64,000 nt of DNA from Microbacter margulisiae (GTDB taxonomy: Bacteria > Bacteroidota > Bacteroidia > Bacteroidales > Paludibacteraceae): assembly GCF_014192515.1 (NCBI RefSeq), contig NZ_JACHYB010000001.1, positions 1,488,001-1,552,000 of the forward strand. The letters run 5' to 3'. The first letter of the stretch is position 1; the number at the start of each line of letters is the position of its first letter. Both the position numbers and the translations under genes were made by a program. This document shows positions 1-64,000 of the stretch, piece after piece. The notes below the pieces were generated by a model. That model made no database searches. It was not told where the DNA came from and saw only the letters and a list, made by a program, of their open reading frames with translations.

Positions 1-805
1 ACATGGCAAATAAGGCAAACCACGAAAAAAACTGGACTATCCCCAATTGTTTCATCGTGAGAGGCATTTTGACTATATCCTTGAAAATATCACCAAACTT
101 CGCCTTATGTTCGCTTTCCTCTGTAGCGTCTTCACTGACATGAAATGAGCGCTGAACTTCAGGAGGATACTCTTTTGTGCTGACAATAGTCCACACAATA
201 GCACCCACCATCACTATGGCACCAGCATAAAACGACCAAATAACATTTACAGGGATCTGACCATCAGGGGTATTCTTTCCAAAACCTAACCACTCAGAAA
301 GCACATAGGGTAACCATGATCCGACAACAGCGCCAATCCCAATAAGAAAAGTCTGAATAGAAAATCCTGTGGTTCGTTGTGAATCAGGTAAAACATCGGC
401 AACTAAAGCACGGAAGGGTTCCATTGCCACATTGAAAGAAGCATTCATAATGGTTAGCATGCCAGCTCCAATCATCAATGGGGCCATGAGAGAAGACAAA
501 GATCCTGCATTTGGCATAAATATCAAAGCAATAGCAGCTAGCACCCCTCCTGCCAAAAAATAAGGCTTTCTGCGTCCCATACGACACCAAGTCCGATCCG
601 AATAATGGCCGATGATAGGTTGAATTATCATTCCTGTAAGCGGAGCAACAACCCAAAACCAGGAAAGGGATTGTATATCAGCACCAAATGTTTGTAAAAT
701 ACGGCTTGCATTGGCATTTTGTAATGCAAACCCGAATTGGATACCTAAAAACCCAAAGTTCATATTGAGAATCTGGGCAGTAGAAAGTCTTGGCTTCGTC
801 TTCAT
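1..805 (-). CDS. MFS sugar transporter, SLC45-like, partial (C-terminus outside window)
   Basis: Inner-membrane major facilitator carrier, most likely importing maltose or maltodextrins. The visible 268 residues start MKTKPRLSTAQILNMNFGF and show alternating hydrophobic helices, the cytoplasmic loop GHYSDRTWCRMGRRKPY between helices 2 and 3 (the MFS signature loop), and FFSWFALFAM just before the edge, which is typical of SLC45/GPH-like sugar carriers of Bacteroidota starch loci. The frame stays open to base 1, so the remaining helices lie outside. It is the last gene of the starch block, 157 bases after malQ, and has its own -7 box. The substrate is inferred from the neighbours; the family call is firm. 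Confidence 0.85.
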   Translation of the reverse strand, partial: MKTKPRLSTAQILNMNFGFLGIQFGFALQNANASRILQTFGADIQSLSWFWVVAPLTGMIIQPIIGHYSDRTWCRMGRRKPYFLAGGVLAAIALIFMPNAGSLSSLMAPLMIGAGMLTIMNASFNVAMEPFRALVADVLPDSQRTTGFSIQTFLIGIGAVVGSWLPYVLSEWLGFGKNTPDGQIPVNVIWSFYAGAIVMVGAIVWTIVSTKEYPPEVQRSFHVSEDATEESEHKAKFGDIFKDIVKMPLTMKQLGIVQFFSWFALFAM

Positions 806-830
806 GGTAAACTTACTAAATTGATTTCTC

Positions 831-838
831 CAAAATTA
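831..838 (-). promoter_or_regulatory. Candidate -7 promoter box for the MFS gene
   Basis: On the minus strand this reads TAATTTTG, matching the Bacteroidota -7 consensus TAnnTTTG, 26 bases before the ATG at 805. No convincing -33 TTTG is seen. It suggests that the permease can be transcribed separately from malQ. Confidence 0.4.
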
Positions 839-961
839 CACATATTCTATCATAAATATTCTGTGTTTAAAAGCAGTAAAACGATATGTTTCAAGCTATG
901 TCCGATTTACGACAGAACAACAACTCATTGATTAAACACCTTATTATTAACTAATTATTAT

Positions 962-3619
962 CTATCGTCCAGTTTCAAAAATCATGGTCCTGATCTGATC
1001 ATTCAATGTATCACTTTCCAGAAGTTGCTCCAAAGTCAGATGCATCCGATATCTCCAATAATGTCGGGGATTCGATGGCACATTAATTCTTTCCTCCTGA
1101 GGATGAACACGTCGCAACGTTCCATCCAATGAAAGCCAGTCTTGCAAAGGGAAAATTGCCAGCATGGAAGGCGCCCATAAATGATTTCTCAAAATTGCCT
1201 TGCATATCCATGGCTCTGCATAAAATGGAGCTTCTCCCCACTGACCCAGCACTTCATTATAGTAACGTTGACGCACGACGCCGTCCTCTTCCCACCATCC
1301 CCGCAATGTACTCATATCGTGTGTAGAAGTAGTACAAACAGATAAATAAGGATAATTTCGTGTATCTGCAAATGTTAATGTAGGATCTTTCGGCATCCGC
1401 TGAATTTCAAGACTCAACATTTGCAATTGGTGCATCACATAAGGAACACAGGCGGGTATCATCCCAAGATCCTCAGCGCAAACCAGCATATCGGTTGAAG
1501 CAATCAAATCCGGCAACTTTTGCAAAGCCTGTTCCGACCAGAAATAATTATGCCGTTGATAATAAAAATGGTCATAAATCCGGTTAAATGTATATTTATC
1601 ACTATCCGATAAAGCCCTGAAACTATAGGTATATTGGGCGGTGATGCGGGGATGAAATTTATCCGGTTCCTTTTTATCGCGTACAAAAAGGACATCAGCT
1701 ACCAAGGCATACAATCCGTCACGAATATTTACATCACCATTAGTCTCATTAAAGAAATATTCAATTTTTCGTTGTGTATCAAACTCCGGTTTTAGTTCAA
1801 AAACGCCATTCCCTTTATCATTCAAAAACTGCTGAATCACTTTCTCTGTACTATCACCAAACATTTCATGCAACTGGTATGAACGAATGTAGGGTTTCAA
1901 GTGATAATTTTCGTCCACCCAAAATCCGTTAGCCTGTAACTCTTCATGCGACATCGGCAACGCCGGACTAAAATGTCCCAACAGGCCCTGCACTGCATTC
2001 ATTGGAATTTCCCAGATACGGAAAAACCCCAACAAATGATCAATACGATAAGCATCAAAATAATCAGCCATTTTTGTAAAACGACGTCTCCACCAACGGA
2101 AGCCATCAGCACGCATTCTTTCCCAATTGTACGTAGGAAATCCCCAATTCTGTCCTGTAAATGAAAAATCATCAGGTGGAGCTCCGGTTTGTGCATCCAA
2201 ATTGAAAAGATGCGGATCGGTCCATGCATCAGCGCTATTCGGACTAATGCCAATAGCCAGGTCTCCTTTCAGGACAACTCCTTTGGTTCGTGCATAATGC
2301 GATGCTTCAGATAGTTGTTTATCTAAAAAATACTGTAGAAAATAATAAATGGCAATCGCATCATAATGCTTCCCGTGTAGATCGCATAATGTTTCTATTT
2401 TTTCTCTGTCATAAACAGCATATTCGCCCCATTGATGAAAATCAACCGTCTTGTATGTATCTCTTAAATAACAAAATGCAGCATAGGGAACCAACCACTC
2501 ATTATTATCTTCAAAGAATTGTTTATAATCGTCTGTTTCAAAAACCTGCTTCCCCTTTTCTTTGTATGCTATGCTATAAAATTCCCATTTGGCAGCAGAA
2601 ACAGCCTCATAATCCACTTCATACAAAGCATTTAGTTGTTTTTGTAAAGTTTCAAAACGTTTGTTTGCTTTATCGGTTTTGAAAGGAGCAAACACATTAA
2701 CATCAAGATAAAGAGGATGTAGCGCAAAAATGGAATTTGCATTATAGGGATATGAATCTGTCCACGTATGTGTCATGGTCGTATCATTTACCGGCAATAC
2801 CTGAACAACACGTTGACCAGTTTTGGCAGCCCAATCAACTATCTTTTTCAAATCCCCGAAATCGCCAATCCCAAAACTATGTTCAGTACGCAATGAAAAG
2901 ACCGGGATTGCCACTCCTGCAGCTCGCCAGGAAGGACTATTTCCTCTAAAAACGCCATTGGTTACAATAATATGCTCTCCTTTTTTGGGCAATAGATCTA
3001 TCTGCCTGTTGTCGCCGTTCTCCCATTGGAGTGCCTTCATCTGTTTAGCATCTACCACTACAAATTTATATTCAAAAGGAGATTTGCATTTTGACAAATC
3101 AAGCGTAATTTCCCATTCCGGGAAATGTGCAGAGCTTAACACACGTGATTTCTCAATATTCCAATTTCCCGTAACAGCCTGATTTCCGACTACTGCTAAG
3201 GCCTTTCCGGGAGTGATTTCAGGAGCAAAGACTTTCAACGTCAATGCAGACACATATGATTTAGATGATTCCTCCTTGGGTTGCTCATGTACAAAAAAAG
3301 CTTTGGTAAATGCTGAAGAAAAAAATGAACTATCATAAGGCATCCCCATCCATTGATCATGTAAATGGTAGATTACCGTTTTCTCATTAGCCGTAAATGT
3401 CCGGGGCCTCCCCCACTCATGAATAACCGACTTATTGTTGCTTCGTACACAATATGAATACGTAAAAACTTCCACGTTATCGGGAACATCAACCTCTGCC
3501 TCCCACCGGCCGTTATCAGCATATTGCATCTCTATTTCATGCAATTCAGGCAAAGAGCCACTCACACAAACCACTTGTCCCCAAACCGTGTGATAATCCA
3601 CAGAAAAATAAAGCTTCAT
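962..3619 (-). CDS. malQ: 4-alpha-glucanotransferase (amylomaltase) with two N-terminal CBM20 domains
   Basis: Cytoplasmic GH77 disproportionating enzyme that transfers alpha-1,4-glucan segments between maltodextrins and releases glucose. The 885 residues comprise two starch-binding CBM20 modules (about 1-110 and 125-230) followed by a GH77 barrel (about 245-870). Visible active-site strings are YRIDHLLGFFRIW (nucleophile Asp), VCAEDLGMIPACVP (acid/base Glu) and TSTHDMSTLRGWW (third Asp). There is no signal peptide, consistent with a cytoplasmic enzyme. The CBM20-CBM20-GH77 build is the long form known from Bacteroidetes and plants, far longer than the roughly 500-residue bacterial MalQ. It follows lacI with a 91-base gap and precedes the permease, so imported maltodextrins are the likely substrate. 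Confidence 0.95.
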   Translation of the reverse strand: MKLYFSVDYHTVWGQVVCVSGSLPELHEIEMQYADNGRWEAEVDVPDNVEVFTYSYCVRSNNKSVIHEWGRPRTFTANEKTVIYHLHDQWMGMPYDSSFFSSAFTKAFFVHEQPKEESSKSYVSALTLKVFAPEITPGKALAVVGNQAVTGNWNIEKSRVLSSAHFPEWEITLDLSKCKSPFEYKFVVVDAKQMKALQWENGDNRQIDLLPKKGEHIIVTNGVFRGNSPSWRAAGVAIPVFSLRTEHSFGIGDFGDLKKIVDWAAKTGQRVVQVLPVNDTTMTHTWTDSYPYNANSIFALHPLYLDVNVFAPFKTDKANKRFETLQKQLNALYEVDYEAVSAAKWEFYSIAYKEKGKQVFETDDYKQFFEDNNEWLVPYAAFCYLRDTYKTVDFHQWGEYAVYDREKIETLCDLHGKHYDAIAIYYFLQYFLDKQLSEASHYARTKGVVLKGDLAIGISPNSADAWTDPHLFNLDAQTGAPPDDFSFTGQNWGFPTYNWERMRADGFRWWRRRFTKMADYFDAYRIDHLLGFFRIWEIPMNAVQGLLGHFSPALPMSHEELQANGFWVDENYHLKPYIRSYQLHEMFGDSTEKVIQQFLNDKGNGVFELKPEFDTQRKIEYFFNETNGDVNIRDGLYALVADVLFVRDKKEPDKFHPRITAQYTYSFRALSDSDKYTFNRIYDHFYYQRHNYFWSEQALQKLPDLIASTDMLVCAEDLGMIPACVPYVMHQLQMLSLEIQRMPKDPTLTFADTRNYPYLSVCTTSTHDMSTLRGWWEEDGVVRQRYYNEVLGQWGEAPFYAEPWICKAILRNHLWAPSMLAIFPLQDWLSLDGTLRRVHPQEERINVPSNPRHYWRYRMHLTLEQLLESDTLNDQIRTMIFETGR

Positions 3620-3710
3620 GTATATCTATTTTATTTTAACCTCTAATTTCATAAATTCAATTGTCACACTCTGAGCTTTCATTACTCACTAAACCAAATC
3701 CGTCTTAAAC

Positions 3711-4724
3711 CTATCGCGTTGTTTCTCTGACTATCAATTTTGTGCGAATAATCCTGTTTTTTAGCATTGCATCTGCGCCTTTGTAGCGAATTCGCTCTAA
3801 TAACAATTCCATAGCACTTACGCCAACATCAAAACCATTTTGTCCTACCGTAGTTAGTTGAGGGTCAGAGGCAATAGCGGCAAATCCGTCAGTAAAACCG
3901 CAAATAGAGACTTCATCAGGTATTTTAAAATGTAATTGTTTTGTAGCATGCAAAATTCCTAACGCCGTTTCATCATTAACCGCAAAAAAGGCATCAGGTT
4001 TGTTTTCCGATTGCAGCATTTCCGTAGCTACGGGAATAGCATCATCATAATTATCACAGATCTTAATTAAGTCATGATCTACAGGTAACCCATGTTTTCG
4101 CAAAGCATCCATATATCCACCACGTCGGTTTTTAGATATTTCGAGGTGCATCGGTGAACAGAAAAAAGCAATCTTTCGGCAACCCGTATTGATGAGATAT
4201 TCAGTTGCAGTAAGAGCTCCGGCGTAATCATCTATTACCACGCGGTTTGTAGGAATATCGACACAAATACGATCGAAAAAAATCACCGGTATATCATTAT
4301 CTACCAGTTCCTGAAAATGATCATAACGTGTCGTTTCTTTGGCTACCGAAGTTAAAACGCCACAAACTCTCGATGACAACAGTCGTTGAACACTGCGGAC
4401 TTCTTTGTCATATTGTTCATGCGACCGGAACAGCAATACGCTAAATCCCTCCCGGTCAGCTACCTCCAAAATTCCTTCAACAACTGACGCAAAGAAATGA
4501 TGGGTCACTTCAGGAACAATAACTCCAATAATCGTGCTCTCCCTCTTTTTAATACTAAGCGCAAGAAAATTAGGATTATAATGATGTAACTTAGCATAAT
4601 CCTGAACCTTCTTTTTGGTAGCAGCACTTAAATCGGGGCTATCGTTCAACGCACGTGAAACAGTTGAAACAGAAACCTGAAGTTCCCGTGCGATATCTTT
4701 AATGGTAATTTGAGCTTTAGGCAT
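3711..4724 (-). CDS. LacI-family transcriptional regulator of the starch locus
   Basis: DNA-binding regulator of 337 residues. The N-terminal helix-turn-helix and hinge helix are clear (ITIKDIARELQVSVSTVSRA, residues 6-25), followed by a periplasmic-binding-protein-like effector domain (about 60-335, with IIGVIVPEVTHHFFASVVEG near the start). It sits between the exported amylase and malQ, so a maltodextrin-type effector is the natural inference. The palindromic CAAACGTTTG in front of susC and the related GCAAACGTATGC in front of the second amylase are typical LacI-family operator shapes and are its likely targets. Many Bacteroides starch loci use the membrane-bound SusR instead, so this locus is wired differently. 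It has its own -7 box. Confidence 0.92.
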   Translation of the reverse strand: MPKAQITIKDIARELQVSVSTVSRALNDSPDLSAATKKKVQDYAKLHHYNPNFLALSIKKRESTIIGVIVPEVTHHFFASVVEGILEVADREGFSVLLFRSHEQYDKEVRSVQRLLSSRVCGVLTSVAKETTRYDHFQELVDNDIPVIFFDRICVDIPTNRVVIDDYAGALTATEYLINTGCRKIAFFCSPMHLEISKNRRGGYMDALRKHGLPVDHDLIKICDNYDDAIPVATEMLQSENKPDAFFAVNDETALGILHATKQLHFKIPDEVSICGFTDGFAAIASDPQLTTVGQNGFDVGVSAMELLLERIRYKGADAMLKNRIIRTKLIVRETTR

Positions 4725-4750
4725 TGGTTTTGGGCTAACATTTTAAACAA

Positions 4751-4758
4751 CAAAGCTA
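4751..4758 (-). promoter_or_regulatory. Candidate -7 promoter box for the LacI regulator
   Basis: Minus-strand TAGCTTTG matches TAnnTTTG and lies 27 bases upstream of the regulator's ATG, inside the 66-base gap after the exported amylase gene. It implies expression of the regulator independent of the susC promoter. No -33 element is claimed. Confidence 0.4.
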
Positions 4759-4790
4759 TAAGTAAATCTTCAGAAAGAACAAATAAAAAC

Positions 4791-7724
4791 CTATTTTTTA
4801 CTTACTTTTACCACTTGTACTGTTCCGTCATCAAAATGAATACGTCCAATGTACATCCCTGATGGCAAGGAACTCAGTGATATAGAGTTAGATTCAAAAG
4901 GCTGATTTAAAACTTCCATTCCGCTGAGATTCATAATTTCGATAGACTTGGCATTATTCCCTGTCACAAATAGTTCATCTGACGTCGGATTAGGATAAAT
5001 ATGCACTTTATCAACAGTTGTTGACGTAACGGCAGTATTAATTGGCAAATTGACAGGCTGATCTGTATAAACACGCAATCCAAATTCAGGCAAAGTCAGT
5101 GACATATTGGGATCTGTAACATTAAGAGACTGCCCGGTAATCAAATCATACCATGTACCTGTCTTGCCAAATGCCGGATATGCGGTAATAGAACCTGTAC
5201 CCGTGAAGTTTCCTAAAATTATAGCAGTTATCGTATCGTTTGTCAAATAAATACGCCGCCCGCTACTCCAGTCACTTGTAGAAACCTGCCAATTCCACGC
5301 AACAGGATTTGAAAATAATGTTGGATATTCATCTCTGAAATTCAATATTTTGGCATAGGTATCATGTAGTGTCTTGCGTGCCGGGATATTCAGATAATTC
5401 CACATCGCAGGTACTGGACTGGTAATATTATTTCCACTCGCATCCTTCGAATTATAATCAGCACCCAACTCGCCAAATTCCCACATCATCCGGGGGCCAG
5501 GGCCTAAAAACACAAATGCACCACAAACAGCTAATTGTTTCATCACATTCGTTGTGTCCTGAACATCCGTTACTCCCCATGTAATAGCTTTATAGCCCAT
5601 ACGGTATTCATCATGGCTTTCTGCATACGAAACCCGATTTGTAGGCAAGGTAACAGTACCACCCGATTGAGAAGCCGATGCTAAAGGTGAAAAATCTGAA
5701 CCACTTGAGTAACCCATAGCAGCCTGATCAAACGAGCCTGAAACGTTTCTCCAAAGCATGGCACCATGAGCCGCCAGAGTGTCTTCCTCCTGATCTACAC
5801 AAAAGTGTTCAAGGATACAGTAAGCTTTCGGATTGACAGTTTTTACGGCATTAATATATGTTTCGATATTATTGACCCTGCTTTGATCGTAGTCACTGCA
5901 TTGGATCGTTGTACTCGACGTTGCCATTGGTGATCCAACGGATACCGTTTGTGTAAAACCTTTACTTAAATCAAACCGGAATCCGTCAACATGATAATTC
6001 TCCAGCCAAAATTGCAGAGCTCTCGATAACCAAGCTTTAACGGGAGCATAGGTATGTTTAATATCGTTTCCGACACTATAAGGATGTGGCGCCAATGCAT
6101 TGTAATAGGGATTTGTAGGGGCCGGACGATTATTGGCTGCATCCCAGTATACCATACAATATGGACTTAATCCCCAGGTGTGGTTGAATACAACATCAAG
6201 AATCACGGCCATTCCCCGTTTGTGGCATTCATCGATAAACAGTTTATATTCATTCTCAGGACCATATGCTTTATCAGGAGCAAAATAGAAATTCGGATTA
6301 TATCCCCAACTGTTATTCCCGTCAAACTCCATGATAGGCATTAGTTCCACCGCATTAACTCCCAGACTCTTGAGATAGTCCAGCTTTTGAATAGCGGCCT
6401 GCACCGATCCTTGTGTTGTAAAATCTCTAAACAGCATTTCATAAATGGTTAACTGGCTCTGTGGAGGTGCTTTAAAGGTAGGATCCTGCCATTGATACCG
6501 GTAATTGGTAGAATCAATCCGGAAGCATGACAAAATACCACTGGTCAGGCTTGATGGATATTTTCGTAAATTAGGATAAATGGTATAGGTTTGATTGATA
6601 TATTGATCATTATTCGGATCAAGTATCTTTTGGCAATAGGGGTCGCCTACCCGTACCGCACTTGCGCCAGGCCCTTTTAATCCTGTCACATAATATTGAT
6701 AAGCATATTCCGTAGTATCATTCAGCCCTTTGACAGTTAACCAGTAAAAATAAACAGGTACACCATAAGTTGAGCTTTCCGCCTGACGGTTCATCATGTA
6801 ATTATTGTCCAATTTAAAGTTATTGAAGTCGCCAAGAAGGAACACTTGCGTATTACCCTGAACGACAGTTCCATCATAGCCAAGAGAAAAACAGAACGTT
6901 ACTGAACCATCCGAATTGACAGTAACTCCTTCTTTTAACCCCGATGGCCTGGCGGCAACAACCTGGGGTTTAGGGACACAAACATAGGTTGTGTCATACA
7001 TGGTGACACTGTTTGACACCACTTTGGCAATGATATAATAATTGCCTGCGGTTGAATAAGTATATGAGGTAGTTAATGTATTTATATTCGTACCCTGGGC
7101 AATCGGTGTGCCACTGGCAATATTTGCAGTAGATGTTGTTCCGGTATATAAATACATGTTGCATGAATTTGTCCCGTTCGAAGCATTGGCAGTTATTGTA
7201 GTAGCCGTATTTAAGGGGACTAATGCGTTATTTGTTGGTGAAGCTATCTGAAGATTTAATCCCGGTTGAAAGACAGGGACATAAATATTGCTGGTTTGTG
7301 CTGATCCGTCGGCAGTGCGGAAGACAAAAGCCAATTGTTTGACAATTGTATCGGCAGGAATTCCGTAGTACGTGTTGATATCAGGAGAAATACTTAATTG
7401 CCATTTATATTTTGAACCCGCTACAGCAGTCAAAGTATTAGCTGTGGTATTGGCTAACGAACTGTTTGACCCATTTGGCCATGGCGTTAGCACATATTTC
7501 CAATCGTCACTGTTTGTACTACCCGGGGTAATAACTCCCGTGTGAGCATAAATAGGGCCTGCAGTACCACTCAAAGATGATACTGTAGAGTCGTTAAAAA
7601 TAACAGTCACAGCAGAACCACTTTGTTGGATCACAATAGGAGGATTCGTTGTCACCTGTGCATCTAATAGTGTAGTGCTAAGTGAAAATATAGCGACGAA
7701 AAAGAACAGGAGATGTTGCTTCAT
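4791..7724 (-). CDS. Large secreted GH13 alpha-amylase with type IX secretion C-terminal sorting tail
   Basis: Extracellular starch-degrading enzyme of 977 residues. A signal peptide (MKQHLLFFFVAIFSLSTTLL) is followed by a beta-rich N-terminal region (about 25-250, possibly carbohydrate binding), an immunoglobulin-like CBM48-type module (about 260-350) and a GH13 barrel (about 425-860). Catalytic strings are VILDVVFNHTWG, DGFRFDLSKGF (nucleophile Asp), YCILEHFCVDQEED (acid/base Glu) and YAESHDEYRMG (third Asp). The last 75 residues (VDKVHIYPNPTSDELFVTG to the final VVKVSKK) form a type-A T9SS sorting domain, so the enzyme should cross the outer membrane through the Por system and be processed by PorU, encoded at 42.9 kb. 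It follows the SusE-like gene, with a terminator-like hairpin just before its start codon. Confidence 0.92.
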   Translation of the reverse strand: MKQHLLFFFVAIFSLSTTLLDAQVTTNPPIVIQQSGSAVTVIFNDSTVSSLSGTAGPIYAHTGVITPGSTNSDDWKYVLTPWPNGSNSSLANTTANTLTAVAGSKYKWQLSISPDINTYYGIPADTIVKQLAFVFRTADGSAQTSNIYVPVFQPGLNLQIASPTNNALVPLNTATTITANASNGTNSCNMYLYTGTTSTANIASGTPIAQGTNINTLTTSYTYSTAGNYYIIAKVVSNSVTMYDTTYVCVPKPQVVAARPSGLKEGVTVNSDGSVTFCFSLGYDGTVVQGNTQVFLLGDFNNFKLDNNYMMNRQAESSTYGVPVYFYWLTVKGLNDTTEYAYQYYVTGLKGPGASAVRVGDPYCQKILDPNNDQYINQTYTIYPNLRKYPSSLTSGILSCFRIDSTNYRYQWQDPTFKAPPQSQLTIYEMLFRDFTTQGSVQAAIQKLDYLKSLGVNAVELMPIMEFDGNNSWGYNPNFYFAPDKAYGPENEYKLFIDECHKRGMAVILDVVFNHTWGLSPYCMVYWDAANNRPAPTNPYYNALAPHPYSVGNDIKHTYAPVKAWLSRALQFWLENYHVDGFRFDLSKGFTQTVSVGSPMATSSTTIQCSDYDQSRVNNIETYINAVKTVNPKAYCILEHFCVDQEEDTLAAHGAMLWRNVSGSFDQAAMGYSSGSDFSPLASASQSGGTVTLPTNRVSYAESHDEYRMGYKAITWGVTDVQDTTNVMKQLAVCGAFVFLGPGPRMMWEFGELGADYNSKDASGNNITSPVPAMWNYLNIPARKTLHDTYAKILNFRDEYPTLFSNPVAWNWQVSTSDWSSGRRIYLTNDTITAIILGNFTGTGSITAYPAFGKTGTWYDLITGQSLNVTDPNMSLTLPEFGLRVYTDQPVNLPINTAVTSTTVDKVHIYPNPTSDELFVTGNNAKSIEIMNLSGMEVLNQPFESNSISLSSLPSGMYIGRIHFDDGTVQVVKVSKK

Positions 7725-7742
7725 GGCATTTCTTTTGAATAA

Positions 7743-7785
7743 AAACCCCGACCAATAGAATACATATGTTTTTTGATCGGGGTTT
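7743..7785 (-). terminator. Terminator or attenuator hairpin just upstream of the exported amylase
   Basis: A 13-bp stem (7743-7755 with 7773-7785, one wobble pair, 17-base loop). On the minus strand the GC-rich arm TCGGGGTTT runs straight into a T-run (GGGGTTTTTATTC), the shape of an intrinsic terminator. It lies 281 bases beyond the SusE-like stop and only 18 bases before the amylase ATG at 7724. It could end the susCDE transcript or attenuate read-through into the amylase. No promoter with a clear -7 box was found between it and the ATG. Confidence 0.6.
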
Positions 7786-8065
7786 ATATACTTAATATTC
7801 AGTTTTTAGTTATACACGGGAGTCAACGTATCGATGATGTTCGATAATTCCCGGCAAGTTCAAAACCTGCCGGAAAAATCGCATCATCTTTCATCAATTC
7901 TTTACCCATGTAAAGGCGTTTCTATGATTTTTGCCATAATCTCATTGATCCGGACCCTAAGTCAGACTATGGATTCCTGACAAATATTTAATTCTCAAAA
8001 TTCAAATTACGAATGGAGTTCAGTTATATAATTCTGCAATAGACCTCAACTCGTAATATGCTATT
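7786..8065. other. Intergenic stretch with a short inverted repeat
   Basis: No gene is seen here between the SusE-like gene and the exported amylase. It contains a 10-bp inverted repeat (CCGGCAAGTT at 7851-7860 with AACCTGCCGG at 7864-7873, one mismatch). This lacks a T-run on the minus strand, so it is not called a terminator. No operator-like GCAAACG site is present. Confidence 0.4.
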
Positions 8066-9241
8066 TTATTGTATAAAATAAAAACAGCCATCGATATCAT
8101 TAAAGAACACCTTATAGGTTCCTTTTAAGAATGGAATATTTGTACCACCATTCGTCCCAAGACCTATAGGGAACGTACCTGCGCCCCAATTATAAGTCCA
8201 AGCGCCATCAGCACGGAATTTGCAGCCGCCAGTACCCACCGGGGGAGTGAAATCGCTTGTAAACGTATATGTTGTGTACCAAATATGATTATTGGCTCCT
8301 GCTGCTGGATCTGCTGCGGTAAGAGCGACATCACTTGCCCATCCATTAAATTCTCCGATCAACCCCATAGAAGTATAATTTACGGATGGAGCCGTTGCAG
8401 CTACAATTGTGAACGTATTCGTAATAGAGTTTAATGTGATTGTGTAATATCCATCCGAAGGCACAACAAAGTTCTTTGAACTGCTTGACAATACAGGAGT
8501 AAGAGCACCGTCTGAACTTCCCCATGAAGGATCTGACCAGCTCATAGAATTATCTACCACTTTAAATGGATTTGCATGTTCAAAATAGCCAGTATAAGTA
8601 AATGTACCAGCACCGCTATTAAGATATGCTTTACCAGACACAACACTCAGCGGGAACATAGATGCCCCAATGCCGTCTTTTGAATAATTCCACTTGCCAT
8701 CACCCATTCCAATGATATACCATGAGCTTGGTGTCGCAATAGTATAAGACTTTAATGAAAGAATAGGAATAATGATTAAGGTTTGAGTGTTGGAGTAAGT
8801 TGGAATTTTGCTAGCGCCAATGGTCGTCATCACACGAATATCAAAACTTGTACGTACACCTGCAGGAGCATTAAATGTTTTTGCATCCGTAATGATTGTA
8901 TATAGTTGGCTAATGGTCACCGGAAGACTATCAGTTGTCGCAGAGGTCACGGTCTGAGCATTTGCAAAATTATCACCTGTTTTATCAATTTGAAGGCTAT
9001 AAGTAACTGTTGTGCCTATACCATAATTTGCTGCAGTACCCGTAAAGGTGTCTGCCAGACCTGTGCTGTCCATATTCAGTACATAAGCCGCTGAATCTTT
9101 ATTGTAAGCGCTTGTAGAGTGACTTGGTGCATTCAAAACCGGTGCTACAGGATTAGCCAGAATCATCATTTTAGGATCATTATTACATGCAGCAAGCAAT
9201 ATCAGCGCCAAAAGCGGGAAAAATATTCTAAATTTCTTCAT
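8066..9241 (-). CDS. susE: SusE-like outer-membrane starch-binding lipoprotein
   Basis: Surface lipoprotein of 391 residues expected to bind starch next to SusCD. A lipoprotein signal ends at Cys19 (LLALILLAAC). The N-terminal half (about 30-165) has the SusE-type immunoglobulin-like fold, with phrases such as SAYNKDSAAYVLNMD and VTYSLQIDKTGDNFANAQTV. Two starch-binding-type modules follow, with WYIIGMGDGKWNYSKDGIG (about 180) and MGLIGEFNGWASDV (about 295), the GxxNxW style seen in SusE and SusF. It is third in the susC-susD-susE order, 76 bases after susD. SusE and SusF are hard to separate on sequence alone; position favours SusE. Confidence 0.85.
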   Translation of the reverse strand: MKKFRIFFPLLALILLAACNNDPKMMILANPVAPVLNAPSHSTSAYNKDSAAYVLNMDSTGLADTFTGTAANYGIGTTVTYSLQIDKTGDNFANAQTVTSATTDSLPVTISQLYTIITDAKTFNAPAGVRTSFDIRVMTTIGASKIPTYSNTQTLIIIPILSLKSYTIATPSSWYIIGMGDGKWNYSKDGIGASMFPLSVVSGKAYLNSGAGTFTYTGYFEHANPFKVVDNSMSWSDPSWGSSDGALTPVLSSSSKNFVVPSDGYYTITLNSITNTFTIVAATAPSVNYTSMGLIGEFNGWASDVALTAADPAAGANNHIWYTTYTFTSDFTPPVGTGGCKFRADGAWTYNWGAGTFPIGLGTNGGTNIPFLKGTYKVFFNDIDGCFYFIQ

Positions 9242-9317
9242 AACATTATGTTTTTATAAATTTATAGCCTGACCAAGAGCCTGTAATAGTTAATTACAAG
9301 CTCTCAATCAAACAAAA

Positions 9318-10955
9318 TCAATTATAACCAGGATTTTGCTTCAGGTTGGGATTGGCATTTAAGTCAGAAGAAGGAAGAGGATATACATTATAATGATTAT
9401 CAACTCCAGTTCCATTTTTGACTCCACCCTTCCATTGCCAGAGATAGGAAGAAGATGTCAAATCGCCAAACCGTACCAAGTCTGTACGACGGGTTGCTTC
9501 AGCAAACATTTCGCGGGCACGTTCTTCAAGGATAAATGGCAATGTCAATTGCGATGAGGTAATTTCAAGATCCGTAAATCCGCCACTACCCTCAGCCCTG
9601 TCACGCAAATCATTAATATATTGCAAAGCAGTAGCTTTATCACCCCCTGCTCCACCCCGCAAAACAGCTTCAGCATACATCAAATAGACATCTCCCAATC
9701 GTAATATCGGAAATGCACCTGTTGCAAAAGAAGCTGTACTTTTAACGCCTGTACTACTATAATTAACATATTTCAACAAAGGAGTACCTTGTTCAAATTG
9801 TGTATTATCATCTATGCTCGGATGATTAAATCCCTGATAAAGCATGGAATAACGCTGATCCAAAGTATAATTAGTCTCTTCATTGGTAAACCGGGCAACG
9901 AATTCCGGCACAGCTCTGTTGCCACCCCATGCGCCTGGAGCGTTAGTAATGCTTTGATTTTTACTATCTACCATACTACATTCCAAAAACATTAGGCCAC
10001 CCCAAGTTGTCAGGTTAGTGCCGTCATAAATATTTGGGAAAATAATTTCCTGTGATTTATAGTTATCCGTGGTGAATAAATTCTGATAAGTTGGCTCTAG
10101 TTTGTATCCTGCAGCAATCACCTTATTGCAATTCGTCAAACATGAATCATAATACTGGGTATTATTGGTTCCCAAATAGGTATTGGCATTGAGGTAAACA
10201 CGTGCTAACAATGCCCAGGCAGCAGCTTTATTAGCATGACCATAAGTTGGGCCATACCCTACAGCAGGAGCGTCTAAATCAGCTTGGCAAGAATTCAGCT
10301 CAGTTGTAATATAATTCAAAATTTGCTGTGCTGTTGCATAGGGTGGAAGTGTTGGAGTACCTATGGGACTGGAATCTGTTACCAGAGGCCCGTTACGGAA
10401 GAGATCCAATACATTATCATAACATAGTGCACGCAAGAAACGAGCCTCGGCACGGAACGTATGAATGGAGTCGATCAACGAAGTTGAACATCCGCGTGAT
10501 TGCAATTGAGCATCTGTTGTTTCTTGTAAAAACGAGGTTGCAATGGTAATCTGATAATACAACCGTGCATAAAATCCATTCAGAAAGATATCCGTAGGAG
10601 TCCAAGAGAAAGTGTGAAAATTTTGAATGGTATTGTCATTCCAACAACACATTGCTTCGTCAGTAGGCAACTCCTCTAAATTCCAGAGAGGACGCAAATA
10701 GCCGGCTTGGCTACCGCCATCATATCCTGAAATATCCAATTGATTATCTCCTCCCTGCAAACCACCAGTCGAGAAGCCGGCATAAATTTTTGCCAAATAC
10801 TCAATATATGGAGTTGCAGTATTCTTAAAAGTTGCGGTAGCAGTCGATACTTTAGTATCAAGTGGCGTCACATTCAGATCGTTTGTACACGAACTTAAAG
10901 AAAGTATAGCTAGTGCAACAGCAGAAACTATCGTCAAATATTTTATTTTTTTCAT
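9318..10955 (-). CDS. susD: SusD/RagB-family nutrient-binding lipoprotein
   Basis: Outer-membrane lipoprotein of 545 residues that caps the SusC channel and presents oligosaccharide. The signal peptide ends with a lipobox at Cys23 (LAILSLSSCTND). The SusD helical repeat region is recognisable from FRAEARFLRALCYDNVLDLF (about 168-187) and AAAWALLARVYLNANTYLG. The C-terminal RagB/SusD part has FPILRLGDVYLMYAEAVLRG, EERAREMFAEATRRTDLVRF and the final YPLPSSDLNANPNLKQNPGYN-type ending that closes most SusD proteins. The gap from the susC stop is 12 bases, which implies cotranscription. The substrate is inferred as starch from the GH13/GH77 neighbours. Confidence 0.95.
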   Translation of the reverse strand: MKKIKYLTIVSAVALAILSLSSCTNDLNVTPLDTKVSTATATFKNTATPYIEYLAKIYAGFSTGGLQGGDNQLDISGYDGGSQAGYLRPLWNLEELPTDEAMCCWNDNTIQNFHTFSWTPTDIFLNGFYARLYYQITIATSFLQETTDAQLQSRGCSTSLIDSIHTFRAEARFLRALCYDNVLDLFRNGPLVTDSSPIGTPTLPPYATAQQILNYITTELNSCQADLDAPAVGYGPTYGHANKAAAWALLARVYLNANTYLGTNNTQYYDSCLTNCNKVIAAGYKLEPTYQNLFTTDNYKSQEIIFPNIYDGTNLTTWGGLMFLECSMVDSKNQSITNAPGAWGGNRAVPEFVARFTNEETNYTLDQRYSMLYQGFNHPSIDDNTQFEQGTPLLKYVNYSSTGVKSTASFATGAFPILRLGDVYLMYAEAVLRGGAGGDKATALQYINDLRDRAEGSGGFTDLEITSSQLTLPFILEERAREMFAEATRRTDLVRFGDLTSSSYLWQWKGGVKNGTGVDNHYNVYPLPSSDLNANPNLKQNPGYN

Positions 10956-10967
10956 TGTATTTGCAAT

Positions 10968-13900
10968 TTAAAAATTAACTCTTAAGCCTAAGATATAGAC
11001 ACGTGGACGTGGATAAATATTATTATCAATACCACCATTCACTTCAGGATCCAATCCTTTGTATTTAGTGATCACAAAAGGATTTTGAACAGTACCATAT
11101 ATGCTGGCACTCAGTTTAGTATCAAACAGATGGTCAAAGTTATATCCAAGAGTCATATTATCCATTCGCAAGAAAGAGGCATTCTGAATAAAATAATCAG
11201 AAAAATATTGGATAGTATTGAATCCTGTAGCTATTGCACTGTGAGTTGTATTAGACAAATACCCGGATGAAGTATATGTGCCTACTAACCCATCCTGACC
11301 AGCAGCGTTGTTGTTATAATTATAATTGCCTATATCAGCATGCATTGCAAAATTGAAGAACCACTTTTTATAAGTCATTTTTGAAGCAAATCCCATGGTC
11401 CAAGGAGGCGTTCCGGTGTGTTTACTGATATACATTCCCCCATTTCCATAAGCTCCTTCAATAGGTTGACCTTTAGAATCGTACAATTGATGATAAACGT
11501 AATAAGCACCCAATGGATGTCCTACTGCAATCAACTCAATATAATTTCCAGTGCCTCCGCTTATAGCTCCAGTAGTTATACCTGGATAATTAGCAGTACC
11601 AGAGCGGGTTAATTTAGTTACATTGTTATAGTTATAACTTGCATTCAAGTTTACATCCCAGGTAAAGTCATGGGTAATAATTGGCCTGCCGCCTAAGGTG
11701 ACTTCAACCCCTTTATTCTCCAGGCTACCAATATTTTGCAATAAATTATTGGTAAAATTGGTACCTGCAGCCACAGGGATCACATTCAACAAATTATTGG
11801 TAATTCGTTTATAAACATCTACGCTACCAGTGAAACGCTGATTCATAAACCCAAAATCAACTCCTGCATTATAGGTCGTACATGTTTCCCATTTTAAATT
11901 TGTATTATACCAGTTTGGACGTATCAACTGATACCAATTATTTCCAAACTCGTAAGCAGCTCCATTATTAGCTGTACTTGTTGTGTAGTTTGGAATATAT
12001 GGGTAATAACCAATAAATACACCATTAACAGTAGGAGGTATGTCTTGTTGACCTGTCAGTCCATAACCTAAGCGTAATTTCAAATCACTTAACCAGTTTA
12101 CATTTTTCAGAAACGATTCATCTTTTATCTTCCATGCAAATGCTGCCGATGGAAACACTCCATAACGATTGCCCGGTGCGAAACGGGAAGTTCCGTCATT
12201 ACGTATAGTAGCAGTCAACAAATATTTGTCCAGTAAAGTATAATTCAAACGACCATAAAAGGAAACCATATAATATTCCTCAGGAGTATCTACCCGCGGT
12301 ACATTTTGTCCTGGATTTGTCGCATATGTGGTTGAATTCCAACTGGTGTCAAAATACTTTTGCCATGAATACCCTCCCATGATATCTATTGAATTAATCC
12401 CTAACGTTTTTTTATAGTTCAGGTAGAAATCCAATAAAGTATTCACTTTAGACTGATAGTAAGGATTATATTCAGCAGAACCTGTTTTGTCCGAGCCCCA
12501 TACATAGGACATCGGAGAATTAGCCGCAATTACAACCGAACCATTAGCATGTGATAAATCGTATGCTAAATTCAAATTGGCATGCAAATCTGGTAACCAA
12601 TGTACTCGATAATCCATTTGCATACTTCCTGAACTTTGATAAACCCACGAATCATTCTGTTCCTGTGTCAAGGCGGACAAAGGATTGCAAGTACCTAAAG
12701 ACAAAGGTTGTCCATTACTACCCATCCACATAAAGTATCCATTGCCATAATTTTTACCAATTGTAGAATTAACACCATTGGTTGCATAAACCGGCTGGGT
12801 GGGATCCATTGACTCAGCTGCACCAATAGCACCAGTATTTCCAAAGCTATTTACAATATAAGCGCCAGTTAGATTGACATTCATTTTTAAATCATCATTC
12901 AAGAAGGAAGGGCTTAAATTCACAGAAGCGGTAGTACGCTTAAAATAAGTAGTTTTCAAAATACCGCTCTGATCTGTATAACCTACCGATACGCGATAAG
13001 GCAATATCCCTGTTGATCCAGAAACACTTAAATTATGATCCTGACTAATCGCTGTCTGGTAAATTTCTTTTTGCCAATTCGTATTTGCGGTACCTAATAA
13101 AGCTGCTTTTGTATTCATCCCTGTTGAAGCATCGGCCCAATACGTATCGATAAAATGACGATACTCATCAGCAGAAAGAACATCCATCAATTTAGAATTA
13201 ACACTGGCAGATGTATTGCCATCATAAGAGATAGAAAGTTTCTGATGTAGTCTCCCTTTTTTTGTAGTAATCAGGATAACCCCATTGGAAGCACGAGAAC
13301 CGTAGATCGCAGTTGCAGATGCATCTTTCAAAACAGTAACCGTCTGAATGTCCTGTGGATTAATAAAAGAAAGTGGATTGGCAACCCCATTAACACCTTC
13401 AGGAGTCAAAGGAACTCCATCAACAACAAACAAAGGTTGATTGCTGGCATACACAGAAGATCCACCACGCACCAGAATGGAAGCTGAACTACCAGGAGCA
13501 CCGCCATCCGTAGTAATATTTACCCCTGCAATTTGACCAGCTAGGAGATCTGTCATTGAAGTTGCCAGCCCTTTGGTCAGTTTGTCAGCATTGATAGCTA
13601 CTACTGATCCTGTTAAGTCGCTTTTCTTTACTGTACCATAACCAATGGCTACGACTTCATTCAAAGCAACAGCCGATTGTTTCAGATCTACAACAAAATG
13701 AGATTTTCCTTCTACAGGAACATCCACTGTTTGGTATCCAATATAGGAAACGCTTAACGTGGCTTTAGCAGGTACTGTCAACGAGAAATTACCATTCGCA
13801 TCGGTAATAGTTCCGGTTGTTGTCCCTTTTACGACAACGTTTGCTCCAATAATTGTTTCCCCCGTACTGGCGTCTTTAACGACACCTTTCACAAAAATGT

Positions 13901-13994
13901 TTTGGGCTGTCATACTCATCACAAAGAGCAATGAGACAAGCATCATACCCAATCTACGCAGCGTTAGCGCAGAAATAGCATTCAAGTTCTTCAT
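10968..13994 (-). CDS. susC: SusC/RagA-family TonB-linked outer-membrane transporter
   Basis: TonB-dependent oligosaccharide channel of 1008 residues. After a signal peptide (residues about 14-30, LRRLGMMLVSLLFVMSMTAQ) comes a carboxypeptidase-regulatory-like domain (VKDASTGETIIGANVVVKG), then the SusC signature and plug (NEVVAIGYGTVKKSDLTGSV, about 113-132, and KDASATAIYGSRASNGVILI, about 222-241), then the beta-barrel ending in GLRVNF with a terminal Phe. It is the first gene of the starch operon, with a promoter and operator-like dyad upstream. Its length is usual for the family. Confidence 0.96.
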   Translation of the reverse strand: MKNLNAISALTLRRLGMMLVSLLFVMSMTAQNIFVKGVVKDASTGETIIGANVVVKGTTTGTITDANGNFSLTVPAKATLSVSYIGYQTVDVPVEGKSHFVVDLKQSAVALNEVVAIGYGTVKKSDLTGSVVAINADKLTKGLATSMTDLLAGQIAGVNITTDGGAPGSSASILVRGGSSVYASNQPLFVVDGVPLTPEGVNGVANPLSFINPQDIQTVTVLKDASATAIYGSRASNGVILITTKKGRLHQKLSISYDGNTSASVNSKLMDVLSADEYRHFIDTYWADASTGMNTKAALLGTANTNWQKEIYQTAISQDHNLSVSGSTGILPYRVSVGYTDQSGILKTTYFKRTTASVNLSPSFLNDDLKMNVNLTGAYIVNSFGNTGAIGAAESMDPTQPVYATNGVNSTIGKNYGNGYFMWMGSNGQPLSLGTCNPLSALTQEQNDSWVYQSSGSMQMDYRVHWLPDLHANLNLAYDLSHANGSVVIAANSPMSYVWGSDKTGSAEYNPYYQSKVNTLLDFYLNYKKTLGINSIDIMGGYSWQKYFDTSWNSTTYATNPGQNVPRVDTPEEYYMVSFYGRLNYTLLDKYLLTATIRNDGTSRFAPGNRYGVFPSAAFAWKIKDESFLKNVNWLSDLKLRLGYGLTGQQDIPPTVNGVFIGYYPYIPNYTTSTANNGAAYEFGNNWYQLIRPNWYNTNLKWETCTTYNAGVDFGFMNQRFTGSVDVYKRITNNLLNVIPVAAGTNFTNNLLQNIGSLENKGVEVTLGGRPIITHDFTWDVNLNASYNYNNVTKLTRSGTANYPGITTGAISGGTGNYIELIAVGHPLGAYYVYHQLYDSKGQPIEGAYGNGGMYISKHTGTPPWTMGFASKMTYKKWFFNFAMHADIGNYNYNNNAAGQDGLVGTYTSSGYLSNTTHSAIATGFNTIQYFSDYFIQNASFLRMDNMTLGYNFDHLFDTKLSASIYGTVQNPFVITKYKGLDPEVNGGIDNNIYPRPRVYILGLRVNF

Positions 13995-14069
13995 GCATTA
14001 ATAAATTAATTGTTAACACTCAATTCAATCTACCACAAGTGGGGCTCTTCCACAGAGATAAATTCTTGA

Positions 14070-14077
14070 CAAAAATA
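14070..14077 (-). promoter_or_regulatory. Candidate -7 promoter box of the susCDE operon
   Basis: Minus-strand TATTTTTG fits TAnnTTTG, 76 bases upstream of the susC ATG. Its first base is 61.5 bases from the centre of the upstream palindrome, exactly the spacing seen at the second amylase promoter, which strengthens the call. Confidence 0.55.
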
Positions 14078-14133
14078 GAACGACAAAAAACGATTTAATG
14101 TTGCAAACGATTTTTTTACGCTAAAAAAGACCG

Positions 14134-14143
14134 CAAACGTTTG
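14134..14143 (-). promoter_or_regulatory. Palindromic LacI-type operator candidate upstream of susC
   Basis: Perfect 10-bp palindrome CAAACGTTTG preceded by G, centred at 14138.5. CG-centred dyads of this kind are bound by LacI-family regulators. It lies about 75 bases upstream of the inferred transcription start, a position more typical of activation than of steric repression. The regulator encoded at 3711-4724 is the obvious candidate binder. Confidence 0.55.
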
Positions 14144-14391
14144 TTGAATGCAATTTAGCGACAAAAAGATAGGATTTAAGTTAATTTACAGGAATATAAA
14201 TGCTAAAATCAGAGGATTTTGCAACAAGAAAATGCCTTTTCAACCATATTCCAAACAACATTGTTTTGCACAAAGACATTATTGTACAAAGCAAACGATA
14301 GCAGACCGAAACAGTTTCGATAGCAAAAGAGAGATTCTTGTTGTTTGCTTAACTTATAAAGCAAACAACAAGAGGCTATAACATCATTTAT

Positions 14392-15771
14392 TCAATTATT
14401 TTCCAGCACCATGTATGAATACGGCTGCAGAGTCATCTGGGAAGATAGCGTTACCGGATTTCCCGTAAATACATCTTTCCATGTAGAATTTGCCAGGGAC
14501 GAAGGAACCGTGTAATTGATCACTGCATTCCTCAGGTTATCCATGACAAATACAGTATCTGCATTTAATGTTTTGGTAAATGCGCATACATCATAACTGC
14601 AGTACGAGGTTAATGTTCCTCTCCTTACAGCAGCATTGCTGTTTCTAAAAGCTATGATTTTCTTGTATGTTGCTGTAACTCCCGGATTGATGCTCCAGTC
14701 GATGACGGTTGTGGTAAAGGGAAAGGTAAGCCGGTATGGCGTTGCAACCTCTTGCCCATTGTATATAAAAGGAACTCCTTTCATGTAGGCTACAACAACA
14801 AAGGCAGCCATCGAACCGTTGGTTCCTCCAAAAAGATCCAGAGGGGTTCCATCGGAACTGTTTACATCATGGTTGGTCAGGTACCTGACAATTTGATTCT
14901 GATCGGTGGAGGCTCCCTGATATTCTGTTGTATTGGCATTATTAATCAATGTACTCACCGACTGATCGTTGCCATAGATCGACTTTAATGCCCCATAAAA
15001 GTCAAAACCAAAATTATAATCGAATCCGGAAGTATAATTGGCCGCACGTGTCCCTTCTGCCAGCATCAAATATTTGTGTGCGGGAGTGATTGCATTGAGA
15101 CTGTCATTGGCCTGCACCCAGAAATCGGCAGGGGCAAAGTCTGCATAATCACACCGAAAGCCATCAATATTTGCTGTCAAAACCCAATACTTCATGGCTT
15201 TTATCATCGCAAGCCGCATGGTTTGATTCTGATAGTTTAATTCAGCTACATCCGTGTATCCGTTTGGACTTTGAATATTCCCGCTTGCATCTTGCACATA
15301 CCATGATTTATTGTTAATCCACGAACAATCCCATGATGTACCATCAGTAATCCAATCCAGGATTACTGCCATTCCCCGGCTATGAGCACCGGCAACAAGA
15401 TTTCTCAGGTCGGTAAGGCTCCCAAACTCAGAACCAACGGCTTCATTATCTTTTATACAATACGGGGAGTCGAAGGCTTTTAATGTGCCTACCGGATAAA
15501 TAGGCATCAGGTAGATCACATTTACCCCTAAAGCTTTAATGCTGTCTAAACGGTTAATGACTCCCTGAAAATTATGGGTTGAGCTGAAGCAGCGCATGTT
15601 CACCTGATAAATCACGGCATCACGGCTATCAGGAACTCCTGTAAACGGTGTCCCATATTGTACTACTGTGTCTGAAGCAGCAGAGGATGACACAGCAGAG
15701 GCAATCACACTATTTTTACTGCAGCTGCCAAGCAGCAAACCTAAACAGACAAACAGACACAACCGGTACAT
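14392..15771 (-). CDS. GH13 alpha-amylase lipoprotein (SusG-like, short form)
   Basis: Starch-hydrolysing lipoprotein of 459 residues with a lipobox at Cys17 (LGLLLGSCSKNS), so probably on the outer membrane. It is a compact GH13 barrel: VIYQVNMRCFSSTHNFQGV, LGVNVIYLMPIYPVGTL, GMAVILDWITDGTSWD, DGFRCDYADFAP (nucleophile Asp, about 205), KYLMLAEGTRAANY (acid/base Glu), RYLTNHDVNSSDGTP (third Asp), then a small C-terminal beta domain ending YSYMVLENN. Domain B is short and the usual FNH string is replaced by TDGTSW, which is common in small Bacteroidota amylases. It has its own promoter and operator-like site, and is separated from susC by the 397-base regulatory region. Confidence 0.92.
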   Translation of the reverse strand: MYRLCLFVCLGLLLGSCSKNSVIASAVSSSAASDTVVQYGTPFTGVPDSRDAVIYQVNMRCFSSTHNFQGVINRLDSIKALGVNVIYLMPIYPVGTLKAFDSPYCIKDNEAVGSEFGSLTDLRNLVAGAHSRGMAVILDWITDGTSWDCSWINNKSWYVQDASGNIQSPNGYTDVAELNYQNQTMRLAMIKAMKYWVLTANIDGFRCDYADFAPADFWVQANDSLNAITPAHKYLMLAEGTRAANYTSGFDYNFGFDFYGALKSIYGNDQSVSTLINNANTTEYQGASTDQNQIVRYLTNHDVNSSDGTPLDLFGGTNGSMAAFVVVAYMKGVPFIYNGQEVATPYRLTFPFTTTVIDWSINPGVTATYKKIIAFRNSNAAVRRGTLTSYCSYDVCAFTKTLNADTVFVMDNLRNAVINYTVPSSLANSTWKDVFTGNPVTLSSQMTLQPYSYMVLENN

Positions 15772-15797
15772 TGGCTAAGATTATTAAGATTAGGGCG

Positions 15798-15805
15798 CAA
15801 ATGTA
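15798..15805 (-). promoter_or_regulatory. Candidate -7 promoter box of the lipoprotein amylase
   Basis: Minus-strand TACATTTG fits TAnnTTTG, 27 bases before the ATG at 15771. The operator-like dyad centred at 15866.5 is 61.5 bases from its first base, identical to the susC arrangement. Confidence 0.55.
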
Positions 15806-15860
15806 TTGCTTTTGAACAAATCACAGCCGAAATCTGTTTGTTTCTCCTCTAAAAAGCCAT

Positions 15861-15872
15861 GCAAACGTATGC
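15861..15872 (-). promoter_or_regulatory. LacI-type operator candidate upstream of the lipoprotein amylase
   Basis: GCAAACGTATGC is a 12-bp dyad with a single asymmetric pair and shares GCAAACGT with the site in front of susC. Its conserved spacing to the -7 box suggests that one regulator controls both starch promoters. Confidence 0.5.
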
Positions 15873-15912
15873 TGCATCCAATTGGGTTTGATCAATTGGT
15901 AGTGTTCAGGAG

Positions 15913-16557
15913 TTAGCGTAAATCATTTACCGAAATGCCATGATACGCTTTCACATCAAAAACAAAGGTGTTATTATTCAACGCAGGAAGTTGTTGAAAA
16001 GAATGAATGGTAATATAGGTATGGGTTCCATCCCGGCCAAAAACAATAATCGATTGAGGATAATGAGTTTGCGGATTAAGACGGAGTTCTATTTTAAATT
16101 CAGCCGCAGCCTGATTGGCCGGAAAAAGATCAATGACTTCCGTAGCAGGGGTGCTTCGAACGTTTGGATCGAAGATGATCTTTGCTGCCTTTCCTTCATA
16201 GTTTGACAGTATAGCCAAAGGATTCATCGCTTGCTGGTCTCTTCCCGAAACGGATGCAATCGTTACTTCGTTATTATCGGGTTGATATACCCATTCTGTT
16301 TTTCCATCGAAATAAGAAACCGAGCCATCCATGACCAGTTTAAACATAGCCCCTTTCATCCATATCGTTCCGGTTACGGTCTGTTTCCTTTTTGCTGTAG
16401 GCATATCAATGATAGTGGAAAAATTCATTTTCACACTCGAATACTTCATGATGGCAACAGCCTTTTCAAATGCTGCTTTTGCCTTAGGTTCCTGCTGCCC
16501 AAACATAGCAAACGTCGTCAGCACAAAAACACCCAAAATCGCCAGTTTCTTATACAT
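15913..16557 (-). CDS. LolA-family periplasmic lipoprotein-carrier-like protein
   Basis: Predicted periplasmic protein of 214 residues with a signal peptide (KKLAILGVFVLTTFAMFGQQ). The LolA/LppM half-barrel pattern is visible: AFEKAVAIMKYSSVKMNFS, then KRKQTVTGTIWMKGAMFKLV, SYFDGKTEWVYQPDNNEVTI, and the late strands FKIELRLNPQTHYPQSIIVF and TYITIHSFQQLPALNNNTFVF. LolA carries lipoproteins from the inner to the outer membrane. Bacteroidota genomes have several LolA-like paralogues, and which lipids this one carries cannot be told. It is the last of the 15.9-17.0 kb minus-strand genes, 66 bases downstream of the DsrE-like gene. Confidence 0.8.
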   Translation of the reverse strand: MYKKLAILGVFVLTTFAMFGQQEPKAKAAFEKAVAIMKYSSVKMNFSTIIDMPTAKRKQTVTGTIWMKGAMFKLVMDGSVSYFDGKTEWVYQPDNNEVTIASVSGRDQQAMNPLAILSNYEGKAAKIIFDPNVRSTPATEVIDLFPANQAAAEFKIELRLNPQTHYPQSIIVFGRDGTHTYITIHSFQQLPALNNNTFVFDVKAYHGISVNDLR

Positions 16558-16623
16558 AGTCCTTAATTTTCTCTTCTTTTTATCAGTAAAGCTCTACAAA
16601 AATTTCACAACACCATTTCCCGG

Positions 16624-16965
16624 TTAAGCGATAGTCAACACCTTAGCAGTTTTTTTCTGAACAGCCACAATATCATTCATGGTAGCAATAACGCCCACCT
16701 GTACCTTATCCAATAAAGAAAAAAATGTCAGGCAGGTTTTGCAGATCAAAATCACAGATCCCTTCTCATTAAGCTGCTGCAATTCGGGCAATACCTCTGA
16801 TCCCTCGCAAGCCAGCTTGACACCGTCCGCATAAAGCGTAATGAACGACGGATAAAACTCCTCGGTCAGCAGTGATTTCAAATAATTTTTCATCAGGAGT
16901 TTTTCTAATTCTTCAGGAGCATTCCCCATCCCGGTTTTCGACAATTGCAAAACAACATTTTCCAT
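16624..16965 (-). CDS. DsrE/YedF-C-like small protein
   Basis: Cytoplasmic protein of 113 residues with the DsrE-type fold seen at the C-terminus of YedF: an N-terminal region with LEKLLMKNYLKSLLTEEFYP, then ITLYADGVKLACEGSEVLPE and VILICKTCLTFFSLLDKVQV. The CKTC pair sits where DsrE/YedF relatives keep their conserved cysteine (often GTCxxYY). The family is linked to sulfur relay and selenium metabolism, but no sulfurtransferase TusA-like domain is fused here and the role is unknown. It lies between a LolA-like and an esterase gene, with no obvious functional tie. Confidence 0.72.
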   Translation of the reverse strand: MENVVLQLSKTGMGNAPEELEKLLMKNYLKSLLTEEFYPSFITLYADGVKLACEGSEVLPELQQLNEKGSVILICKTCLTFFSLLDKVQVGVIATMNDIVAVQKKTAKVLTIA

Positions 16966-17055
16966 CGCTCAAATTGATTAAGAATTGCGTATTCTTTCTA
17001 TATATAATAAGGTATAGGGGTCAATGCACCAAGCACAAACCGGTCCCTATAATTT

Positions 17056-17979
17056 CTACTTTTGTGTATTAGCAGGAATAAAATGCCTTTCCTCCAGCCA
17101 GTTCAGCAATAAGGCTCTCCAATCCTTCCAAAAGGAGATCGTAGTGTTCATTCCCCATCCATGCCCACCTGACGGGAAAATATAAAGGGAAGCCGGAACA
17201 TGATGGGCATGCAGCGCTTCATAAAAATGAATACTGTTGCTTTGCGGAACGGTATGATCATCATCGCTCAGCATCAATACTGCCGGCGGTGTATTCTTTG
17301 TTACATGCAACTCGTTTGAATATTTTTCTACCAATTGTTCTGTAGGATGCTTGCCTAAAAGGTTTTCACGGGAACCCAGGTGCGTTTCGCCCTGTTTCAT
17401 TGTGATGACCGGATAAAACAACAGCATTAAATCAGGACGTGTTGAATAGCGCATTAACGGATTTGTCGCTGTTGAATCGCCCACATCGTAATGTGTCCCT
17501 AACGTCGATGCCAGATGTCCCCCTGCCGAGAAACCGGCTACTGCCACCTTGTTCGGATCAATATGCCACTCGGTTGCATGCGCCCGGATGATACGCATGG
17601 CTTCCTTGGCATCAGACAATGGTATGGTAGAATGACCGTTGGGTAACCGGTATTTTAATACAATTCCTGCAATCCCGTGTTCATTCAGCCAGTCGGCAAA
17701 TTCATAGCCTTCGTGATAAATAGCCTCTTCAATATATCCTCCTCCCGGACAAATCAACACCGCCGCTCCATTGGCTTTGTCCGCAGCCGGAAGCTGCACC
17801 GTTATAACAGCTTTCGATATATTAAATACACTATGATGATTCTTGATAAATTCCTTTGCTGTAATGCCGTTACTTTCTGCAGGGCCATTTGGCCAAACCG
17901 GCAATTCAAACTTTGTTTGTCCCATGGCAGGGAATGCCAAACTACTCATAATCAAAAGTAAATAAAAAATGATTTTCAT
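17056..17979 (-). CDS. Secreted alpha/beta-hydrolase esterase (acetyl-xylan-esterase-like)
   Basis: Exported carboxylesterase of 307 residues. A signal peptide (MKIIFYLLLIMSSLAFPAMG) precedes an alpha/beta-hydrolase of the BD-FAE/acetyl-esterase type. Catalytic features are ICPGGGYIEEAIYHEG (oxyanion region), VAVAGFSAGGHLAST (Ser in GxSxGG), VLMLSDDDHTVP (acid) and FPSGGHGWG (His). Relatives in Bacteroidota remove acetyl or other ester groups from plant polysaccharides. No glycan-specific neighbour is present here, so the substrate is open. It is transcribed in the same direction as the DsrE-like gene, 90 bases away. Confidence 0.85.
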   Translation of the reverse strand: MKIIFYLLLIMSSLAFPAMGQTKFELPVWPNGPAESNGITAKEFIKNHHSVFNISKAVITVQLPAADKANGAAVLICPGGGYIEEAIYHEGYEFADWLNEHGIAGIVLKYRLPNGHSTIPLSDAKEAMRIIRAHATEWHIDPNKVAVAGFSAGGHLASTLGTHYDVGDSTATNPLMRYSTRPDLMLLFYPVITMKQGETHLGSRENLLGKHPTEQLVEKYSNELHVTKNTPPAVLMLSDDDHTVPQSNSIHFYEALHAHHVPASLYIFPSGGHGWGMNTTISFWKDWRALLLNWLEERHFIPANTQK

Positions 17980-18034
17980 TTGGAAAACAGATTTATATGT
18001 CTAACAGATTGATTTGCGGATGTAATAATTAAAA

Positions 18035-18134
18035 AGTCAAGAACCAAGAATCTAAAGAGAACTGCGGTTGAAAGGAACGAAAACATCAGCCGGAAGTACC
18101 AAGGTCGAAAGCCAATCTGTTATGGAAATTTTGG
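18035..18134 (-). repeat. Dispersed intergenic repeat, copy 1
   Basis: On the minus strand 18134-18101 reads CAAAATTTCCATAACAGATT followed by GGCTTTCGACCTTGG, shared with copies at 29061 and 33092. Beyond that, similarity decays to CTTTCAAC-like and GATTCTTG-like words. It lies between the esterase and ftsY genes. Confidence 0.6.
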
Positions 18135-18246
18135 ATTAACCGAATAGTCGATTTTCCGATTCTTTCTGTAACTTCCTGCTGTTTTATCAGTTATTCTGCT
18201 ACTCCGTCATTAAGCTATTTGATTCTGCCCACTTGGGAGGTTCTCC

Positions 18247-19203
18247 TTATTGCTGTTCAAACAAGGTCTCAACGAACTGTTCCCTGTCAAACAACTGCAA
18301 GTCTTCCATTTTTTCACCCAAGCCGATATAACGTACCGGGATATGAAACTGATCGGAAATGCCAATCACTACGCCACCTTTTGCCGTACCATCCAGTTTG
18401 GTGATCGCCAAAGCCGTCACATGGGTAGCCTTTGTAAATTGTTTTGCCTGTTCAAAAGCATTCTGACCAGTGGAACCATCCAGCACCAGCAATACTTCAT
18501 GAGGCGCATCCGGAACCACCTTCTGCATGACGTTTTTAATCTTGGTCAGTTCGTTCATCAAATTCACCTTATTATGCAAACGGCCTGCGGTGTCGATAAT
18601 CACCACATCCGCATCATTTGATGTAGCTGACGTCAAGGTATCAAAAGCCACCGAAGCCGGATCAGATCCCATTTGTTGTTTTACCACAGGAACCCCTACC
18701 CGCTCGCCCCAAATCACCAATTGCTCAACCGCAGCAGCCCTGAATGTATCAGCAGCTCCCAAATAAACTTTCTTCCCTGCTTTTTTAAACTGATAGGCCA
18801 GTTTCCCGATAGTAGTTGTCTTCCCTACACCATTTACACCCACAACCATAATAACATACGGTTTCTTCGTCAATGCAGCTTCAAAGTCAGCCTCGGTTTC
18901 TTTATTGTTTTCTGCCAAAAGTGCAGCTATCTCTTCTTTCAGGATGGCATTCAGCTCTGCCGTATTAATATATTTATCCCGCGCAACACGCTTTTCAATA
19001 CGGTCAATAATGCGCAATGTCGTGTCTATCCCCACATCCGAAGTCACAAGCACTTCCTCGAGGTTATCCAATACTTCATCGTCAACCTTCGATTTTCCGG
19101 CAACCGCCCTTGAAAGTTTTGCAAAAACATTCGATTTGGTTTTGGCTAACCCTTTATCCAATGTCTCCTGCTTATCTTTTGAAAATAGTTGAAAAATACC
19201 CAT
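18247..19203 (-). CDS. ftsY: Signal recognition particle receptor FtsY
   Basis: SRP GTPase receptor of 318 residues that docks ribosome-SRP complexes at the inner membrane. An N domain (about 20-90, AKTKSNVFAKLSRAVAGKSK) is followed by the G domain with VVGVNGVGKTTTIGKLAYQF (P-loop), ADTFRAAAVEQL, IIDTAGRLHNKVNLM, ITKLDGTAKGGVVIG and YIGLGEKMEDLQLFD. The acidic A domain found in Escherichia coli is absent, as is usual in Bacteroidota. A -7 box lies 36 bases upstream. Confidence 0.97.
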   Translation of the reverse strand: MGIFQLFSKDKQETLDKGLAKTKSNVFAKLSRAVAGKSKVDDEVLDNLEEVLVTSDVGIDTTLRIIDRIEKRVARDKYINTAELNAILKEEIAALLAENNKETEADFEAALTKKPYVIMVVGVNGVGKTTTIGKLAYQFKKAGKKVYLGAADTFRAAAVEQLVIWGERVGVPVVKQQMGSDPASVAFDTLTSATSNDADVVIIDTAGRLHNKVNLMNELTKIKNVMQKVVPDAPHEVLLVLDGSTGQNAFEQAKQFTKATHVTALAITKLDGTAKGGVVIGISDQFHIPVRYIGLGEKMEDLQLFDREQFVETLFEQQ

Positions 19204-19238
19204 GCGATCTCAGTTTTACAAATTGTCATTTAACTCTA

Positions 19239-19246
19239 CAAAGGTA
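19239..19246 (-). promoter_or_regulatory. Candidate -7 promoter box of ftsY
   Basis: Minus-strand TACCTTTG fits TAnnTTTG, 36 bases before the ftsY ATG. No clear -33 element is seen. Confidence 0.45.
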
Positions 19247-19413
19247 CAAAAAATCAAGGATGATTGCATGTATTGGCCTGTTCTATAAAAAGCAGGGCAG
19301 CACAATAAAGACACAATCCTTCTATGTCTGTTCCCGCTTTTTGCAAACTGCCTCTCCTGTTCCCTGTGTTCAAACCTGCTCTGTCAGCATTTGACTGTCG
19401 TCTGACAAGACCT

Positions 19414-19610
19414 ACAGACGTTCCGCTTGCACATATATTCGTTTTGTCTGCGTTCGCAGCTCTTTCTCTCCTGTTTTTTCCATTTTTTCTGCGTTCGTTT
19501 TTCATTCTCTAGGGTTCGCAGACGTTTCGCTTGCGCATATATTCGTTTTGCCTGCATTAACAGATGTCTCTCTTCTGTTTTTTATGTTTTTGCTTGTGTT
19601 CTGCGATCAA
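19414..19610. repeat. Degenerate tandem duplication, about 104-bp period
   Basis: Two adjacent units: CAGACGTTCCGCTTGCACAT at 19415 is repeated as CAGACGTTTCGCTTGCGCAT at 19519, followed in both by ATATTCGTTTTG and CTGC, then a pyrimidine-rich stretch (TCTCTCCTGTTTTTT / TCTCTTCTGTTTTTT). The offset is 104 bases. The whole 19204-19756 gap has no convincing gene; reading frames across it are low-complexity Phe/Ser-rich shadows. Confidence 0.6.
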
Positions 19611-19756
19611 TTCTTAATGTTTGATCATTAAACAATTGCACAAATAATCGTACAGGAGGGTATCGGGGATGAGGACTCACGTTTGGTGTTTGTTTTAAAA
19701 ATATACTGGATGGGTACAAGGCTCATGTTGGTTGTTTCCATACAAAATGCTTTATC

Positions 19757-20919
19757 CTATTTTCCTATGATTTGACTTAATAATTGCTTCAGTTTTGTCA
19801 GGTCGTAGTCCTTTTCTTCTTCCTTGTTGTATATCACATAGCCATTCCTGTCTATCAGGTAAAGCTGAGGAATTGGTCCTATGGCGTAACGATTGATTAA
19901 ATCCCTGTTTGTTATGTAAATCTCTGTCCAGGTAGGCTTTATCTTGGCTATGGCGGCCTTGAATTCGTTATAGTTGTCATCAAGGGAAATAGAAATGAGA
20001 GCCAACTTCTCCGGCGAATATTTCTCTCGGATACTTTTTATCTCCGGCATTTCATGCATACATGGGACGCACCACGAAGCCCAGAAATCGAGTAAAACAT
20101 ATTTTCCATGCAGCTTACTCAGGGCAATGGTTTTTCCTGTAATGTCTTTTGCCATAAAATCAGGTGCTTCACCTCCTTTCTTGGTATTGATTCTTCCTGA
20201 CAGTTTCTTCAGGATTTCTTTACCCTCGAATGTCCGTTTTAAGCTGTCAGGAAATGTCGCATTATAAAACCGAAGCAATTCATTGGCCGGTAGTATGCTG
20301 CTTCCGGCTATTTCTAGATTGAAAATCCATATCGAAAAATAGTGGCTTGGATGGAACGATATTCAGGCATGGACAGTTCTTTATGCGCAACTTGCTGTTG
20401 TTTGCTTGTTAGCGTATCTTCATATGCTTCATTTTTCGAGTATCGGATACTATCGAAATGGGTCAGATAGTATGTTTTGGAGTCTTGCGATTCTTTTGAA
20501 ATATAATTGTCTAATTGTTTCTGTCCTTGTTTATCTACCGATAGCGCATTTGTAAGATAAAAATGGCTAAACGGATTGCTTTTCTCTACGTTGTTATCTC
20601 TGTAAAAGCGAATAATAGCGGGTTTGTCCGATACCCAAAAACCAAAAGTAGGACTTCCATCTTTTTCAGTGGAGTCAGGGTATGAAATCAATAGTGTGGC
20701 ATAACGTGAATAGCAACTATCGGCAAGCGTGAAGGAGTTGTTTTTAATCTCTGGTTTGATCTCTCTGTAATTTATCCCGTTGTTATAATCAACGCTCATT
20801 TTCTTATAGTCAATTCCGGATGGAAGTTGTACCGTCACTTCGATTTTCTTTTCTCCATAAGAGAATTGACAAACTGTGATCATAAGAACCAGTAACAAAT
20901 AATTTAATGGGAGTTTCAT
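19757..20919 (-). pseudogene. TlpA-like thioredoxin protein, frameshifted (module 2)
   Basis: Envelope thiol-disulfide oxidoreductase of the long Bacteroidota type (an N-terminal beta/helical domain plus a C-terminal AhpC/TSA-TlpA domain), about 386 codons if intact. The likely start is the ATG at 20919, giving signal peptide MKLPLNYLLLVLMITVCQFS. Frame 1 ends at 20314 (RYGFSI then stop). The other frame resumes with HPSHYFSIWIFN, ANELLRFYNATFPDSLK and the redox domain FLDFWASWCVPCMHEMPE-like (CxxC = CVPC). HPSHYFSIWIF aligns with HPNSYVALWEL of the paralogue at 21251, so the break (net -1) lies near 20360. No slippery homopolymer is present. The stop is at 19757. It follows the Cys-rich peptide gene with a hairpin between them. 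Confidence 0.75.
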
Positions 20920-20932
20920 ATAGATAGATTTT

Positions 20933-20970
20933 AAAGATATGTTGCTAACATGATATAGCAACATATCTTT
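20933..20970 (-). terminator. 15-bp perfect hairpin between peptide gene 2 and its TlpA gene
   Basis: AAAGATATGTTGCTA (20933-20947) pairs perfectly with TAGCAACATATCTTT (20956-20970), leaving an 8-base loop. It starts 10 bases after the peptide stop codon and ends 13 bases before the TlpA ATG at 20919. It has only TTTAAAA after it on the minus strand, so it may be an attenuator or a 3'-end stabiliser rather than a full terminator. The equivalent site in module 1 is at 22405-22430. Confidence 0.65.
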
Positions 20971-20979
20971 GTTTAACAA

Positions 20980-21174
20980 TTAACAAATTACACCACAATA
21001 CGAATTATAACAAATACCATGTTCATTAATATAGCAGCTCCAGTGTCCGCCATTGCAATAAGCCACTTTTTTAGCACAATCATCCACACCGCCGTTTCCT
21101 GTAATAATCTTTTTCATCTCAGTTCTACTGAGTTTGCCTTGAATGGTGGCAAGGCTCATTTTTACGGTTTTCAT
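20980..21174 (-). CDS. Double-glycine-leader, Cys-rich peptide precursor (module 2)
   Basis: Small precursor of 64 residues. The leader MKTVKMSLATIQGKLSRTEM followed by KKIITGNGG has the shape of the GG-Bacteroidales natural-product precursor family (TIGR04149-like): a hydrophobic-spaced leader, an E-M-K-K-I box and a glycine pair. The predicted core after GG (VDDCAKKVAYCNGG, then HWSCYINEHGICYNSYCGVIC-type residues) has six cysteines in about 35 residues, enough for three disulfides or thioether-type links. No radical-SAM enzyme, LanB/LanC or peptidase-containing ABC exporter is present in the window, so maturation and export would be encoded elsewhere. It lies between two thiol-oxidoreductase genes, which suggests disulfide handling. 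Activity as a bacteriocin is inference. Confidence 0.75.
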   Translation of the reverse strand: MKTVKMSLATIQGKLSRTEMKKIITGNGGVDDCAKKVAYCNGGHWSCYINEHGICYNSYCGVIC

Positions 21175-21250
21175 ACTAATGAAATTTGAATTGATGGTAC
21201 GCTATTCTAACAGAGTTTCGGATTCGTGTTTTCCTTCAGACAAACATGTT

Positions 21251-22387
21251 CTATGGAAGATGCGTCTTTAAAAATTTGGATAGTTCATTCGGAGAGATAC
21301 TTTTTGCAATAATCTTTCCTTGTTCATTGAGCAGGAAGTTCGATGGGAACACTTCAATACTTAGTTTATGGCATTCTCTTCCGTTAAAGTCCAAATATTG
21401 TTTCCAGGGAAGGTGATATTTGTCGATTATAGCTCTCCAATTATTTATATTGTCTTTATCATCTATGGAGATGCCAACAATCATAAATCCTTTATTGTCA
21501 TACAAGGCATAAATATTTTTCAGATCATTAAATTGTCCGATACAAGCACCGCAATGACTAAACCAGAAATCAATTAATGTATATTTTTTATGAGCAGCTT
21601 TAGGATTAAACAAAACCTGTTTCTTTGAATCTGAAATCAATAATTTAGGGAAAATACTACCTATACAAGTAACACTTGCTGCATGTAATTTCTGAGCCAG
21701 TATTTCCCCAGTATATGTATTTTTAATCTTAGACGACAGGTGAACATAGATAGAATCATAAATTGATTTATAACCATCTATTGTAAATCGATCAACCAAT
21801 TCCCATAATGCCACATATGAATTTGGATGGATTTTGGTATACTGAAAAAGGACAGAATCTTTCTTATGTATCAATACATTATATTCTTTTTGAATGTGAA
21901 ATATCATATCTTGAGGAATCTTAGATTTAAATTCAGCAGATAGACGCGAATGTTCTTCATTTACTTTATTATATCCAGCTTCTACTTCATGGGATGCATT
22001 CTTGAAAGAAGTTGTATATTCTGTCATGCAGGAGTTATTGATTTTCGGAATTTCCCATATTGAATCTTTATTACACAAAACATTCTGAACTCCGGGGCAA
22101 ACAAAGAAGATGTCAGATATGTATATTAATCTGGACTCTTTTTTTAATCCTAATCGAAATGCAAGAGGATATGTGGCATTATTAGTAAAAGCAAATCTTT
22201 TGTTTATGACTTGGCTAGCACTAGGACTATTTTTATCCGGATAAAATATATCATCACCAACCGGTATTAATGTTACTGTACCTGAGTCCGAATTTACCAT
22301 TCCGTGCATGATAATAGATGTATTTCTGGCGAAAACATTCATCATACAAAAAAGCAAAATGATTGGGGGAATTAAATATTTATACAT
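21251..22387 (-). CDS. TlpA-like thioredoxin-domain envelope protein (module 1)
   Basis: Exported thiol-disulfide oxidoreductase of 378 residues. The chosen start at 22387 gives a signal peptide (MYKYLIPPIILLFCMMNVFA); a longer in-frame start at 22477 would run through the palindrome and the preceding peptide gene and is rejected. The N-terminal domain (about 20-230) is the helical/beta region typical of Bacteroidota AhpC/TSA-family proteins, with HPNSYVALWELVDRF. The C-terminal thioredoxin fold (about 245-378) has LIDFWFSHCGACIGQFNDLK, so its redox motif is CGAC, and EVFPSNFLLNEQGKI as the cis-Pro loop. It follows peptide gene 1 and precedes peptide gene 2. The redox partner is unknown; the Cys-rich peptides are the natural suggestion. 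Confidence 0.85.
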   Translation of the reverse strand: MYKYLIPPIILLFCMMNVFARNTSIIMHGMVNSDSGTVTLIPVGDDIFYPDKNSPSASQVINKRFAFTNNATYPLAFRLGLKKESRLIYISDIFFVCPGVQNVLCNKDSIWEIPKINNSCMTEYTTSFKNASHEVEAGYNKVNEEHSRLSAEFKSKIPQDMIFHIQKEYNVLIHKKDSVLFQYTKIHPNSYVALWELVDRFTIDGYKSIYDSIYVHLSSKIKNTYTGEILAQKLHAASVTCIGSIFPKLLISDSKKQVLFNPKAAHKKYTLIDFWFSHCGACIGQFNDLKNIYALYDNKGFMIVGISIDDKDNINNWRAIIDKYHLPWKQYLDFNGRECHKLSIEVFPSNFLLNEQGKIIAKSISPNELSKFLKTHLP

Positions 22388-22404
22388 ATATGTAAATGAT
22401 TTTA

Positions 22405-22430
22405 TTTGGGGAGAATATATTCTCCCCAAA
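22405..22430 (-). terminator. 26-bp perfect palindrome after peptide gene 1
   Basis: TTTGGGGAGAATA (22405-22417) is followed directly by its exact reverse complement (22418-22430). Outer arms ATGTAAAT (about 22390) and ATTTACAT (about 22429) can extend it past an 8-base bulge. It begins 7 bases after the peptide stop at 22437 and ends 18 bases before the TlpA ATG at 22387. It probably separates high peptide expression from lower TlpA expression, as in module 2. Confidence 0.65.
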
Positions 22431-22436
22431 TTTACA

Positions 22437-22634
22437 TTAAGATACTGAGGTACAAAATTGATTAGGAGTGCCAGCATTTCTAGATTGACAGTTATGTTCT
22501 ACATTGCAATTTGGATCACAATTTAGAAGACAATTATCTCTTGTTCCAAATTCACTTCCTGCCATTATTTTTTTCATCTCAGTTCTACTGAGTTTGCCTT
22601 GAATGGTATAATATAAGGTAGTTCGATAGATTTG
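22437..22634 (-). pseudogene. Cys-rich peptide precursor (module 1) with missing start region
   Basis: The open frame reads TIQGKLSRTEMKKIMAG then SEFGTRDNCLLNCDPNCN, VEHNCQSRNAGTPNQFCTSVS-type residues and stop, with five cysteines after the leader glycine. It is clearly a paralogue of the 64-residue precursor at 20980. The DNA is identical over 38 bases covering the leader and diverges abruptly upstream of codon Thr-Ile. Upstream of that point the frame has no ATG, GTG or TTG before a TGA at 22635. The internal ATG at 22577 would give 46 residues starting MKKIMAG, lacking most of the leader. An ATG at about 22646 would work only with a frameshift. It is called damaged, although a minimal leader starting at 22577 remains possible. 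Confidence 0.6.
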
Positions 22635-22672
22635 TCATAAAGTATTTTGAATCCGGGTATTTTACTACTCCT

Positions 22673-25075
22673 TTATTTCCCTGCTCTTTCCAAAGCCTTA
22701 TTTTTCGATTCACGATACACACTGGCTACCCTTTTGTTCCCAAAGGAATAGGTAACGGATACGAACACATCGCGTGCATGAAAATTAAGTTTGTTGATAA
22801 AAACATAGGTTGCGTAACGGCGTTCGGTATTATTAAAGTTCTGTCGTAAAATATCTGATGCGTGAATGGCAAATTTCAGGTTGTCATTGAGCATGGAATA
22901 CCTGAGACTTGCACTGAGAAATGCAAAAGCCCTGGTATCTGTCATTCCATCTATTGAGGGAAAAAACTGGTTGTAGCTGATCTCTCCCAGGAGGGTTTTC
23001 TGTTTGTTCATGACAAAGTCGCTGCGTATGCTTGCGGAAGATCCATAACCGTATTGATTCACTGCCTGCAGTTCCGGCCGGTAGGATTTGCTTTCGCAAT
23101 AGTAGAGCGTACCGTCGCAAAACAGGTTCCACCAATTGAACAGATCCAGGGTATAGTTGGCGTAGATGCCTATCTTATTCATGTTGTACAGGTTCTGTGC
23201 CGTTGTGCTCTCTACATTCTGGCTGTTGAATTGCGATACATAATCAATTGCTTTGAGCAGTTGGTAATCCCACAGGTTGATGTTGAGTTTGTTGTTAAGG
23301 GAATAGTCGATTTCGATATTGTTTGACAGTTGCGGCAACAGGTATGCATTCCCGGATGCATAGGAATTCACAGTGGAGTAATAGCGGAAGGGGTTCAGGT
23401 CATAGAAGCTCGGGCGTTCTATCCGACGGGCATACGACAGCGAGATGGAGTTTTTGTCGTTCGGGTTGTAGAGCACGAAAACCGTGGGGAAGAGTTTTCC
23501 GTATGATGATGTGGTTCGCAAACCGGTGGTGGGGGAATAACCGGTCACATGGGTATATTCATAACGTAGCCCTGCCTTCATCGTCCATCGCTTGTTAAGA
23601 TTCCGGTTGGCGGAGAGGTATGCTGCCGAAGTGTTTTCGTTGTATTTGAATGTATTGGTTCCGGAGGCGTCGATTTCTTTTTCTCCTCCGGTAACATCAT
23701 AGAGGGTCACATTGCTGTTGTTATTGATCCCGACAAAACTTAATCCGGTCTCTACATCCGCCCATTTGTAGGGTAGGGTGACATCGGCCATGGCCGAATT
23801 GATCAGGTAAAAGTTCCTCCCGTAGGTCGACAGCCCTTCTTCGTATTGCCTTGATGTGTTATCTATTGTGGAGGTAAGATCACTGCTGGATGGATTGATA
23901 TTGGATGAATGGTTATAGGTAAGGCTTACTTTCTTGCCCAGCGTATCAATGGTGTAATCGCAATAGGCGGAGAGGGCAAAGTCATGTATGGGGGCACGGT
24001 CGGAAGAGAGGGTATTGATGGTGGAGTCCATCGTGCCTGTGATTTTATTGAAATAGGAACTGTGGCAGGTGTTGGTTCCCGTAGTTTTCCAGAGGCTATA
24101 GTCTATAGTGGCTCCCACGTCTATCTTCGAGGTCAGTTGATATTGCAGGATGCTGTTGAAAGAATACATCCCCAAGTTGAATAGTCTATGTTCGTCAGAC
24201 TGGATGGTGCTGTTTGCAAAATCATACGTGGCGTTATCGTCATTAATGCCTTTGATGCCATTATAGTTTAACCCGGTCATCATTTCAAATTTCTTTGACC
24301 GGTAGTTGAGATTGACTCCGCCTAATACGGAAGTTTGTTCATTATCAAACGCACTTCCGTTCACTGTACCTTGCAAACCCAGGGAGGGATCTTTCTTCAG
24401 CACAATATTAATGAAGCCGCTGTTCCCTTCGGCGCTGTATTTGGCTGGTGGCAGGGGGATCACTTCAATCCTTGCAATATCTTCAGCTTGCAACGAACGC
24501 AAACGGGCGGCAATCTCTTCTTCCGGCATGTGCAGGATGCGTCCGTTAATCATGACTACTACATTGCCTTTCCCAATCATCTGCAGGGCGCCATCGGGAC
24601 TTACTTCAAGACGGGGTGTACGGGCAAGTACTTCCAGTCCATTCAGTCCTTTGCTGAAACGGTCATTCTCCACATTGAATACCAACCGGTCTACCTTTTG
24701 TTCGAATACTCTCTTTTTCCCTTCCACCACTACTTCGTGCAGCATTTGGGTGGGGTCTATGAATATGTTGCCTATATTGACATTGTGCTCCAATAGTAGC
24801 GTGGTGTCTTTCAATAGCTTTCCCCATTGCCTGACCTGCATGTCATATTTTCCTTTCCGGACTACGATTGAGAAGACTCCAGAAGTATCGGACAGGGCCT
24901 GTTTGACAAAGGTGCTGTCTTTCAACAGGTCGATCTCTGCGAAATCAACGCCCTGGTGGTTTGGGGTTACGACTTTGCCCCGCAACTCCACCTGGCTCCA
25001 GATCACCAGGCTATTGAATACAAAGAGCAGTAGCAAACAGCGCCTGCAGGAATGGTTGGTTAATGGAGTATCCAT
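22673..25075 (-). CDS. TonB-dependent outer-membrane beta-barrel protein of the peptide locus
   Basis: Outer-membrane protein of 800 residues from the ATG at 25075 (MDTPLTNHSCRRCLLLLFVF signal; an upstream in-frame start at 25123 adds a non-signal stretch). Order: signal, carboxypeptidase-regulatory-like beta domain (VELRGKVVTPNHQGVDFAEI), plug domain (GLNGLEVLARTPRLEVSPDG and GKGNVVVMINGRILHMPEEE), then an OMP_b-brl_3-type barrel. This class usually lacks a SusD partner. No TonB-box is obvious. It is first in a minus-strand run (barrel, peptide 1, TlpA, peptide 2, TlpA) with only 38 bases to the peptide 1 frame, so a shared operon and a role in peptide export or uptake are plausible but unproven. 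Confidence 0.85.
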   Translation of the reverse strand: MDTPLTNHSCRRCLLLLFVFNSLVIWSQVELRGKVVTPNHQGVDFAEIDLLKDSTFVKQALSDTSGVFSIVVRKGKYDMQVRQWGKLLKDTTLLLEHNVNIGNIFIDPTQMLHEVVVEGKKRVFEQKVDRLVFNVENDRFSKGLNGLEVLARTPRLEVSPDGALQMIGKGNVVVMINGRILHMPEEEIAARLRSLQAEDIARIEVIPLPPAKYSAEGNSGFINIVLKKDPSLGLQGTVNGSAFDNEQTSVLGGVNLNYRSKKFEMMTGLNYNGIKGINDDNATYDFANSTIQSDEHRLFNLGMYSFNSILQYQLTSKIDVGATIDYSLWKTTGTNTCHSSYFNKITGTMDSTINTLSSDRAPIHDFALSAYCDYTIDTLGKKVSLTYNHSSNINPSSSDLTSTIDNTSRQYEEGLSTYGRNFYLINSAMADVTLPYKWADVETGLSFVGINNNSNVTLYDVTGGEKEIDASGTNTFKYNENTSAAYLSANRNLNKRWTMKAGLRYEYTHVTGYSPTTGLRTTSSYGKLFPTVFVLYNPNDKNSISLSYARRIERPSFYDLNPFRYYSTVNSYASGNAYLLPQLSNNIEIDYSLNNKLNINLWDYQLLKAIDYVSQFNSQNVESTTAQNLYNMNKIGIYANYTLDLFNWWNLFCDGTLYYCESKSYRPELQAVNQYGYGSSASIRSDFVMNKQKTLLGEISYNQFFPSIDGMTDTRAFAFLSASLRYSMLNDNLKFAIHASDILRQNFNNTERRYATYVFINKLNFHARDVFVSVTYSFGNKRVASVYRESKNKALERAGK

Positions 25076-26093
25076 ATTATGAGAATATAAAACAATTAAA
25101 TACTTTATCCTCAAATCGATCACTTAAAACTTCTTGCTAAAAATGATCGCTTTCCTGAATATCAAAGTTGGTGTTTCTTGCCATAGACATACAACATGTA
25201 TATATTTGGTTCTTGCATGAATCGATTCATTGTTGTCAACATGCTCGTTTATAGAACGCCTTTTGATCTTTAATGTTGGCATAGATCATGATGAACTCTC
25301 TATTGATACAAATCTTTATTTTTATACCCTAATGAAATATTTCTCTTGCAATTTATTCCTTGCTCTTGCTAAAGTTACACAAAAGAGAAATAGGAAATAC
25401 GATATTCCCACAAACACGAACTTGACATTACGTATTTTAACCATTTTATCTCTTTAATTATCAAGACTCTGCAAATGCCCGTTTTAAATAAAACTTGACA
25501 GCACGAAAAAAAGGAAGGTTTTAATACAAAACAGGCTGTTTTTTCGGCGTAAAAAGAGCAAGTCTCTGCTTTTTTGTCGTTTATCTTAGGAAGCATCTAT
25601 TCCATTCCCAATTTCAATAATTCAGATGGATCCATGCTCTGTATATGGCTCTTTTTCTATCTTTTATATCGGGTGAGCAGTGTAGGAAAGAGCAATAGGA
25701 AATCAATTCTTCTGTTTGGTGTCATGAAGGAATGTTCTCTTCATTACATCAACAATTTATTTCATTGCTCCATTCAAAGTAATATGAAAAAAATCGGAAT
25801 GCTACCAAATTGCAACAAGAAAAGACCTTAGTTTTAAGAATATTAATATTACACAGATAACTAAATAACAGTGTTTTATGTCAAAAATAATAGCTTTTAT
25901 ACCTTAAGTCTTCCACTTTTGTAGCGGAATGAGGCGTTTTTGGGGGTAAAAAAAGGAAGAAAACAGGGGAAGAAATGGATTAAAGGACTGAAATGAAACT
26001 GACCGGATGACTTAGTGTCATCCGGTCAGTAAAACAGCAAGATCAGAAAGAAATTCGTGCGTTCTTATCTTTTTATTTTCTTTCTGTTCTTTC
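25076..26093. other. Gene-poor intergenic region
   Basis: About 1 kb without a convincing gene. Short open frames (for example 25574-25831 plus) have no family resemblance and no promoter context. A short dyad AAAACAGGCTGTTTT lies near 25532. The 3' end holds the terminator hairpin of the fibronectin-III gene. No TAnnTTTG box was found in front of the TonB-dependent gene. Confidence 0.4.
25998..26030 (-). terminator. Strong hairpin terminator after the fibronectin-III protein
   Basis: A perfect 14-bp stem (ACTGACCGGATGAC at 25998-26011 with GTCATCCGGTCAGT at 26017-26030) with a 5-base loop, 64 bases beyond the stop at 26094. The downstream minus-strand sequence TTTCATTT is moderately T-rich. 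Confidence 0.7.
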
Positions 26094-26714
26094 CTACACT
26101 ACCAATTTCATTACGGCAGGAGTATAGTCGGTATTGCCGGTTGGCGTAATGGCAGCCACCCTGAAGTAATACCTCGTAGCCACTGTCAGTTCGGTTAACT
26201 GGAGGTAAGCCTGGGTGCTGTATCCCACAATTCCCCATCCTGCTTCCGTCTCGGGCAGTTTGTCCTTTGCCATTTGCCAAATGTAAGCGCGGGATTTGGG
26301 TATTGCCTTTGCCACCAAATTGATAGCACCTGAGTTATCACCGTCAATGGCTGCCAAAACCGGCTTTTGAATGGAAGCGGGCTGTTTTGAAGTGTGAAAC
26401 CCGGCACTCAGGATAGCCGTTTCGTCTCCATTGGCAATCCGGTTGACATAAGCCGCCGTAAGGCGGAGATCATGATCAACTACTTCTTCGGCATCGTACA
26501 TGGCCGAGATTGCCGTATGACTCCCGTCTTTGGATGCCAGGTAGGTAGTATTTAACTTATCCACCTTTGTTTTGGCTTCAGCGAGGAGAACATCAGGTTC
26601 CGGGAACTTGGTATTTCCGGTGAGTTTTTCAACCACGTTGTTGTAAAATGCAATCTTTACCGGAACAGGAAATTTGACAAAATCAAAAAGAGCTCTTACT
26701 TTTTTCATACGCAT
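26094..26714 (-). CDS. Fibronectin type III domain protein, no signal peptide
   Basis: Protein of 206 residues. An N-terminal segment (MRMKKVRALFDFVKFPVPVK to about residue 100) is helical in character with VDKLNTTYLASKDGSHTAIS and VVDHDLRLTAAYVNRIANGD. The C-terminal half (about 112-206) is an FnIII-like sandwich: KPVLAAIDGDNSGAINLVAK, YIWQMAKDKLPETEAGWGIV, and YLQLTELTVATRYYFRVAAI followed by TPTGNTDY. This domain pairing recurs in Bacteroidota as uncharacterised proteins; the function is unknown and export is not evident. It has a strong terminator after it and, about 130 bases upstream of its start, the 41-bp repeat array, so the array could lie in its leader. Confidence 0.7.
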   Translation of the reverse strand: MRMKKVRALFDFVKFPVPVKIAFYNNVVEKLTGNTKFPEPDVLLAEAKTKVDKLNTTYLASKDGSHTAISAMYDAEEVVDHDLRLTAAYVNRIANGDETAILSAGFHTSKQPASIQKPVLAAIDGDNSGAINLVAKAIPKSRAYIWQMAKDKLPETEAGWGIVGYSTQAYLQLTELTVATRYYFRVAAITPTGNTDYTPAVMKLVV

Positions 26715-26842
26715 TGAGATTTAGATGAATAATAATGGATATATAGAAACGCTGTCCTTGTTTTAGCTATGTACTATCTTTCAAAATATAACCTGCATAT
26801 TGTCTGTATAATGTTGTACAGGATGGATTCCTTCTTCTTTCC

Positions 26843-27416
26843 GCGGATAGTATATGGGATAGATCAAATTACATATGCTTTCCGCGGATTCTATATGGAA
26901 TAATGTCTGTTCTTTATGTTATCCGCCGATTCTATAAGGAATAATATGTATTCCTTGTGCTTTTCGCCGATAGTATATGGAATAGATCGAATTACATATG
27001 CTTTCCGCGGATTCTATAAGGAATAAGATATATTCTTTATGCTTTCCGCCGATTCTACAAGGAATAATATGTATTCCTTATGCTTTTCGCCGATAGTATA
27101 TGGAACAGATCAAATTACATATGCTTTCCGCGGATTCTATATGGTATAAGATATATTCTTTATGCTATCCGCCGATTCTATAAGGAATAATATGTATTCC
27201 TTGTGCTTTTCGCCGATAGTATATGGAATAGATCGAATTACATATGCTTTCCGCGGATTCTATAAGGAATAAGATATATTCTTTATGCTTTCCGCGGATT
27301 TCACAGGAAACAGAGCACATTGCTTTTATTTTCCGCCGAATCTATAAGGAATCATGCATATTCCTTCTGTTATCAGCGAATTTCATAAGATACAAGACAT
27401 CTTCCTGCGGTTTGCC
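26843..27416. repeat. Fourteen 41-bp monomers in a 123-bp three-unit higher-order tandem array
   Basis: Monomer starts are at 26843, 26884, 26925, 26966, 27007, 27048, 27089, 27130, 27171, 27212, 27253, 27294, 27335 and 27376, with no spacers. Three monomer types recur in fixed order: A (GCSGATAGTATATGG core), B (GCGGATTCTATAAGG core) and C (GCCGATTCTATAAGG core). The GATAG word of type A therefore recurs exactly every 123 bases (26846, 26969, 27092, 27215). Each monomer is an imperfect palindrome; type C has AAGGAATA and TATTCCTT around a 5-base centre. The last three monomers are degenerate and 27417 marks the loss of pattern. A half-similar unit precedes 26843. There are no CRISPR-like spacers and no coding pattern. 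Confidence 0.92.
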
Positions 27417-27986
27417 TTCTTTCCTGCATTATCAAAGAAACGATACTCCCTGGTAGCGTAATGATACCGTTTTGCTGAAGGCACATGTAATATCCCGGGA
27501 ATCCTGTTCTGTTTATCAAAGAACTCTTGCTAAGTAACATAATAAAATGGATTAATGATGCAAAAGAGGATACGGATTGCATATTAACTATGCATTATTG
27601 GACACCTCATATATCATTGTATATTAACCACATAAAAACAGGATAAAATAGCAGCATATTAACTGGGTATAGAAAATGTAAAATGGAGCAAAAAAAAGCT
27701 TCTTTTGTAATCAGGAAATGATAGAATCCATACTGAAAATGCAGTATAGTATTATATCAGATGCAATGGATAATCGATAATGAAAACATTGCAGGGAGGC
27801 GAAGATCAGAAAATAAAAAAGGGATGTAGTCCTGCAACCTTCCTGGGACAGAATATTCCATCATATAAGAGAGGAGCATAGCTCTGACATCTTACCCAGT
27901 AGATGGGGAACAGGAGATGCTAGAAATTGAAAAAGTGAATGTTATAACTTCCGGCAACTTCCCGTTTTTGGCTATTGAAGGGAGTG
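27417..27986. other. Intergenic stretch with REP-like sequences
   Basis: No gene is seen. A repeat word containing TAGTCCTG and ACAGAATATTCCATCA at about 27826-27863 recurs at 29212-29248. A weaker relative (GCATAGCTCTGACATCTT) follows at 27877. Confidence 0.45.
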
Positions 27987-28730
27987 TTATACGGTTTCAA
28001 CCTCTCCCTTTGTGCGGTTGATGGTGGTAGCCGCGTAGTCCATAATCCCTTTAAGGTGGGTGCGCATAATATCTGTAGCCGCTTTCACATCCTGCCGTTT
28101 AATGGCATCAACCAATAAGACATGCTCTTTCACGGCAACATTCTCAATCGTCTGGCACACACGGAATGCATGATAATTGCGCATAATATCAGGGGTAATA
28201 ATCAGCATAAGCGATTTGATGACCTTATTATGGCTTCCGTCTGCAATAGTCCGGTGCAACATCAGGTCTTCTTCTACGGCAGAAGGCCCCGACTGTGCCT
28301 TTCTTAAATAAACATCCAGGGCTTCTTCCAATTTAGCAAGATCTTCCTGTGTGCGCCGCAATGCACACAAACGGGCAGCATTAATTTCAAGAATCAACCG
28401 GGTTTCAACCAATGAAAAGAAGTCATAATCATCCAACTTCAGCACTTCGGAGAGCAATCCCTCCAGGGCAGTTATTTCCAATCCGGCAATATAGGTTCCG
28501 CTTTGAGGCAATGTTTTCACAATGCCATACATTTCGAGCTTCTGAATGGCCTCGCGCACATATGCACGACCAACACCAAACTGTTCTGCCAGTTTTCGTT
28601 CTGCCGGCAAACGATTCCCGGGTTTTAACTCTCCTGAATCAAGTAATCCTTTAATATGATTAATAATTACATCCGAAGGGGATTCAAATGTAACCTCCTG
28701 AATCTGATCTGTCAGATTGGGTGCTTCCAT
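27987..28730 (-). CDS. GntR-family regulator, FCD (FadR) subgroup
   Basis: Transcription factor of 247 residues from the ATG at 28730 (MEAPNLTDQIQEVTFESPSD); an in-frame ATG at 28775 would add 15 residues. The winged helix (about 20-85) has GELKPGNRLPAERKLAEQFG and VGRAYVREAIQKLEMYGIVK. The C-terminal all-helical FCD ligand-binding domain (about 95-235) has RLILEINAARLCALRRTQED, MLHRTIADGSHNKVI and the metal/ligand-type His region near KEHVLLVDAIKRQDVKAATD. The ligand is unknown. No metabolic operon is adjacent on this strand, so its targets must lie elsewhere or be its own promoter. Confidence 0.88.
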   Translation of the reverse strand: MEAPNLTDQIQEVTFESPSDVIINHIKGLLDSGELKPGNRLPAERKLAEQFGVGRAYVREAIQKLEMYGIVKTLPQSGTYIAGLEITALEGLLSEVLKLDDYDFFSLVETRLILEINAARLCALRRTQEDLAKLEEALDVYLRKAQSGPSAVEEDLMLHRTIADGSHNKVIKSLMLIITPDIMRNYHAFRVCQTIENVAVKEHVLLVDAIKRQDVKAATDIMRTHLKGIMDYAATTINRTKGEVETV

Positions 28731-28813
28731 AAGCTTACTATTAGATAAATCAATAATGATAGTTGCATGATACAAATGCAGGCCTCATTTAAAAATTACG
28801 CCTGAAAGAGATA

Positions 28814-28821
28814 CAAAATTA
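28814..28821 (-). promoter_or_regulatory. Candidate -7 promoter box of the GntR gene
   Basis: Minus-strand TAATTTTG fits TAnnTTTG, 39 bases before the ATG at 28775 and 84 before that at 28730. Confidence 0.35.
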
Positions 28822-29019
28822 CACTATTTTTTGCTGCTCTCCATATGAATTGCCATACCAAAAAGCGTTGTTGAACATGTTTTCTTTGGTTTTTATCATA
28901 AAAAAGCAAAAACTGAAAATCAGAAATGAAAGAAGTCCCAAAGTTAAAGAAGATGAGAAATCGGGAAGATCAGAAGAAAACAACCTAAGTAGTCTAGTAG
29001 TTGGTAGGTAGTTTGTTGC

Positions 29020-29052
29020 AGACCTCAAAGGTTTTAAAAACCTTTGAGGTCT
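29020..29052. repeat. 16-bp perfect inverted repeat (palindromic element)
   Basis: AGACCTCAAAGGTTTT (29020-29035), one A, then its exact reverse complement (29037-29052). Such AGACCTC...GAGGTCT palindromes look like mobile or REP-type intergenic elements. There is no gene end within 260 bases on either side, so a simple terminator role is unlikely. It lies in the 28776-29433 gap, which otherwise holds repeat copies and the btuG terminator. Confidence 0.7.
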
Positions 29053-29060
29053 CTCTACGT

Positions 29061-29165
29061 CAAAATTTCCATAACAGATTGACTTTAGACTTTCGCCTTG
29101 TTGCCCTTACACTTTACACCTTAAACGTTCAACCCGTTGTTGCCCTTTGACTTTCGGCTCTTGAT
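29061..29165 (+). repeat. Dispersed intergenic repeat, copy 2
   Basis: CAAAATTTCCATAACAGATT followed by GACTTTAGACTTTCG, then TTACACTTTACACCTTAAAC and TTCAACCCGTTGTTG. It matches copy 3 at 33092 over roughly 100 bases and, in its first third, copy 1 at 18134. Confidence 0.7.
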
Positions 29166-29206
29166 TCTTTCCTCAATCCGTCAGTCCTTCTATCCCTCAA
29201 TCTTAG

Positions 29207-29250
29207 GAACGTAGTCCTGAAATCTTCGTAGAACAGAATATTCCATCACA
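29207..29250 (+). repeat. REP-like word shared with 27822-27863
   Basis: GTAGTCCTG ... ACAGAATATTCCATCA occurs here and at 27826-27863 with a similar spacer (AAATCTTCGTAGA against CAACCTTCCTGGG). Both are in gene-free DNA. Confidence 0.5.
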
Positions 29251-29316
29251 TCCCTGCTTTACCAATTCTTCAGTTCTTTCTTAACTTCTCAACTTCCTGA
29301 ATCTTCTTCTTTAACT

Positions 29317-29355
29317 AAAAAAAGCCCTCGTCAACTCCACATCATGACGAAGGCT
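29317..29355 (-). terminator. Intrinsic terminator of the btuB-btuG operon
   Basis: Stem AGCCCTCGTCA (29323-29333) with TGACGAAGGCT (29345-29355), one mismatch, 11-base loop, followed on the minus strand by seven T residues (29323-29317). It lies 79 bases after the btuG-like stop. Confidence 0.85.
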
Positions 29356-29433
29356 CTTAAGCACATCAAAGAATATCTTTGATGGACAGAAGCTTGTTTC
29401 CCAACAACACAACCGCCTACACTAAACAAAAAA

Positions 29434-30507
29434 TTATCGGACAAAAACCATTTTCCAGGGATTCACTCCGGTAGTGAAACTGAATAGTTTTTTCCCTGTT
29501 GAATCGAAACAATAGATTGTACCATCGGAAACATAATCAGCTGCAGATGATGCCACATAGACATTCCCTGTAGCTGCATCTACAGCGATGCCGGCAGCCA
29601 GGGGAATGGATGTCCCGTCCGTAATAAAATCAGTTGAAGTTCCGGTAGTAAGATCCATCACTTTGACAGATGATTGCATGGTTGAATAATCAAAATTGCA
29701 ATAATAAAGCTTCGTCCCATTCAATGCAAAATCGACCGCTTCCGAGTTTGAATAGGTCTGCGTAACAGCATCGGTTGTTGGGTCAATCTGTTGTATTGCA
29801 CCTGATATAGAACCATAGTTTCCATGCGATAAGAGGTAAACTTTTCCGTCAGAGCCTGTTTTTAAAAGATAGGGATTGGTTACAACCGTAATTGTTTTTG
29901 TTTGCGTAAAAGTAGGAATATCAATCACCGAAACGGTATTGGAATAATTAGGATAATTCAATCCGCCTGAATTTGAGACATAGAGTTTCCCATCTATTGC
30001 ACAGATACCATCAGGGTTGGAACCTGCCTTTGTAATTGCATCTACGGAAAGAGTAGAAGTATCGATGCGGGCTACCGTGCTATCAAAGGAGCAGACATAG
30101 GCTTTGTTCTGGTAAAAAGCGATTTCACGCGGCTCCCGCGCCACTGTTCCGTTAAATAAAGGAATCTGTTTTAATTCATGTCCTTGCAAATCGGTCACCT
30201 CAACATAGCTCGAAACATTCATCACAATATAAATCTTACCGCCATAAATGGCCATATCATTGCCCGTATCACCCAGGCCTTTCCCGTTCTGCGTATTGAA
30301 CCAGTCGGTGGTAGCTGTTTCATTTGACAAATTATACATAGTGAGCGTCGAATTGTCCTGGTTCATTGTCCCCTGATTTAACACATAAATGGATTGGGCA
30401 CTTTGAACAATAGTGCCGGAATTTGTCGGATCATTAGTTGAACATGAGCTGACCAACACAGCAAACAACATTGTCAAAACAAGAAAAAAAGCGTTCTTTT
30501 GTCTCAT
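29434..30507 (-). CDS. btuG: BtuG-like beta-propeller lipoprotein (YncE/DUF5074 type)
   Basis: Surface lipoprotein of 357 residues with a lipobox Cys22 (AVLVSSCSTND). The body is a seven-bladed YncE-like propeller with repeated blades such as SIYVLNQGTMNQDNSTLTMY, AIDGKLYVSNSGGLNYPN, TNPYLLKTGSDGKVYLLSHG and AVDAATGNVYVASSAADYVS. In Bacteroides, BtuG is such a propeller that binds cobalamin with very high affinity and hands it to BtuB. Here it directly follows a BtuB-like receptor (45-base gap) under a cobalamin riboswitch, so the same role is well supported by context. It ends at a strong terminator. Confidence 0.85.
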   Translation of the reverse strand: MRQKNAFFLVLTMLFAVLVSSCSTNDPTNSGTIVQSAQSIYVLNQGTMNQDNSTLTMYNLSNETATTDWFNTQNGKGLGDTGNDMAIYGGKIYIVMNVSSYVEVTDLQGHELKQIPLFNGTVAREPREIAFYQNKAYVCSFDSTVARIDTSTLSVDAITKAGSNPDGICAIDGKLYVSNSGGLNYPNYSNTVSVIDIPTFTQTKTITVVTNPYLLKTGSDGKVYLLSHGNYGSISGAIQQIDPTTDAVTQTYSNSEAVDFALNGTKLYYCNFDYSTMQSSVKVMDLTTGTSTDFITDGTSIPLAAGIAVDAATGNVYVASSAADYVSDGTIYCFDSTGKKLFSFTTGVNPWKMVFVR

Positions 30508-30552
30508 ACTGCAATTAATTAAATGATTGATTGAATAATGATTATATTAAAG

Positions 30553-32580
30553 CTAAAAAGTTATCCCAATAGTTGCACGCCATGAACGTCCCGGCATCGG
30601 ATAGTTTTTGACCACCGCATATTGCTCATTCAGCAGGTTCAATATTTCTCCTTTCACCTTAAGGGCAACGCGGTGTAATTGAAATGAACGCCACACAGCC
30701 ATGCTGCTTTCGCTATATCCCGCCAGAGGAGAATGGCTCAAATCATAACGCATCCCGGAACATAAAATATTATAGGAGACATTGACCCATGGCATCTCAA
30801 TACCGATTGTCCCCGATCCGGATTGCCGGGGAGTGTAGGCAATCTGTTCGTTATAGGTAGAAGTCTCTGCATTAGTCTTGTCTAAAGCGGACTGATAGCT
30901 ATAGCTTCCTTCAAAAGTGGCATGAATAGTACCGGTCAGACGAATTTCGCTACGGCACGACAAATCCATCCCGTGAATCGAAACCAATCCTAAATTCAAC
31001 ATCGACCAAATAAACAGGTTGCCCGAAGGCACTGCTACAATCTTATTAAGCACTCGGTTGTAATATCCATCAAGAGAAACGGATAAATAACCAGCCTGTC
31101 CCGATGTCCAGTACGACGTACCAACATTCAATTGCTGCGCTACCTCAGGCTTCAGACGCGTATTCCCAATACCGGTATAATAGAGTTCATTGAATGTGGG
31201 CATACGGAATGTCTCTTTATAAAACGCCCTCCACTGCCAATGTGCAATCTGAAAAGGTTCTGCACTGACACTAAGCATCGGCGACAAACGGAAATGATGG
31301 GGAGATTCACTTCCCAACGCAACCCGGTCGGCAATATACGTAGATAACAAGGCCGCTTCTGCATGAAAGGAGTTCAGATGAAGCCGCTCTTTCACCGAAG
31401 TATAGGAAGAAAAACGACTTGGCTGTGCAAATTGCGCCAGATTAGCATTCAAATGATTATAGACAAAATCGCTGGCTAAGGAGAGATTCAGCAAGCGACT
31501 CCATGTCCGGGCATATGCTCCCGACAAATCATATTCCTGCTGACGAAAGCGATTATCAAGTCCTCCGGCAGCATTCAAAAAATAAGGGTCCACATAACGC
31601 GAATAGCTGTTTTCGGCTTTTGCTCCCAGGGCGTAACTACTTTGCGTTGATAATATAGATACAAACCGGGCTTGCACAAAATAATCCTGATCATAAAGCC
31701 GTTGCCCCTGGGCTGCATAAGGATTATAGAAAATAACAGCGCCGGGTAATCCGCGAACTCCGTTGGAAGCAAATATCTTGGCAGTCAACCGATGGCACGA
31801 ATCCGGGATATAAAACAAATTGGCTTCTCCGTGGTATAGATGCACATCATCATTCGTCCGTTGAAGATGTTGAATGGAATCCCCGTTATGAATTGTAAAA
31901 GGATAACGGCCATTGGCATATTGGGACTCCAGGAACAGGGTTGAAGAAAGATGACGGCTCAGGCGATTGCCCATCCAAAAAGTAGGATGCTCCCATCCAA
32001 AAGAACCGGTCTGAAAAGCAGCTTCTCCCTTAATGCAATGCAATGAATCCAGATGAGGCCTCTTTGTCACCACCGACAATAATCCTGCCGCAGCGAAAGC
32101 TCTGGCGCTTTCCAGCACATCTTCGTCATCTCCGTTGGCTAATGAGATTTCCTGTACATGGCTCAGAGATAGTTTACCCAAATCGATTTCTCCGTTTTGG
32201 GCGTCACTCATCAATTGTCCGTCATAACTGACCGCCGTATGCGTTGGCCCCAATCCCCGGATTGAAACAGTCTTTAATCCTCCGATGCCTCCGTAATCTT
32301 TTACGGTAACGCCTGCAAAATGTTTAACCACGTCTGACAATTGCAGCGCATCCATACCGGCAATATTGGCGGCATTAAATGTTTGTACAGGTACACTTGT
32401 ATTTGCCAGGTGAGGCAGCGGTATTGCTGTGACGGTGACTTCCTTCATCACATGCACACTGTCTTTTTGCGCCTTTAAAGAGCATATACCAAGCGAAAGG
32501 CACACAAATAACATGATCTTTCTTGTGCTATGATGCAACACAGAAAGCTTACTGCGGTCAAAATGCAAATAAAATGACAT
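30553..32580 (-). CDS. btuB: TonB-dependent cobalamin receptor BtuB
   Basis: Outer-membrane vitamin B12 transporter of 675 residues. A signal peptide (IMLFVCLSLGICSLKAQ) precedes a TonB-box-like KEVTVTAIP, then the plug (ALQLSDVVKHFAGVTVKDYG, TVSIRGLGPTHTAVSYDG), then a 22-strand-type barrel ending GRSWRATIGITF with a terminal Phe. An alternative start at Met23 (32514) would put the signal peptide at the very N-terminus, and both starts are possible. There is no N-terminal carboxypeptidase-like domain, which fits the BtuB class rather than SusC. The assignment rests mainly on the cobalamin riboswitch upstream and the BtuG-like gene downstream. Confidence 0.92.
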   Translation of the reverse strand: MSFYLHFDRSKLSVLHHSTRKIMLFVCLSLGICSLKAQKDSVHVMKEVTVTAIPLPHLANTSVPVQTFNAANIAGMDALQLSDVVKHFAGVTVKDYGGIGGLKTVSIRGLGPTHTAVSYDGQLMSDAQNGEIDLGKLSLSHVQEISLANGDDEDVLESARAFAAAGLLSVVTKRPHLDSLHCIKGEAAFQTGSFGWEHPTFWMGNRLSRHLSSTLFLESQYANGRYPFTIHNGDSIQHLQRTNDDVHLYHGEANLFYIPDSCHRLTAKIFASNGVRGLPGAVIFYNPYAAQGQRLYDQDYFVQARFVSILSTQSSYALGAKAENSYSRYVDPYFLNAAGGLDNRFRQQEYDLSGAYARTWSRLLNLSLASDFVYNHLNANLAQFAQPSRFSSYTSVKERLHLNSFHAEAALLSTYIADRVALGSESPHHFRLSPMLSVSAEPFQIAHWQWRAFYKETFRMPTFNELYYTGIGNTRLKPEVAQQLNVGTSYWTSGQAGYLSVSLDGYYNRVLNKIVAVPSGNLFIWSMLNLGLVSIHGMDLSCRSEIRLTGTIHATFEGSYSYQSALDKTNAETSTYNEQIAYTPRQSGSGTIGIEMPWVNVSYNILCSGMRYDLSHSPLAGYSESSMAVWRSFQLHRVALKVKGEILNLLNEQYAVVKNYPMPGRSWRATIGITF

Positions 32581-32607
32581 AAAAAAAACTGTTTGACATT
32601 CAAACAG
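32581..32607 (-). terminator. Riboswitch expression-platform terminator abutting btuB
   Basis: CTGTTTG (32589-32595), a 5-base loop and CAAACAG (32601-32607) form a stem followed on the minus strand by eight T residues that run straight into the ATG at 32580. This is a plausible off-state terminator for the riboswitch. Confidence 0.7.
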
Positions 32608-32697
32608 CTTTCACGGGAATGCAAAATCAAATGGAAGCCTTGCAGATTCTCATTTGGTTAGAAGCTCTTTCCTCGAAAGCTTTACCTGTTTATTTGC

Positions 32698-32870
32698 ATG
32701 GCAGGTCTCCTGACTTATCCTCGTTTCAAACAGCCTTCCCATTTCTCGGAAATAGTGGCTAAAGATTGTGTTGAAACGTTGCATAGGACTTACAGTAGCG
32801 GGACTGTCCAGGAATTTCACCTGATTCCCTTTTCATCGCCCGGCACGAATGCACCGTCGGCGAACCAATG
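32698..32870 (-). ncRNA. Cobalamin riboswitch (B12 element)
   Basis: On the minus strand the canonical B12 box is present (GAATCAGGTGAAATTCC at 32827-32811, then AGTCCCGCTACTGTAAGTCC), preceded by GGTGCATTCGTGCCGGG and ending with AGTCAGGAGACCTGCC at 32715-32700. These are the conserved core and 3' closing elements of cobalamin riboswitches. Binding of adenosyl- or hydroxocobalamin is expected to switch off btuB-btuG. A -7 box at 32877-32884 puts transcription start at about 32870. Confidence 0.95.
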
Positions 32871-32876
32871 CACCGG

Positions 32877-32884
32877 CAAAGGTA
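32877..32884 (-). promoter_or_regulatory. Candidate -7 promoter box of the riboswitch-btuBG transcript
   Basis: Minus-strand TACCTTTG fits TAnnTTTG immediately upstream of the first conserved riboswitch bases. Confidence 0.55.
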
Positions 32885-33091
32885 AGACTAATTTTTGATT
32901 CAGCTAAAAAGATGGAAAGAATATTTTGAGAGATACGTAGACAGCAATGACAATCTGGAAGTTAAAAAAGTTACGGGAAGACGCATTCAATTGAAAATTG
33001 ACAATGAAAATCTGAAGATAATGGAAGATGAGAAGTTAAGGAAGTTATAAGAAGAATTATTGAACTCTGGAAATCAGCAATCCAGTTGATC

Positions 33092-33215
33092 CAAAATTCC
33101 CATAACAGATTGTCTTTAGACTTTCGACCTGTTGTTTTTTTACACTTTCAATTTTACACCTTAAACTTTCAACCCGTTGTTTGACTTTAAACCTTCGACT
33201 TTAGTCTACTGATTC
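33092..33215 (+). repeat. Dispersed intergenic repeat, copy 3
   Basis: CAAAATTCCCATAACAGATT followed by GTCTTTAGACTTTCGACC, then TTTACACCTTAAACTTTC and AACCCGTTGTTTGACTTT. Nearly the same order of words occurs in copy 2. It fills most of the non-riboswitch part of the btuB-tcdA gap. Confidence 0.7.
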
Positions 33216-33221
33216 CTGCCT

Positions 33222-33968
33222 TTAGACTGATGACATTAATGTTTTGACTACCAGACTGGCAATGGTAAATCCAAAAACAGCGGTCACATAAACGACCGAT
33301 CCATTTTCACGATGGGCAGGTTTTAAAGCAGAATTAGCCTCGTTTGTTATTTTATCTTTCGGCCCGATAACATGCTCATCACTGTAAACTGCCAGAAATT
33401 TTTTCTCAGGGAAAAGAGATTGCTTACGGAACCGCGTACGCAAAGAAGACGCAAGAGGACACCCTTGCACCTTCCAAAACTCAGCAACCCTGACACGCGT
33501 CGGATCCAGTCTCCAGGCAGCTCCCATCGAAGAAAAAAACAGAGCCGAAGTGTGTGTCGCTTCCAGAATCAGATGCATTTTATCCTCGAGGCTATCAATT
33601 GCATCAATAATAACATCATATGAATTCAGCGCAAACGAAGCAGAGGTGGATGCATTATAGCGGTTGGCTATAGCGGTGATTTGCGCATCAGGATTAATAC
33701 TCAATAAACGCTGTTTAAACACCTCCGTCTTTAATTCCCCGAGAGTCTCGGTAGTTGCATGCAATTGCCGGTTGACATTCGTCACATCTACACGATCGCT
33801 GTCCACAATCGTCAGATATATAATGCCACTGCGGATCAACGCCTCCGCGCACCAGCTTCCCACTCCGCCAATACCAAAAATGATTACTTTCTTTTCGGCT
33901 AAACAGGCCATTGCCTTTGCTCCAAGTAATAACTCCGTACGATGAAAAATATCTTCTTGCAAACTCAT
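33222..33968 (-). CDS. tcdA: tRNA threonylcarbamoyladenosine dehydratase (TcdA/CsdL, ThiF/E1 family)
   Basis: ATP-dependent enzyme of 248 residues that cyclises t6A37 of ANN-decoding tRNAs to ct6A. E1-like Rossmann fold: KKVIIFGIGGVGSWCAEALI (nucleotide-binding GxGGVGS), TIVDSDRVDVTNVNRQLHAT (the DxDxxxxxNxxRQ motif), YDVIIDAIDSLEDKMHLILE, and DPTRVRVAEFWKVQGCPLAS (TcdA-typical). The C-terminus ends with ENGSVVYVTAVFGFTIASLV. Length is as usual. It stands alone between repeat-rich DNA and a barrel protein gene. Confidence 0.93.
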   Translation of the reverse strand: MSLQEDIFHRTELLLGAKAMACLAEKKVIIFGIGGVGSWCAEALIRSGIIYLTIVDSDRVDVTNVNRQLHATTETLGELKTEVFKQRLLSINPDAQITAIANRYNASTSASFALNSYDVIIDAIDSLEDKMHLILEATHTSALFFSSMGAAWRLDPTRVRVAEFWKVQGCPLASSLRTRFRKQSLFPEKKFLAVYSDEHVIGPKDKITNEANSALKPAHRENGSVVYVTAVFGFTIASLVVKTLMSSV

Positions 33969-34084
33969 TACAACGCTGATTTATTGATATGACAATTCCG
34001 GGACATCCTCAATCCCCGATGCTGAAACCGCTAAAAAGAATGCAAAGATATTGCTTTGCATTCATCTATCCACGTTACCGGCAT

Positions 34085-34831
34085 TCAGAATGTATGGTAT
34101 AACCCCAAATAATAAGCAAAATGTTTATAGGCAGTAAGGCCATTGCCAAGATCAGTAGAAAAAAGGATTTGAGTGTTCCGGGCAACAGGAATGCCTCCCC
34201 CAACATGCAGACCAGTATTGGCAGGTGTATCCACAGAAGACGGAGTCTGATGAAACAGTTCAGCACCCAGGAAAAAAGAACCGGTAAAATTGTATTGAAG
34301 CAACAAGCCGTAGAATTGCCAGTTTTTATTGTCGATACCAGGATTAATCCAATAGCCTCCACCTCCGTAAACAGTCCATTTGCCAAAGTCTTTTTGCAAC
34401 CAGATAGGTAAATAAAGCTGAGGTTTCCCATTGCCCAGATGCCGGGCAGCATTTCCGGTAGGTATTTCTATAAGAGGAAATGTAGCAATATCCGGAGTCA
34501 TGGCAGACTGGCTAACAAAACGATATTTAATTCCTATCTCTGTATCTCCATAACCCAAATAGGACGATCCCTGTTTAGGAACGGTAAACGCCAGTGGCGC
34601 CACCATATGGAATTGCACATTGGGAAGAATTCCATAATTGAATTCAAACGCCGGGCCTATGCCATTCAATCCCGAAGCATCAAACACGCCCGAGGAGAAC
34701 AAATAGACTTCCCCATGCCGGAATGGAACAGGGACAGGATCATCCGTTCGGAAAGGAGGACCGGCATCTATTGGAACACTCCAGAATAATGCAACGCCAA
34801 TCAACAAAAAATATAATGCACTTCGTCGCAT
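34085..34831 (-). CDS. Outer-membrane beta-barrel protein, phenol-degradation meta-pathway (DUF) type
   Basis: Exported protein of 248 residues with a signal peptide (RRSALYFLLIGVALFWSVPI). The mature chain is a run of short amphipathic strands (FRHGEVYLFSSGVFDASGLN, QFHMVAPLAFTVPKQGSS, YGDTEIGIKYRFVSQS, WTVYGGGGYWINPGIDN, ILFSTDLGNGLTAYKHFAYY) ending in Phe, as in small outer-membrane barrels of the meta-pathway/transporter superfamily. Substrate unknown. The stop lies just upstream of tcdA, and the interrupted cupin gene lies 21 bases upstream of its start, so cupin and barrel were probably cotranscribed before the insertion. Confidence 0.7.
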   Translation of the reverse strand: MRRSALYFLLIGVALFWSVPIDAGPPFRTDDPVPVPFRHGEVYLFSSGVFDASGLNGIGPAFEFNYGILPNVQFHMVAPLAFTVPKQGSSYLGYGDTEIGIKYRFVSQSAMTPDIATFPLIEIPTGNAARHLGNGKPQLYLPIWLQKDFGKWTVYGGGGYWINPGIDNKNWQFYGLLLQYNFTGSFFLGAELFHQTPSSVDTPANTGLHVGGGIPVARNTQILFSTDLGNGLTAYKHFAYYLGLYHTF

Positions 34832-35140
34832 GCAATAGTAGATATCATCAGGCTAAGCTTCAGTTTGAAGGAAATCAGTCCGCATCGGGCTAAAAAAATC
34901 GACCACAACGCCTTCTTCCAAACAAATAAGACCATGAAGCTGATCCGGTTCAACATAAAAGCCATCACCCCCGCTTAAAACTTTCATTTTACCATTCACC
35001 GTAACCTGAAACTTCCCACTTGCCACATATGAGCATTGCGAATGAAAATGTTCGTGCATATATCCTTCGGCGCCTTTCTGAAACCAAACCTTAACCATCA
35101 TTACCTGTCCGTCGTAACCCATGATCTGGCGGCGCACGCC

Positions 35141-36591
35141 CAATGTCATTAAGTTAAGGCCATCAGAAAGTATTTTTATTGTTTTTCAGCAACTTCGGTT
35201 TACCTCTTTTTCTGTATTTGTCAGTATCTCTTTCAAATCTTCTATTTGGTCGTATTGGTATCGTGTGTTTTTTAAACAACGCTTTGAGTTCTGATACTAT
35301 TTCGTTCATATCCTTTTCCGAGAAAAACAGTAAAATTATCCTGTCTTTGAGAAAGCCGTATGATAAATTGCTATTGACTTTGTATTGATATTGATATTTG
35401 GTTGATTCTTTGGCTAATTCATCATTTATGTCTCCAACGATTAAACTCTGAACGTTTGACACAAATAAGGCTGCATAAAAATCCTGCAATATACAATGCT
35501 CTGAATAGCCTGAAAAATGTTCTATTTTTATCTTGTTCTTCAATTCATCATAAAACGTTTCTACTCCCCACCTTAAAAAATACAGTTCTTTAAATAAAGA
35601 GACTGGATATTTTTTTGAATCAAACAAAGAAGTTATCAGTATTTCTATTTCTCCATCAGGTAGTTCAACCCGAACCAACCGAACTTCTTTGAATGCATTC
35701 TTCGAATACGGTTTATCCGACAGTTTTATGTTCTTTCCAGGTTGCATTCGAGCAATAGCTGACTGTAGTCCACTCTGGTAAAATTCCCGGGTGAGGTTAC
35801 TAAAATCAGCTTTAACCCGGATGAGAAAATCTACTCCTTTTTCAAAATGCTCATAAATCAAATTGAAAGAAGGATAACCTCTATCGTAAATAATCAAGTC
35901 GTTAGCTTTTGCAAAAACCAAATGATTCAACGCCAAAACACTCTCTCCAGTTGACAGTGGAGCTAAAACACCATCCAGGACAAACCGATTCAAAACATCG
36001 TACAATACCGATATTCTTGCCTGTACCACTCCTGTTTCAGATTGGTTTTTAGTCCTGCCATAAATGCTTTCCAACTCCTGAGTATCGGGCAAAACCAATC
36101 TTGACCCATCAATAGCCAACAACCTAAATCCATTCCAGAGCTTTATCGATGCATCATTGTCTGTATAAAACTCCTCAATCAAACTATCTGAAAGTGATTT
36201 AAATACTTCAGGTTTTATTTTTTTTCGATACTGTACAAAAGCACTTTTTGTAATACCATTTATCGAAGCACCAGGCATATTGTACTTTATGAAACTAATA
36301 AAGTTAGCTATCTCAACCGAAAGACTTTTAGTGAGAAAATTTATCATAAAGACAATGGTGCTGTGAAATGATTGCTTCCTGTTTCTTGTAAAATCTGTCT
36401 CTAACATTCTGAACTTTAAAACTATTTCCTGCGAAAATACTCTTTTCCTTATCAGTTCCAATATACTTTCCGGCGTTTTTTTTCATGATAATAACTATTT
36501 GATTCTGAAACAAATATACAAAAAATAACTCATATACACAAGCGTTTATTGTTGATAATCAGATAATTATATCGCTAACTTAATGACATTG
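35141..36591 (-). mobile_element. IS4-family insertion sequence, 1451 bp, complete
   Basis: Terminal inverted repeats CAATGTCATTAAGTTA (16 bp, perfect) at both ends. It is flanked by a 10-bp target duplication GGCGCACGCC at 35131-35140 and 36592-36601, the size expected for the IS4 family (10-12 bp). It carries one intact transposase gene. Perfect ends and duplication point to a recent insertion. Confidence 0.93.
35163..36461 (-). CDS. IS4-family DDE transposase
   Basis: Transposase of 432 residues. DDE residues are seen in FRLLAIDGSRLVLPDTQELE (first Asp), LIIYDRGYPSFNLIYEHFEK (second Asp, DRGYP) and LRWGVETFYDELKNKIKIEH (Glu). The last stretch fits the YREK signature of IS4 (Y-2-R-3-E-6-K). 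The N-terminal helical domain is intact and the basic C-terminus (NRRFERDTDKYRKRGKPKLL) is typical. It fills nearly the whole element. Confidence 0.93.
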   Translation of the reverse strand: MELIRKRVFSQEIVLKFRMLETDFTRNRKQSFHSTIVFMINFLTKSLSVEIANFISFIKYNMPGASINGITKSAFVQYRKKIKPEVFKSLSDSLIEEFYTDNDASIKLWNGFRLLAIDGSRLVLPDTQELESIYGRTKNQSETGVVQARISVLYDVLNRFVLDGVLAPLSTGESVLALNHLVFAKANDLIIYDRGYPSFNLIYEHFEKGVDFLIRVKADFSNLTREFYQSGLQSAIARMQPGKNIKLSDKPYSKNAFKEVRLVRVELPDGEIEILITSLFDSKKYPVSLFKELYFLRWGVETFYDELKNKIKIEHFSGYSEHCILQDFYAALFVSNVQSLIVGDINDELAKESTKYQYQYKVNSNLSYGFLKDRIILLFFSEKDMNEIVSELKALFKKHTIPIRPNRRFERDTDKYRKRGKPKLLKNNKNTF

Positions 36592-36686
36592 GGCGCACGC
36601 CTTCCCCTATTTTAATCCATTCTTTTTCCTGTTCAATCAGAAATGTATCGCTTTTCGTTCTCATTTTATCAAAATATGAAGTGAAG

Positions 36687-37517
36687 TCATCTTGACTTTT
36701 TCTGTTTAGTAATTTTCTTAAGTAGTATCACGATAAAAGCGATAAGGTTAAAGCTTTGCCAACTGGAGCAAGTAACATCAAATCTGTTCAATAGAGATCT
36801 GAAACTATCCATCCATGCATTGGTTCTTTCTATGCAATAGCGTTGCTGATAGAGCAATTCATCGAAGAATATATCATCCGTATGTGCTGCGTTACGCCAG
36901 TTAATAGCGATGTTGGGTATTATTTCATGGGAAGAACAGAATTCTCTGAACTCCGCAGAGTCAAAACCTGCATCGGCATTAAGAAAAAGACCATCAACTC
37001 TTATATCGGAGTTATTCAGCGAATCAATAATGTCGGTAAAACGTTCTTTAATTTGATGTAAATCATTGTGATTCCCTTCTATCGGGTCTGATATGGCCAA
37101 TGGGATACCTTGTCTGTCTGTAAGATAAAGAGCATTGGTAGTCTTCCTTTTCTTCCGACCCTGATAAGCAACCTGTTCTCCTCCACGTAATGCGGGGGTA
37201 TGGCTGCCATCCAAATCAACACTGGACATGTCCAATGAGGCTCTGTATTTATTCAATAAACCAAACCAGATTTGTTGTAACACTCCTGATTTACACCATG
37301 TACGAAAATAACCGAAAACAGTCTTATAATGCAATACGACATTAGAAAATAAACTTTTAACGGGCAACATATGCCATTGACAACCTGTTTTTAATTTGTA
37401 CAATATGCAGTTAACAATCTCGGCGATATCACACTTTGTCCTGAACCCTCTCTTGGGTACAGGGATGAATGGCACTATTTCTTTATTTATTGTATCTTTG
37501 TCGAGTACTAAGTACAT
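36687..37517 (-). CDS. IS5-family transposase
   Basis: Transposase of 276 residues. An N-terminal DUF4096-like domain (VPKRGFRTKCDIAEIVNCIL, YKLKTGCQWHMLP) is followed by the DDE core: SSVDLDGSHTPALRGGEQVA (first Asp), GLFLNADAGFDSAEFREFCS (second Asp) and YCIERTNAWMDSFRSLLNRF (Glu, ERTNAW motif of IS5). It is intact from start to stop. The stop codon (36687-36689) lies at or just outside the inverted repeat, so the reading frame ends on flanking DNA. It lies 22 bases beyond the start codon of the broken cupin gene. Confidence 0.9.
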   Translation of the reverse strand: MYLVLDKDTINKEIVPFIPVPKRGFRTKCDIAEIVNCILYKLKTGCQWHMLPVKSLFSNVVLHYKTVFGYFRTWCKSGVLQQIWFGLLNKYRASLDMSSVDLDGSHTPALRGGEQVAYQGRKKRKTTNALYLTDRQGIPLAISDPIEGNHNDLHQIKERFTDIIDSLNNSDIRVDGLFLNADAGFDSAEFREFCSSHEIIPNIAINWRNAAHTDDIFFDELLYQQRYCIERTNAWMDSFRSLLNRFDVTCSSWQSFNLIAFIVILLKKITKQKKSR

Positions 37518-37601
37518 GGGGAAGAGTGGTGTTTTATAGTTTTGCTTTTCATAAAACGGCTCTTCCCTTTTTTTAGTATTTAAAGCTTGTAAAAGTCAAG
37601 A
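36690..37601 (-). mobile_element. IS5-family insertion sequence, about 912 bp
   Basis: Short inverted ends TCTTGACTTTT at 36690-36700 and AAAAGTCAAGA at 37591-37601 bracket one transposase gene. No clear target duplication is visible beyond possible 2-4 base matches. Boundaries are therefore approximate. Confidence 0.7.
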
Positions 37602-37684
37602 CGAATTCGTATAAATTTACTATCCGCACAAAAAAAAACAAGCTGTTTTCCCAGATTGAAAAGCAGCTTGTTAGAAAATAAAGA

Positions 37685-38131
37685 TTATTCAATCGAAATT
37701 TGTTTGCTGGGTTTTGGCTTTTCTTCTTCTTTCTTTGAAATAACCACTTTCAAAATACCATTTTCATACTTGGCCGAAATACTTTCACTGTCAGCACTGG
37801 CAGGCATCTCCAACGTACGGCTGAAAGATTGATAGCTAAATTCCCGGCGCGTATATTTTCCTTGTTCTTCTGTTGTATTTTCCTGTTTTTTTTCGGAAGA
37901 AATAGTCAACATTCCGTTATCTAATTCAATTTTGAAATCTTCTTTGTTCATTCCGGGAGCAGCCATCTCAATCTCGAAAGCATCGGGAGTCTCTTTTACG
38001 TTCATGGACGGAAGTGTTGAATTCGGACCCGAAAAATGACGGAGTGACCAATCGAACAAATCCCGATTAAAAAAATCGTTTAAAAAATTCGACCATGCAG
38101 GAACCAAATCATCTCTTTTAATCAGTGCCAT
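37685..38131 (-). CDS. Small heat-shock protein (Hsp20/alpha-crystallin family)
   Basis: ATP-independent chaperone of 148 residues from the ATG at 38131 (MALIKRDDLVPAWSNFLNDF). A perfect Shine-Dalgarno AGGAGGT lies 7 bases upstream, which is uncommon in Bacteroidota and decides this start over the upstream ATG at 38179. The alpha-crystallin domain (about 38-140) has PSMNVKETPDAFEIEMAAPG, KIELDNGMLTISSEKK, the GKYTRREFSYQSFSRTLEMP loop and KYENGILKVVISKK. The C-terminal SKQISIE holds the I-x-I-type anchor. A -7 box is present upstream. Confidence 0.95.
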   Translation of the reverse strand: MALIKRDDLVPAWSNFLNDFFNRDLFDWSLRHFSGPNSTLPSMNVKETPDAFEIEMAAPGMNKEDFKIELDNGMLTISSEKKQENTTEEQGKYTRREFSYQSFSRTLEMPASADSESISAKYENGILKVVISKKEEEKPKPSKQISIE

Positions 38132-38180
38132 AATTACCTCCTTTTTTAATGGATTAAACTTATTTATTTTCATTCTCAAA

Positions 38181-38188
38181 CAAATCTA
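38181..38188 (-). promoter_or_regulatory. Candidate -7 promoter box of hsp20
   Basis: Minus-strand TAGATTTG fits TAnnTTTG, 50 bases before the ATG at 38131. Confidence 0.4.
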
Positions 38189-38699
38189 TCAAAATCTGTG
38201 CCATTTCTCATTTCCTAATAACTCGCAAAGTCTGAATATTGAATCATAAACCCTTACCTCTCCCCCTCTCGTAACTGACAAATTGACAGAATCAACACCC
38301 ATTGATTGCCAGATAACTATTGCTTTTATTTTTTTTAGTCTCCTGATCACAATCTGTTCTTCATCCTAAAAACAGCATTTTCAACATACCAGACAACAAT
38401 ATATCACAAAAATAGCATACTCGTTGTTATTTTGATACCGACAACATGCTTTTTTTTACAAAATATCATTATCCATGAAATATCAACCTGATTTTCTTTT
38501 TCCACAAAAGAACTTTACCTTTGTGGAACAAAAATCAACATTTTATCTTCAAAAATAACAAGCTAATTATCAATGCGTTTTATATAATACCATTCCATAC
38601 AATCATGTTTTGTTGGAAAAACACGAATCCTCACAACGCAAAAATCTTTTGGCAGATTTCCCTTTCGTAATTAACATCTCAATACAAATATAGATTCAC
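38189..38699. other. Divergent intergenic region between hsp20 and gcvP
   Basis: About 510 bases with no gene. It contains the gcvP -7 box at 38516-38523 and is otherwise AT-rich. No glycine riboswitch aptamer could be recognised in the long leader. Confidence 0.4.
38516..38523 (+). promoter_or_regulatory. Candidate -7 promoter box of gcvP
   Basis: TACCTTTG fits TAnnTTTG. It implies a leader of about 170 bases before the ATG at 38700. Confidence 0.4.
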
Positions 38700-41543
38700 A
38701 TGAAAAATGATTCATTTGTCGATCGTCATAATGGCATCACGGGAAACGATTTACCTGTAATGTTGAATGCCATAGGAGTTAAAACCTTAGATAATCTGAT
38801 AGATCTGACAATTCCGTCAGATATAAAACTAAAAAAACCACTTCAGTTACCTCCGGCTATGAGTGAATATGAATATTCAAACCATATTTTATCATTGGCC
38901 GAAAAAAATAAGATATTCAAAACATACATTGGGATGGGATATTATAATACAATAACGCCGGCTGTTATATGGCGCAATGTATTTGAAAATCCGGTATGGT
39001 ACACATCCTACACTCCCTATCAGGCTGAAATTTCGCAGGGAAGGCTAGAAGCGCTACTCAATTTTCAAACGATGGTTAGCGATTTAACAGCACTTCCATT
39101 GACCAATGCCTCATTGCTTGATGAAGCCACTGCCGCTGCAGAAGCCATGACTATGTTCCACAATACCCGAAGCAAAGTTCAGGAGCAAGCCGGAGTGAAC
39201 ACATTATTGGTTGACAAAGAAATTTGGGATCAAACATTATCCGTTTTACAAACGCGATCAGTCCCTCAGGGTATTTCGTTATTGATTGCCGATGTCAGCA
39301 CATTCGATTTCTCGACTCCTGTATTTGGCGCCATTATTCAATATCCAAATGCTAATGGAGACATTATTGACTATGCTTCATTTGTTGAAAAAGCCCATGC
39401 TCATGATTGTCGGGTAGCTGTTGCCACAGATTTATTGGCACTGACACTGTTAACTCCTCCCGGTGAATGGGGTGCTGATGTAGCTTTTGGCTCATCGCAA
39501 CGCTTTGGGATTCCGCTAAGTTACGGAGGACCTTCAGCTGCTTTTTTTGCCACACGTGACTCGTTTAAGCGTGACCTTCCGGGACGGATCATCGGCATTT
39601 CAAAAGACACTCAGGGACGTCCTGTATACCGTTTGGCATTACAAACACGTGAACAGCACATTAAACGCGAGAAAGCCACATCCAACATCTGCACAGCCCA
39701 AGCTTTGCTTGCCACCATGGCCGGATTTTATGCAGTTTATCACGGACCGGAAGGATTGAAAAGAATCGCAAACCGGATTTATCATCACACAGAAACATTG
39801 GCCAAAGTCTTGACATCACTTGGCTTTTATGTCATTAACACCCAATATTTTGACACTTTAAAAATTAGCTGTCCAGCAAAATTCTCATTAAAAACACTGA
39901 GAGAAAGGGCATTGAAACAACAAATTAACCTTCGGTATTTCTCTTCCGGAGAGATCGGTATAAGCATTGATGAAACAACCGGAAATGAAGATATTGCAAA
40001 ACTTATCAAGCTATTTTCGACAACATTAGGGAATATGTCTTCGGTTACCTATTATGAACATAATGATACCACCTTGCCGCTATACCTTCAACGCTCTTCC
40101 CCTTTTCTGCAACAGCCCGTCTTCAATAAATATCACTCTGAAACAGAGATGATGCGTTATATCAAAAAACTGGAACGAAAGGACATCTCATTAGCTCATT
40201 CCATGATTTCGTTAGGGTCGTGTACTATGAAACTGAATGCTGCCGCTGAAATGCTGCCGCTAAATCATCCGGCATGGGGAACAATGCATCCATTTGTACC
40301 ATCAGATCAGGCGCAGGGATACCATGAAATGTTTGCCCGCCTAAAAGACTTTCTATCAGAAATCACTGGATTTCCTGCTGTCACCTTTCAGCCTAACTCA
40401 GGCGCTGCAGGAGAATATACCGGATTAATTACCATCCGCAATTATTTTAAATCCCAAAAGCAATCACAGCGTAACGTTATCTTAATCCCGTCATCAGCAC
40501 ATGGAACTAATCCGGCCAGTGCAGTGCAGGCTGGTTATGAAGTAGTGGTTGTCAACTGCGACGATCGTGGCAATGTGGATGTAGCTGATCTGCGGACTAA
40601 AGCCGAACAACACAAAGAGCAACTAGCCGCTCTGATGATTACATATCCATCTACACATGGCGTTTTTGAAAGTGCTATTCGCGAAATTTGCGATATAGTA
40701 CATAACAACGGTGGTCAGGTTTATATGGATGGAGCAAACATGAATGCCCAGGTAGGTCTTACTTCGCCGGCCACCATTGGGGCCGACATTTGCCATCTCA
40801 ATCTGCATAAAACCTTTGCCATTCCTCATGGAGGAGGCGGTCCTGGTGTTGGCCCGGTTTGTGCAGCCAGTCATTTAGCGCCGTACCTTCCTCAACATCC
40901 TGTTATTGACAATGAAGTCACCTACACAGCTGTTGCTGCAGCTCCTTACGGCAGTGCTGCTATTTACGCCATTTCGTATGGTTATATCTGTATGATGGGA
41001 GCTGAGGGATTGACTGACGCAACTAAAATCGCCATTCTGAATGCAAATTATTTGGCCGCTAAGTTAAAAGACACGTACGGAATTGTCTATAGTGGAGAGA
41101 CCGGACGTGTCGGACATGAAATGATCCTCGAATGCCGTCATTTCAAGGCAACATCAGGCATAACCGAAACCGATATTGCGAAGCGGTTGATGGACTTCGG
41201 ATTTCATGCTCCAACTCTTTCGTTCCCTGTCCATGGCACTTTGATGGTAGAACCAACAGAAAGTGAATCACTGGCAGAACTCGACAGGTTTGTAGAAACC
41301 ATGCTGACCATTTACAATGAAATCAAAGAAATTGAAAATGGCACAGCCGATCGAACAGACAATGTGCTCCTAAACTCGCCACACTGTGAATTTGATGTTA
41401 TGTCCGACGCATGGAGTCATTCCTATTCACGCGAAAAGGCTGCATATCCTTTGGAATGGGTTCGTGAAAATAAATTCTGGTTACAGGTTGGACGTGTTGA
41501 TAATGCCTATGGCGATCGGAATCTTGTCTGTACATGTAAATAG
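38700..41543 (+). CDS. gcvP: Glycine dehydrogenase (decarboxylating), P protein, fused alpha-beta form
   Basis: PLP enzyme of 947 residues that decarboxylates glycine and passes aminomethyl to the H protein. The N-terminal half has YIGMGYYNTITPAVIWRNVF, PYQAEISQGRLEALLNFQTM and FGIPLSYGGPSAAFFATRDS. The C-terminal half has SCTMKLNAAAEMLPLNHPAW, FQPNSGAAGEYTGLITIRNY and the PLP-lysine site LNLHKTFAIPHGGGGPGVGP. Full-length single-chain P protein is usual for Bacteroidota (two chains in firmicutes). The other gcv genes are not in the window. Rex follows 53 bases later with its own promoter. Confidence 0.97.
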   Translation: MKNDSFVDRHNGITGNDLPVMLNAIGVKTLDNLIDLTIPSDIKLKKPLQLPPAMSEYEYSNHILSLAEKNKIFKTYIGMGYYNTITPAVIWRNVFENPVWYTSYTPYQAEISQGRLEALLNFQTMVSDLTALPLTNASLLDEATAAAEAMTMFHNTRSKVQEQAGVNTLLVDKEIWDQTLSVLQTRSVPQGISLLIADVSTFDFSTPVFGAIIQYPNANGDIIDYASFVEKAHAHDCRVAVATDLLALTLLTPPGEWGADVAFGSSQRFGIPLSYGGPSAAFFATRDSFKRDLPGRIIGISKDTQGRPVYRLALQTREQHIKREKATSNICTAQALLATMAGFYAVYHGPEGLKRIANRIYHHTETLAKVLTSLGFYVINTQYFDTLKISCPAKFSLKTLRERALKQQINLRYFSSGEIGISIDETTGNEDIAKLIKLFSTTLGNMSSVTYYEHNDTTLPLYLQRSSPFLQQPVFNKYHSETEMMRYIKKLERKDISLAHSMISLGSCTMKLNAAAEMLPLNHPAWGTMHPFVPSDQAQGYHEMFARLKDFLSEITGFPAVTFQPNSGAAGEYTGLITIRNYFKSQKQSQRNVILIPSSAHGTNPASAVQAGYEVVVVNCDDRGNVDVADLRTKAEQHKEQLAALMITYPSTHGVFESAIREICDIVHNNGGQVYMDGANMNAQVGLTSPATIGADICHLNLHKTFAIPHGGGGPGVGPVCAASHLAPYLPQHPVIDNEVTYTAVAAAPYGSAAIYAISYGYICMMGAEGLTDATKIAILNANYLAAKLKDTYGIVYSGETGRVGHEMILECRHFKATSGITETDIAKRLMDFGFHAPTLSFPVHGTLMVEPTESESLAELDRFVETMLTIYNEIKEIENGTADRTDNVLLNSPHCEFDVMSDAWSHSYSREKAAYPLEWVRENKFWLQVGRVDNAYGDRNLVCTCK

Positions 41544-41556
41544 AAAAAATATTTGT

Positions 41557-41564
41557 TATCTTTG
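41557..41564 (+). promoter_or_regulatory. Candidate -7 promoter box of rex
   Basis: TATCTTTG fits TAnnTTTG, 32 bases before the rex ATG. Confidence 0.5.
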
Positions 41565-41596
41565 CAAAATACCTAGTTATTCAGCAAATTAAAACA

Positions 41597-42235
41597 ATGG
41601 AAAATTCTGTACACTTACCGGAACCTGCGATACGAAGATTACCATGGTATTTGTCGTATGCCAAATTAGCGTTGGAAAAAGGAGAGACAACGATTTCATC
41701 AACACAGATTGCTTTTGCTATTGGCGTAGATTCTTCAGTAGTCGCTAAAGACCTGTCATACATAGATGTAGCAGGAAAGACACGAGTAGGTTATAATACC
41801 TTTACCCTGATTGAAGTTCTGGAAACATTTCTGGGATTTACCAAAAGCCATCCTGCTTTTTTATTTGGCGTAGGACGTCTTGGCGGAGCATTATTACAAG
41901 ACAATGGATTACGTCAATTCGGACTCGAAATTATTGCTGCATTTGATGTGAAATATGAATTAGCCGGCACTAATATTAATCATATTCCTATTCATCATTT
42001 CGACAATATGTGCGAATTGCGACGTAAAACAGGTGTCGACATAGCGGTACTGACCGTTCCTATCAATCGGGCACAAGAAGTAGCTGATTTTTTGATAGAA
42101 GTCAATTTTAAAGCAATTTGGAATTTTACCCCTATCCGCATTAAGGTCCCTGATCATATTGTTGTACAGAACACTTCCATTTATGCACACCTAGCGGTAA
42201 TGTACAACCGTTTGGAACAATTAAAAAACGAATAA
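41597..42235 (+). CDS. rex: Redox-sensing transcriptional repressor Rex
   Basis: NADH/NAD-responsive repressor of 212 residues. The winged helix at the N-terminus (EPAIRRLPWYLSYAKLALEK, then SSTQIAFAIGVDSSVVAKDL) and the Rossmann domain (FLFGVGRLGGALLQ, GxGxxG type; LEIIAAFDV) are clear. DIAVLTVPINRAQEVADFLI and IKAIWNFTP-type residues match the dimer and NADH pocket. It represses fermentation and respiration genes when NADH is low. Length is standard. It begins a close run with the FAH-family gene (50-base gap). Confidence 0.96.
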   Translation: MENSVHLPEPAIRRLPWYLSYAKLALEKGETTISSTQIAFAIGVDSSVVAKDLSYIDVAGKTRVGYNTFTLIEVLETFLGFTKSHPAFLFGVGRLGGALLQDNGLRQFGLEIIAAFDVKYELAGTNINHIPIHHFDNMCELRRKTGVDIAVLTVPINRAQEVADFLIEVNFKAIWNFTPIRIKVPDHIVVQNTSIYAHLAVMYNRLEQLKNE

Positions 42236-42285
42236 ATCACTATCCCGGTATTTCAAAATCCTGATAAAACTCAATCATAATTTAC

Positions 42286-42900
42286 ATGAAAGTTTTTGCT
42301 ATCGGATGGAACTATTTGGATCATAATAAGGAGTTGGCTCATGATGAAATACCCACTGAGCCAACTTTTTTTATGAAAGCAGATACGGCCATCGTAAAAG
42401 ACAACAAGCCGTTTTTCTATCCATCATTTTCACAGGAAATCGACTACGAGACAGAAATCGTTGTTCGCATTAACCGTTTAGGGAAAGGTATTGATGAAAA
42501 ATTTGCCCCGCGCTATTACGGAGAAATCGGATTAGGAATTGACTTTACAGCCCGTGATTTACAGCGACGACAACGTGCTTCGGGTGGTCCGTGGGAAATC
42601 TGTAAATCATTCGATCAATCCGCACCGATAAGTCATTTTCTGAAAGTAAGTCAATTCCAAGACATTCAAAATATCAATTTCCATTTAGCCATTAACGGCA
42701 AAACTGTGCAAACAGGCAATACGCGTGATATGATTTTTCCAATCAATCAAATAATAGCCTATCTCAGCCATTTTTTCACACTAAAGACCGGAGATTTAAT
42801 CTTTACCGGAACTCCTGTCAACGTAGGACCGGTCAACATTGGAGATCACTTACAAGGATTTATCGAAGATAATCTAATGCTCGACTTTTGGGTACGATAA
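42286..42900 (+). CDS. Fumarylacetoacetate-hydrolase family protein
   Basis: Probable metal-dependent C-C hydrolase or decarboxylase of 204 residues. FAH-type metal site EIDYETEIVVRINRLGKGID (E-x-E), GLGIDFTARDLQRRQRASGG (with the D of the third ligand), WEICKSFDQSAPIS, INGKTVQTGNTRDMIF and GDLIFTGTPVNVGPV. Small FAH proteins act on oxaloacetate, acylpyruvates or related 2-oxo acids; the substrate here cannot be told. Its position between rex and porU seems incidental, though it may be co-transcribed with rex. Confidence 0.85.
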   Translation: MKVFAIGWNYLDHNKELAHDEIPTEPTFFMKADTAIVKDNKPFFYPSFSQEIDYETEIVVRINRLGKGIDEKFAPRYYGEIGLGIDFTARDLQRRQRASGGPWEICKSFDQSAPISHFLKVSQFQDIQNINFHLAINGKTVQTGNTRDMIFPINQIIAYLSHFFTLKTGDLIFTGTPVNVGPVNIGDHLQGFIEDNLMLDFWVR

Positions 42901-42909
42901 TTTTATGGC

Positions 42910-42917
42910 TATCTTTG
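42910..42917 (+). promoter_or_regulatory. Candidate -7 promoter box of porU
   Basis: TATCTTTG fits TAnnTTTG, 22 bases before the porU ATG. Confidence 0.5.
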
Positions 42918-42939
42918 ACCTTTCAATTAAATTTCACCC

Positions 42940-45900
42940 ATGACCCGACAAGCCTCCCTGTGGATATTGGCTTTGTTCTTAACCAGCTTTGCTAATGCCG
43001 CTTTTGCATCAGTGCATACCTATGCCAATCATTCAGTGCTTGCCCAGGGGACATGGATAAAAATCAGAATTGCTTCAACCGGATTTTACAGGCTAACTTT
43101 TGATGACCTAAGGAAAGCTGGGATAACCAATCCTCAGGATGTCCATGTATATGGCTATGGAGGAGCGGAATTACCAGAAGACTTCACAAAACCGTTTATC
43201 GACGATTTGCCTGATAATGCCGTTTATGTAGGCAGCAATTATATTGTTTTTTATGCCCAGGGGCCTATCAGTTGGCAATACAATACGACTCAAAAAAGAT
43301 TCACACACGTCACCAACTGTTACTCTGATTATGGATACTACTTTATAAATCAAGGAAGTACACCAACAAAACGAATTTCATTAGCTACGGCAGACACCTC
43401 AATCCCGACAGACACAGCCGACTATTTCCTGGATTATGCCCTTCATGAAAAAGACCTGATCAATTTAGCAAATTCAGGCCGGGAATTTTATGGAGAAACG
43501 TTTAGCTATACCAATTCTTATACATTCCCTTTCACTTTCGTGAATGCCGACACTCGCAGAAATAGTTTTATAAGTATTGATGCTGTAGCCAATTCCACCA
43601 ATACCAGCAGCTTTACGGTAAATGTTAATTCAGCAACAGTAGGTACTGTTGGAATTGCAGCGGTTAGTAGCATGTATGATCTTGCCCGTGATGGAAGCGG
43701 AGCTTTCCCATTTACACCAAATATGGATAATCTAAATGTCACGCTAACCTACAATCAGCCAAATTCTGTTGCAACAGGATACCTGAACTGGATCGAAATG
43801 AATGTTTATCGCAAGCTGATCATGACAAATAGTGTGATGTTTTTTCGTAATCCTGATTTTTTGAACACAGTAAAAATTCCACTTTTCACTCTCAGTAATG
43901 CCAATAATAATGTAGCAATCTGGAATATTACCGATCCGCAGAATATTCAAACGGTTCCAACAACCCGACAAGAGACAACACTTCGCTTTGTGTCATCTGC
44001 TTCAAACAAAAATTTACAACAGTTTGTAGCAATCGACACCTCTCAAATGTCCGCTTTACCATCTCCTGAAATAGTTCAGACAAATGTTCCCAATCAGGAT
44101 CTTCATGCTCTTTCAGCGCAGGATATGGTTATTATTTCTCCTGATGCGTTTATCTCCGAAGCTGAACAACTGGCACAAATACATCGCGATCATGACCATT
44201 TAAAAGTGACCGTTGTAACCCCGGAACAAGTCTATAACGAATTTTCATCAGGGACACCAGATGCAACTGCCTACCGCAAGATCATGAAAATGCTGTATGA
44301 TAAATATGGAAGCAATCCGACCACAGCTCCAAAATATTTATTACTCTTTGGCAGAGGCTGTTTTGACAATCGTGGCATCATTCCTACTTCAGAGCCAATA
44401 CGACAACTTCTTGATTTCGAATCCTACAACTCCATTAGCCAAACAGCATCTTATATGTCCGATGACTATTTCGGCTTTTTAGATGACAATTCGGGAGTTA
44501 ATCTTAATTCTGACATATTGCGTATTGGTGTCGGTCGTTTCCCAATCTATACCGTCGATCAGGCCGAAGCAACCGTTAACAAAACGATTCAATACATTGA
44601 AAATCAAAACACCGGTTATTGGAAAAACCAGGTTTGCTTTGTAGGTGATTACTATGCCGGCGATGCTCCTGACTACGACATTCACATGACACAGGCAGAC
44701 AGCATAGCTTCCATTACGGCAAGTGCCAATCCCTATGTTCAGGTCAACAAAATTTATCTGGATGCTTTCCAAGCAGTTACAAACGCAACCAGTGTCACAT
44801 ATCCCACAGCAAAAGATAAGCTATTGAACCTCATTAAATCAGGAGTACTGTTGTTAAATTACACCGGACATGGTGGAACGTCAGGTTGGTCGAATTCACA
44901 AATACTGACCACAGACGACATTCAATCTATGTACAATCAGAATCTAGCCCTTTGGGTAACAGCCACGTGCGATTTCACCCGATGCGATTATACGGATTTA
45001 ACGGCCGGAGAAGATGTATTTCTGAATCCCAATGGCGGTGGTATAGCTCTTTTTACTACCACAAGAACCGTTTTTTCAACCTCCAATTTCATTATCAACC
45101 AAAACTTTGCACACAATGTATTCTATCGGGATTCCAATGGCAACTCCCTACGACTTGGAGATATGATGATGCGTACAAAAAATGCCATGCCCGGAGATGA
45201 CAATAAAATGAATTTTATTTTGATAGGCGATCCGGCATTGAAGCTGGCATTCCCTGCTCCCAACTTCACTGTCGTGGTAGACAGTATCAACCATGTTCCC
45301 ATTTCAAAGACAGATACGCTTAACGCACTTTCCACCATGACTATTAGTGGACATGTTGATGAACCAAATACGAATAATGTTTGTACCGATTTCAATGGGT
45401 ATGTTCAAACGAAAGTTTTCGACAAAGTGGAAAAAATGACAACGTTAGCCAATATCTCAGGATCAAGTCCTTTTGTGTATTACGACCGACCTAACATACT
45501 TTTTTCAGGCAAATCATTGGTGAAAAACGGACGCTTTACAGTGGAAGCTATTATTCCCAAAGATATTGATTATAACTTTGGCACAGGAAGAATGAGTTTT
45601 TATGCCGCAGATTCTTTAGGCCACGAAGGCCAAGGTAATTTTACAAATTTCTTTGTAGGAGGAACCAATAACCAAATTGCATGGGAGAACAATGGACCAG
45701 ACATTCATATGTACCTCAACACACCGGAATTCCGGAATGGAGATAAAGTTAACTCAACACCTCTTTTCGTAGCAGATGTAAGCGACCAAACAGGCATTAA
45801 TACTATTGGAAGCGGCATTGGCCATGACATTACCTTAACACTGGATAACGACCCGAATAATTATTACGTACTCAATGATTATTTTCAATCCAATATTGGT

Positions 45901-46347
45901 GATTACCGCAGTGGAGTGATTCAATATAAACTTCCTACGCTCAGTAACGGCAAACACACACTGACATTTAAAATTTGGGATGTATTGAACAATTCCAGTG
46001 ATTCTACTATTAATTTTACTGTTCAACAAGGAATTAGCCCTGACTTCTATAAAATTTACAATTATCCTAACCCAGTTACAGGAGAAAGTACTAATTTTGT
46101 CTTGCAACATGATCGTCCTGACAACATATTGTCGATCAAAGTATTTGTATACGATATCACTGGTCGTTTGTTAAACATCATACAGCAAACTGCTGTCACA
46201 GAATCGTCCACGACAACTATCCCGTGGAATGTAACGGATGCAAACGGAGTTCGCCTGCAACCTGGAATTTATCTTTATAAGGTTGAAATAGCATCTGACA
46301 ATGGTTCATACAGTTCAAAAACACAAAAAGTAATTATCAGTCAATAA
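42940..46347 (+). CDS. porU: Type IX secretion system sortase PorU (C25 peptidase family)
   Basis: Outer-membrane sortase of 1135 residues that cleaves the C-terminal sorting domain from T9SS cargo and attaches it to A-LPS. A signal peptide (SLWILALFLTSFANAAFA) precedes an N-terminal domain (about 30-370), then the gingipain-like C25 domain (about 380-760) with catalytic His in LLLNYTGHGGTSGWS and catalytic Cys in LALWVTATCDFTRCDYTD. The C-terminus carries its own sorting-domain-like module (YNYPNPVTGESTNFVLQHDR to the end). PorV follows 104 bases downstream, the usual porU-porV pairing. A cargo protein with the matching tail is encoded at 4791-7724. Confidence 0.95.
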   Translation: MTRQASLWILALFLTSFANAAFASVHTYANHSVLAQGTWIKIRIASTGFYRLTFDDLRKAGITNPQDVHVYGYGGAELPEDFTKPFIDDLPDNAVYVGSNYIVFYAQGPISWQYNTTQKRFTHVTNCYSDYGYYFINQGSTPTKRISLATADTSIPTDTADYFLDYALHEKDLINLANSGREFYGETFSYTNSYTFPFTFVNADTRRNSFISIDAVANSTNTSSFTVNVNSATVGTVGIAAVSSMYDLARDGSGAFPFTPNMDNLNVTLTYNQPNSVATGYLNWIEMNVYRKLIMTNSVMFFRNPDFLNTVKIPLFTLSNANNNVAIWNITDPQNIQTVPTTRQETTLRFVSSASNKNLQQFVAIDTSQMSALPSPEIVQTNVPNQDLHALSAQDMVIISPDAFISEAEQLAQIHRDHDHLKVTVVTPEQVYNEFSSGTPDATAYRKIMKMLYDKYGSNPTTAPKYLLLFGRGCFDNRGIIPTSEPIRQLLDFESYNSISQTASYMSDDYFGFLDDNSGVNLNSDILRIGVGRFPIYTVDQAEATVNKTIQYIENQNTGYWKNQVCFVGDYYAGDAPDYDIHMTQADSIASITASANPYVQVNKIYLDAFQAVTNATSVTYPTAKDKLLNLIKSGVLLLNYTGHGGTSGWSNSQILTTDDIQSMYNQNLALWVTATCDFTRCDYTDLTAGEDVFLNPNGGGIALFTTTRTVFSTSNFIINQNFAHNVFYRDSNGNSLRLGDMMMRTKNAMPGDDNKMNFILIGDPALKLAFPAPNFTVVVDSINHVPISKTDTLNALSTMTISGHVDEPNTNNVCTDFNGYVQTKVFDKVEKMTTLANISGSSPFVYYDRPNILFSGKSLVKNGRFTVEAIIPKDIDYNFGTGRMSFYAADSLGHEGQGNFTNFFVGGTNNQIAWENNGPDIHMYLNTPEFRNGDKVNSTPLFVADVSDQTGINTIGSGIGHDITLTLDNDPNNYYVLNDYFQSNIGDYRSGVIQYKLPTLSNGKHTLTFKIWDVLNNSSDSTINFTVQQGISPDFYKIYNYPNPVTGESTNFVLQHDRPDNILSIKVFVYDITGRLLNIIQQTAVTESSTTTIPWNVTDANGVRLQPGIYLYKVEIASDNGSYSSKTQKVIISQ

Positions 46348-46451
46348 TAAAAGAGCGATTTTTTCGTTTTATATAACAAAGTTTACAACAACGTATTATA
46401 CGAACAAAGCCAACATAAACAGACAAATTATTTACCCAAAAGCATTTTTCA

Positions 46452-47567
46452 ATGAAAAAAATATTGTTTCTATTCGTGTTTGTATTGCTTATTGCCACGG
46501 TTACCTCAGCACAGAAAACGGTTGATAATTCATTAAATCCGTTGGTAACTGGAGTGCCTTCATTATCAATTGCTCCGGATGCTCGTGGAGGTGGCATGGG
46601 TGATGTAGGAGCAGCTACAACTCCCGATGTCAATTCCCAATATTGGAATCCGGCTAAATATGCTTTTATGGAAAGCGGTGCAGGCCTTTCTTTATCATAC
46701 ACGCCATGGCTTCGTAAATTGGTAAGTGACATGAGTTTATCCTATCTAGCAGGATATTATAAGATTGGTGATCAACAAGCAATAAGTGCCTCTTTACGTT
46801 ACTTTTCCTTGGGATCAGTAGATTTGACTGATGCAAGCGGGAATACATTAAATAGCATTAATCCCGCTGAATATTCCATTGACGCAGCTTACTCGCGCCA
46901 GCTTTCCGACAAATGGTCGGCTGCCGTAGCTCTTCGTTTTATCTATTCGGATTTATCCGGAGGACAAATTACGGATATGTACCCAGGTTCTGCTGTAGCA
47001 GCGGATGTAGCTACCTATTACCACTCTACCATTCAGGCAGCTAATGGTGATGCAATTTTTGGATTTGGAGCTGACATTTCAAACATCGGATCAAAAATCT
47101 CATACGATAAAGGAAATACCAGTAACTTCCTGCCAACTAATCTTCGACTTGGAGTCTCTTATCAATACCCAATGGATAACTACAATTCTATTTCGTTTAA
47201 TGTTGATGTAAATAAATTATTGGTAGAGCCTCAAGACACAATGACTACCGAACAATATTCACAAATATCCCCAATTACCAGCATCTTCAAATCATTCAGC
47301 GATCCAAATTTCATCAAGCGGATTCAGGCTTCGGTGGGTGTTGAATATGGCTATAATAACCAGTTTTTTGTGCGTGGTGGTTATTTTTATGAATCACAAC
47401 TCAGCGGGAATAGAAAGTACTTTACATTAGGTGCCGGTTTTATGCTCAATGTATTTCGCTTAGACGTAGCCTATTTAATTGCTACTTCGCAAAGTAATCC
47501 GTTGGATCAGACGTTGCGCCTATCTCTTGGATTTGATCTGGCAGGAATTAAAGGTCTTATGAAATAA
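46452..47567 (+). CDS. porV: Type IX secretion outer-membrane protein PorV (LptO)
   Basis: Outer-membrane beta-barrel of 371 residues, the shuttle and attachment partner of PorU. A signal peptide (KKILFLFVFVLLIATVTSAQ) is followed by the PorV signature LSIAPDARGGGMGDVGAATT and NSQYWNPAKYAFMESGAGLS, with regular barrel strands to the C-terminus (FRLDVAYLIATSQSNPLDQT, LRLSLGFDLAGIKG). Length matches PorV. Gene order porU-porV is conserved in Bacteroidota. Confidence 0.95.
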   Translation: MKKILFLFVFVLLIATVTSAQKTVDNSLNPLVTGVPSLSIAPDARGGGMGDVGAATTPDVNSQYWNPAKYAFMESGAGLSLSYTPWLRKLVSDMSLSYLAGYYKIGDQQAISASLRYFSLGSVDLTDASGNTLNSINPAEYSIDAAYSRQLSDKWSAAVALRFIYSDLSGGQITDMYPGSAVAADVATYYHSTIQAANGDAIFGFGADISNIGSKISYDKGNTSNFLPTNLRLGVSYQYPMDNYNSISFNVDVNKLLVEPQDTMTTEQYSQISPITSIFKSFSDPNFIKRIQASVGVEYGYNNQFFVRGGYFYESQLSGNRKYFTLGAGFMLNVFRLDVAYLIATSQSNPLDQTLRLSLGFDLAGIKGLMK

Positions 47568-47667
47568 TCAATTACCAAAATAGATAATGAAATCTCCGTG
47601 TTGCGTCAGGATGAAATTACCAACTGCAGCATGAACATTTCTTCAGTTTTGCATAAATAAGGTTGTT

Positions 47668-48156
47668 ATGAAAATTCGAGTTGGTATGGGCTTTGATGTC
47701 CATCGTTTTGCAATAGGACGTGAATTATGGTTGGGAGGCATACGGATTGCTCATCCAATTGGCTTGTTGGGACATTCGGATGCAGATGTACTCATTCATG
47801 CCATTTGTGATGCATTGCTTGGAGCCGCCAATGCACGTGATATCGGGTTTCATTTCCCCGATAGTGACAAAAAGTATGAAGGTATCGACAGCAAAATTTT
47901 GCTGAGCAAAACCATGCAAATTGTTCGGGACAAAAACTTCGAGGTCAGCAACATCGATTGTACTATTTGTGCCGAACATCCAAAATTACAAGGATATATC
48001 CCTGAAATAACCGGGAAATTAGCAGAAATTATAGGTGTTTCAGAAGATGATATTTCGGTAAAAGCCACAACCACCGAGAAACTTGGATTCATTGGCAGAA
48101 ATGAAGGAATTGCCACATATGCTGTGGCATTACTTTATCAAACCGGGAAAGAATAG
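47668..48156 (+). CDS. ispF: 2-C-methyl-D-erythritol 2,4-cyclodiphosphate synthase
   Basis: MEP-pathway enzyme of 162 residues that cyclises CDP-methylerythritol phosphate to MEcPP. Metal ligands are seen in RVGMGFDVHRFAIG (D-x-H) and LGHSDADVLIHAICDALLGA (His). Also ARDIGFHFPDSDKKYEGIDS, CTICAEHPKL and SVKATTTEKLGFIGRNEGIA are the family signatures. Standard trimeric enzyme length. It lies 100 bases after porV. Confidence 0.97.
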   Translation: MKIRVGMGFDVHRFAIGRELWLGGIRIAHPIGLLGHSDADVLIHAICDALLGAANARDIGFHFPDSDKKYEGIDSKILLSKTMQIVRDKNFEVSNIDCTICAEHPKLQGYIPEITGKLAEIIGVSEDDISVKATTTEKLGFIGRNEGIATYAVALLYQTGKE

Positions 48157-48639
48157 CCAGTCTTTACCCGGGAAAGGCAAAAATCATCATTTATAGGGAT
48201 ACTTTATTCTATAAATGGTCACTTCTGGTGATTAGCCATTTGTGTAGAATGTCGTAACTTTGCAGCGATTTTAAAGCGATGCTCTATGCAAAAAATGACT
48301 TATTGGGCTGTATTGTACTTCAAGATTATTGACTCTTTCTATTTGCGTGTACAAAACAGTAACTTTTTCTTTTCTGCATATTCTATTCATACTTTAGCGA
48401 ATACCATTGCTCGTAGCGCTATCTGCGAGGGGCAAACATTTCTGAGATTACCTGACTTTTTCATCCTTTTCTACAATCAAACAATTAAATCATTGCAAGA
48501 CAAAGTATTGTTTATGAAGCTTGCAAGTATTGCAAACGATTTAAAACTAAATCGTTTGGTAAGTCATGTGTATCCTCAGCTCAAATTTTATACGCCATTC
48601 GCTGTCAGACATTGAATTACAACTAACATTGAAGCATTT
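48157..48639 (+). other. feoAB leader region with an unsupported 109-codon frame
   Basis: A -7 box (TAACTTTG, 48255-48262) lies 17 bases after a TTTG word and 378 bases before feoAB. A frame of 109 codons (48286-48615, starting MQKMTYWAVLYFKI) begins 24 bases after the box and ends 25 bases before feoAB. Its composition is rich in Phe, Leu and Tyr and resembles no family I know, so it is not called as a gene. The region may be a long untranslated leader or encode a small unknown protein. Confidence 0.35.
48255..48262 (+). promoter_or_regulatory. Candidate -7 promoter box of the feo transcript
   Basis: TAACTTTG fits TAnnTTTG. It would give a leader of about 370 bases to the feoAB ATG. Confidence 0.45.
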
Positions 48640-51132
48640 ATGACAACAAATATCAGAACCACCCCTTTATCGGAATTGAGTACCGGAGAAGAAGGTATCA
48701 TCATCAAAGTCCTGGGACACGGTGCTTTCAGAAAGCGAATTACGGAAATGGGATTTGTTAAAGGGAAAAAAGTAACTGTCATAAAAAATGCGCCCCTTCA
48801 AGATCCGGTTGAATATGAGATTTTAGGATACAAAGTATCGCTTCGACGCACAGAAGCAGCATTAGTACAAATGGCCGCGATAGAAGAAGCTGGAAATCTT
48901 ACAGAGGCTTCTTTTGCAGGCACGATCGACGAAGAACGCTTAAAAATATCAGCACACGAAAAAAGTTTAAATATCAACGTAGCACTGGTCGGGAATCCGA
49001 ATTGTGGAAAAACCACACTATTTAATCATGCTTCGGGATCGCACGAACATGTGGGGAATTATAGCGGTGTAACAGTTGATGCCAAAGAAGCCTTCATGAA
49101 ACATCGGGGATACACGTTTCAATGGATTGATCTGCCAGGCACTTATTCCATCACCGAATATTCACCCGAAGAACTTTATGTGCGTAACTACATAACCGAT
49201 AAAATGCCTGACATTGTGGTTAATGTAGTAGATGCTTCGAATCTGGAACGAAATTTATTTTTGACAACACAGTTAATCGATATGAACATTAAGGTTGTCA
49301 TTGCCCTGAACATGTTTGATGAACTGGAAAAAAAGAATATTCAATTTGATTATGAATCACTTGGAAGGATGGTAGGAATTCCTATCATACCCACTATTGC
49401 ATCGAAAGGAAAAGGGATTGACGAATTATTGGATAAATTAATTGATGTATATGAAGACCGAGATCCGAATGTTCGCCACGTCCACATCAATTACGGCACT
49501 GACATTGAAGCTGCCATCAAGTTGATTCAAAATGAAATATGGAAAAATCCATCCATTACGGATAAACTATCATCGCGTTATCTTGCCATCAAACTTCTGG
49601 AACAGGATAAAACAACGATGAATCAACTTACGGCAAGTTGTCAAAACGTTCAGCAAATCAAACTGGTTACTGCAACAGCCATTCAACGGTTAGAAAAAGA
49701 GTACGGAGAAAACTCCGAAACTATTATCACCGATGCAAAATATGGTTTCATAGACGGAGCGTTAAAAGAGACATATCAAGAAAATATCAAAGATAAGCGC
49801 AAAAACAAACATGAACTGGATGATGTATTAACTCATCGGTTTTGGGGATTTCCCATTTTCATTTTTTTCATGTGGCTCATGTTTCAGGCAACTTTTACAT
49901 TGGGAAGCTATCCGATGGTATGGATAGGAGACGGCGTTGCATGGATCAGTCAGATGGTTAGTAATTTGCTTGCGCCAGGTCCATTGCACGATTTAGTGGT
50001 TGACGGAGTAATTGCAGGTATAGGAAGCGTCATTGTGTTTTTACCCAATATATTGATTCTTTTCTTGTTCATTTCCATTATGGAAGATACGGGATATATG
50101 GCCCGGGCCTCTTTTATCATGGACAAACTGATGCACAAAATTGGACTACATGGCAAGTCTTTTATTCCACTGCTAATGGGATTTGGTTGTAATGTCCCTG
50201 CCATTATGGCAACACGTACATTGGAAAACCGCAAAAACAGAATTCTCACCATGATGATTATCCCATTCATGTCTTGCAGTGCTCGATTACCGGTATATGT
50301 ATTGCTAATATCTGCATTCTTTGCTGCTTATCAAGGGCTTGTCTTGTTTTCTATTTACTTTACAGGAGTGTTGTTAGCAATTTTAGTCGCTTTGGTAATG
50401 AAAAAAATCGTTTTCAAAAAACAAGAAGCTCCATTTGTTATGGAACTTCCACCCTATCGTATGCCTACAATTAAAAGTACCACTGTTCACATGTGGTTTA
50501 AAGCCAAACAATATCTTCATAAAATGGGGAGTGTGATTTTGGTAGCATCTGTTTTGCTCTGGGCATTGGGATATTTTCCACGACACAGCAGTAAGGATCA
50601 ATTTTACGCACAGCAAATAGCCAAAATAGAAGCCAATTCCCAGCTTTCTCAACACACAAAAACCAATGAAATAGAGAATCTTTCGCTTGACAAAGAATCA
50701 GCTCAACAAGAAAATTCTTACATCGGGCGATTGGGTCATGCAATAGAACCAATTATGGCACCTTTAGGATTCGACTGGAAAATGAGTGTCAGTCTAATTT
50801 CCGGCTTTGCAGCAAAAGAAATTGTTGTCAGTTCAATGGGAATTCTCTATCAGGCAGGTTCTCATGCTGACGAACATTCTCAAACCCTAAAAAACCAATT
50901 AATTAAAGAAAAATATCAAAGTGGGCCTCTGATTGGGAAAGCTGTTTTCACGCCCGCTGCAACCATTGCGTTTCTTCTCTTTGTTTTAATCTATTTTCCT
51001 TGCATTGCCACTATAGCAGCCATTAACCGGGAAGCCGGATGGCGCTGGGCTACATTCGCTGCGACATTTACCACAGTGTTGGCCTGGGTAGTAGCATTGC
51101 TTGCATATCAGATCGGCAGTTTGTTTTCATAA
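48640..51132 (+). CDS. feoB: Ferrous iron transporter FeoB with fused N-terminal FeoA domain
   Basis: Inner-membrane Fe(II) transporter of 830 residues. FeoA-like SH3 domain at about 1-80 (PLSELSTGEEGIIIKVLG, AFRKRITEMGFVKGKKVTVI). The G domain follows (about 108-270): VALVGNPNCGKTTLFNHASG (G1), WIDLPGTYSITEYSPEE (G3), VIALNMFDE (G4). Two Gate/Nramp-like membrane blocks follow, with MEDTGYMARASFIMDKLMHK, FIPLLMGFGCNVPAIMATRT, MIIPFMSCSARLPVYVLLIS and FAAKEIVVSSMGILYQAG. FeoA-FeoB fusion is usual in Bacteroidota. The FeoB-associated Cys-rich protein gene follows 14 bases later. Confidence 0.97.
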   Translation: MTTNIRTTPLSELSTGEEGIIIKVLGHGAFRKRITEMGFVKGKKVTVIKNAPLQDPVEYEILGYKVSLRRTEAALVQMAAIEEAGNLTEASFAGTIDEERLKISAHEKSLNINVALVGNPNCGKTTLFNHASGSHEHVGNYSGVTVDAKEAFMKHRGYTFQWIDLPGTYSITEYSPEELYVRNYITDKMPDIVVNVVDASNLERNLFLTTQLIDMNIKVVIALNMFDELEKKNIQFDYESLGRMVGIPIIPTIASKGKGIDELLDKLIDVYEDRDPNVRHVHINYGTDIEAAIKLIQNEIWKNPSITDKLSSRYLAIKLLEQDKTTMNQLTASCQNVQQIKLVTATAIQRLEKEYGENSETIITDAKYGFIDGALKETYQENIKDKRKNKHELDDVLTHRFWGFPIFIFFMWLMFQATFTLGSYPMVWIGDGVAWISQMVSNLLAPGPLHDLVVDGVIAGIGSVIVFLPNILILFLFISIMEDTGYMARASFIMDKLMHKIGLHGKSFIPLLMGFGCNVPAIMATRTLENRKNRILTMMIIPFMSCSARLPVYVLLISAFFAAYQGLVLFSIYFTGVLLAILVALVMKKIVFKKQEAPFVMELPPYRMPTIKSTTVHMWFKAKQYLHKMGSVILVASVLLWALGYFPRHSSKDQFYAQQIAKIEANSQLSQHTKTNEIENLSLDKESAQQENSYIGRLGHAIEPIMAPLGFDWKMSVSLISGFAAKEIVVSSMGILYQAGSHADEHSQTLKNQLIKEKYQSGPLIGKAVFTPAATIAFLLFVLIYFPCIATIAAINREAGWRWATFAATFTTVLAWVVALLAYQIGSLFS

Positions 51133-51146
51133 TAAATTTTTCAATC

Positions 51147-51332
51147 ATGATACAAGATATTATCGTCATTCTTGTTATTGCTATCGCACTATATTTTGCA
51201 ATAAAGAAACTTATCAAACAGATGCATCCCAAAAAGAAAGGTTCACTCTGTGATGGTTGTTCCGGCTGTACTCTGAAAAATGACCTGACGAAGCATCACA
51301 TCTCATGTGATCATATGACATCCATAAAATAA
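51147..51332 (+). CDS. FeoB-associated Cys-rich membrane protein
   Basis: Small protein of 61 residues from the ATG at 51147. One N-terminal transmembrane helix (IIVILVIAIALYFAIKKLIK) is followed by a positively charged turn (KQMHPKKKG) and a Cys cluster (CDGCSGCTLKN, then CDH). This is the layout of the FeoB-associated Cys-rich family (PF12669), whose members are thought to assist Fe(II) transport. It starts 14 bases after feoAB and is therefore cotranscribed. It ends just before a hairpin. Confidence 0.85.
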   Translation: MIQDIIVILVIAIALYFAIKKLIKQMHPKKKGSLCDGCSGCTLKNDLTKHHISCDHMTSIK

Positions 51333-51394
51333 GGAATGGAAAAGATGTGAGAATTTGAAGATAATGACTTTCTTAACTTCACATTCTCCATTCC
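51333..51394 (+). terminator. Imperfect inverted repeat at the end of the feo operon
   Basis: GGAATGGA (51333-51340) pairs with TCCATTCC (51387-51394), with further pairing of GATGTGAGAA-type and TTCACATTCT-type arms inside. There is no strong T-run after it, so termination is probable but not certain. Confidence 0.45.
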
Positions 51395-51708
51395 ATTGTA
51401 AAGGAGTTATTCAAAGACAAGAGTATTAACACAAAATCTGTAAACAATCTTCAGGACAATACACTACATGGAGCATTGCCGGAACGTTTAATAGAAGGCT
51501 TATGGCTGAAACTATTCAAGGCAGTGCAAAATCTATCAAAATTTCACTTTCGTAATATATCGCTCTTCTATCCCAGGCAGGAGTCGGAAAATTATAACCG
51601 AAATTTGGCTATCAGCAATTAAGCACCAGAGTTTAGGTAAAAGCTCCTATCATTTGGCGGATTATCCCTGTTTGATTGTTTATGTTTTTTTATAAATAAG
51701 ATGAAATA
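51395..51708. other. Gap holding an open frame without a start
   Basis: From about 51375 to the TAA near 51620 one plus-strand frame is open for about 80 codons (KELFKDKSINTKSVNNL, then LPERLIEGLWLKLFKAVQNL) but has no usable start codon. It may be a decayed gene fragment. No family is recognised. Confidence 0.3.
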
Positions 51709-53968
51709 ATGAAAAATATAACAACAAAAACACCTAATACTGATCAGAGAAGAAAGATAAACGTGTTGGCGCTATTATTCTTTTGTTTTATAGCCAATGG
51801 GTATGCCCAATCAACTACGAAAGAGGATCCTTTGCAGGCAAAATATCCTGCAACACTTCTTTATGATTCATTGCGGGAGGTAAAGATCACTGCTTACAGA
51901 ACGATGAACGGTGTGGGCCGGATAAAAGATGTCAACAAGCAGGTAATTTATGCTGGGAAGAAGACGGAAGTGGTTGTACTTGATAGTTTGGATGCCAATA
52001 AAGCCATTAATACTACCCGGCAGATCATAGGCCGTATTCCGGGATTAAATATTGCTGAAACAGAAAGCGACGGTTTTACGGCCAATGGCGTTGGCTTTCG
52101 CGGACTGAACCCTTACCAGAGTATTGAAACCAACACCCGGCAAAACGGTTATAATATTTCTGCCGATGTTTTTGGTTATAATGAAGCCTATTATCTTCCC
52201 CCGATGGAAGCAGTAAAGGATATCATATTTTTACGTGGCGCATCCTCTCTCGCCTTTGGACCACAAATTGGCGGCATGATTGATTATGAGCTTAAAGACG
52301 GCGGCCCAGGGCCCATTAATATTACAACATCTCAAACTATGGGGAGCTATGGTATGTACAACAGTTTCACTTCTGTGGGGGGGCACGTATAAAAAAATCA
52401 AATATTATACCTATTTACAGTACCGATATTTTAAAGGCTGGAGAGACAATTCCCAACAAAACCAGTTATCGGGGTTTGCAAGCATAAAGTACTTTCCTAC
52501 AGAAAAGCTTCATATGGGCATTGAATATTCTGCGTTGCGAAACACCATTCGTATGCCGGGAGGTCTGACAGACGCTATGTTCAAGGAAAACCCAAAACAA
52601 TCTATACGGGCCCGCAACTGGTTGCAAAGTCCCTGGAATATTATCGAAGCGCATGCAAGTTATACGTTTAACAAGAATACTTCCATAAGCTTAAAATCTG
52701 CCTATAATCATAGTGAACGGGACCTGGTTTGGAGAAATGAAGATGACTGGCCGATAAAGGATACCATCACTCCTTCCCTTTCTTATGTTCCGCGCGAGGT
52801 AGAACACGAATACTTCAGAAGTATAGCCAATGAATTACGTTTTGTTACAGGATATGATATAGGGAAACAGTACCAGACCCTTTCCCTTGGATTACGGTAT
52901 TCATATAACACCAAACACAATCTTCACGGAGCGGACGGTACTACAGGAAGTGATTTAGATTACACAACTACTTCTCCCTGGGGCGGCAATATGTATTATT
53001 ACACTACCAATATAGCAGCCTATGCTGAAAATCTCTTTAGAATCGGACGAAGATTTTCTGTCAGCCCAGGCCTGCGATTTGAGTACCTGAGTACTATGGC
53101 CAACGGCTATGATGAAAATACCGCAGGAGATAGTACTGACCCTTTTGTTTACGCAAACAAGGAGAGACGTACCCGCAAAATTTTGTTGAGCGGTATTAGC
53201 CTGGAGTATAAAATCTCTGAAACTACAAATATTTATGCAAATGGCAATCAAAGCTACCAGCCCATCACTTATGATCAATTAACTCCATTCGGGAGCATTG
53301 CCAAAATAGATCCAAATATGAAAGATCCCAAGGCGAACAATATCAACATCGGTTACAGGGGAGTAATTAAACATGCTTTGAACTTCGATGTGGGCGCTTT
53401 TTATATGAGCTATAAAAATGAGATCGGCATCATTAATAAATCAACAGTTACAACAAATTATGAGTACAGAACCAATACCGGCAATTCTGTGCACAAGGGG
53501 ATCGAAACGTATGTTGAAGTAAATATTCTTGGAGGGATTATTCCCAGCTTGAAAGCAGGAAGGTTGGGCATGTATAATTCTTATGCCTACATAGATGCCC
53601 GCTATGTTTCGGGGCCATATAAAGGCAATGATGTGGAATATGCCCCTAAGAATATTGAGCGGGTTGGGCTGGATTACAGTATCAAGCACTTCTCCATGAA
53701 CCTGCAATATTCCTATACTTCGTCTTCCTATAGCGATGCAGCCAATACAGTTTTTGCTGCCAATGCTTTAACAGGTATTATCCCGGCGTATTACGTTGTT
53801 GATCTATCGTCTTCTTATAATATAAATCAGAAACTTAAACTAAAGTTTGGAGTCAACAATTTAACGGATGAAAAGTACTTTACCCTTCGAACTGATGAAT
53901 ACCCCGGGCCGGGTATTATACCTTCAATAGGGAGAATGTTGTATGCCGGCTTATCTGCAACACTTTGA
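51709..53968 (+). pseudogene. TonB-dependent (FecA-like) receptor frameshifted at a seven-G tract
   Basis: Outer-membrane receptor of about 752 residues if read through. The first frame (51709-52392) holds the signal peptide (INVLALLFFCFIANGYAQ) and the plug (NTTRQIIGRIPGLNIAETES, GVGFRGLNPYQSIETNTRQN, DIIFLRGASSLAFGPQIGGM) and stops after TSVGGHV. The barrel is in another frame (to 53968: YKKIKYYTYLQYRYFKGWRD to GRMLYAGLSATL). The shift coincides with GTGGGGGGGCACG at 52375-52387. Six G instead of seven would restore SVGGTYKKI exactly. The plug and absence of a SusD partner favour a siderophore or citrate-type iron receptor, which fits feoAB nearby. The break may be a fixed mutation, a phase-variable state or a read error. 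Confidence 0.85.
52377..52383 (+). other. Homopolymeric G7 tract at the frameshift point
   Basis: Seven G residues inside the receptor gene at the plug-barrel junction. Six or nine would keep the gene open. Poly-G runs in outer-membrane genes are classic slippage sites for phase variation, though seven is short for that. Confidence 0.8.
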
Positions 53969-54010
53969 TTTATAAAGATCACCTAATTTGATGCCTGAAG
54001 CGTCTTATTT

Positions 54011-54061
54011 CTTTAAAGAAGTGTGATAACTTCATGTACGCAGTGTTTTACTTCTTTAAAG
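54011..54061 (+). terminator. 12-bp inverted repeat downstream of the frameshifted receptor
   Basis: CTTTAAAGAAGT (54011-54022) and ACTTCTTTAAAG (54050-54061) are exact reverse complements with a 27-base loop, 43 bases past the stop. AT-rich with a long loop, so it is weak as a terminator. The rest of 53969-54342 shows only the -7 box below. Confidence 0.45.
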
Positions 54062-54233
54062 CATTTCCTTGCTTCATATCTACAGAGGGTATTGGGAGCA
54101 TTCAAAGGATTGCTCCCAAGGTTACTTTTTCGAAAGAAGAAAATTCTCCTGCTTTTTAGTATATTTCTAATAATAGAACAAAGGATGCAGTCCTTTTTTT
54201 GACATAAAAGGTACAGGGATATCAATTCGTAGT

Positions 54234-54241
54234 TATCTTTG
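54234..54241 (+). promoter_or_regulatory. Candidate -7 promoter box for the CPIC protein and following receptor
   Basis: TATCTTTG fits TAnnTTTG, 101 bases before the ATG at 54343. Confidence 0.45.
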
Positions 54242-54342
54242 CAGCATCTTTTGTTAGTCCTCAACAATACCATTGATTGCTTTGCAAGATTTCTTTGCAA
54301 ATTCAGCGAAATATTCAATTGAACAGTAAATCTCTGTTTTTC

Positions 54343-54693
54343 ATGTATTTTTCTTCAAAAAAGCGTCTTATATCTTTCGAACGTGTATTGGCAATATTTT
54401 TATTGTCACTCATGTGTGGCGCTCTTTTGATTAAACCTGTGCATATATTTTTCATTCATCACAATGTTGTTGTGATGCACGATACAGAAACAAAAATATC
54501 TTCGCCAGTTGAAAAAGATTGTCCAATCTGTGATTTTGAGTTTTTTCTTTATACTTCTCATACGGAACATCCGCTTCCACAAGCAGCATTGCTTCCTCAT
54601 CAAAAAGAACGTGCCGTCATTACAAGCAAAGCTTTTAACAGTTTCGCCGGCGCTCTTTCTTTAAGAGCCCCCCCTGTCCTATCATTCATTTAA
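54343..54693 (+). CDS. Small membrane-anchored protein with a CPIC motif
   Basis: Protein of 116 residues from the ATG at 54343 (an earlier in-frame ATG at 54277 adds a non-hydrophobic stretch). One transmembrane or signal segment (FERVLAIFLLSLMCGALLIK) leads to a short region with several His (HIFFIHHNVVVMHDTE) and the motif EKDCPICDFEFFLYTSHTEH. The CxxC and His residues look suited to metal binding. Small proteins with this CPIC-x-F-E-F motif tend to precede TonB-dependent receptors in Bacteroidota; here a ZnuD-like receptor starts 239 bases downstream. The function is unknown, and a role in metal sensing or handling is inference. Confidence 0.6.
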   Translation: MYFSSKKRLISFERVLAIFLLSLMCGALLIKPVHIFFIHHNVVVMHDTETKISSPVEKDCPICDFEFFLYTSHTEHPLPQAALLPHQKERAVITSKAFNSFAGALSLRAPPVLSFI

Positions 54694-54932
54694 GTTTCAA
54701 ATTCAATCTGTATCGAATAACAATCGATACATGATCTACCTTTATTTAATTACATGAAACCTTGTTCTTGAATAAAACAATAAAAGGATTACGCAGTGGT
54801 ATGCCATGTGCACAGATACCATCGAAATCCGGTTATATATCTATTCAAATTCATTGATAAGATACATCTGTTTTTGCGTTTTAACGCAATAGTAGATTGA
54901 TGTATAGTTGTTTTACTTAATTATTTATCCAT

Positions 54933-57464
54933 ATGTTATTCAAAAAAATCATCTTCATCATATTAGTAACACTCATTACTATTCCTCTTTTCGCAAGCAA
55001 CAGTACAAGCATCGTAACCAGTTCGCTGACAGGAGTTGTCGTGGACAAAAGTTCCGGGGCTCCATTAATAGGAGTCAATGTTTATTTTCCTGATTTAAGA
55101 AAAGGAGCCATTACCGATGGCAATGGTAAATATGAGATTAACAATCTTCCGGCAATCACCCAAAGTATTGAAATCAGTTACACAGGGTATCAAACGATTA
55201 CGAAAGACATTAATTTGCGAACCAACCGAACCGCTAATTTTGCTATGACAGAATCGAATTCAGAACTCAATGAAGTAATTGTTACCGGTGTAAGCAAAGC
55301 CACTCAAATCAAGCAAAGTCCTGTTCCTATCGTTGCAGTTGATAAAGTCTATCTTAATGAAAATAGCGCTTCAAATAATATTATCGCGGAAATTACTCAT
55401 ATTCCGGGGATAAGCACTGTCACCACAGGGCCCAACATTTCAAAACCGTTTATTCACGGATTAGGATACAACCGGGTGGTTACATTATTGGATGGCATTC
55501 GAATCGAAGGGCAGCAATGGGGCGACGAGCATGGCATAGAAGTCGACCAGAATGCCATCAATCATATTGAAGTAATAAAAGGTCCGGCAAGCTTGACATA
55601 CGGTTCGGGAGCCATTGCAGGCGTTATCAATCTGATTACAGCTCCAACCATTCCGGACGGGAGAATCTTAGGATCTTTCTCAAATGATTATGGCACAAAC
55701 AATGGACTGATCAATACCTCATTTCAATTACAGGGAAATAACAACGGACTCGTATGGGGAACTGTTCTGACCAATAAATTAGCCAAAAACTATGAAAACC
55801 AACATGACGGAAGAGTATACGCCACCGGTTTCAAAGAAAAAGATGCCCGTGTAATGATCGGACTTAATAAATCATGGGGATATTCGTATCTGAACGCTTC
55901 TGTATTTGATGATATTCAAGATATTCCAGACGGTAGCCGCGACTCACTCACGCGTCAGTTCACGTATCAGATCACTGATGCAGATACCTATCGGCCTATA
56001 GTTCCGGCATCAATGCTGGACTCGTATGCTACGCCAGCATTGCATCAACATGTGCAAATGTATAACATATACGATAATAGCAGCTTTAATATCGGGAACA
56101 ACACGTTGTTGCTAAATTTGGGTTATCAATACAGCCACAGAAGGGAATATACCCATCCTCAAAATCCATCCGTACCAGGATTAAACTTGGAATTGCATAC
56201 GCTCAACTATGACTTGAAATATAATTTCACTCCAGGCAACAATTACGAAACCACAATAGGATTAAACGGCATGTATCAGGATAATAAACTCGGAAAGAAC
56301 AGTACTGATTTTCCGATTCCGGCATACCGCCTATTTGATATCGGAGCATTTGTTTTTGCAAAGAAAAGTTTTGGGAAAGTAGACGTTTCAGCAGGAGGAC
56401 GTTATGACACGCGTGTCATCAGCTCAAGCGCTGCATATATTGACACAACCGTAACATATTTTCCATCGTTATATTACGGACAAAATCCTACGGGAACGCC
56501 AAATGTCATACAACAATTCAATGCATTTCACAAAACATTTTCAGGCCCATCAGGCAGTTTGGGTGCAGCCTATAATGTTTCGAATGCCTTGTTGTTGAAA
56601 GCAAATATTGCCACCGGATTTAGGGCACCAAGCATAGCAGAACTATCGGCTAACGGCGCTGATCCGGGATCCCAGATCTATCATGTTGGAAATATTAATT
56701 TTAAACCGGAATACAGTATACAAGGAGATATTGGAGCTTACATAACCTTGCCTGTCGTATCAGCCAGTGCCGAATTGTATGATAACAATATTGAAAATTA
56801 TATTTTCCAGGAACAAATGACTGATGCAAATGGCACTCCGGAAAGAGTCAATGCCAATGGATCTTTAAATCCAAACGGGCAATACAGCCGATTTACCTAT
56901 ACACAAACCAAAGCACGCATTTTAGGGGGTGACTTTACATTAGACATCCATCCATTAGCTTGGTTACATTTCGAGAACTCTCTCACATTGACATACGGAA
57001 CCAACTTGGGCAATCACGGAAACGAACCGGATAGTCTCCGATATTTACCTTTTATTCCTCCTTTGCACACCTATTCAGCATTACGCGCCACATTTTCAAA
57101 AGGATTTAATTGGTTCAGAGGCATGTACGGTTATATCGGATTGACTCATTTTGAACCTCAAAAGCGCTTTTTTGCAGCTTATGGTACTGAAACATATACG
57201 GCAGGCTACAACCTTTTAAGCGCTGGATTCGGGGGAAATATTGTAAACAGAAAGGGAGAAAAAGTCGTTGAACTTTATATTGAAGGAACCAATCTTGCCA
57301 ATGTGAATTATCAATCCAATATGAGCCGCCTAAAATATTTCGACAATCCGGTTGTGCCGGCAGGAATTCAACCAGGGATTTTCAATATGGGACGTAATGT
57401 CAGCTTAAAGGTAGTAATACCATTTGATCTGTCGCCAAAAACAAAAGTAACGAACAAAATATAG
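54933..57464 (+). CDS. TonB-dependent receptor, ZnuD-like (metal uptake type)
   Basis: Outer-membrane receptor of 843 residues. A signal peptide (KKIIFIILVTLITIPLFA) is followed by a carboxypeptidase-regulatory-like domain (TGVVVDKSSGAPLIGVNVYF), a TonB-box-like NEVIVTGVSK, the plug (FIHGLGYNRVVTLLDGIRIE, GQQWGDEHGIEVDQNAINHI, EVIKGPASLTYGSGAIAGVI) and a barrel. GLGYNRV...DGIR...GQQWGDEHG is characteristic of zinc/heme-type receptors related to ZnuD. There is no SusD partner. Together with the CPIC protein upstream, this points to transition-metal uptake, probably zinc or copper. It is followed by a bidirectional terminator. Confidence 0.88.
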   Translation: MLFKKIIFIILVTLITIPLFASNSTSIVTSSLTGVVVDKSSGAPLIGVNVYFPDLRKGAITDGNGKYEINNLPAITQSIEISYTGYQTITKDINLRTNRTANFAMTESNSELNEVIVTGVSKATQIKQSPVPIVAVDKVYLNENSASNNIIAEITHIPGISTVTTGPNISKPFIHGLGYNRVVTLLDGIRIEGQQWGDEHGIEVDQNAINHIEVIKGPASLTYGSGAIAGVINLITAPTIPDGRILGSFSNDYGTNNGLINTSFQLQGNNNGLVWGTVLTNKLAKNYENQHDGRVYATGFKEKDARVMIGLNKSWGYSYLNASVFDDIQDIPDGSRDSLTRQFTYQITDADTYRPIVPASMLDSYATPALHQHVQMYNIYDNSSFNIGNNTLLLNLGYQYSHRREYTHPQNPSVPGLNLELHTLNYDLKYNFTPGNNYETTIGLNGMYQDNKLGKNSTDFPIPAYRLFDIGAFVFAKKSFGKVDVSAGGRYDTRVISSSAAYIDTTVTYFPSLYYGQNPTGTPNVIQQFNAFHKTFSGPSGSLGAAYNVSNALLLKANIATGFRAPSIAELSANGADPGSQIYHVGNINFKPEYSIQGDIGAYITLPVVSASAELYDNNIENYIFQEQMTDANGTPERVNANGSLNPNGQYSRFTYTQTKARILGGDFTLDIHPLAWLHFENSLTLTYGTNLGNHGNEPDSLRYLPFIPPLHTYSALRATFSKGFNWFRGMYGYIGLTHFEPQKRFFAAYGTETYTAGYNLLSAGFGGNIVNRKGEKVVELYIEGTNLANVNYQSNMSRLKYFDNPVVPAGIQPGIFNMGRNVSLKVVIPFDLSPKTKVTNKI

Positions 57465-57475
57465 CCCAGATTAAT

Positions 57476-57516
57476 AAAAAAGCGGCTATGTCTTTATTGA
57501 ACATAACCGCTTTTTT
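57476..57516. terminator. Bidirectional terminator between convergent genes
   Basis: AAAAAAGCGGCTATGT (57476-57491) pairs with ACATAACCGCTTTTTT (57501-57516), 16 bp with one wobble and a 9-base loop. A- and T-runs on the two sides make it serve both the receptor (plus) and the GH13 gene (minus). Confidence 0.85.
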
Positions 57517-57574
57517 ATTATGGCCATCCAAGCATGCACTGTCAAATAATCAATTGAATAAATTTATCATTGAT

Positions 57575-59275
57575 TTATCTTGCCCATTTCATTTTTAGAA
57601 TCTTCCCTGAAAATGCATTCAAATGCATAGAATAAGGCGTATGCGAACTGAATTCCTGCTCTAACTCTTGTTCTCCAGAAAGCAAATCAACACCATTCAT
57701 TTTTGTACCTTCAGGCAGTTCCAAGTAATGAAACGCATGTTGTGGAATATTTATCAGTATATCGGAACACAAAGCATCGAAATTTACGCATATCAAAATA
57801 AGCTCATCACCCGCTTTTCGCAAATAAGCAAATTGTTTATCAACATTAAACATCTGATTTTCATAATTGACATACATAAGGTCAAACATTTCGCCATGAG
57901 CAATAGCTTTCTCATCCTGTGAGATATTCAGTAATTTCTGATAGAAATTTCGTAAATCACGTTCTTGTTCTGTCAATAGCGCTCCGTCACAATTTCCTTT
58001 ATTATACCATCGGCGAACAGTATCCATGCTCCAATAATCGAAAATAGTTGTTCGTCCGTCATCTCCGCTAAAACCTTCAACATCAGATCCACGCTCTCCT
58101 AATTCCTGTCCAAAATAAATCATGACAGGAGAGACACTTAATGTAGCCGCAATAATCATTGCTGGTACAGCCTGTAAAGGATCGCCTGCAAAAAAACGAG
58201 ATGCAATCCGTTGCTCATCGTGATTTTCAAGGAAGAAAAGCATGTGAGGCAATATGTCACTTACCTGTTGCCATTTCACACTGACATCTCTCGCCGATTC
58301 AAAATCAGTTGTGATGGCACGCAATGTATCGTACATTCCCACTTTGTCATAAAGGAAATCAAACTTACCAATTTCAATAAAATGACGATATGACGAAGGA
58401 GTGTAAATTTCAGCAATGAAAACAATGTCAGGAAACTTAGCTTTTACTTGAGGAATTACCCATGACCAAAACTCCACTGGGACCATTTCTGCCATATCAC
58501 AACGAAAACCATCAATATTCTTCTGTGCCCAAAACAATAAAATAGATCGCATTTTTTGCCACGTATCAGGAATTGGATCAAAATATTTTGACTTCCCATT
58601 TACATAATCGACCCCATAATTCAGTTTTACTGTCTCATACCAATCATAGATTGTAGGGTGTGACGTAAATTGGTCATTTCCTGTTGCTTTGGCAGGCGAT
58701 TCCACATACGGAGATTGTTCATCTCCCGTTAAATCCATCTGGGGAGCAAATAATTCACCCGGCAAATAATAAAAATTATTTTGAGAATCGAATGCAAGTT
58801 TTTGATTATCAAGCTCACCCAAATCAAACACATCAGCCGGCTTCGCATCTGAATGATATTGGCGTGCCACATGGTTCGGGACAAAATCAATCAACACTTT
58901 AATATCCTGCATATGCGTTCGTTCTATTAATGCCTCAAATTCATGCATCCGGTTTGTAACATCCACCGCCAGATCCGGATCTACATCGTAATAATCTTTA
59001 ATAGCATACGGCGAACCCGCCTTCCCCTTAACAATAGCAGAATGATCTTTTGTAATTCCAAATGCGGAATAGTCGGTTTGCGATGCATGTTCTATAATCC
59101 CCGTATACCAAATATGTGTAATCCCCAATTTTTTGATCTCTTGAAGAGTTTTTGACGTTATATCCTGAAACTTTCCACATCCATTGGATTCGATGTCTCC
59201 GTTGTGAATTAGTCTATCGTGGGTATTGCCAAAAAGACGCGGTAAAATCTGATAAATAATCATTTTTGAACTCAT
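57575..59275 (-). CDS. Cytoplasmic GH13 alpha-glucan hydrolase/transferase
   Basis: GH13 enzyme of 566 residues without a signal peptide. The barrel shows IIYQILPRLFGNTHDRLIHN, LGITHIWYTGIIEHASQTDY, IKVLIDFVPNHVARQYHSDA (VPNH conserved), IDGFRCDMAEMVPVEFWSWV (nucleophile Asp, about 260), IVFIAEIYTPSSYRHFIEIG (acid/base Glu, about 290) and MLFFLENHDEQRIASRFFAG (third Asp). An extended loop (QMDLTGDEQSPYVESPAKAT) and a C-terminal beta domain (about 480-566) follow. Location in the cytoplasm points to maltodextrin or glycogen metabolism, working on products of the starch locus at 4-16 kb. Exact specificity (amylase, glucan transferase or sucrose-type) is not clear. Confidence 0.88.
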   Translation of the reverse strand: MSSKMIIYQILPRLFGNTHDRLIHNGDIESNGCGKFQDITSKTLQEIKKLGITHIWYTGIIEHASQTDYSAFGITKDHSAIVKGKAGSPYAIKDYYDVDPDLAVDVTNRMHEFEALIERTHMQDIKVLIDFVPNHVARQYHSDAKPADVFDLGELDNQKLAFDSQNNFYYLPGELFAPQMDLTGDEQSPYVESPAKATGNDQFTSHPTIYDWYETVKLNYGVDYVNGKSKYFDPIPDTWQKMRSILLFWAQKNIDGFRCDMAEMVPVEFWSWVIPQVKAKFPDIVFIAEIYTPSSYRHFIEIGKFDFLYDKVGMYDTLRAITTDFESARDVSVKWQQVSDILPHMLFFLENHDEQRIASRFFAGDPLQAVPAMIIAATLSVSPVMIYFGQELGERGSDVEGFSGDDGRTTIFDYWSMDTVRRWYNKGNCDGALLTEQERDLRNFYQKLLNISQDEKAIAHGEMFDLMYVNYENQMFNVDKQFAYLRKAGDELILICVNFDALCSDILINIPQHAFHYLELPEGTKMNGVDLLSGEQELEQEFSSHTPYSMHLNAFSGKILKMKWAR

Positions 59276-59526
59276 AGGTTGGATGATGGAATTTACGAAT
59301 TAATTGTGCATTTGAAAACAAGGAAACATGCATGTCTTTTGATAAAAAAGGATATATACTGAAAATCATTAAGCAAAGCAGGCGAAATGAAATAAATAGC
59401 TCGGAGTAAGTGTGTAGCAATAAGCGTAATTCAATTTTTTAAGCGATTGGATTAGTATCAAAATGGATTCTTCTCAGTATAAAAAGCATGTCATCGCGTT
59501 GAACATATCATTGCTCGTTGACCAAA

Positions 59527-59534
59527 CAAAGATA
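59527..59534 (-). promoter_or_regulatory. Candidate -7 promoter box of the GH13 gene
   Basis: Minus-strand TATCTTTG fits TAnnTTTG but lies 251 bases before the ATG at 59275, so a long leader is required. Confidence 0.3.
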
Positions 59535-59605
59535 ACGATTCTCAATGCCAAATGGTAGTAAAAAAGCTAAAAACATTTGATTGACTGCAAGTCCTGAAAA
59601 AAGAG

Positions 59606-59613
59606 TATCTTTG
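59606..59613 (+). promoter_or_regulatory. Candidate -7 promoter box of nadB
   Basis: TATCTTTG fits TAnnTTTG, 90 bases before the ATG at 59704. Confidence 0.45.
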
Positions 59614-59703
59614 CTTATTCAAATCAAACAACAAAACACGAATATGCCAACATTGATTTTCGAGACGAAACATTAGTGTTACGACATTTACAAATAAATA
59701 AAG

Positions 59704-61275
59704 ATGGAATACCGCTATGATTTTTTGGTTATTGGAGGAGGTATTGCCGGATTAAGCTTTGCTCTCAAAGTAGCATCCAAGGGTAAAGTTGCCATTTTAA
59801 CCAAAACATCTTTAGAAGAAGCCAATACATTTTATGCTCAGGGAGGCGTGGCTACCGTCATGCTTCAGTCGGATAACTTCGAAAAACATATTCAGGACAC
59901 GCTGATAGCAGGAGATTTTCTGTGCAACCGGGAAGCAGTCGAAAAAGTAGTCCGGGAAGCTCCAGCTCAAATTAAAGAGTTAATTCAATGGGGTGTTGAT
60001 TTTGACAAAGATGATTCGGGACATTTTGACTTGCATCGCGAAGGGGGACATTCCGAGTTTCGTATTTTACACCATAAAGATTCGACCGGTAGTGAAATTC
60101 AGGAATCATTGGTCAATCGGGTATTACAAAATCCGAATATTGACATTTTCAATGATCATTTCGCTATCGATTTAATTACCCAACACCATTTAGGCCAAAT
60201 TGTTACACGGCACACTCCAAACATTGCATGCTATGGAGTATATGTGCTGGATCATAACACACGACGTATCGATACGTTTTTGGCAAAAATTACCTTGGTA
60301 GCAACCGGAGGTATTGGAAATGTATATCAAACCACAACCAATCCGGCTATTGCCACAGGAGATGGTATTGCCATGGTGCATCGGGCACGTGGAGTAATTT
60401 CTGATATGGAATTCGTTCAGTTCCATCCCACAGCGCTTTATCATCCCGGAGAACGGCCCTCGTTTTTGATAACGGAAGCTATGCGGGGCTATGGTGCACT
60501 ATTACGCACAACGGACGGAAAAGAATTCATGCACAAATATGATATTCGTGGAGAGTTGGCTCCCCGCGATATTGTTGCACGCGCTATTGATAATGAAATG
60601 AAAAACCGTGGAGATGACTTTGTTTATTTGGACGTCACCCACAAAGACGCAGAAGAAACAAAACAACATTTTCCGATGATCTATCAGAAATGCATGAGCC
60701 TTGGCATTAATATAACACGTGATATGATTCCCGTCACCCCGGCAGCCCATTATTTATGTGGTGGCATCCAGGTTGATCTGAACGCACATACATCAATTAA
60801 CCGTTTGTATGCAGTCGGGGAATGTAGCCGGACTGGTTTGCATGGAGCGAATCGCCTTGCCTCAAATTCGCTCATTGAAGCTGTTGTATTTGCCGATGCT
60901 GCTGCCAAAGACGCCATTCAACGCATTTCACAATTGTCATTCGTAGAAGTTCCTGAATGGGACGATGCAGGGACTTCATTACCAGAAGAAATGGTCTTAA
61001 TCACTCAAAGCATCAAAGAAGTGCAGCAAATTATGACAACGTATGTAGGTATTGTACGTTCCAATCTGCGATTGCAGCGTGCAATGTCACGTCTTGAAAT
61101 CCTGTATCGTGAAACCGAAAGTTTATTTGACCGATCTGTTGTTTCAAAAGAAATTTGCGAACTTCGCAACATCATTAGTGTTGGCTACCTAATCATAAAA
61201 CAAGCCATGCAACGAAAAGAAAGCATTGGGTTGCATTATACAATTGATTATCCGGAACCTTGCGAAAAACATTGA
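59704..61275 (+). CDS. nadB: L-aspartate oxidase
   Basis: FAD enzyme of 523 residues that oxidises L-aspartate to iminoaspartate, the first step of de novo NAD synthesis. FAD-binding FLVIGGGIAGLSFALKVASK (GxGxxG) at the N-terminus, substrate-site HREGGHSEFRILHHKDSTGS, ATGGIGNVYQTTTNPAIATG, DMEFVQFHPTALYHPGERPS, and PAAHYLCGGIQVDLNAHTSI with GECSRTGLHGANRLASNSLI. The C-terminal helical domain carries MTTYVGIVRSNLRLQRAMSR. Length is normal. It is followed by lgt after 81 bases. nadA and nadC are not in the window. Confidence 0.97.
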   Translation: MEYRYDFLVIGGGIAGLSFALKVASKGKVAILTKTSLEEANTFYAQGGVATVMLQSDNFEKHIQDTLIAGDFLCNREAVEKVVREAPAQIKELIQWGVDFDKDDSGHFDLHREGGHSEFRILHHKDSTGSEIQESLVNRVLQNPNIDIFNDHFAIDLITQHHLGQIVTRHTPNIACYGVYVLDHNTRRIDTFLAKITLVATGGIGNVYQTTTNPAIATGDGIAMVHRARGVISDMEFVQFHPTALYHPGERPSFLITEAMRGYGALLRTTDGKEFMHKYDIRGELAPRDIVARAIDNEMKNRGDDFVYLDVTHKDAEETKQHFPMIYQKCMSLGINITRDMIPVTPAAHYLCGGIQVDLNAHTSINRLYAVGECSRTGLHGANRLASNSLIEAVVFADAAAKDAIQRISQLSFVEVPEWDDAGTSLPEEMVLITQSIKEVQQIMTTYVGIVRSNLRLQRAMSRLEILYRETESLFDRSVVSKEICELRNIISVGYLIIKQAMQRKESIGLHYTIDYPEPCEKH

Positions 61276-61356
61276 AGTATTAAGATGGATGTTTTTCAAT
61301 TCATTGAAATTAAACAAGCGAAAAAAGAATAATTATTTAACTGAAAATCAGCATTT

Positions 61357-62205
61357 ATGAATCTATTTATTCATTGGAATGTCAATCCCGAGATTGTCAA
61401 GGTGTTTGGCATCTCCATTCGTTATTATGGCATTTTATTTGTCGGAGGTATTATTTTGGCCCTGTTCATATTAGAAAAAATGGCCAAACGTGAAGGATTT
61501 ACTCAGAAAGAATGGGATAAACTGACTTTATATGGGTTAATCGGCATTATTGCCGGAGCCCGGTTAGGTCAATATCTATTCTATGAACCAAGTCAACTAA
61601 TAACACATCCTTTGGAAGTCCTTCTTCCAATTGAACAAATGCCTGATGGCCACTATCATTTTATTGGATATCAGGGTCTTGCCAGCCATGGTGGTGCTTT
61701 GGGATTAATTTTGGCATTAGCGCTTTTCACATGGAAAACGAAACGTAACATATGGGTAACGCTTGATTTAGTAGCTATTGTAACACCTTTATCAGGTTTT
61801 TTTATTCGGATGGCCAACCTAATGAATTCTGAGATTTATGGAAAGAAAACCGATGTACCTTGGGCATTTATTTTCGAAAGAGTAGATCAATCACCCAGAC
61901 ATCCTTCGCAAATTTATGAAGGCCTTTCCTATTTGTTTATCTTTTTTCTTAATATGTTTTTATACAAAAAGATCAAATCGAAGGTTGGATCCGGGTTCTT
62001 CTTCGGGCTAACAATAGCATTAATCTTCACGGCACGTTTTATCATTGAATTCTTCAAAGCTCCTCAGGAAGCTTTTGAACGGAATATGACACTCGATATG
62101 GGACAATGGCTCAGCATTCCATTTGTTTTAATAGGTCTCTTTCTTGTTTGGAGAAGCTATAAAATTCCAAACCGAATCAAGTCAGTATCCTCGCATAAAA
62201 AATAA
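61357..62205 (+). CDS. lgt: Prolipoprotein diacylglyceryl transferase
   Basis: Inner-membrane enzyme of 282 residues that attaches diacylglyceryl to the lipobox Cys of prolipoproteins. Seven-helix pattern with ISIRYYGILFVGGIILALFI, LIGIIAGARLGQYLFYEPSQ, QGLASHGGALGLILALALFT (conserved HGG), VTPLSGFFIRMANLMNSEIY (the GRxxNxxNxE-like signature) and PRHPSQIYEGLSYLF (conserved HPSQxYE). The C-terminus ends VSSHKK. An IS3-family copy begins immediately after its stop, so its last codons may have been altered, but all signature regions are intact. Confidence 0.96.
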   Translation: MNLFIHWNVNPEIVKVFGISIRYYGILFVGGIILALFILEKMAKREGFTQKEWDKLTLYGLIGIIAGARLGQYLFYEPSQLITHPLEVLLPIEQMPDGHYHFIGYQGLASHGGALGLILALALFTWKTKRNIWVTLDLVAIVTPLSGFFIRMANLMNSEIYGKKTDVPWAFIFERVDQSPRHPSQIYEGLSYLFIFFLNMFLYKKIKSKVGSGFFFGLTIALIFTARFIIEFFKAPQEAFERNMTLDMGQWLSIPFVLIGLFLVWRSYKIPNRIKSVSSHKK

Positions 62206-62239
62206 CAGCAAAAACAAGCTGACTCAAAAGGATTATAGC

Positions 62240-62614
62240 ATGTCCTTTAAATTATCGATTATTTCAGAGATAGAACGAGGAGATATCTCAGTCACATCAG
62301 CTACGAAGAAATATGGTATACAGGGAAGATCCACAGTTGTTGGTTGGCTCAGAAAATATGGTACCTTTGATTGGGAAAATCAAACGCCGAGTAATATGCC
62401 AAAAAGTAAAGATCAAAAGATCCTTGAATTAGAACAAAAGATCAAGGTTTTAGAAAAGCAAAAGGCATTTCTAGAAAAACAGGCAGAGCAATCTGATATG
62501 AAAGCAGCTTTCTTTGACATGATGGTTGATATGGCAGAAAAAGAGTACAATATCTCTATCCGAAAAAACTCTTTACCCGAACAGTCGACCGATTCAGCCA
62601 AGAAAACAAAGTGA
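62240..62614 (+). CDS. IS3-family OrfA (helix-turn-helix protein)
   Basis: Transposase regulator/DNA-binding subunit of 124 residues from the ATG at 62240. The HTH region (MSFKLSIISEIERGDISVTS, ATKKYGIQGRSTVVGWLRKY) is followed by a leucine-zipper-like coil (KILELEQKIKVLEKQKAFLE). The same frame is open upstream (NSKNKLTQKDYS), matching the start region of relatives, so the true N-terminus is probably lost and 62240 is a substitute start. OrfB overlaps its stop by four bases. Confidence 0.85.
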   Translation: MSFKLSIISEIERGDISVTSATKKYGIQGRSTVVGWLRKYGTFDWENQTPSNMPKSKDQKILELEQKIKVLEKQKAFLEKQAEQSDMKAAFFDMMVDMAEKEYNISIRKNSLPEQSTDSAKKTK

Positions 62615-63483
62615 GCAAAACCTCCACCTGTGGATTGCTCGGGGTAAGTAGACAGGTTTATTATCGTTATTGTAGGTCAAAACAGAAGAAACAGGACAAG
62701 GCAGAGCAAGTATTAACAATGGTTCGTCCCATACGGAAAAATATGCCCCGAATAGGATTCAGGAAGTTATATTATCTTCTTTATGAACCATTAATAGAAT
62801 TACATGTTGGCCGTGACAAGTTTCTATCTATACTAAAGGCTAATCAGATGTTGATTAAACCAAAGAGAAATTATCGTATAACCACAGACTCCCACCATCG
62901 TTTTAGAAAGCACAAGAATTTGGTGGCAGATATAGAACTGACCCATCCCGAACAGGTTTGGGTATCGGATATAACTTATATCGGGGGCAGGGACAGGAAC
63001 TGTTATCTGGCATTAGTTACAGATGCATATTCCAAAAAGATCATGGGTTATGATGTTTCTAATAGTTTGTCCACTGAAGGTTCTTTGAGAGCATTAAACA
63101 TGGCCATTAAACAAAAAAAATATAAAAACAAACTGATCCATCATTCGGATAGAGGATTACAGTATTGCAGTAACGATTATCAAAATGTATTGAAAAAGAA
63201 AAAGATTATACCAAGTATGACTGAGCATTATGACCCTTATGCCAATGCGATAGCTGAGAGGGTAAATGGGATATTAAAACAGGAGTTTTTTCTGGAGGAT
63301 TATCTGGTAGATATCAAAACAATGAAATTATTGGTAGAAGATGCTGTTCATATTTACAATACACAAAGGCCACACTGGTCGTGTTACATGAAAACACCTG
63401 AACAGATGCACTGCCAAAAAGAAATAAAAATTAGAAATTATAAAAAGCAAAACCTTATCAAGGCTAGCCTTGATAAGGTTTGA
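62611..63483 (+). CDS. IS3-family OrfB (DDE integrase-type transposase)
   Basis: Catalytic subunit of 290 residues starting at the GTG at 62611. HTH_21-like N-terminus (VSRQVYYRYCRSKQKKQDKA), then the rve core with DDE residues: HPEQVWVSDITYIGGRDRNC (Asp), NKLIHHSDRGLQYCSNDYQN (Asp) and DPYANAIAERVNGILKQEFF (Glu). The last ten codons lie within a 30-bp palindrome. It appears intact. Confidence 0.93.
   Translation: MSKTSTCGLLGVSRQVYYRYCRSKQKKQDKAEQVLTMVRPIRKNMPRIGFRKLYYLLYEPLIELHVGRDKFLSILKANQMLIKPKRNYRITTDSHHRFRKHKNLVADIELTHPEQVWVSDITYIGGRDRNCYLALVTDAYSKKIMGYDVSNSLSTEGSLRALNMAIKQKKYKNKLIHHSDRGLQYCSNDYQNVLKKKKIIPSMTEHYDPYANAIAERVNGILKQEFFLEDYLVDIKTMKLLVEDAVHIYNTQRPHWSCYMKTPEQMHCQKEIKIRNYKKQNLIKASLDKV
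63451..63480 (+). terminator. 30-bp perfect palindrome at the 3' end of orfB
   Basis: AACCTTATCAAGGCT (63451-63465) is followed directly by its exact reverse complement (63466-63480). It encodes the last ten residues of OrfB and touches the stop codon at 63481. It would fold into a strong hairpin in transcripts from either side and could insulate the element or metA. Confidence 0.7.
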
Positions 63484-63541
63484 TAAAAAGAGTATTTTTG
63501 TTCAATAAACCTGTAACGGTTTTTTAGGACTAGTCACTTGT

Positions 63542-64000
63542 CTACTGAATATCTTCTCTATTAAACGGAGTCATCTGATAGACAAAATAATTCAACCAAT
63601 TTGTAAATAGCAGATTGGCATGTCCCCGCCACCTAACTAAAGGGGGATTTTCAGGATTATCATCTCTGTAATAATGACGAGGTAATTCAATGGAAAGACC
63701 TTTTGCCACATCCCTTTGATATTCCTGATCAAGCGTATCAGGGGCATATTCAGCATGCCCTGTAATAAAAAATTCTCGGCCATTACGGGCCATAACCATG
63801 TACACACCGGCTTCGTCCGATTCAGATAATATAGTTAGTTCCGGCTTTGAAATAATATCATCCCGCTTAATTTCAGTGTGGCGACTGTGTGGAACATAGA
63901 AAGTCTCATCAAATCCTCTAAAAATTGGATTTAAAGGTTCATTCAACGAATGTTCAAACACTCCAAACATTTTTTCCGACAAAATATATTTAGGAATATC
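63542..64000 (-). CDS. metA: Homoserine O-succinyltransferase (MetA), C-terminal part
   Basis: Methionine-pathway acyltransferase that acylates homoserine (succinyl- or acetyl-CoA). Only about 152 C-terminal residues are in the window: NPIFRGFDETFYVPHSRHTE (conserved PHSRxTE), VYMVMARNGREFFITGHAEY (catalytic region with GHxEY), TLDQEYQRDVAKG and RWRGHANLLFTNWLNYFVYQ, then TPFNREDIQ. The N-terminus with the catalytic Cys lies beyond base 64000. The stop is 5 bases from the IS3 right end, so the gene is complete at this end. Confidence 0.95.
   Translation of the reverse strand, partial: DIPKYILSEKMFGVFEHSLNEPLNPIFRGFDETFYVPHSRHTEIKRDDIISKPELTILSESDEAGVYMVMARNGREFFITGHAEYAPDTLDQEYQRDVAKGLSIELPRHYYRDDNPENPPLVRWRGHANLLFTNWLNYFVYQMTPFNREDIQ

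Follow-up and report, generated by a model that had tools for sequence, protein, structure and literature searches.

Helix-phased private DNA arrays upstream of small-protein genes in Bacteroidota-like bacteria

Introduction

What could a satellite-like array of palindromic monomers be doing in front of a small fibronectin type III (FnIII) gene? The locus in question lies in Microbacter margulisiae, in a stretch of 64,000 nucleotides of contig NZ_JACHYB010000001.1 (positions 1,488,001 to 1,552,000 of the forward strand) that we call the window. The initial annotation of this DNA described 41-bp monomers arranged in a 123-bp higher-order array, and offered three ideas for their function: a multi-hairpin leader RNA, a protein-binding array, or a nucleoid/partition site. 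Here we describe a widespread and apparently undescribed arrangement in Bacteroidota-like bacteria, in which certain small-protein genes are mostly preceded by a private, helix-phased array. Each array repeats a unit of about two (or four) helical turns, and the sequence differs at almost every gene.

Results

The array is contiguous, non-coding and private to its genome

Fourteen contiguous 41-bp monomers fill 26843 to 27416 with no indel, as annotated. Written out as 41-mers from 26843, they read ABC ABC ABC AB and then diverged monomers D, E and F; the three classes keep the fixed order reported earlier, but they complete 3 2/3 cycles rather than four. The 11 regular monomers (ABCABCABCAB, 26843..27293, no strand assigned) and their 123-bp higher-order period were recovered by TRF, alignment and self-match. 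TRF reports a period of 41 at 26827-27366 (13.2 copies) and a period of 123 at 26823-27300 (3.9 copies, 91% matches). Offset against itself, the array matches at a fraction of 0.68 of its positions at lag 41, rising to 0.84 at lag 123 and 0.83 at lag 246; one base off the period (lags 40 and 42) the fraction is 0.30, and the best value in 1000 Markov shuffles over lags 10-150 is 0.373. The array has a z of 2.4 at lags 20-22, and is thus of a "42-only" type without a 21-bp basic unit. Stop codons number 4-15 in each of the six frames, and the array is non-coding.

The monomer pattern recurs at two further places in its own genome, where all 17 matches fall at three places, but it is absent from the 60 relatives searched; the window-array sequence was found in 1 of 61 genomes (own plus 60 relatives). 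One of these places is a second array, at C1:2103699-2104231 (L021:7699-8231), with 13 monomers, one B fewer, and unchanged edges. The three diverged edge monomers of the window array (27294..27416, no strand assigned) are also present there, and the gene-side edge, a partial monomer match (ATTCCTTCTTCTTTCC, 26802..26842, no strand assigned), is identical. The second array precedes a paralogue (L049, 76% identical), and the segment that carries it also repeats the neighbouring outer-membrane gene. Across the two arrays, monomer identity is 38.7/41 within classes and 29.2/41 between them. The loss or gain of one B monomer between unchanged edges supports the earlier suggestion of a satellite-like array shaped by unequal exchange. 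The third place is an orphan, degenerate 102-bp piece of window type (C1:2113698, L021:17630-17800) close to a SusC-like gene; tblastn against L021 turned up no other remnant of the FnIII family. A scan of the genome collection returned six single stray matches in unrelated taxa. A dispersed repeat or MITE, REP/BIME included, is ruled out by the lack of dispersed copies in the genome or the collection, and a CRISPR array is ruled out at this locus by contiguous homologous monomers without spacers.

The neighbouring gene (26094..26714, minus strand), which belongs to what we call family 1, encodes a 206-aa protein with a helical-bundle domain (about residues 1-105) and an FnIII domain (about 116-205), both also present in structure models. 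The helical bundle is acidic, and it matched no DNA-binding fold among Foldseek's 256 best chains, which is no proof of absence. No signal peptide was seen by eye, and named relatives of the protein come from Paludibacter sp. and a Bacteroidetes bacterium. The array does lie upstream of this gene, as first noted, and a GntR/FCD regulator gene flanks its other side. In the gap between array and start codon (26715..26842, minus strand), a simple consensus scan of the window locus detected no terminator-like site on either strand. A promoter between array and gene finds no support either: in the array-gene gaps of 78 loci, the Bacteroidota -7 motif occurs 11 times against 9.2 in shuffles, which is no enrichment. 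Elsewhere in the window, a cobalamin riboswitch (RF00174, 103 bits; 32683-32885, minus strand) lies upstream of a TonB-receptor-like gene (30553-32580, minus strand), and a transposase with a DDE_Tnp_1 domain is encoded at 35163-36461 (minus strand).

Monomers are dyad-symmetric but do not covary

The imperfect palindrome ascribed to each monomer is real but partial. About monomer position 22, 12 of 19 pairs are Watson-Crick in classes A and B and 10 of 19 in class C, and 69.7% of cells pair in register as opposed to 33-56% when the axis is slid. The proposal that pairing is maintained rather than sequence did not hold up: covariation is absent, with both-side changes in 2 pairs against 4.2 in shuffles, and 499 of 500 shuffles reach 2 such pairs. 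The only clean class-level swap is at position 13/31 (T-A in A, A-T in C). Any dyad lattice that is periodic must have two axes in each period. The axes within 26843..27293 therefore fall every 20.5 bp, at the CCGCGG/CCGCCG junction and at the centre of AAGGAATA-N5-TATTCCTT, and the array reads roughly alike on either strand.

Dyad symmetry extends to the related arrays described below. In a rigid-phase test, 50 of 73 arrays are more dyad-symmetric than their column-permuted units (p <= 0.05), though the window array (p 0.18) and the second array (p 0.16) are not significant by this test. A local dyad measure gives z of 4.9 and 4.7 for these two window-type arrays (0/40 permutations); across 23 arrays, of which DUF6261 loci contribute 21, the mean z is 3.1. 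Dyads are weaker in the arrays of genome G208, discussed below (mean z 1.03, 41% above 1.65). Compensatory changes over the 73 arrays number 297 against 161 +- 9 in shuffles, an excess to which we give no weight because related units inflate the shuffle control, and a further 210 cells are changed on both sides without pairing. Single dyad mismatches in these arrays, counted on the gene sense strand, comprise 252 G-T, 335 A-C and 621 others, A-C being commoner than G-T.

Helix-phased arrays precede most family-1 genes

Family 1 is a multicopy family with a helical domain plus FnIII. We sampled 90 of its genes, namely all 34 matches from a first search and 56 of the at least about 80 further full-length matches listed; four with under 400 bp upstream were dropped, leaving 86. 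The 850 bp upstream of each gene were scanned at any lag from 10 to 130, with a threshold at the 99.5% level of 430 shuffles. Periodicity exceeded this threshold in 75 of the 86, and the best lags were exact multiples of 21 in 71 cases, 123 in two (window type), 85 in one and 23 in one. Thus 74 of the 86 genes, spread over 26 of 27 genomes, are preceded by arrays with a period of k x 20.5-21.5 bp, and the array sequences are mostly unrelated; the window locus (L028) is among them, its lag of 123 being 6 x 20.5. Downstream of the genes, periodicity was seen in 15 of 90, at multiples of 21 in six. Twelve genes have no phased upstream array (11 below threshold and L142 with its lag of 23); they include genes of G030 (arrays at 0 of 2 genes), G300 (1 of 3) and G075 (2 of 4). 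Full-length members at class or phylum distance all pass the threshold (7/7, one weakly at z 5.9), and of five FnIII-only fragments tested, from a set of eight, one shows periodicity, at lag 103 (z 6.2).

The 78 arrays measured have a median length of 305 bp and lie a median of 142 bp (34-598 bp) from the start codon. The sequences are mostly private, with random pairs sharing 0.5% of 9-mers. Periods of 20.5, 21, 21.25, 21.5 and 22 bp fit 10.25-11 bp per turn. Since 21 bp is also 7 codons, long open frames cross many arrays by accident; codon constraint is nevertheless excluded because periods of 41, 43, 85 and 22 bp occur, and these, together with the six-frame stops in the window array, rule out a coding repeat. 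Higher-order periods of 42, 63, 84, 105 and 126 bp recur in related arrays, so that the order initially called unusual in bacteria is common here.

Other protein families have arrays of their own

The sample of the M. margulisiae genome covered 464 kb, window included, or about 13%. It contains two true arrays, in the window and at L162:4632-4867, upstream of a family-1 gene and a family-2 gene, respectively; the latter was found blind, 109 bp upstream of its gene. In all, 30 of 535 tiles exceeded the same threshold, mostly with other lags. A CRISPR-like array with a repeat of about 30 bp and a period of 65-67 bp also lies in this genome (L148:1074-5434), and the eight TRF rows of 65-67 bp in L148 were read as CRISPR and left out of the array counts. 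Downstream of the family-2 gene come endolysin-like and holin-like genes (L162:2689-3730).

Family 2 genes have upstream arrays in 16 of 16 cases, three of them, all from one genome, with 22-bp units; the C-terminal half of the protein is weakly FnIII-like (prob 29) and has no Pfam match. Three more families were each reached from an array of G208. Upstream arrays are present in 20 of 23 DUF6261 genes of relatives, all of the 41-43-bp type, and in 18 of 25 genes of family X (about 220-315 aa), 16 of these 18 with 21-bp units. In the negative-control family Y, 4 of 27 genes pass the threshold and 2 show lag 21. These samples were drawn from 24 family-2 matches, 39 DUF6261 matches, 30 family-X loci and 30 family-Y loci, the remainder in each case being partial, too short or without a locus, and the start codons assigned in families X and Y are rough. 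Strong repeats also lie downstream of the DUF6261 genes L257, L267 and L275 (18-, 42- and 11/67-bp lags, z 14.6-21.8).

In G208 the arrays have spread. All 29 tandem arrays in 400 kb of this genome (TRF score >= 80, period >= 10, length >= 84 bp) have a period of k x 20.5-21.5 bp, and they adjoin many gene kinds in every gene orientation; 7 of the 25 arrays with both neighbours in view sit between convergent genes. Gene positions in the censuses of this and the other sampled genomes are plain reading frames, with frames that were at least 30% array masked, and in G208 none of the remaining frames contains an array. The density in L207-L226 is about 7 helically phased arrays per 100 kb, or some 300 genome-wide if even. 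In G031 (120 kb) and G159 (140 kb), neither of which has a full-length family-1 gene, one short array was found per genome; that of G159 is inside a reading frame, and G031 has four DUF6261 matches. Two 41-bp arrays lie beside other genes in 140 kb of G008.

Array format follows the protein family

Families 1 and 2 together have 81 arrays with a 21-bp unit and 9 that are 42-only, the window array being one of these nine exceptions, compared with 0 and 20 for DUF6261 (Fisher p 2e-15, a nominal value because the genes are related to one another). For family 1 alone the counts are 66 with the 21-bp unit and 8 without. Array format follows protein family, and both formats are present in the genome of M. 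margulisiae. In profile comparisons, in which reversed controls gave at most 0.3, the family-1 helical domain matches the N-terminal part of DUF6261 (prob 90, single-comparison E-value 1.5e-6) and that of family 2 (prob 85), and DUF6261 and family 2 appear unrelated to each other (prob 0.8). One helical domain per 21 bp, with DUF6261 as a two-domain protein on 42-bp units, was rejected as a general rule because the DUF6261 halves match each other weakly (prob 34; second half against the FnIII-family N-terminal domain, prob 27) and because family X has 21-bp units.

Judged by pairwise comparison, array sequence turns over faster than the proteins in most pairs. L029 and L040 are 95% identical in protein with an array 9-mer similarity of 0.09, and L100 and L101 are 85% identical with 0.02. 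Arrays are retained in L053/L055 (protein and array both 1.0) and L032/L033 (94%, 0.35), and in L130/L137 array similarity (0.16) exceeds that of the gene DNA (0.07). Mosaic pairs were also found: L028/L039 has N- and C-terminal identities of 78% and 100% with an array similarity of 0.03, L110/L111 has 69%, 97% and 0.01, and the reverse pair L028/L049 has 90%, 63% and 0.82. Linkage alone could suffice for these patterns; a module of helical domain plus array also fits. The window gene (26094-26714) and L039 have identical FnIII halves in protein and 78% identical helical halves, a sign of gene conversion.

Neighbourhoods do not point to a mobile element

A mobile cassette or phage part was ruled out: tblastn with the window protein found nothing among plasmid or phage records, and no neighbour of the arrays is conserved within 1-1.5 kb. 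Four loci, G027 and G029 supplying three of them, have one downstream reading frame in common. In 4 of 20 members there are weak PHROG "major tail protein" matches, and one weak NCBIfam capsid match and viral fold matches were also seen; where shown, they rest on the FnIII part. Related small HTH-like genes lie beyond the array in L116, L140 and L141 (by eye), and the arrays L212:7698-8096 and L222:13814-14173 are flanked by genes that match HTH_26, in one case below the curated cut-off.

Discussion

How might such arrays work? We see an even chance that the window array is a non-coding platform of helically phased dyad sites that acts as DNA. In this model, dyad-symmetric sites would recur two turns apart, every 20.5 bp here and thus 41 bp per palindromic monomer, and two-turn spacing would place all of them on the same side of the double helix. 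A protein acting as a dimer or oligomer could then dock side by side along the array, and the nucleoprotein complex might control the downstream gene or mark the locus, as iteron arrays or the F-plasmid centromere do. The most economical partner would be the product of the downstream gene or another protein of the same kind, a candidacy weakened by the acidic helical bundle and by the drift of arrays under nearly constant proteins. Alternatively, a general nucleoid protein might read the helical phase rather than the letters. Of the three ideas in the initial annotation, a protein-binding array is the best. A leader RNA is not favoured, given DNA-turn periods in unrelated sequences, no terminator-like site at the window locus and no G-T bias on the sense strand.

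A broader version of this idea is possible, though the balance is against it: that several small-protein families (FnIII family 1, family 2, DUF6261 and perhaps family X) each recognize, or are delivered to, their own private array. The family would fix the array format, the helical domain and its array would form a module, and the FnIII half would be shared and exchanged between paralogues. In some genomes the arrays would have spread to some hundreds of intergenic sites, a figure extrapolated from the 29 in 400 kb of G208, and there they may organize the chromosome.

Three other accounts of the arrays deserve comparison with a DNA platform. They could be functionless, helically quantized minisatellites, in which replication or repair duplicates two-turn steps, favoured by hairpin-prone sequence, and the products accumulate between genes. 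Private sequences with fast turnover, copies that differ by whole monomers, and the presence of arrays in every gene orientation in G208 all speak for this account. Against it, the 464-kb M. margulisiae sample has no true arrays other than the two that precede a family-1 and a family-2 gene, the association recurs in 26 of 27 genomes while the control family shows little (4/27), and format depends on the protein family even inside one genome. We judge this account unlikely. Selection for phased intrinsic curvature, or for a general architectural protein of the HU/IHF kind with no cognate factor, is less likely again. It would explain why the period is kept while the letters are free, and 23% of 74 arrays are indeed more curved than column-permuted versions (z > 1.65), with 1.4% less curved; yet the mean z is just 0.45, and dyad symmetry and family-specific format are left unexplained. 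Curvature contributes at most a part.

The account we find least probable is that the array is co-transcribed with its gene and processed to small protein-binding hairpin RNAs, like toxI. The order of repeats followed by gene is the same, the repeats are private to each locus, and the dyads could fold as hairpins. Against this, periods follow DNA turns across unrelated sequences, arrays also lie between convergent genes, no covariation was found in the window, and the PADLOC search of 20 members gave no match; the sense-strand mismatch counts and the scan of the window gap for a terminator, both given above, also speak against it.

Some features of these arrays recall known DNA-protein systems. 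In plasmid iterons, direct repeats spaced at roughly two helical turns adjoin the gene for the protein that binds them. The window array likewise has direct repeats in helical phase, but no Rep gene is adjacent, the units are dyad-symmetric, and there are several arrays per chromosome, here on a chromosomal contig of 2.25 Mb. The F-plasmid centromere parS/sopC (ParABS type Ia) has a single sequence in each replicon, with parA and parB alongside. It shares with the window array tandem repeats that contain inverted-repeat motifs, whereas the window array has no parA or parB beside it, is chromosomal, and belongs to a group with many private arrays per genome.

Other systems resemble the arrays in their repeats. 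Type III toxin-antitoxin loci (ToxIN) carry tandem nucleotide repeats directly upstream of a gene, according to the relevant sections of PMC8860590, as do the window locus and family 1. However, ToxIN has an endoribonuclease toxin (ToxN/CptN/TenpN) and a terminator between repeats and gene, whereas the window locus encodes a protein modelled as a helical bundle plus FnIII and shows no terminator-like site, and the periods here follow DNA turns. Borg tandem repeats, as sections of PMC9879509 describe them, are virtually all unique in sequence, fast-evolving and partly intergenic, and in these respects are like the arrays described here. They are perfect copies, 43-65% of them inside ORFs and coding for repeat proteins, with unit lengths of 18, 20, 21 and 36 nt and a 20-nt intergenic unit named; "helical" and "palindrom" do not occur in the main text of that paper. 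The BrickBuilt minisatellite of P. gingivalis likewise consists of tandem repeats in a Bacteroidales species, but these share one sequence, which sits in a MITE that has terminal inverted repeats, as PMC4596501 reports. Open-access papers, the literature covered here, yielded no account of such arrays or of a link between them and these proteins; the sections of PMC4060949 concerned contain nothing on them, and DUF6261 came up in one paper, which deals with a different topic.

Dozens of arrays, that of the window among them, are tied to several protein families, a relationship invisible from the window alone. Repeat length is held to the helix turn over more than a hundred arrays of mostly unrelated sequence, and this period rule, together with a format tied to the protein family, points to a DNA-protein machine that has not yet been described. 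If so, changes of spacing by half a turn should break its function. The arrays also offer a clean bacterial case of satellite-like arrays that arise and diverge at a kept period, and several protein families of unknown function, DUF6261 included, gain a first testable context.
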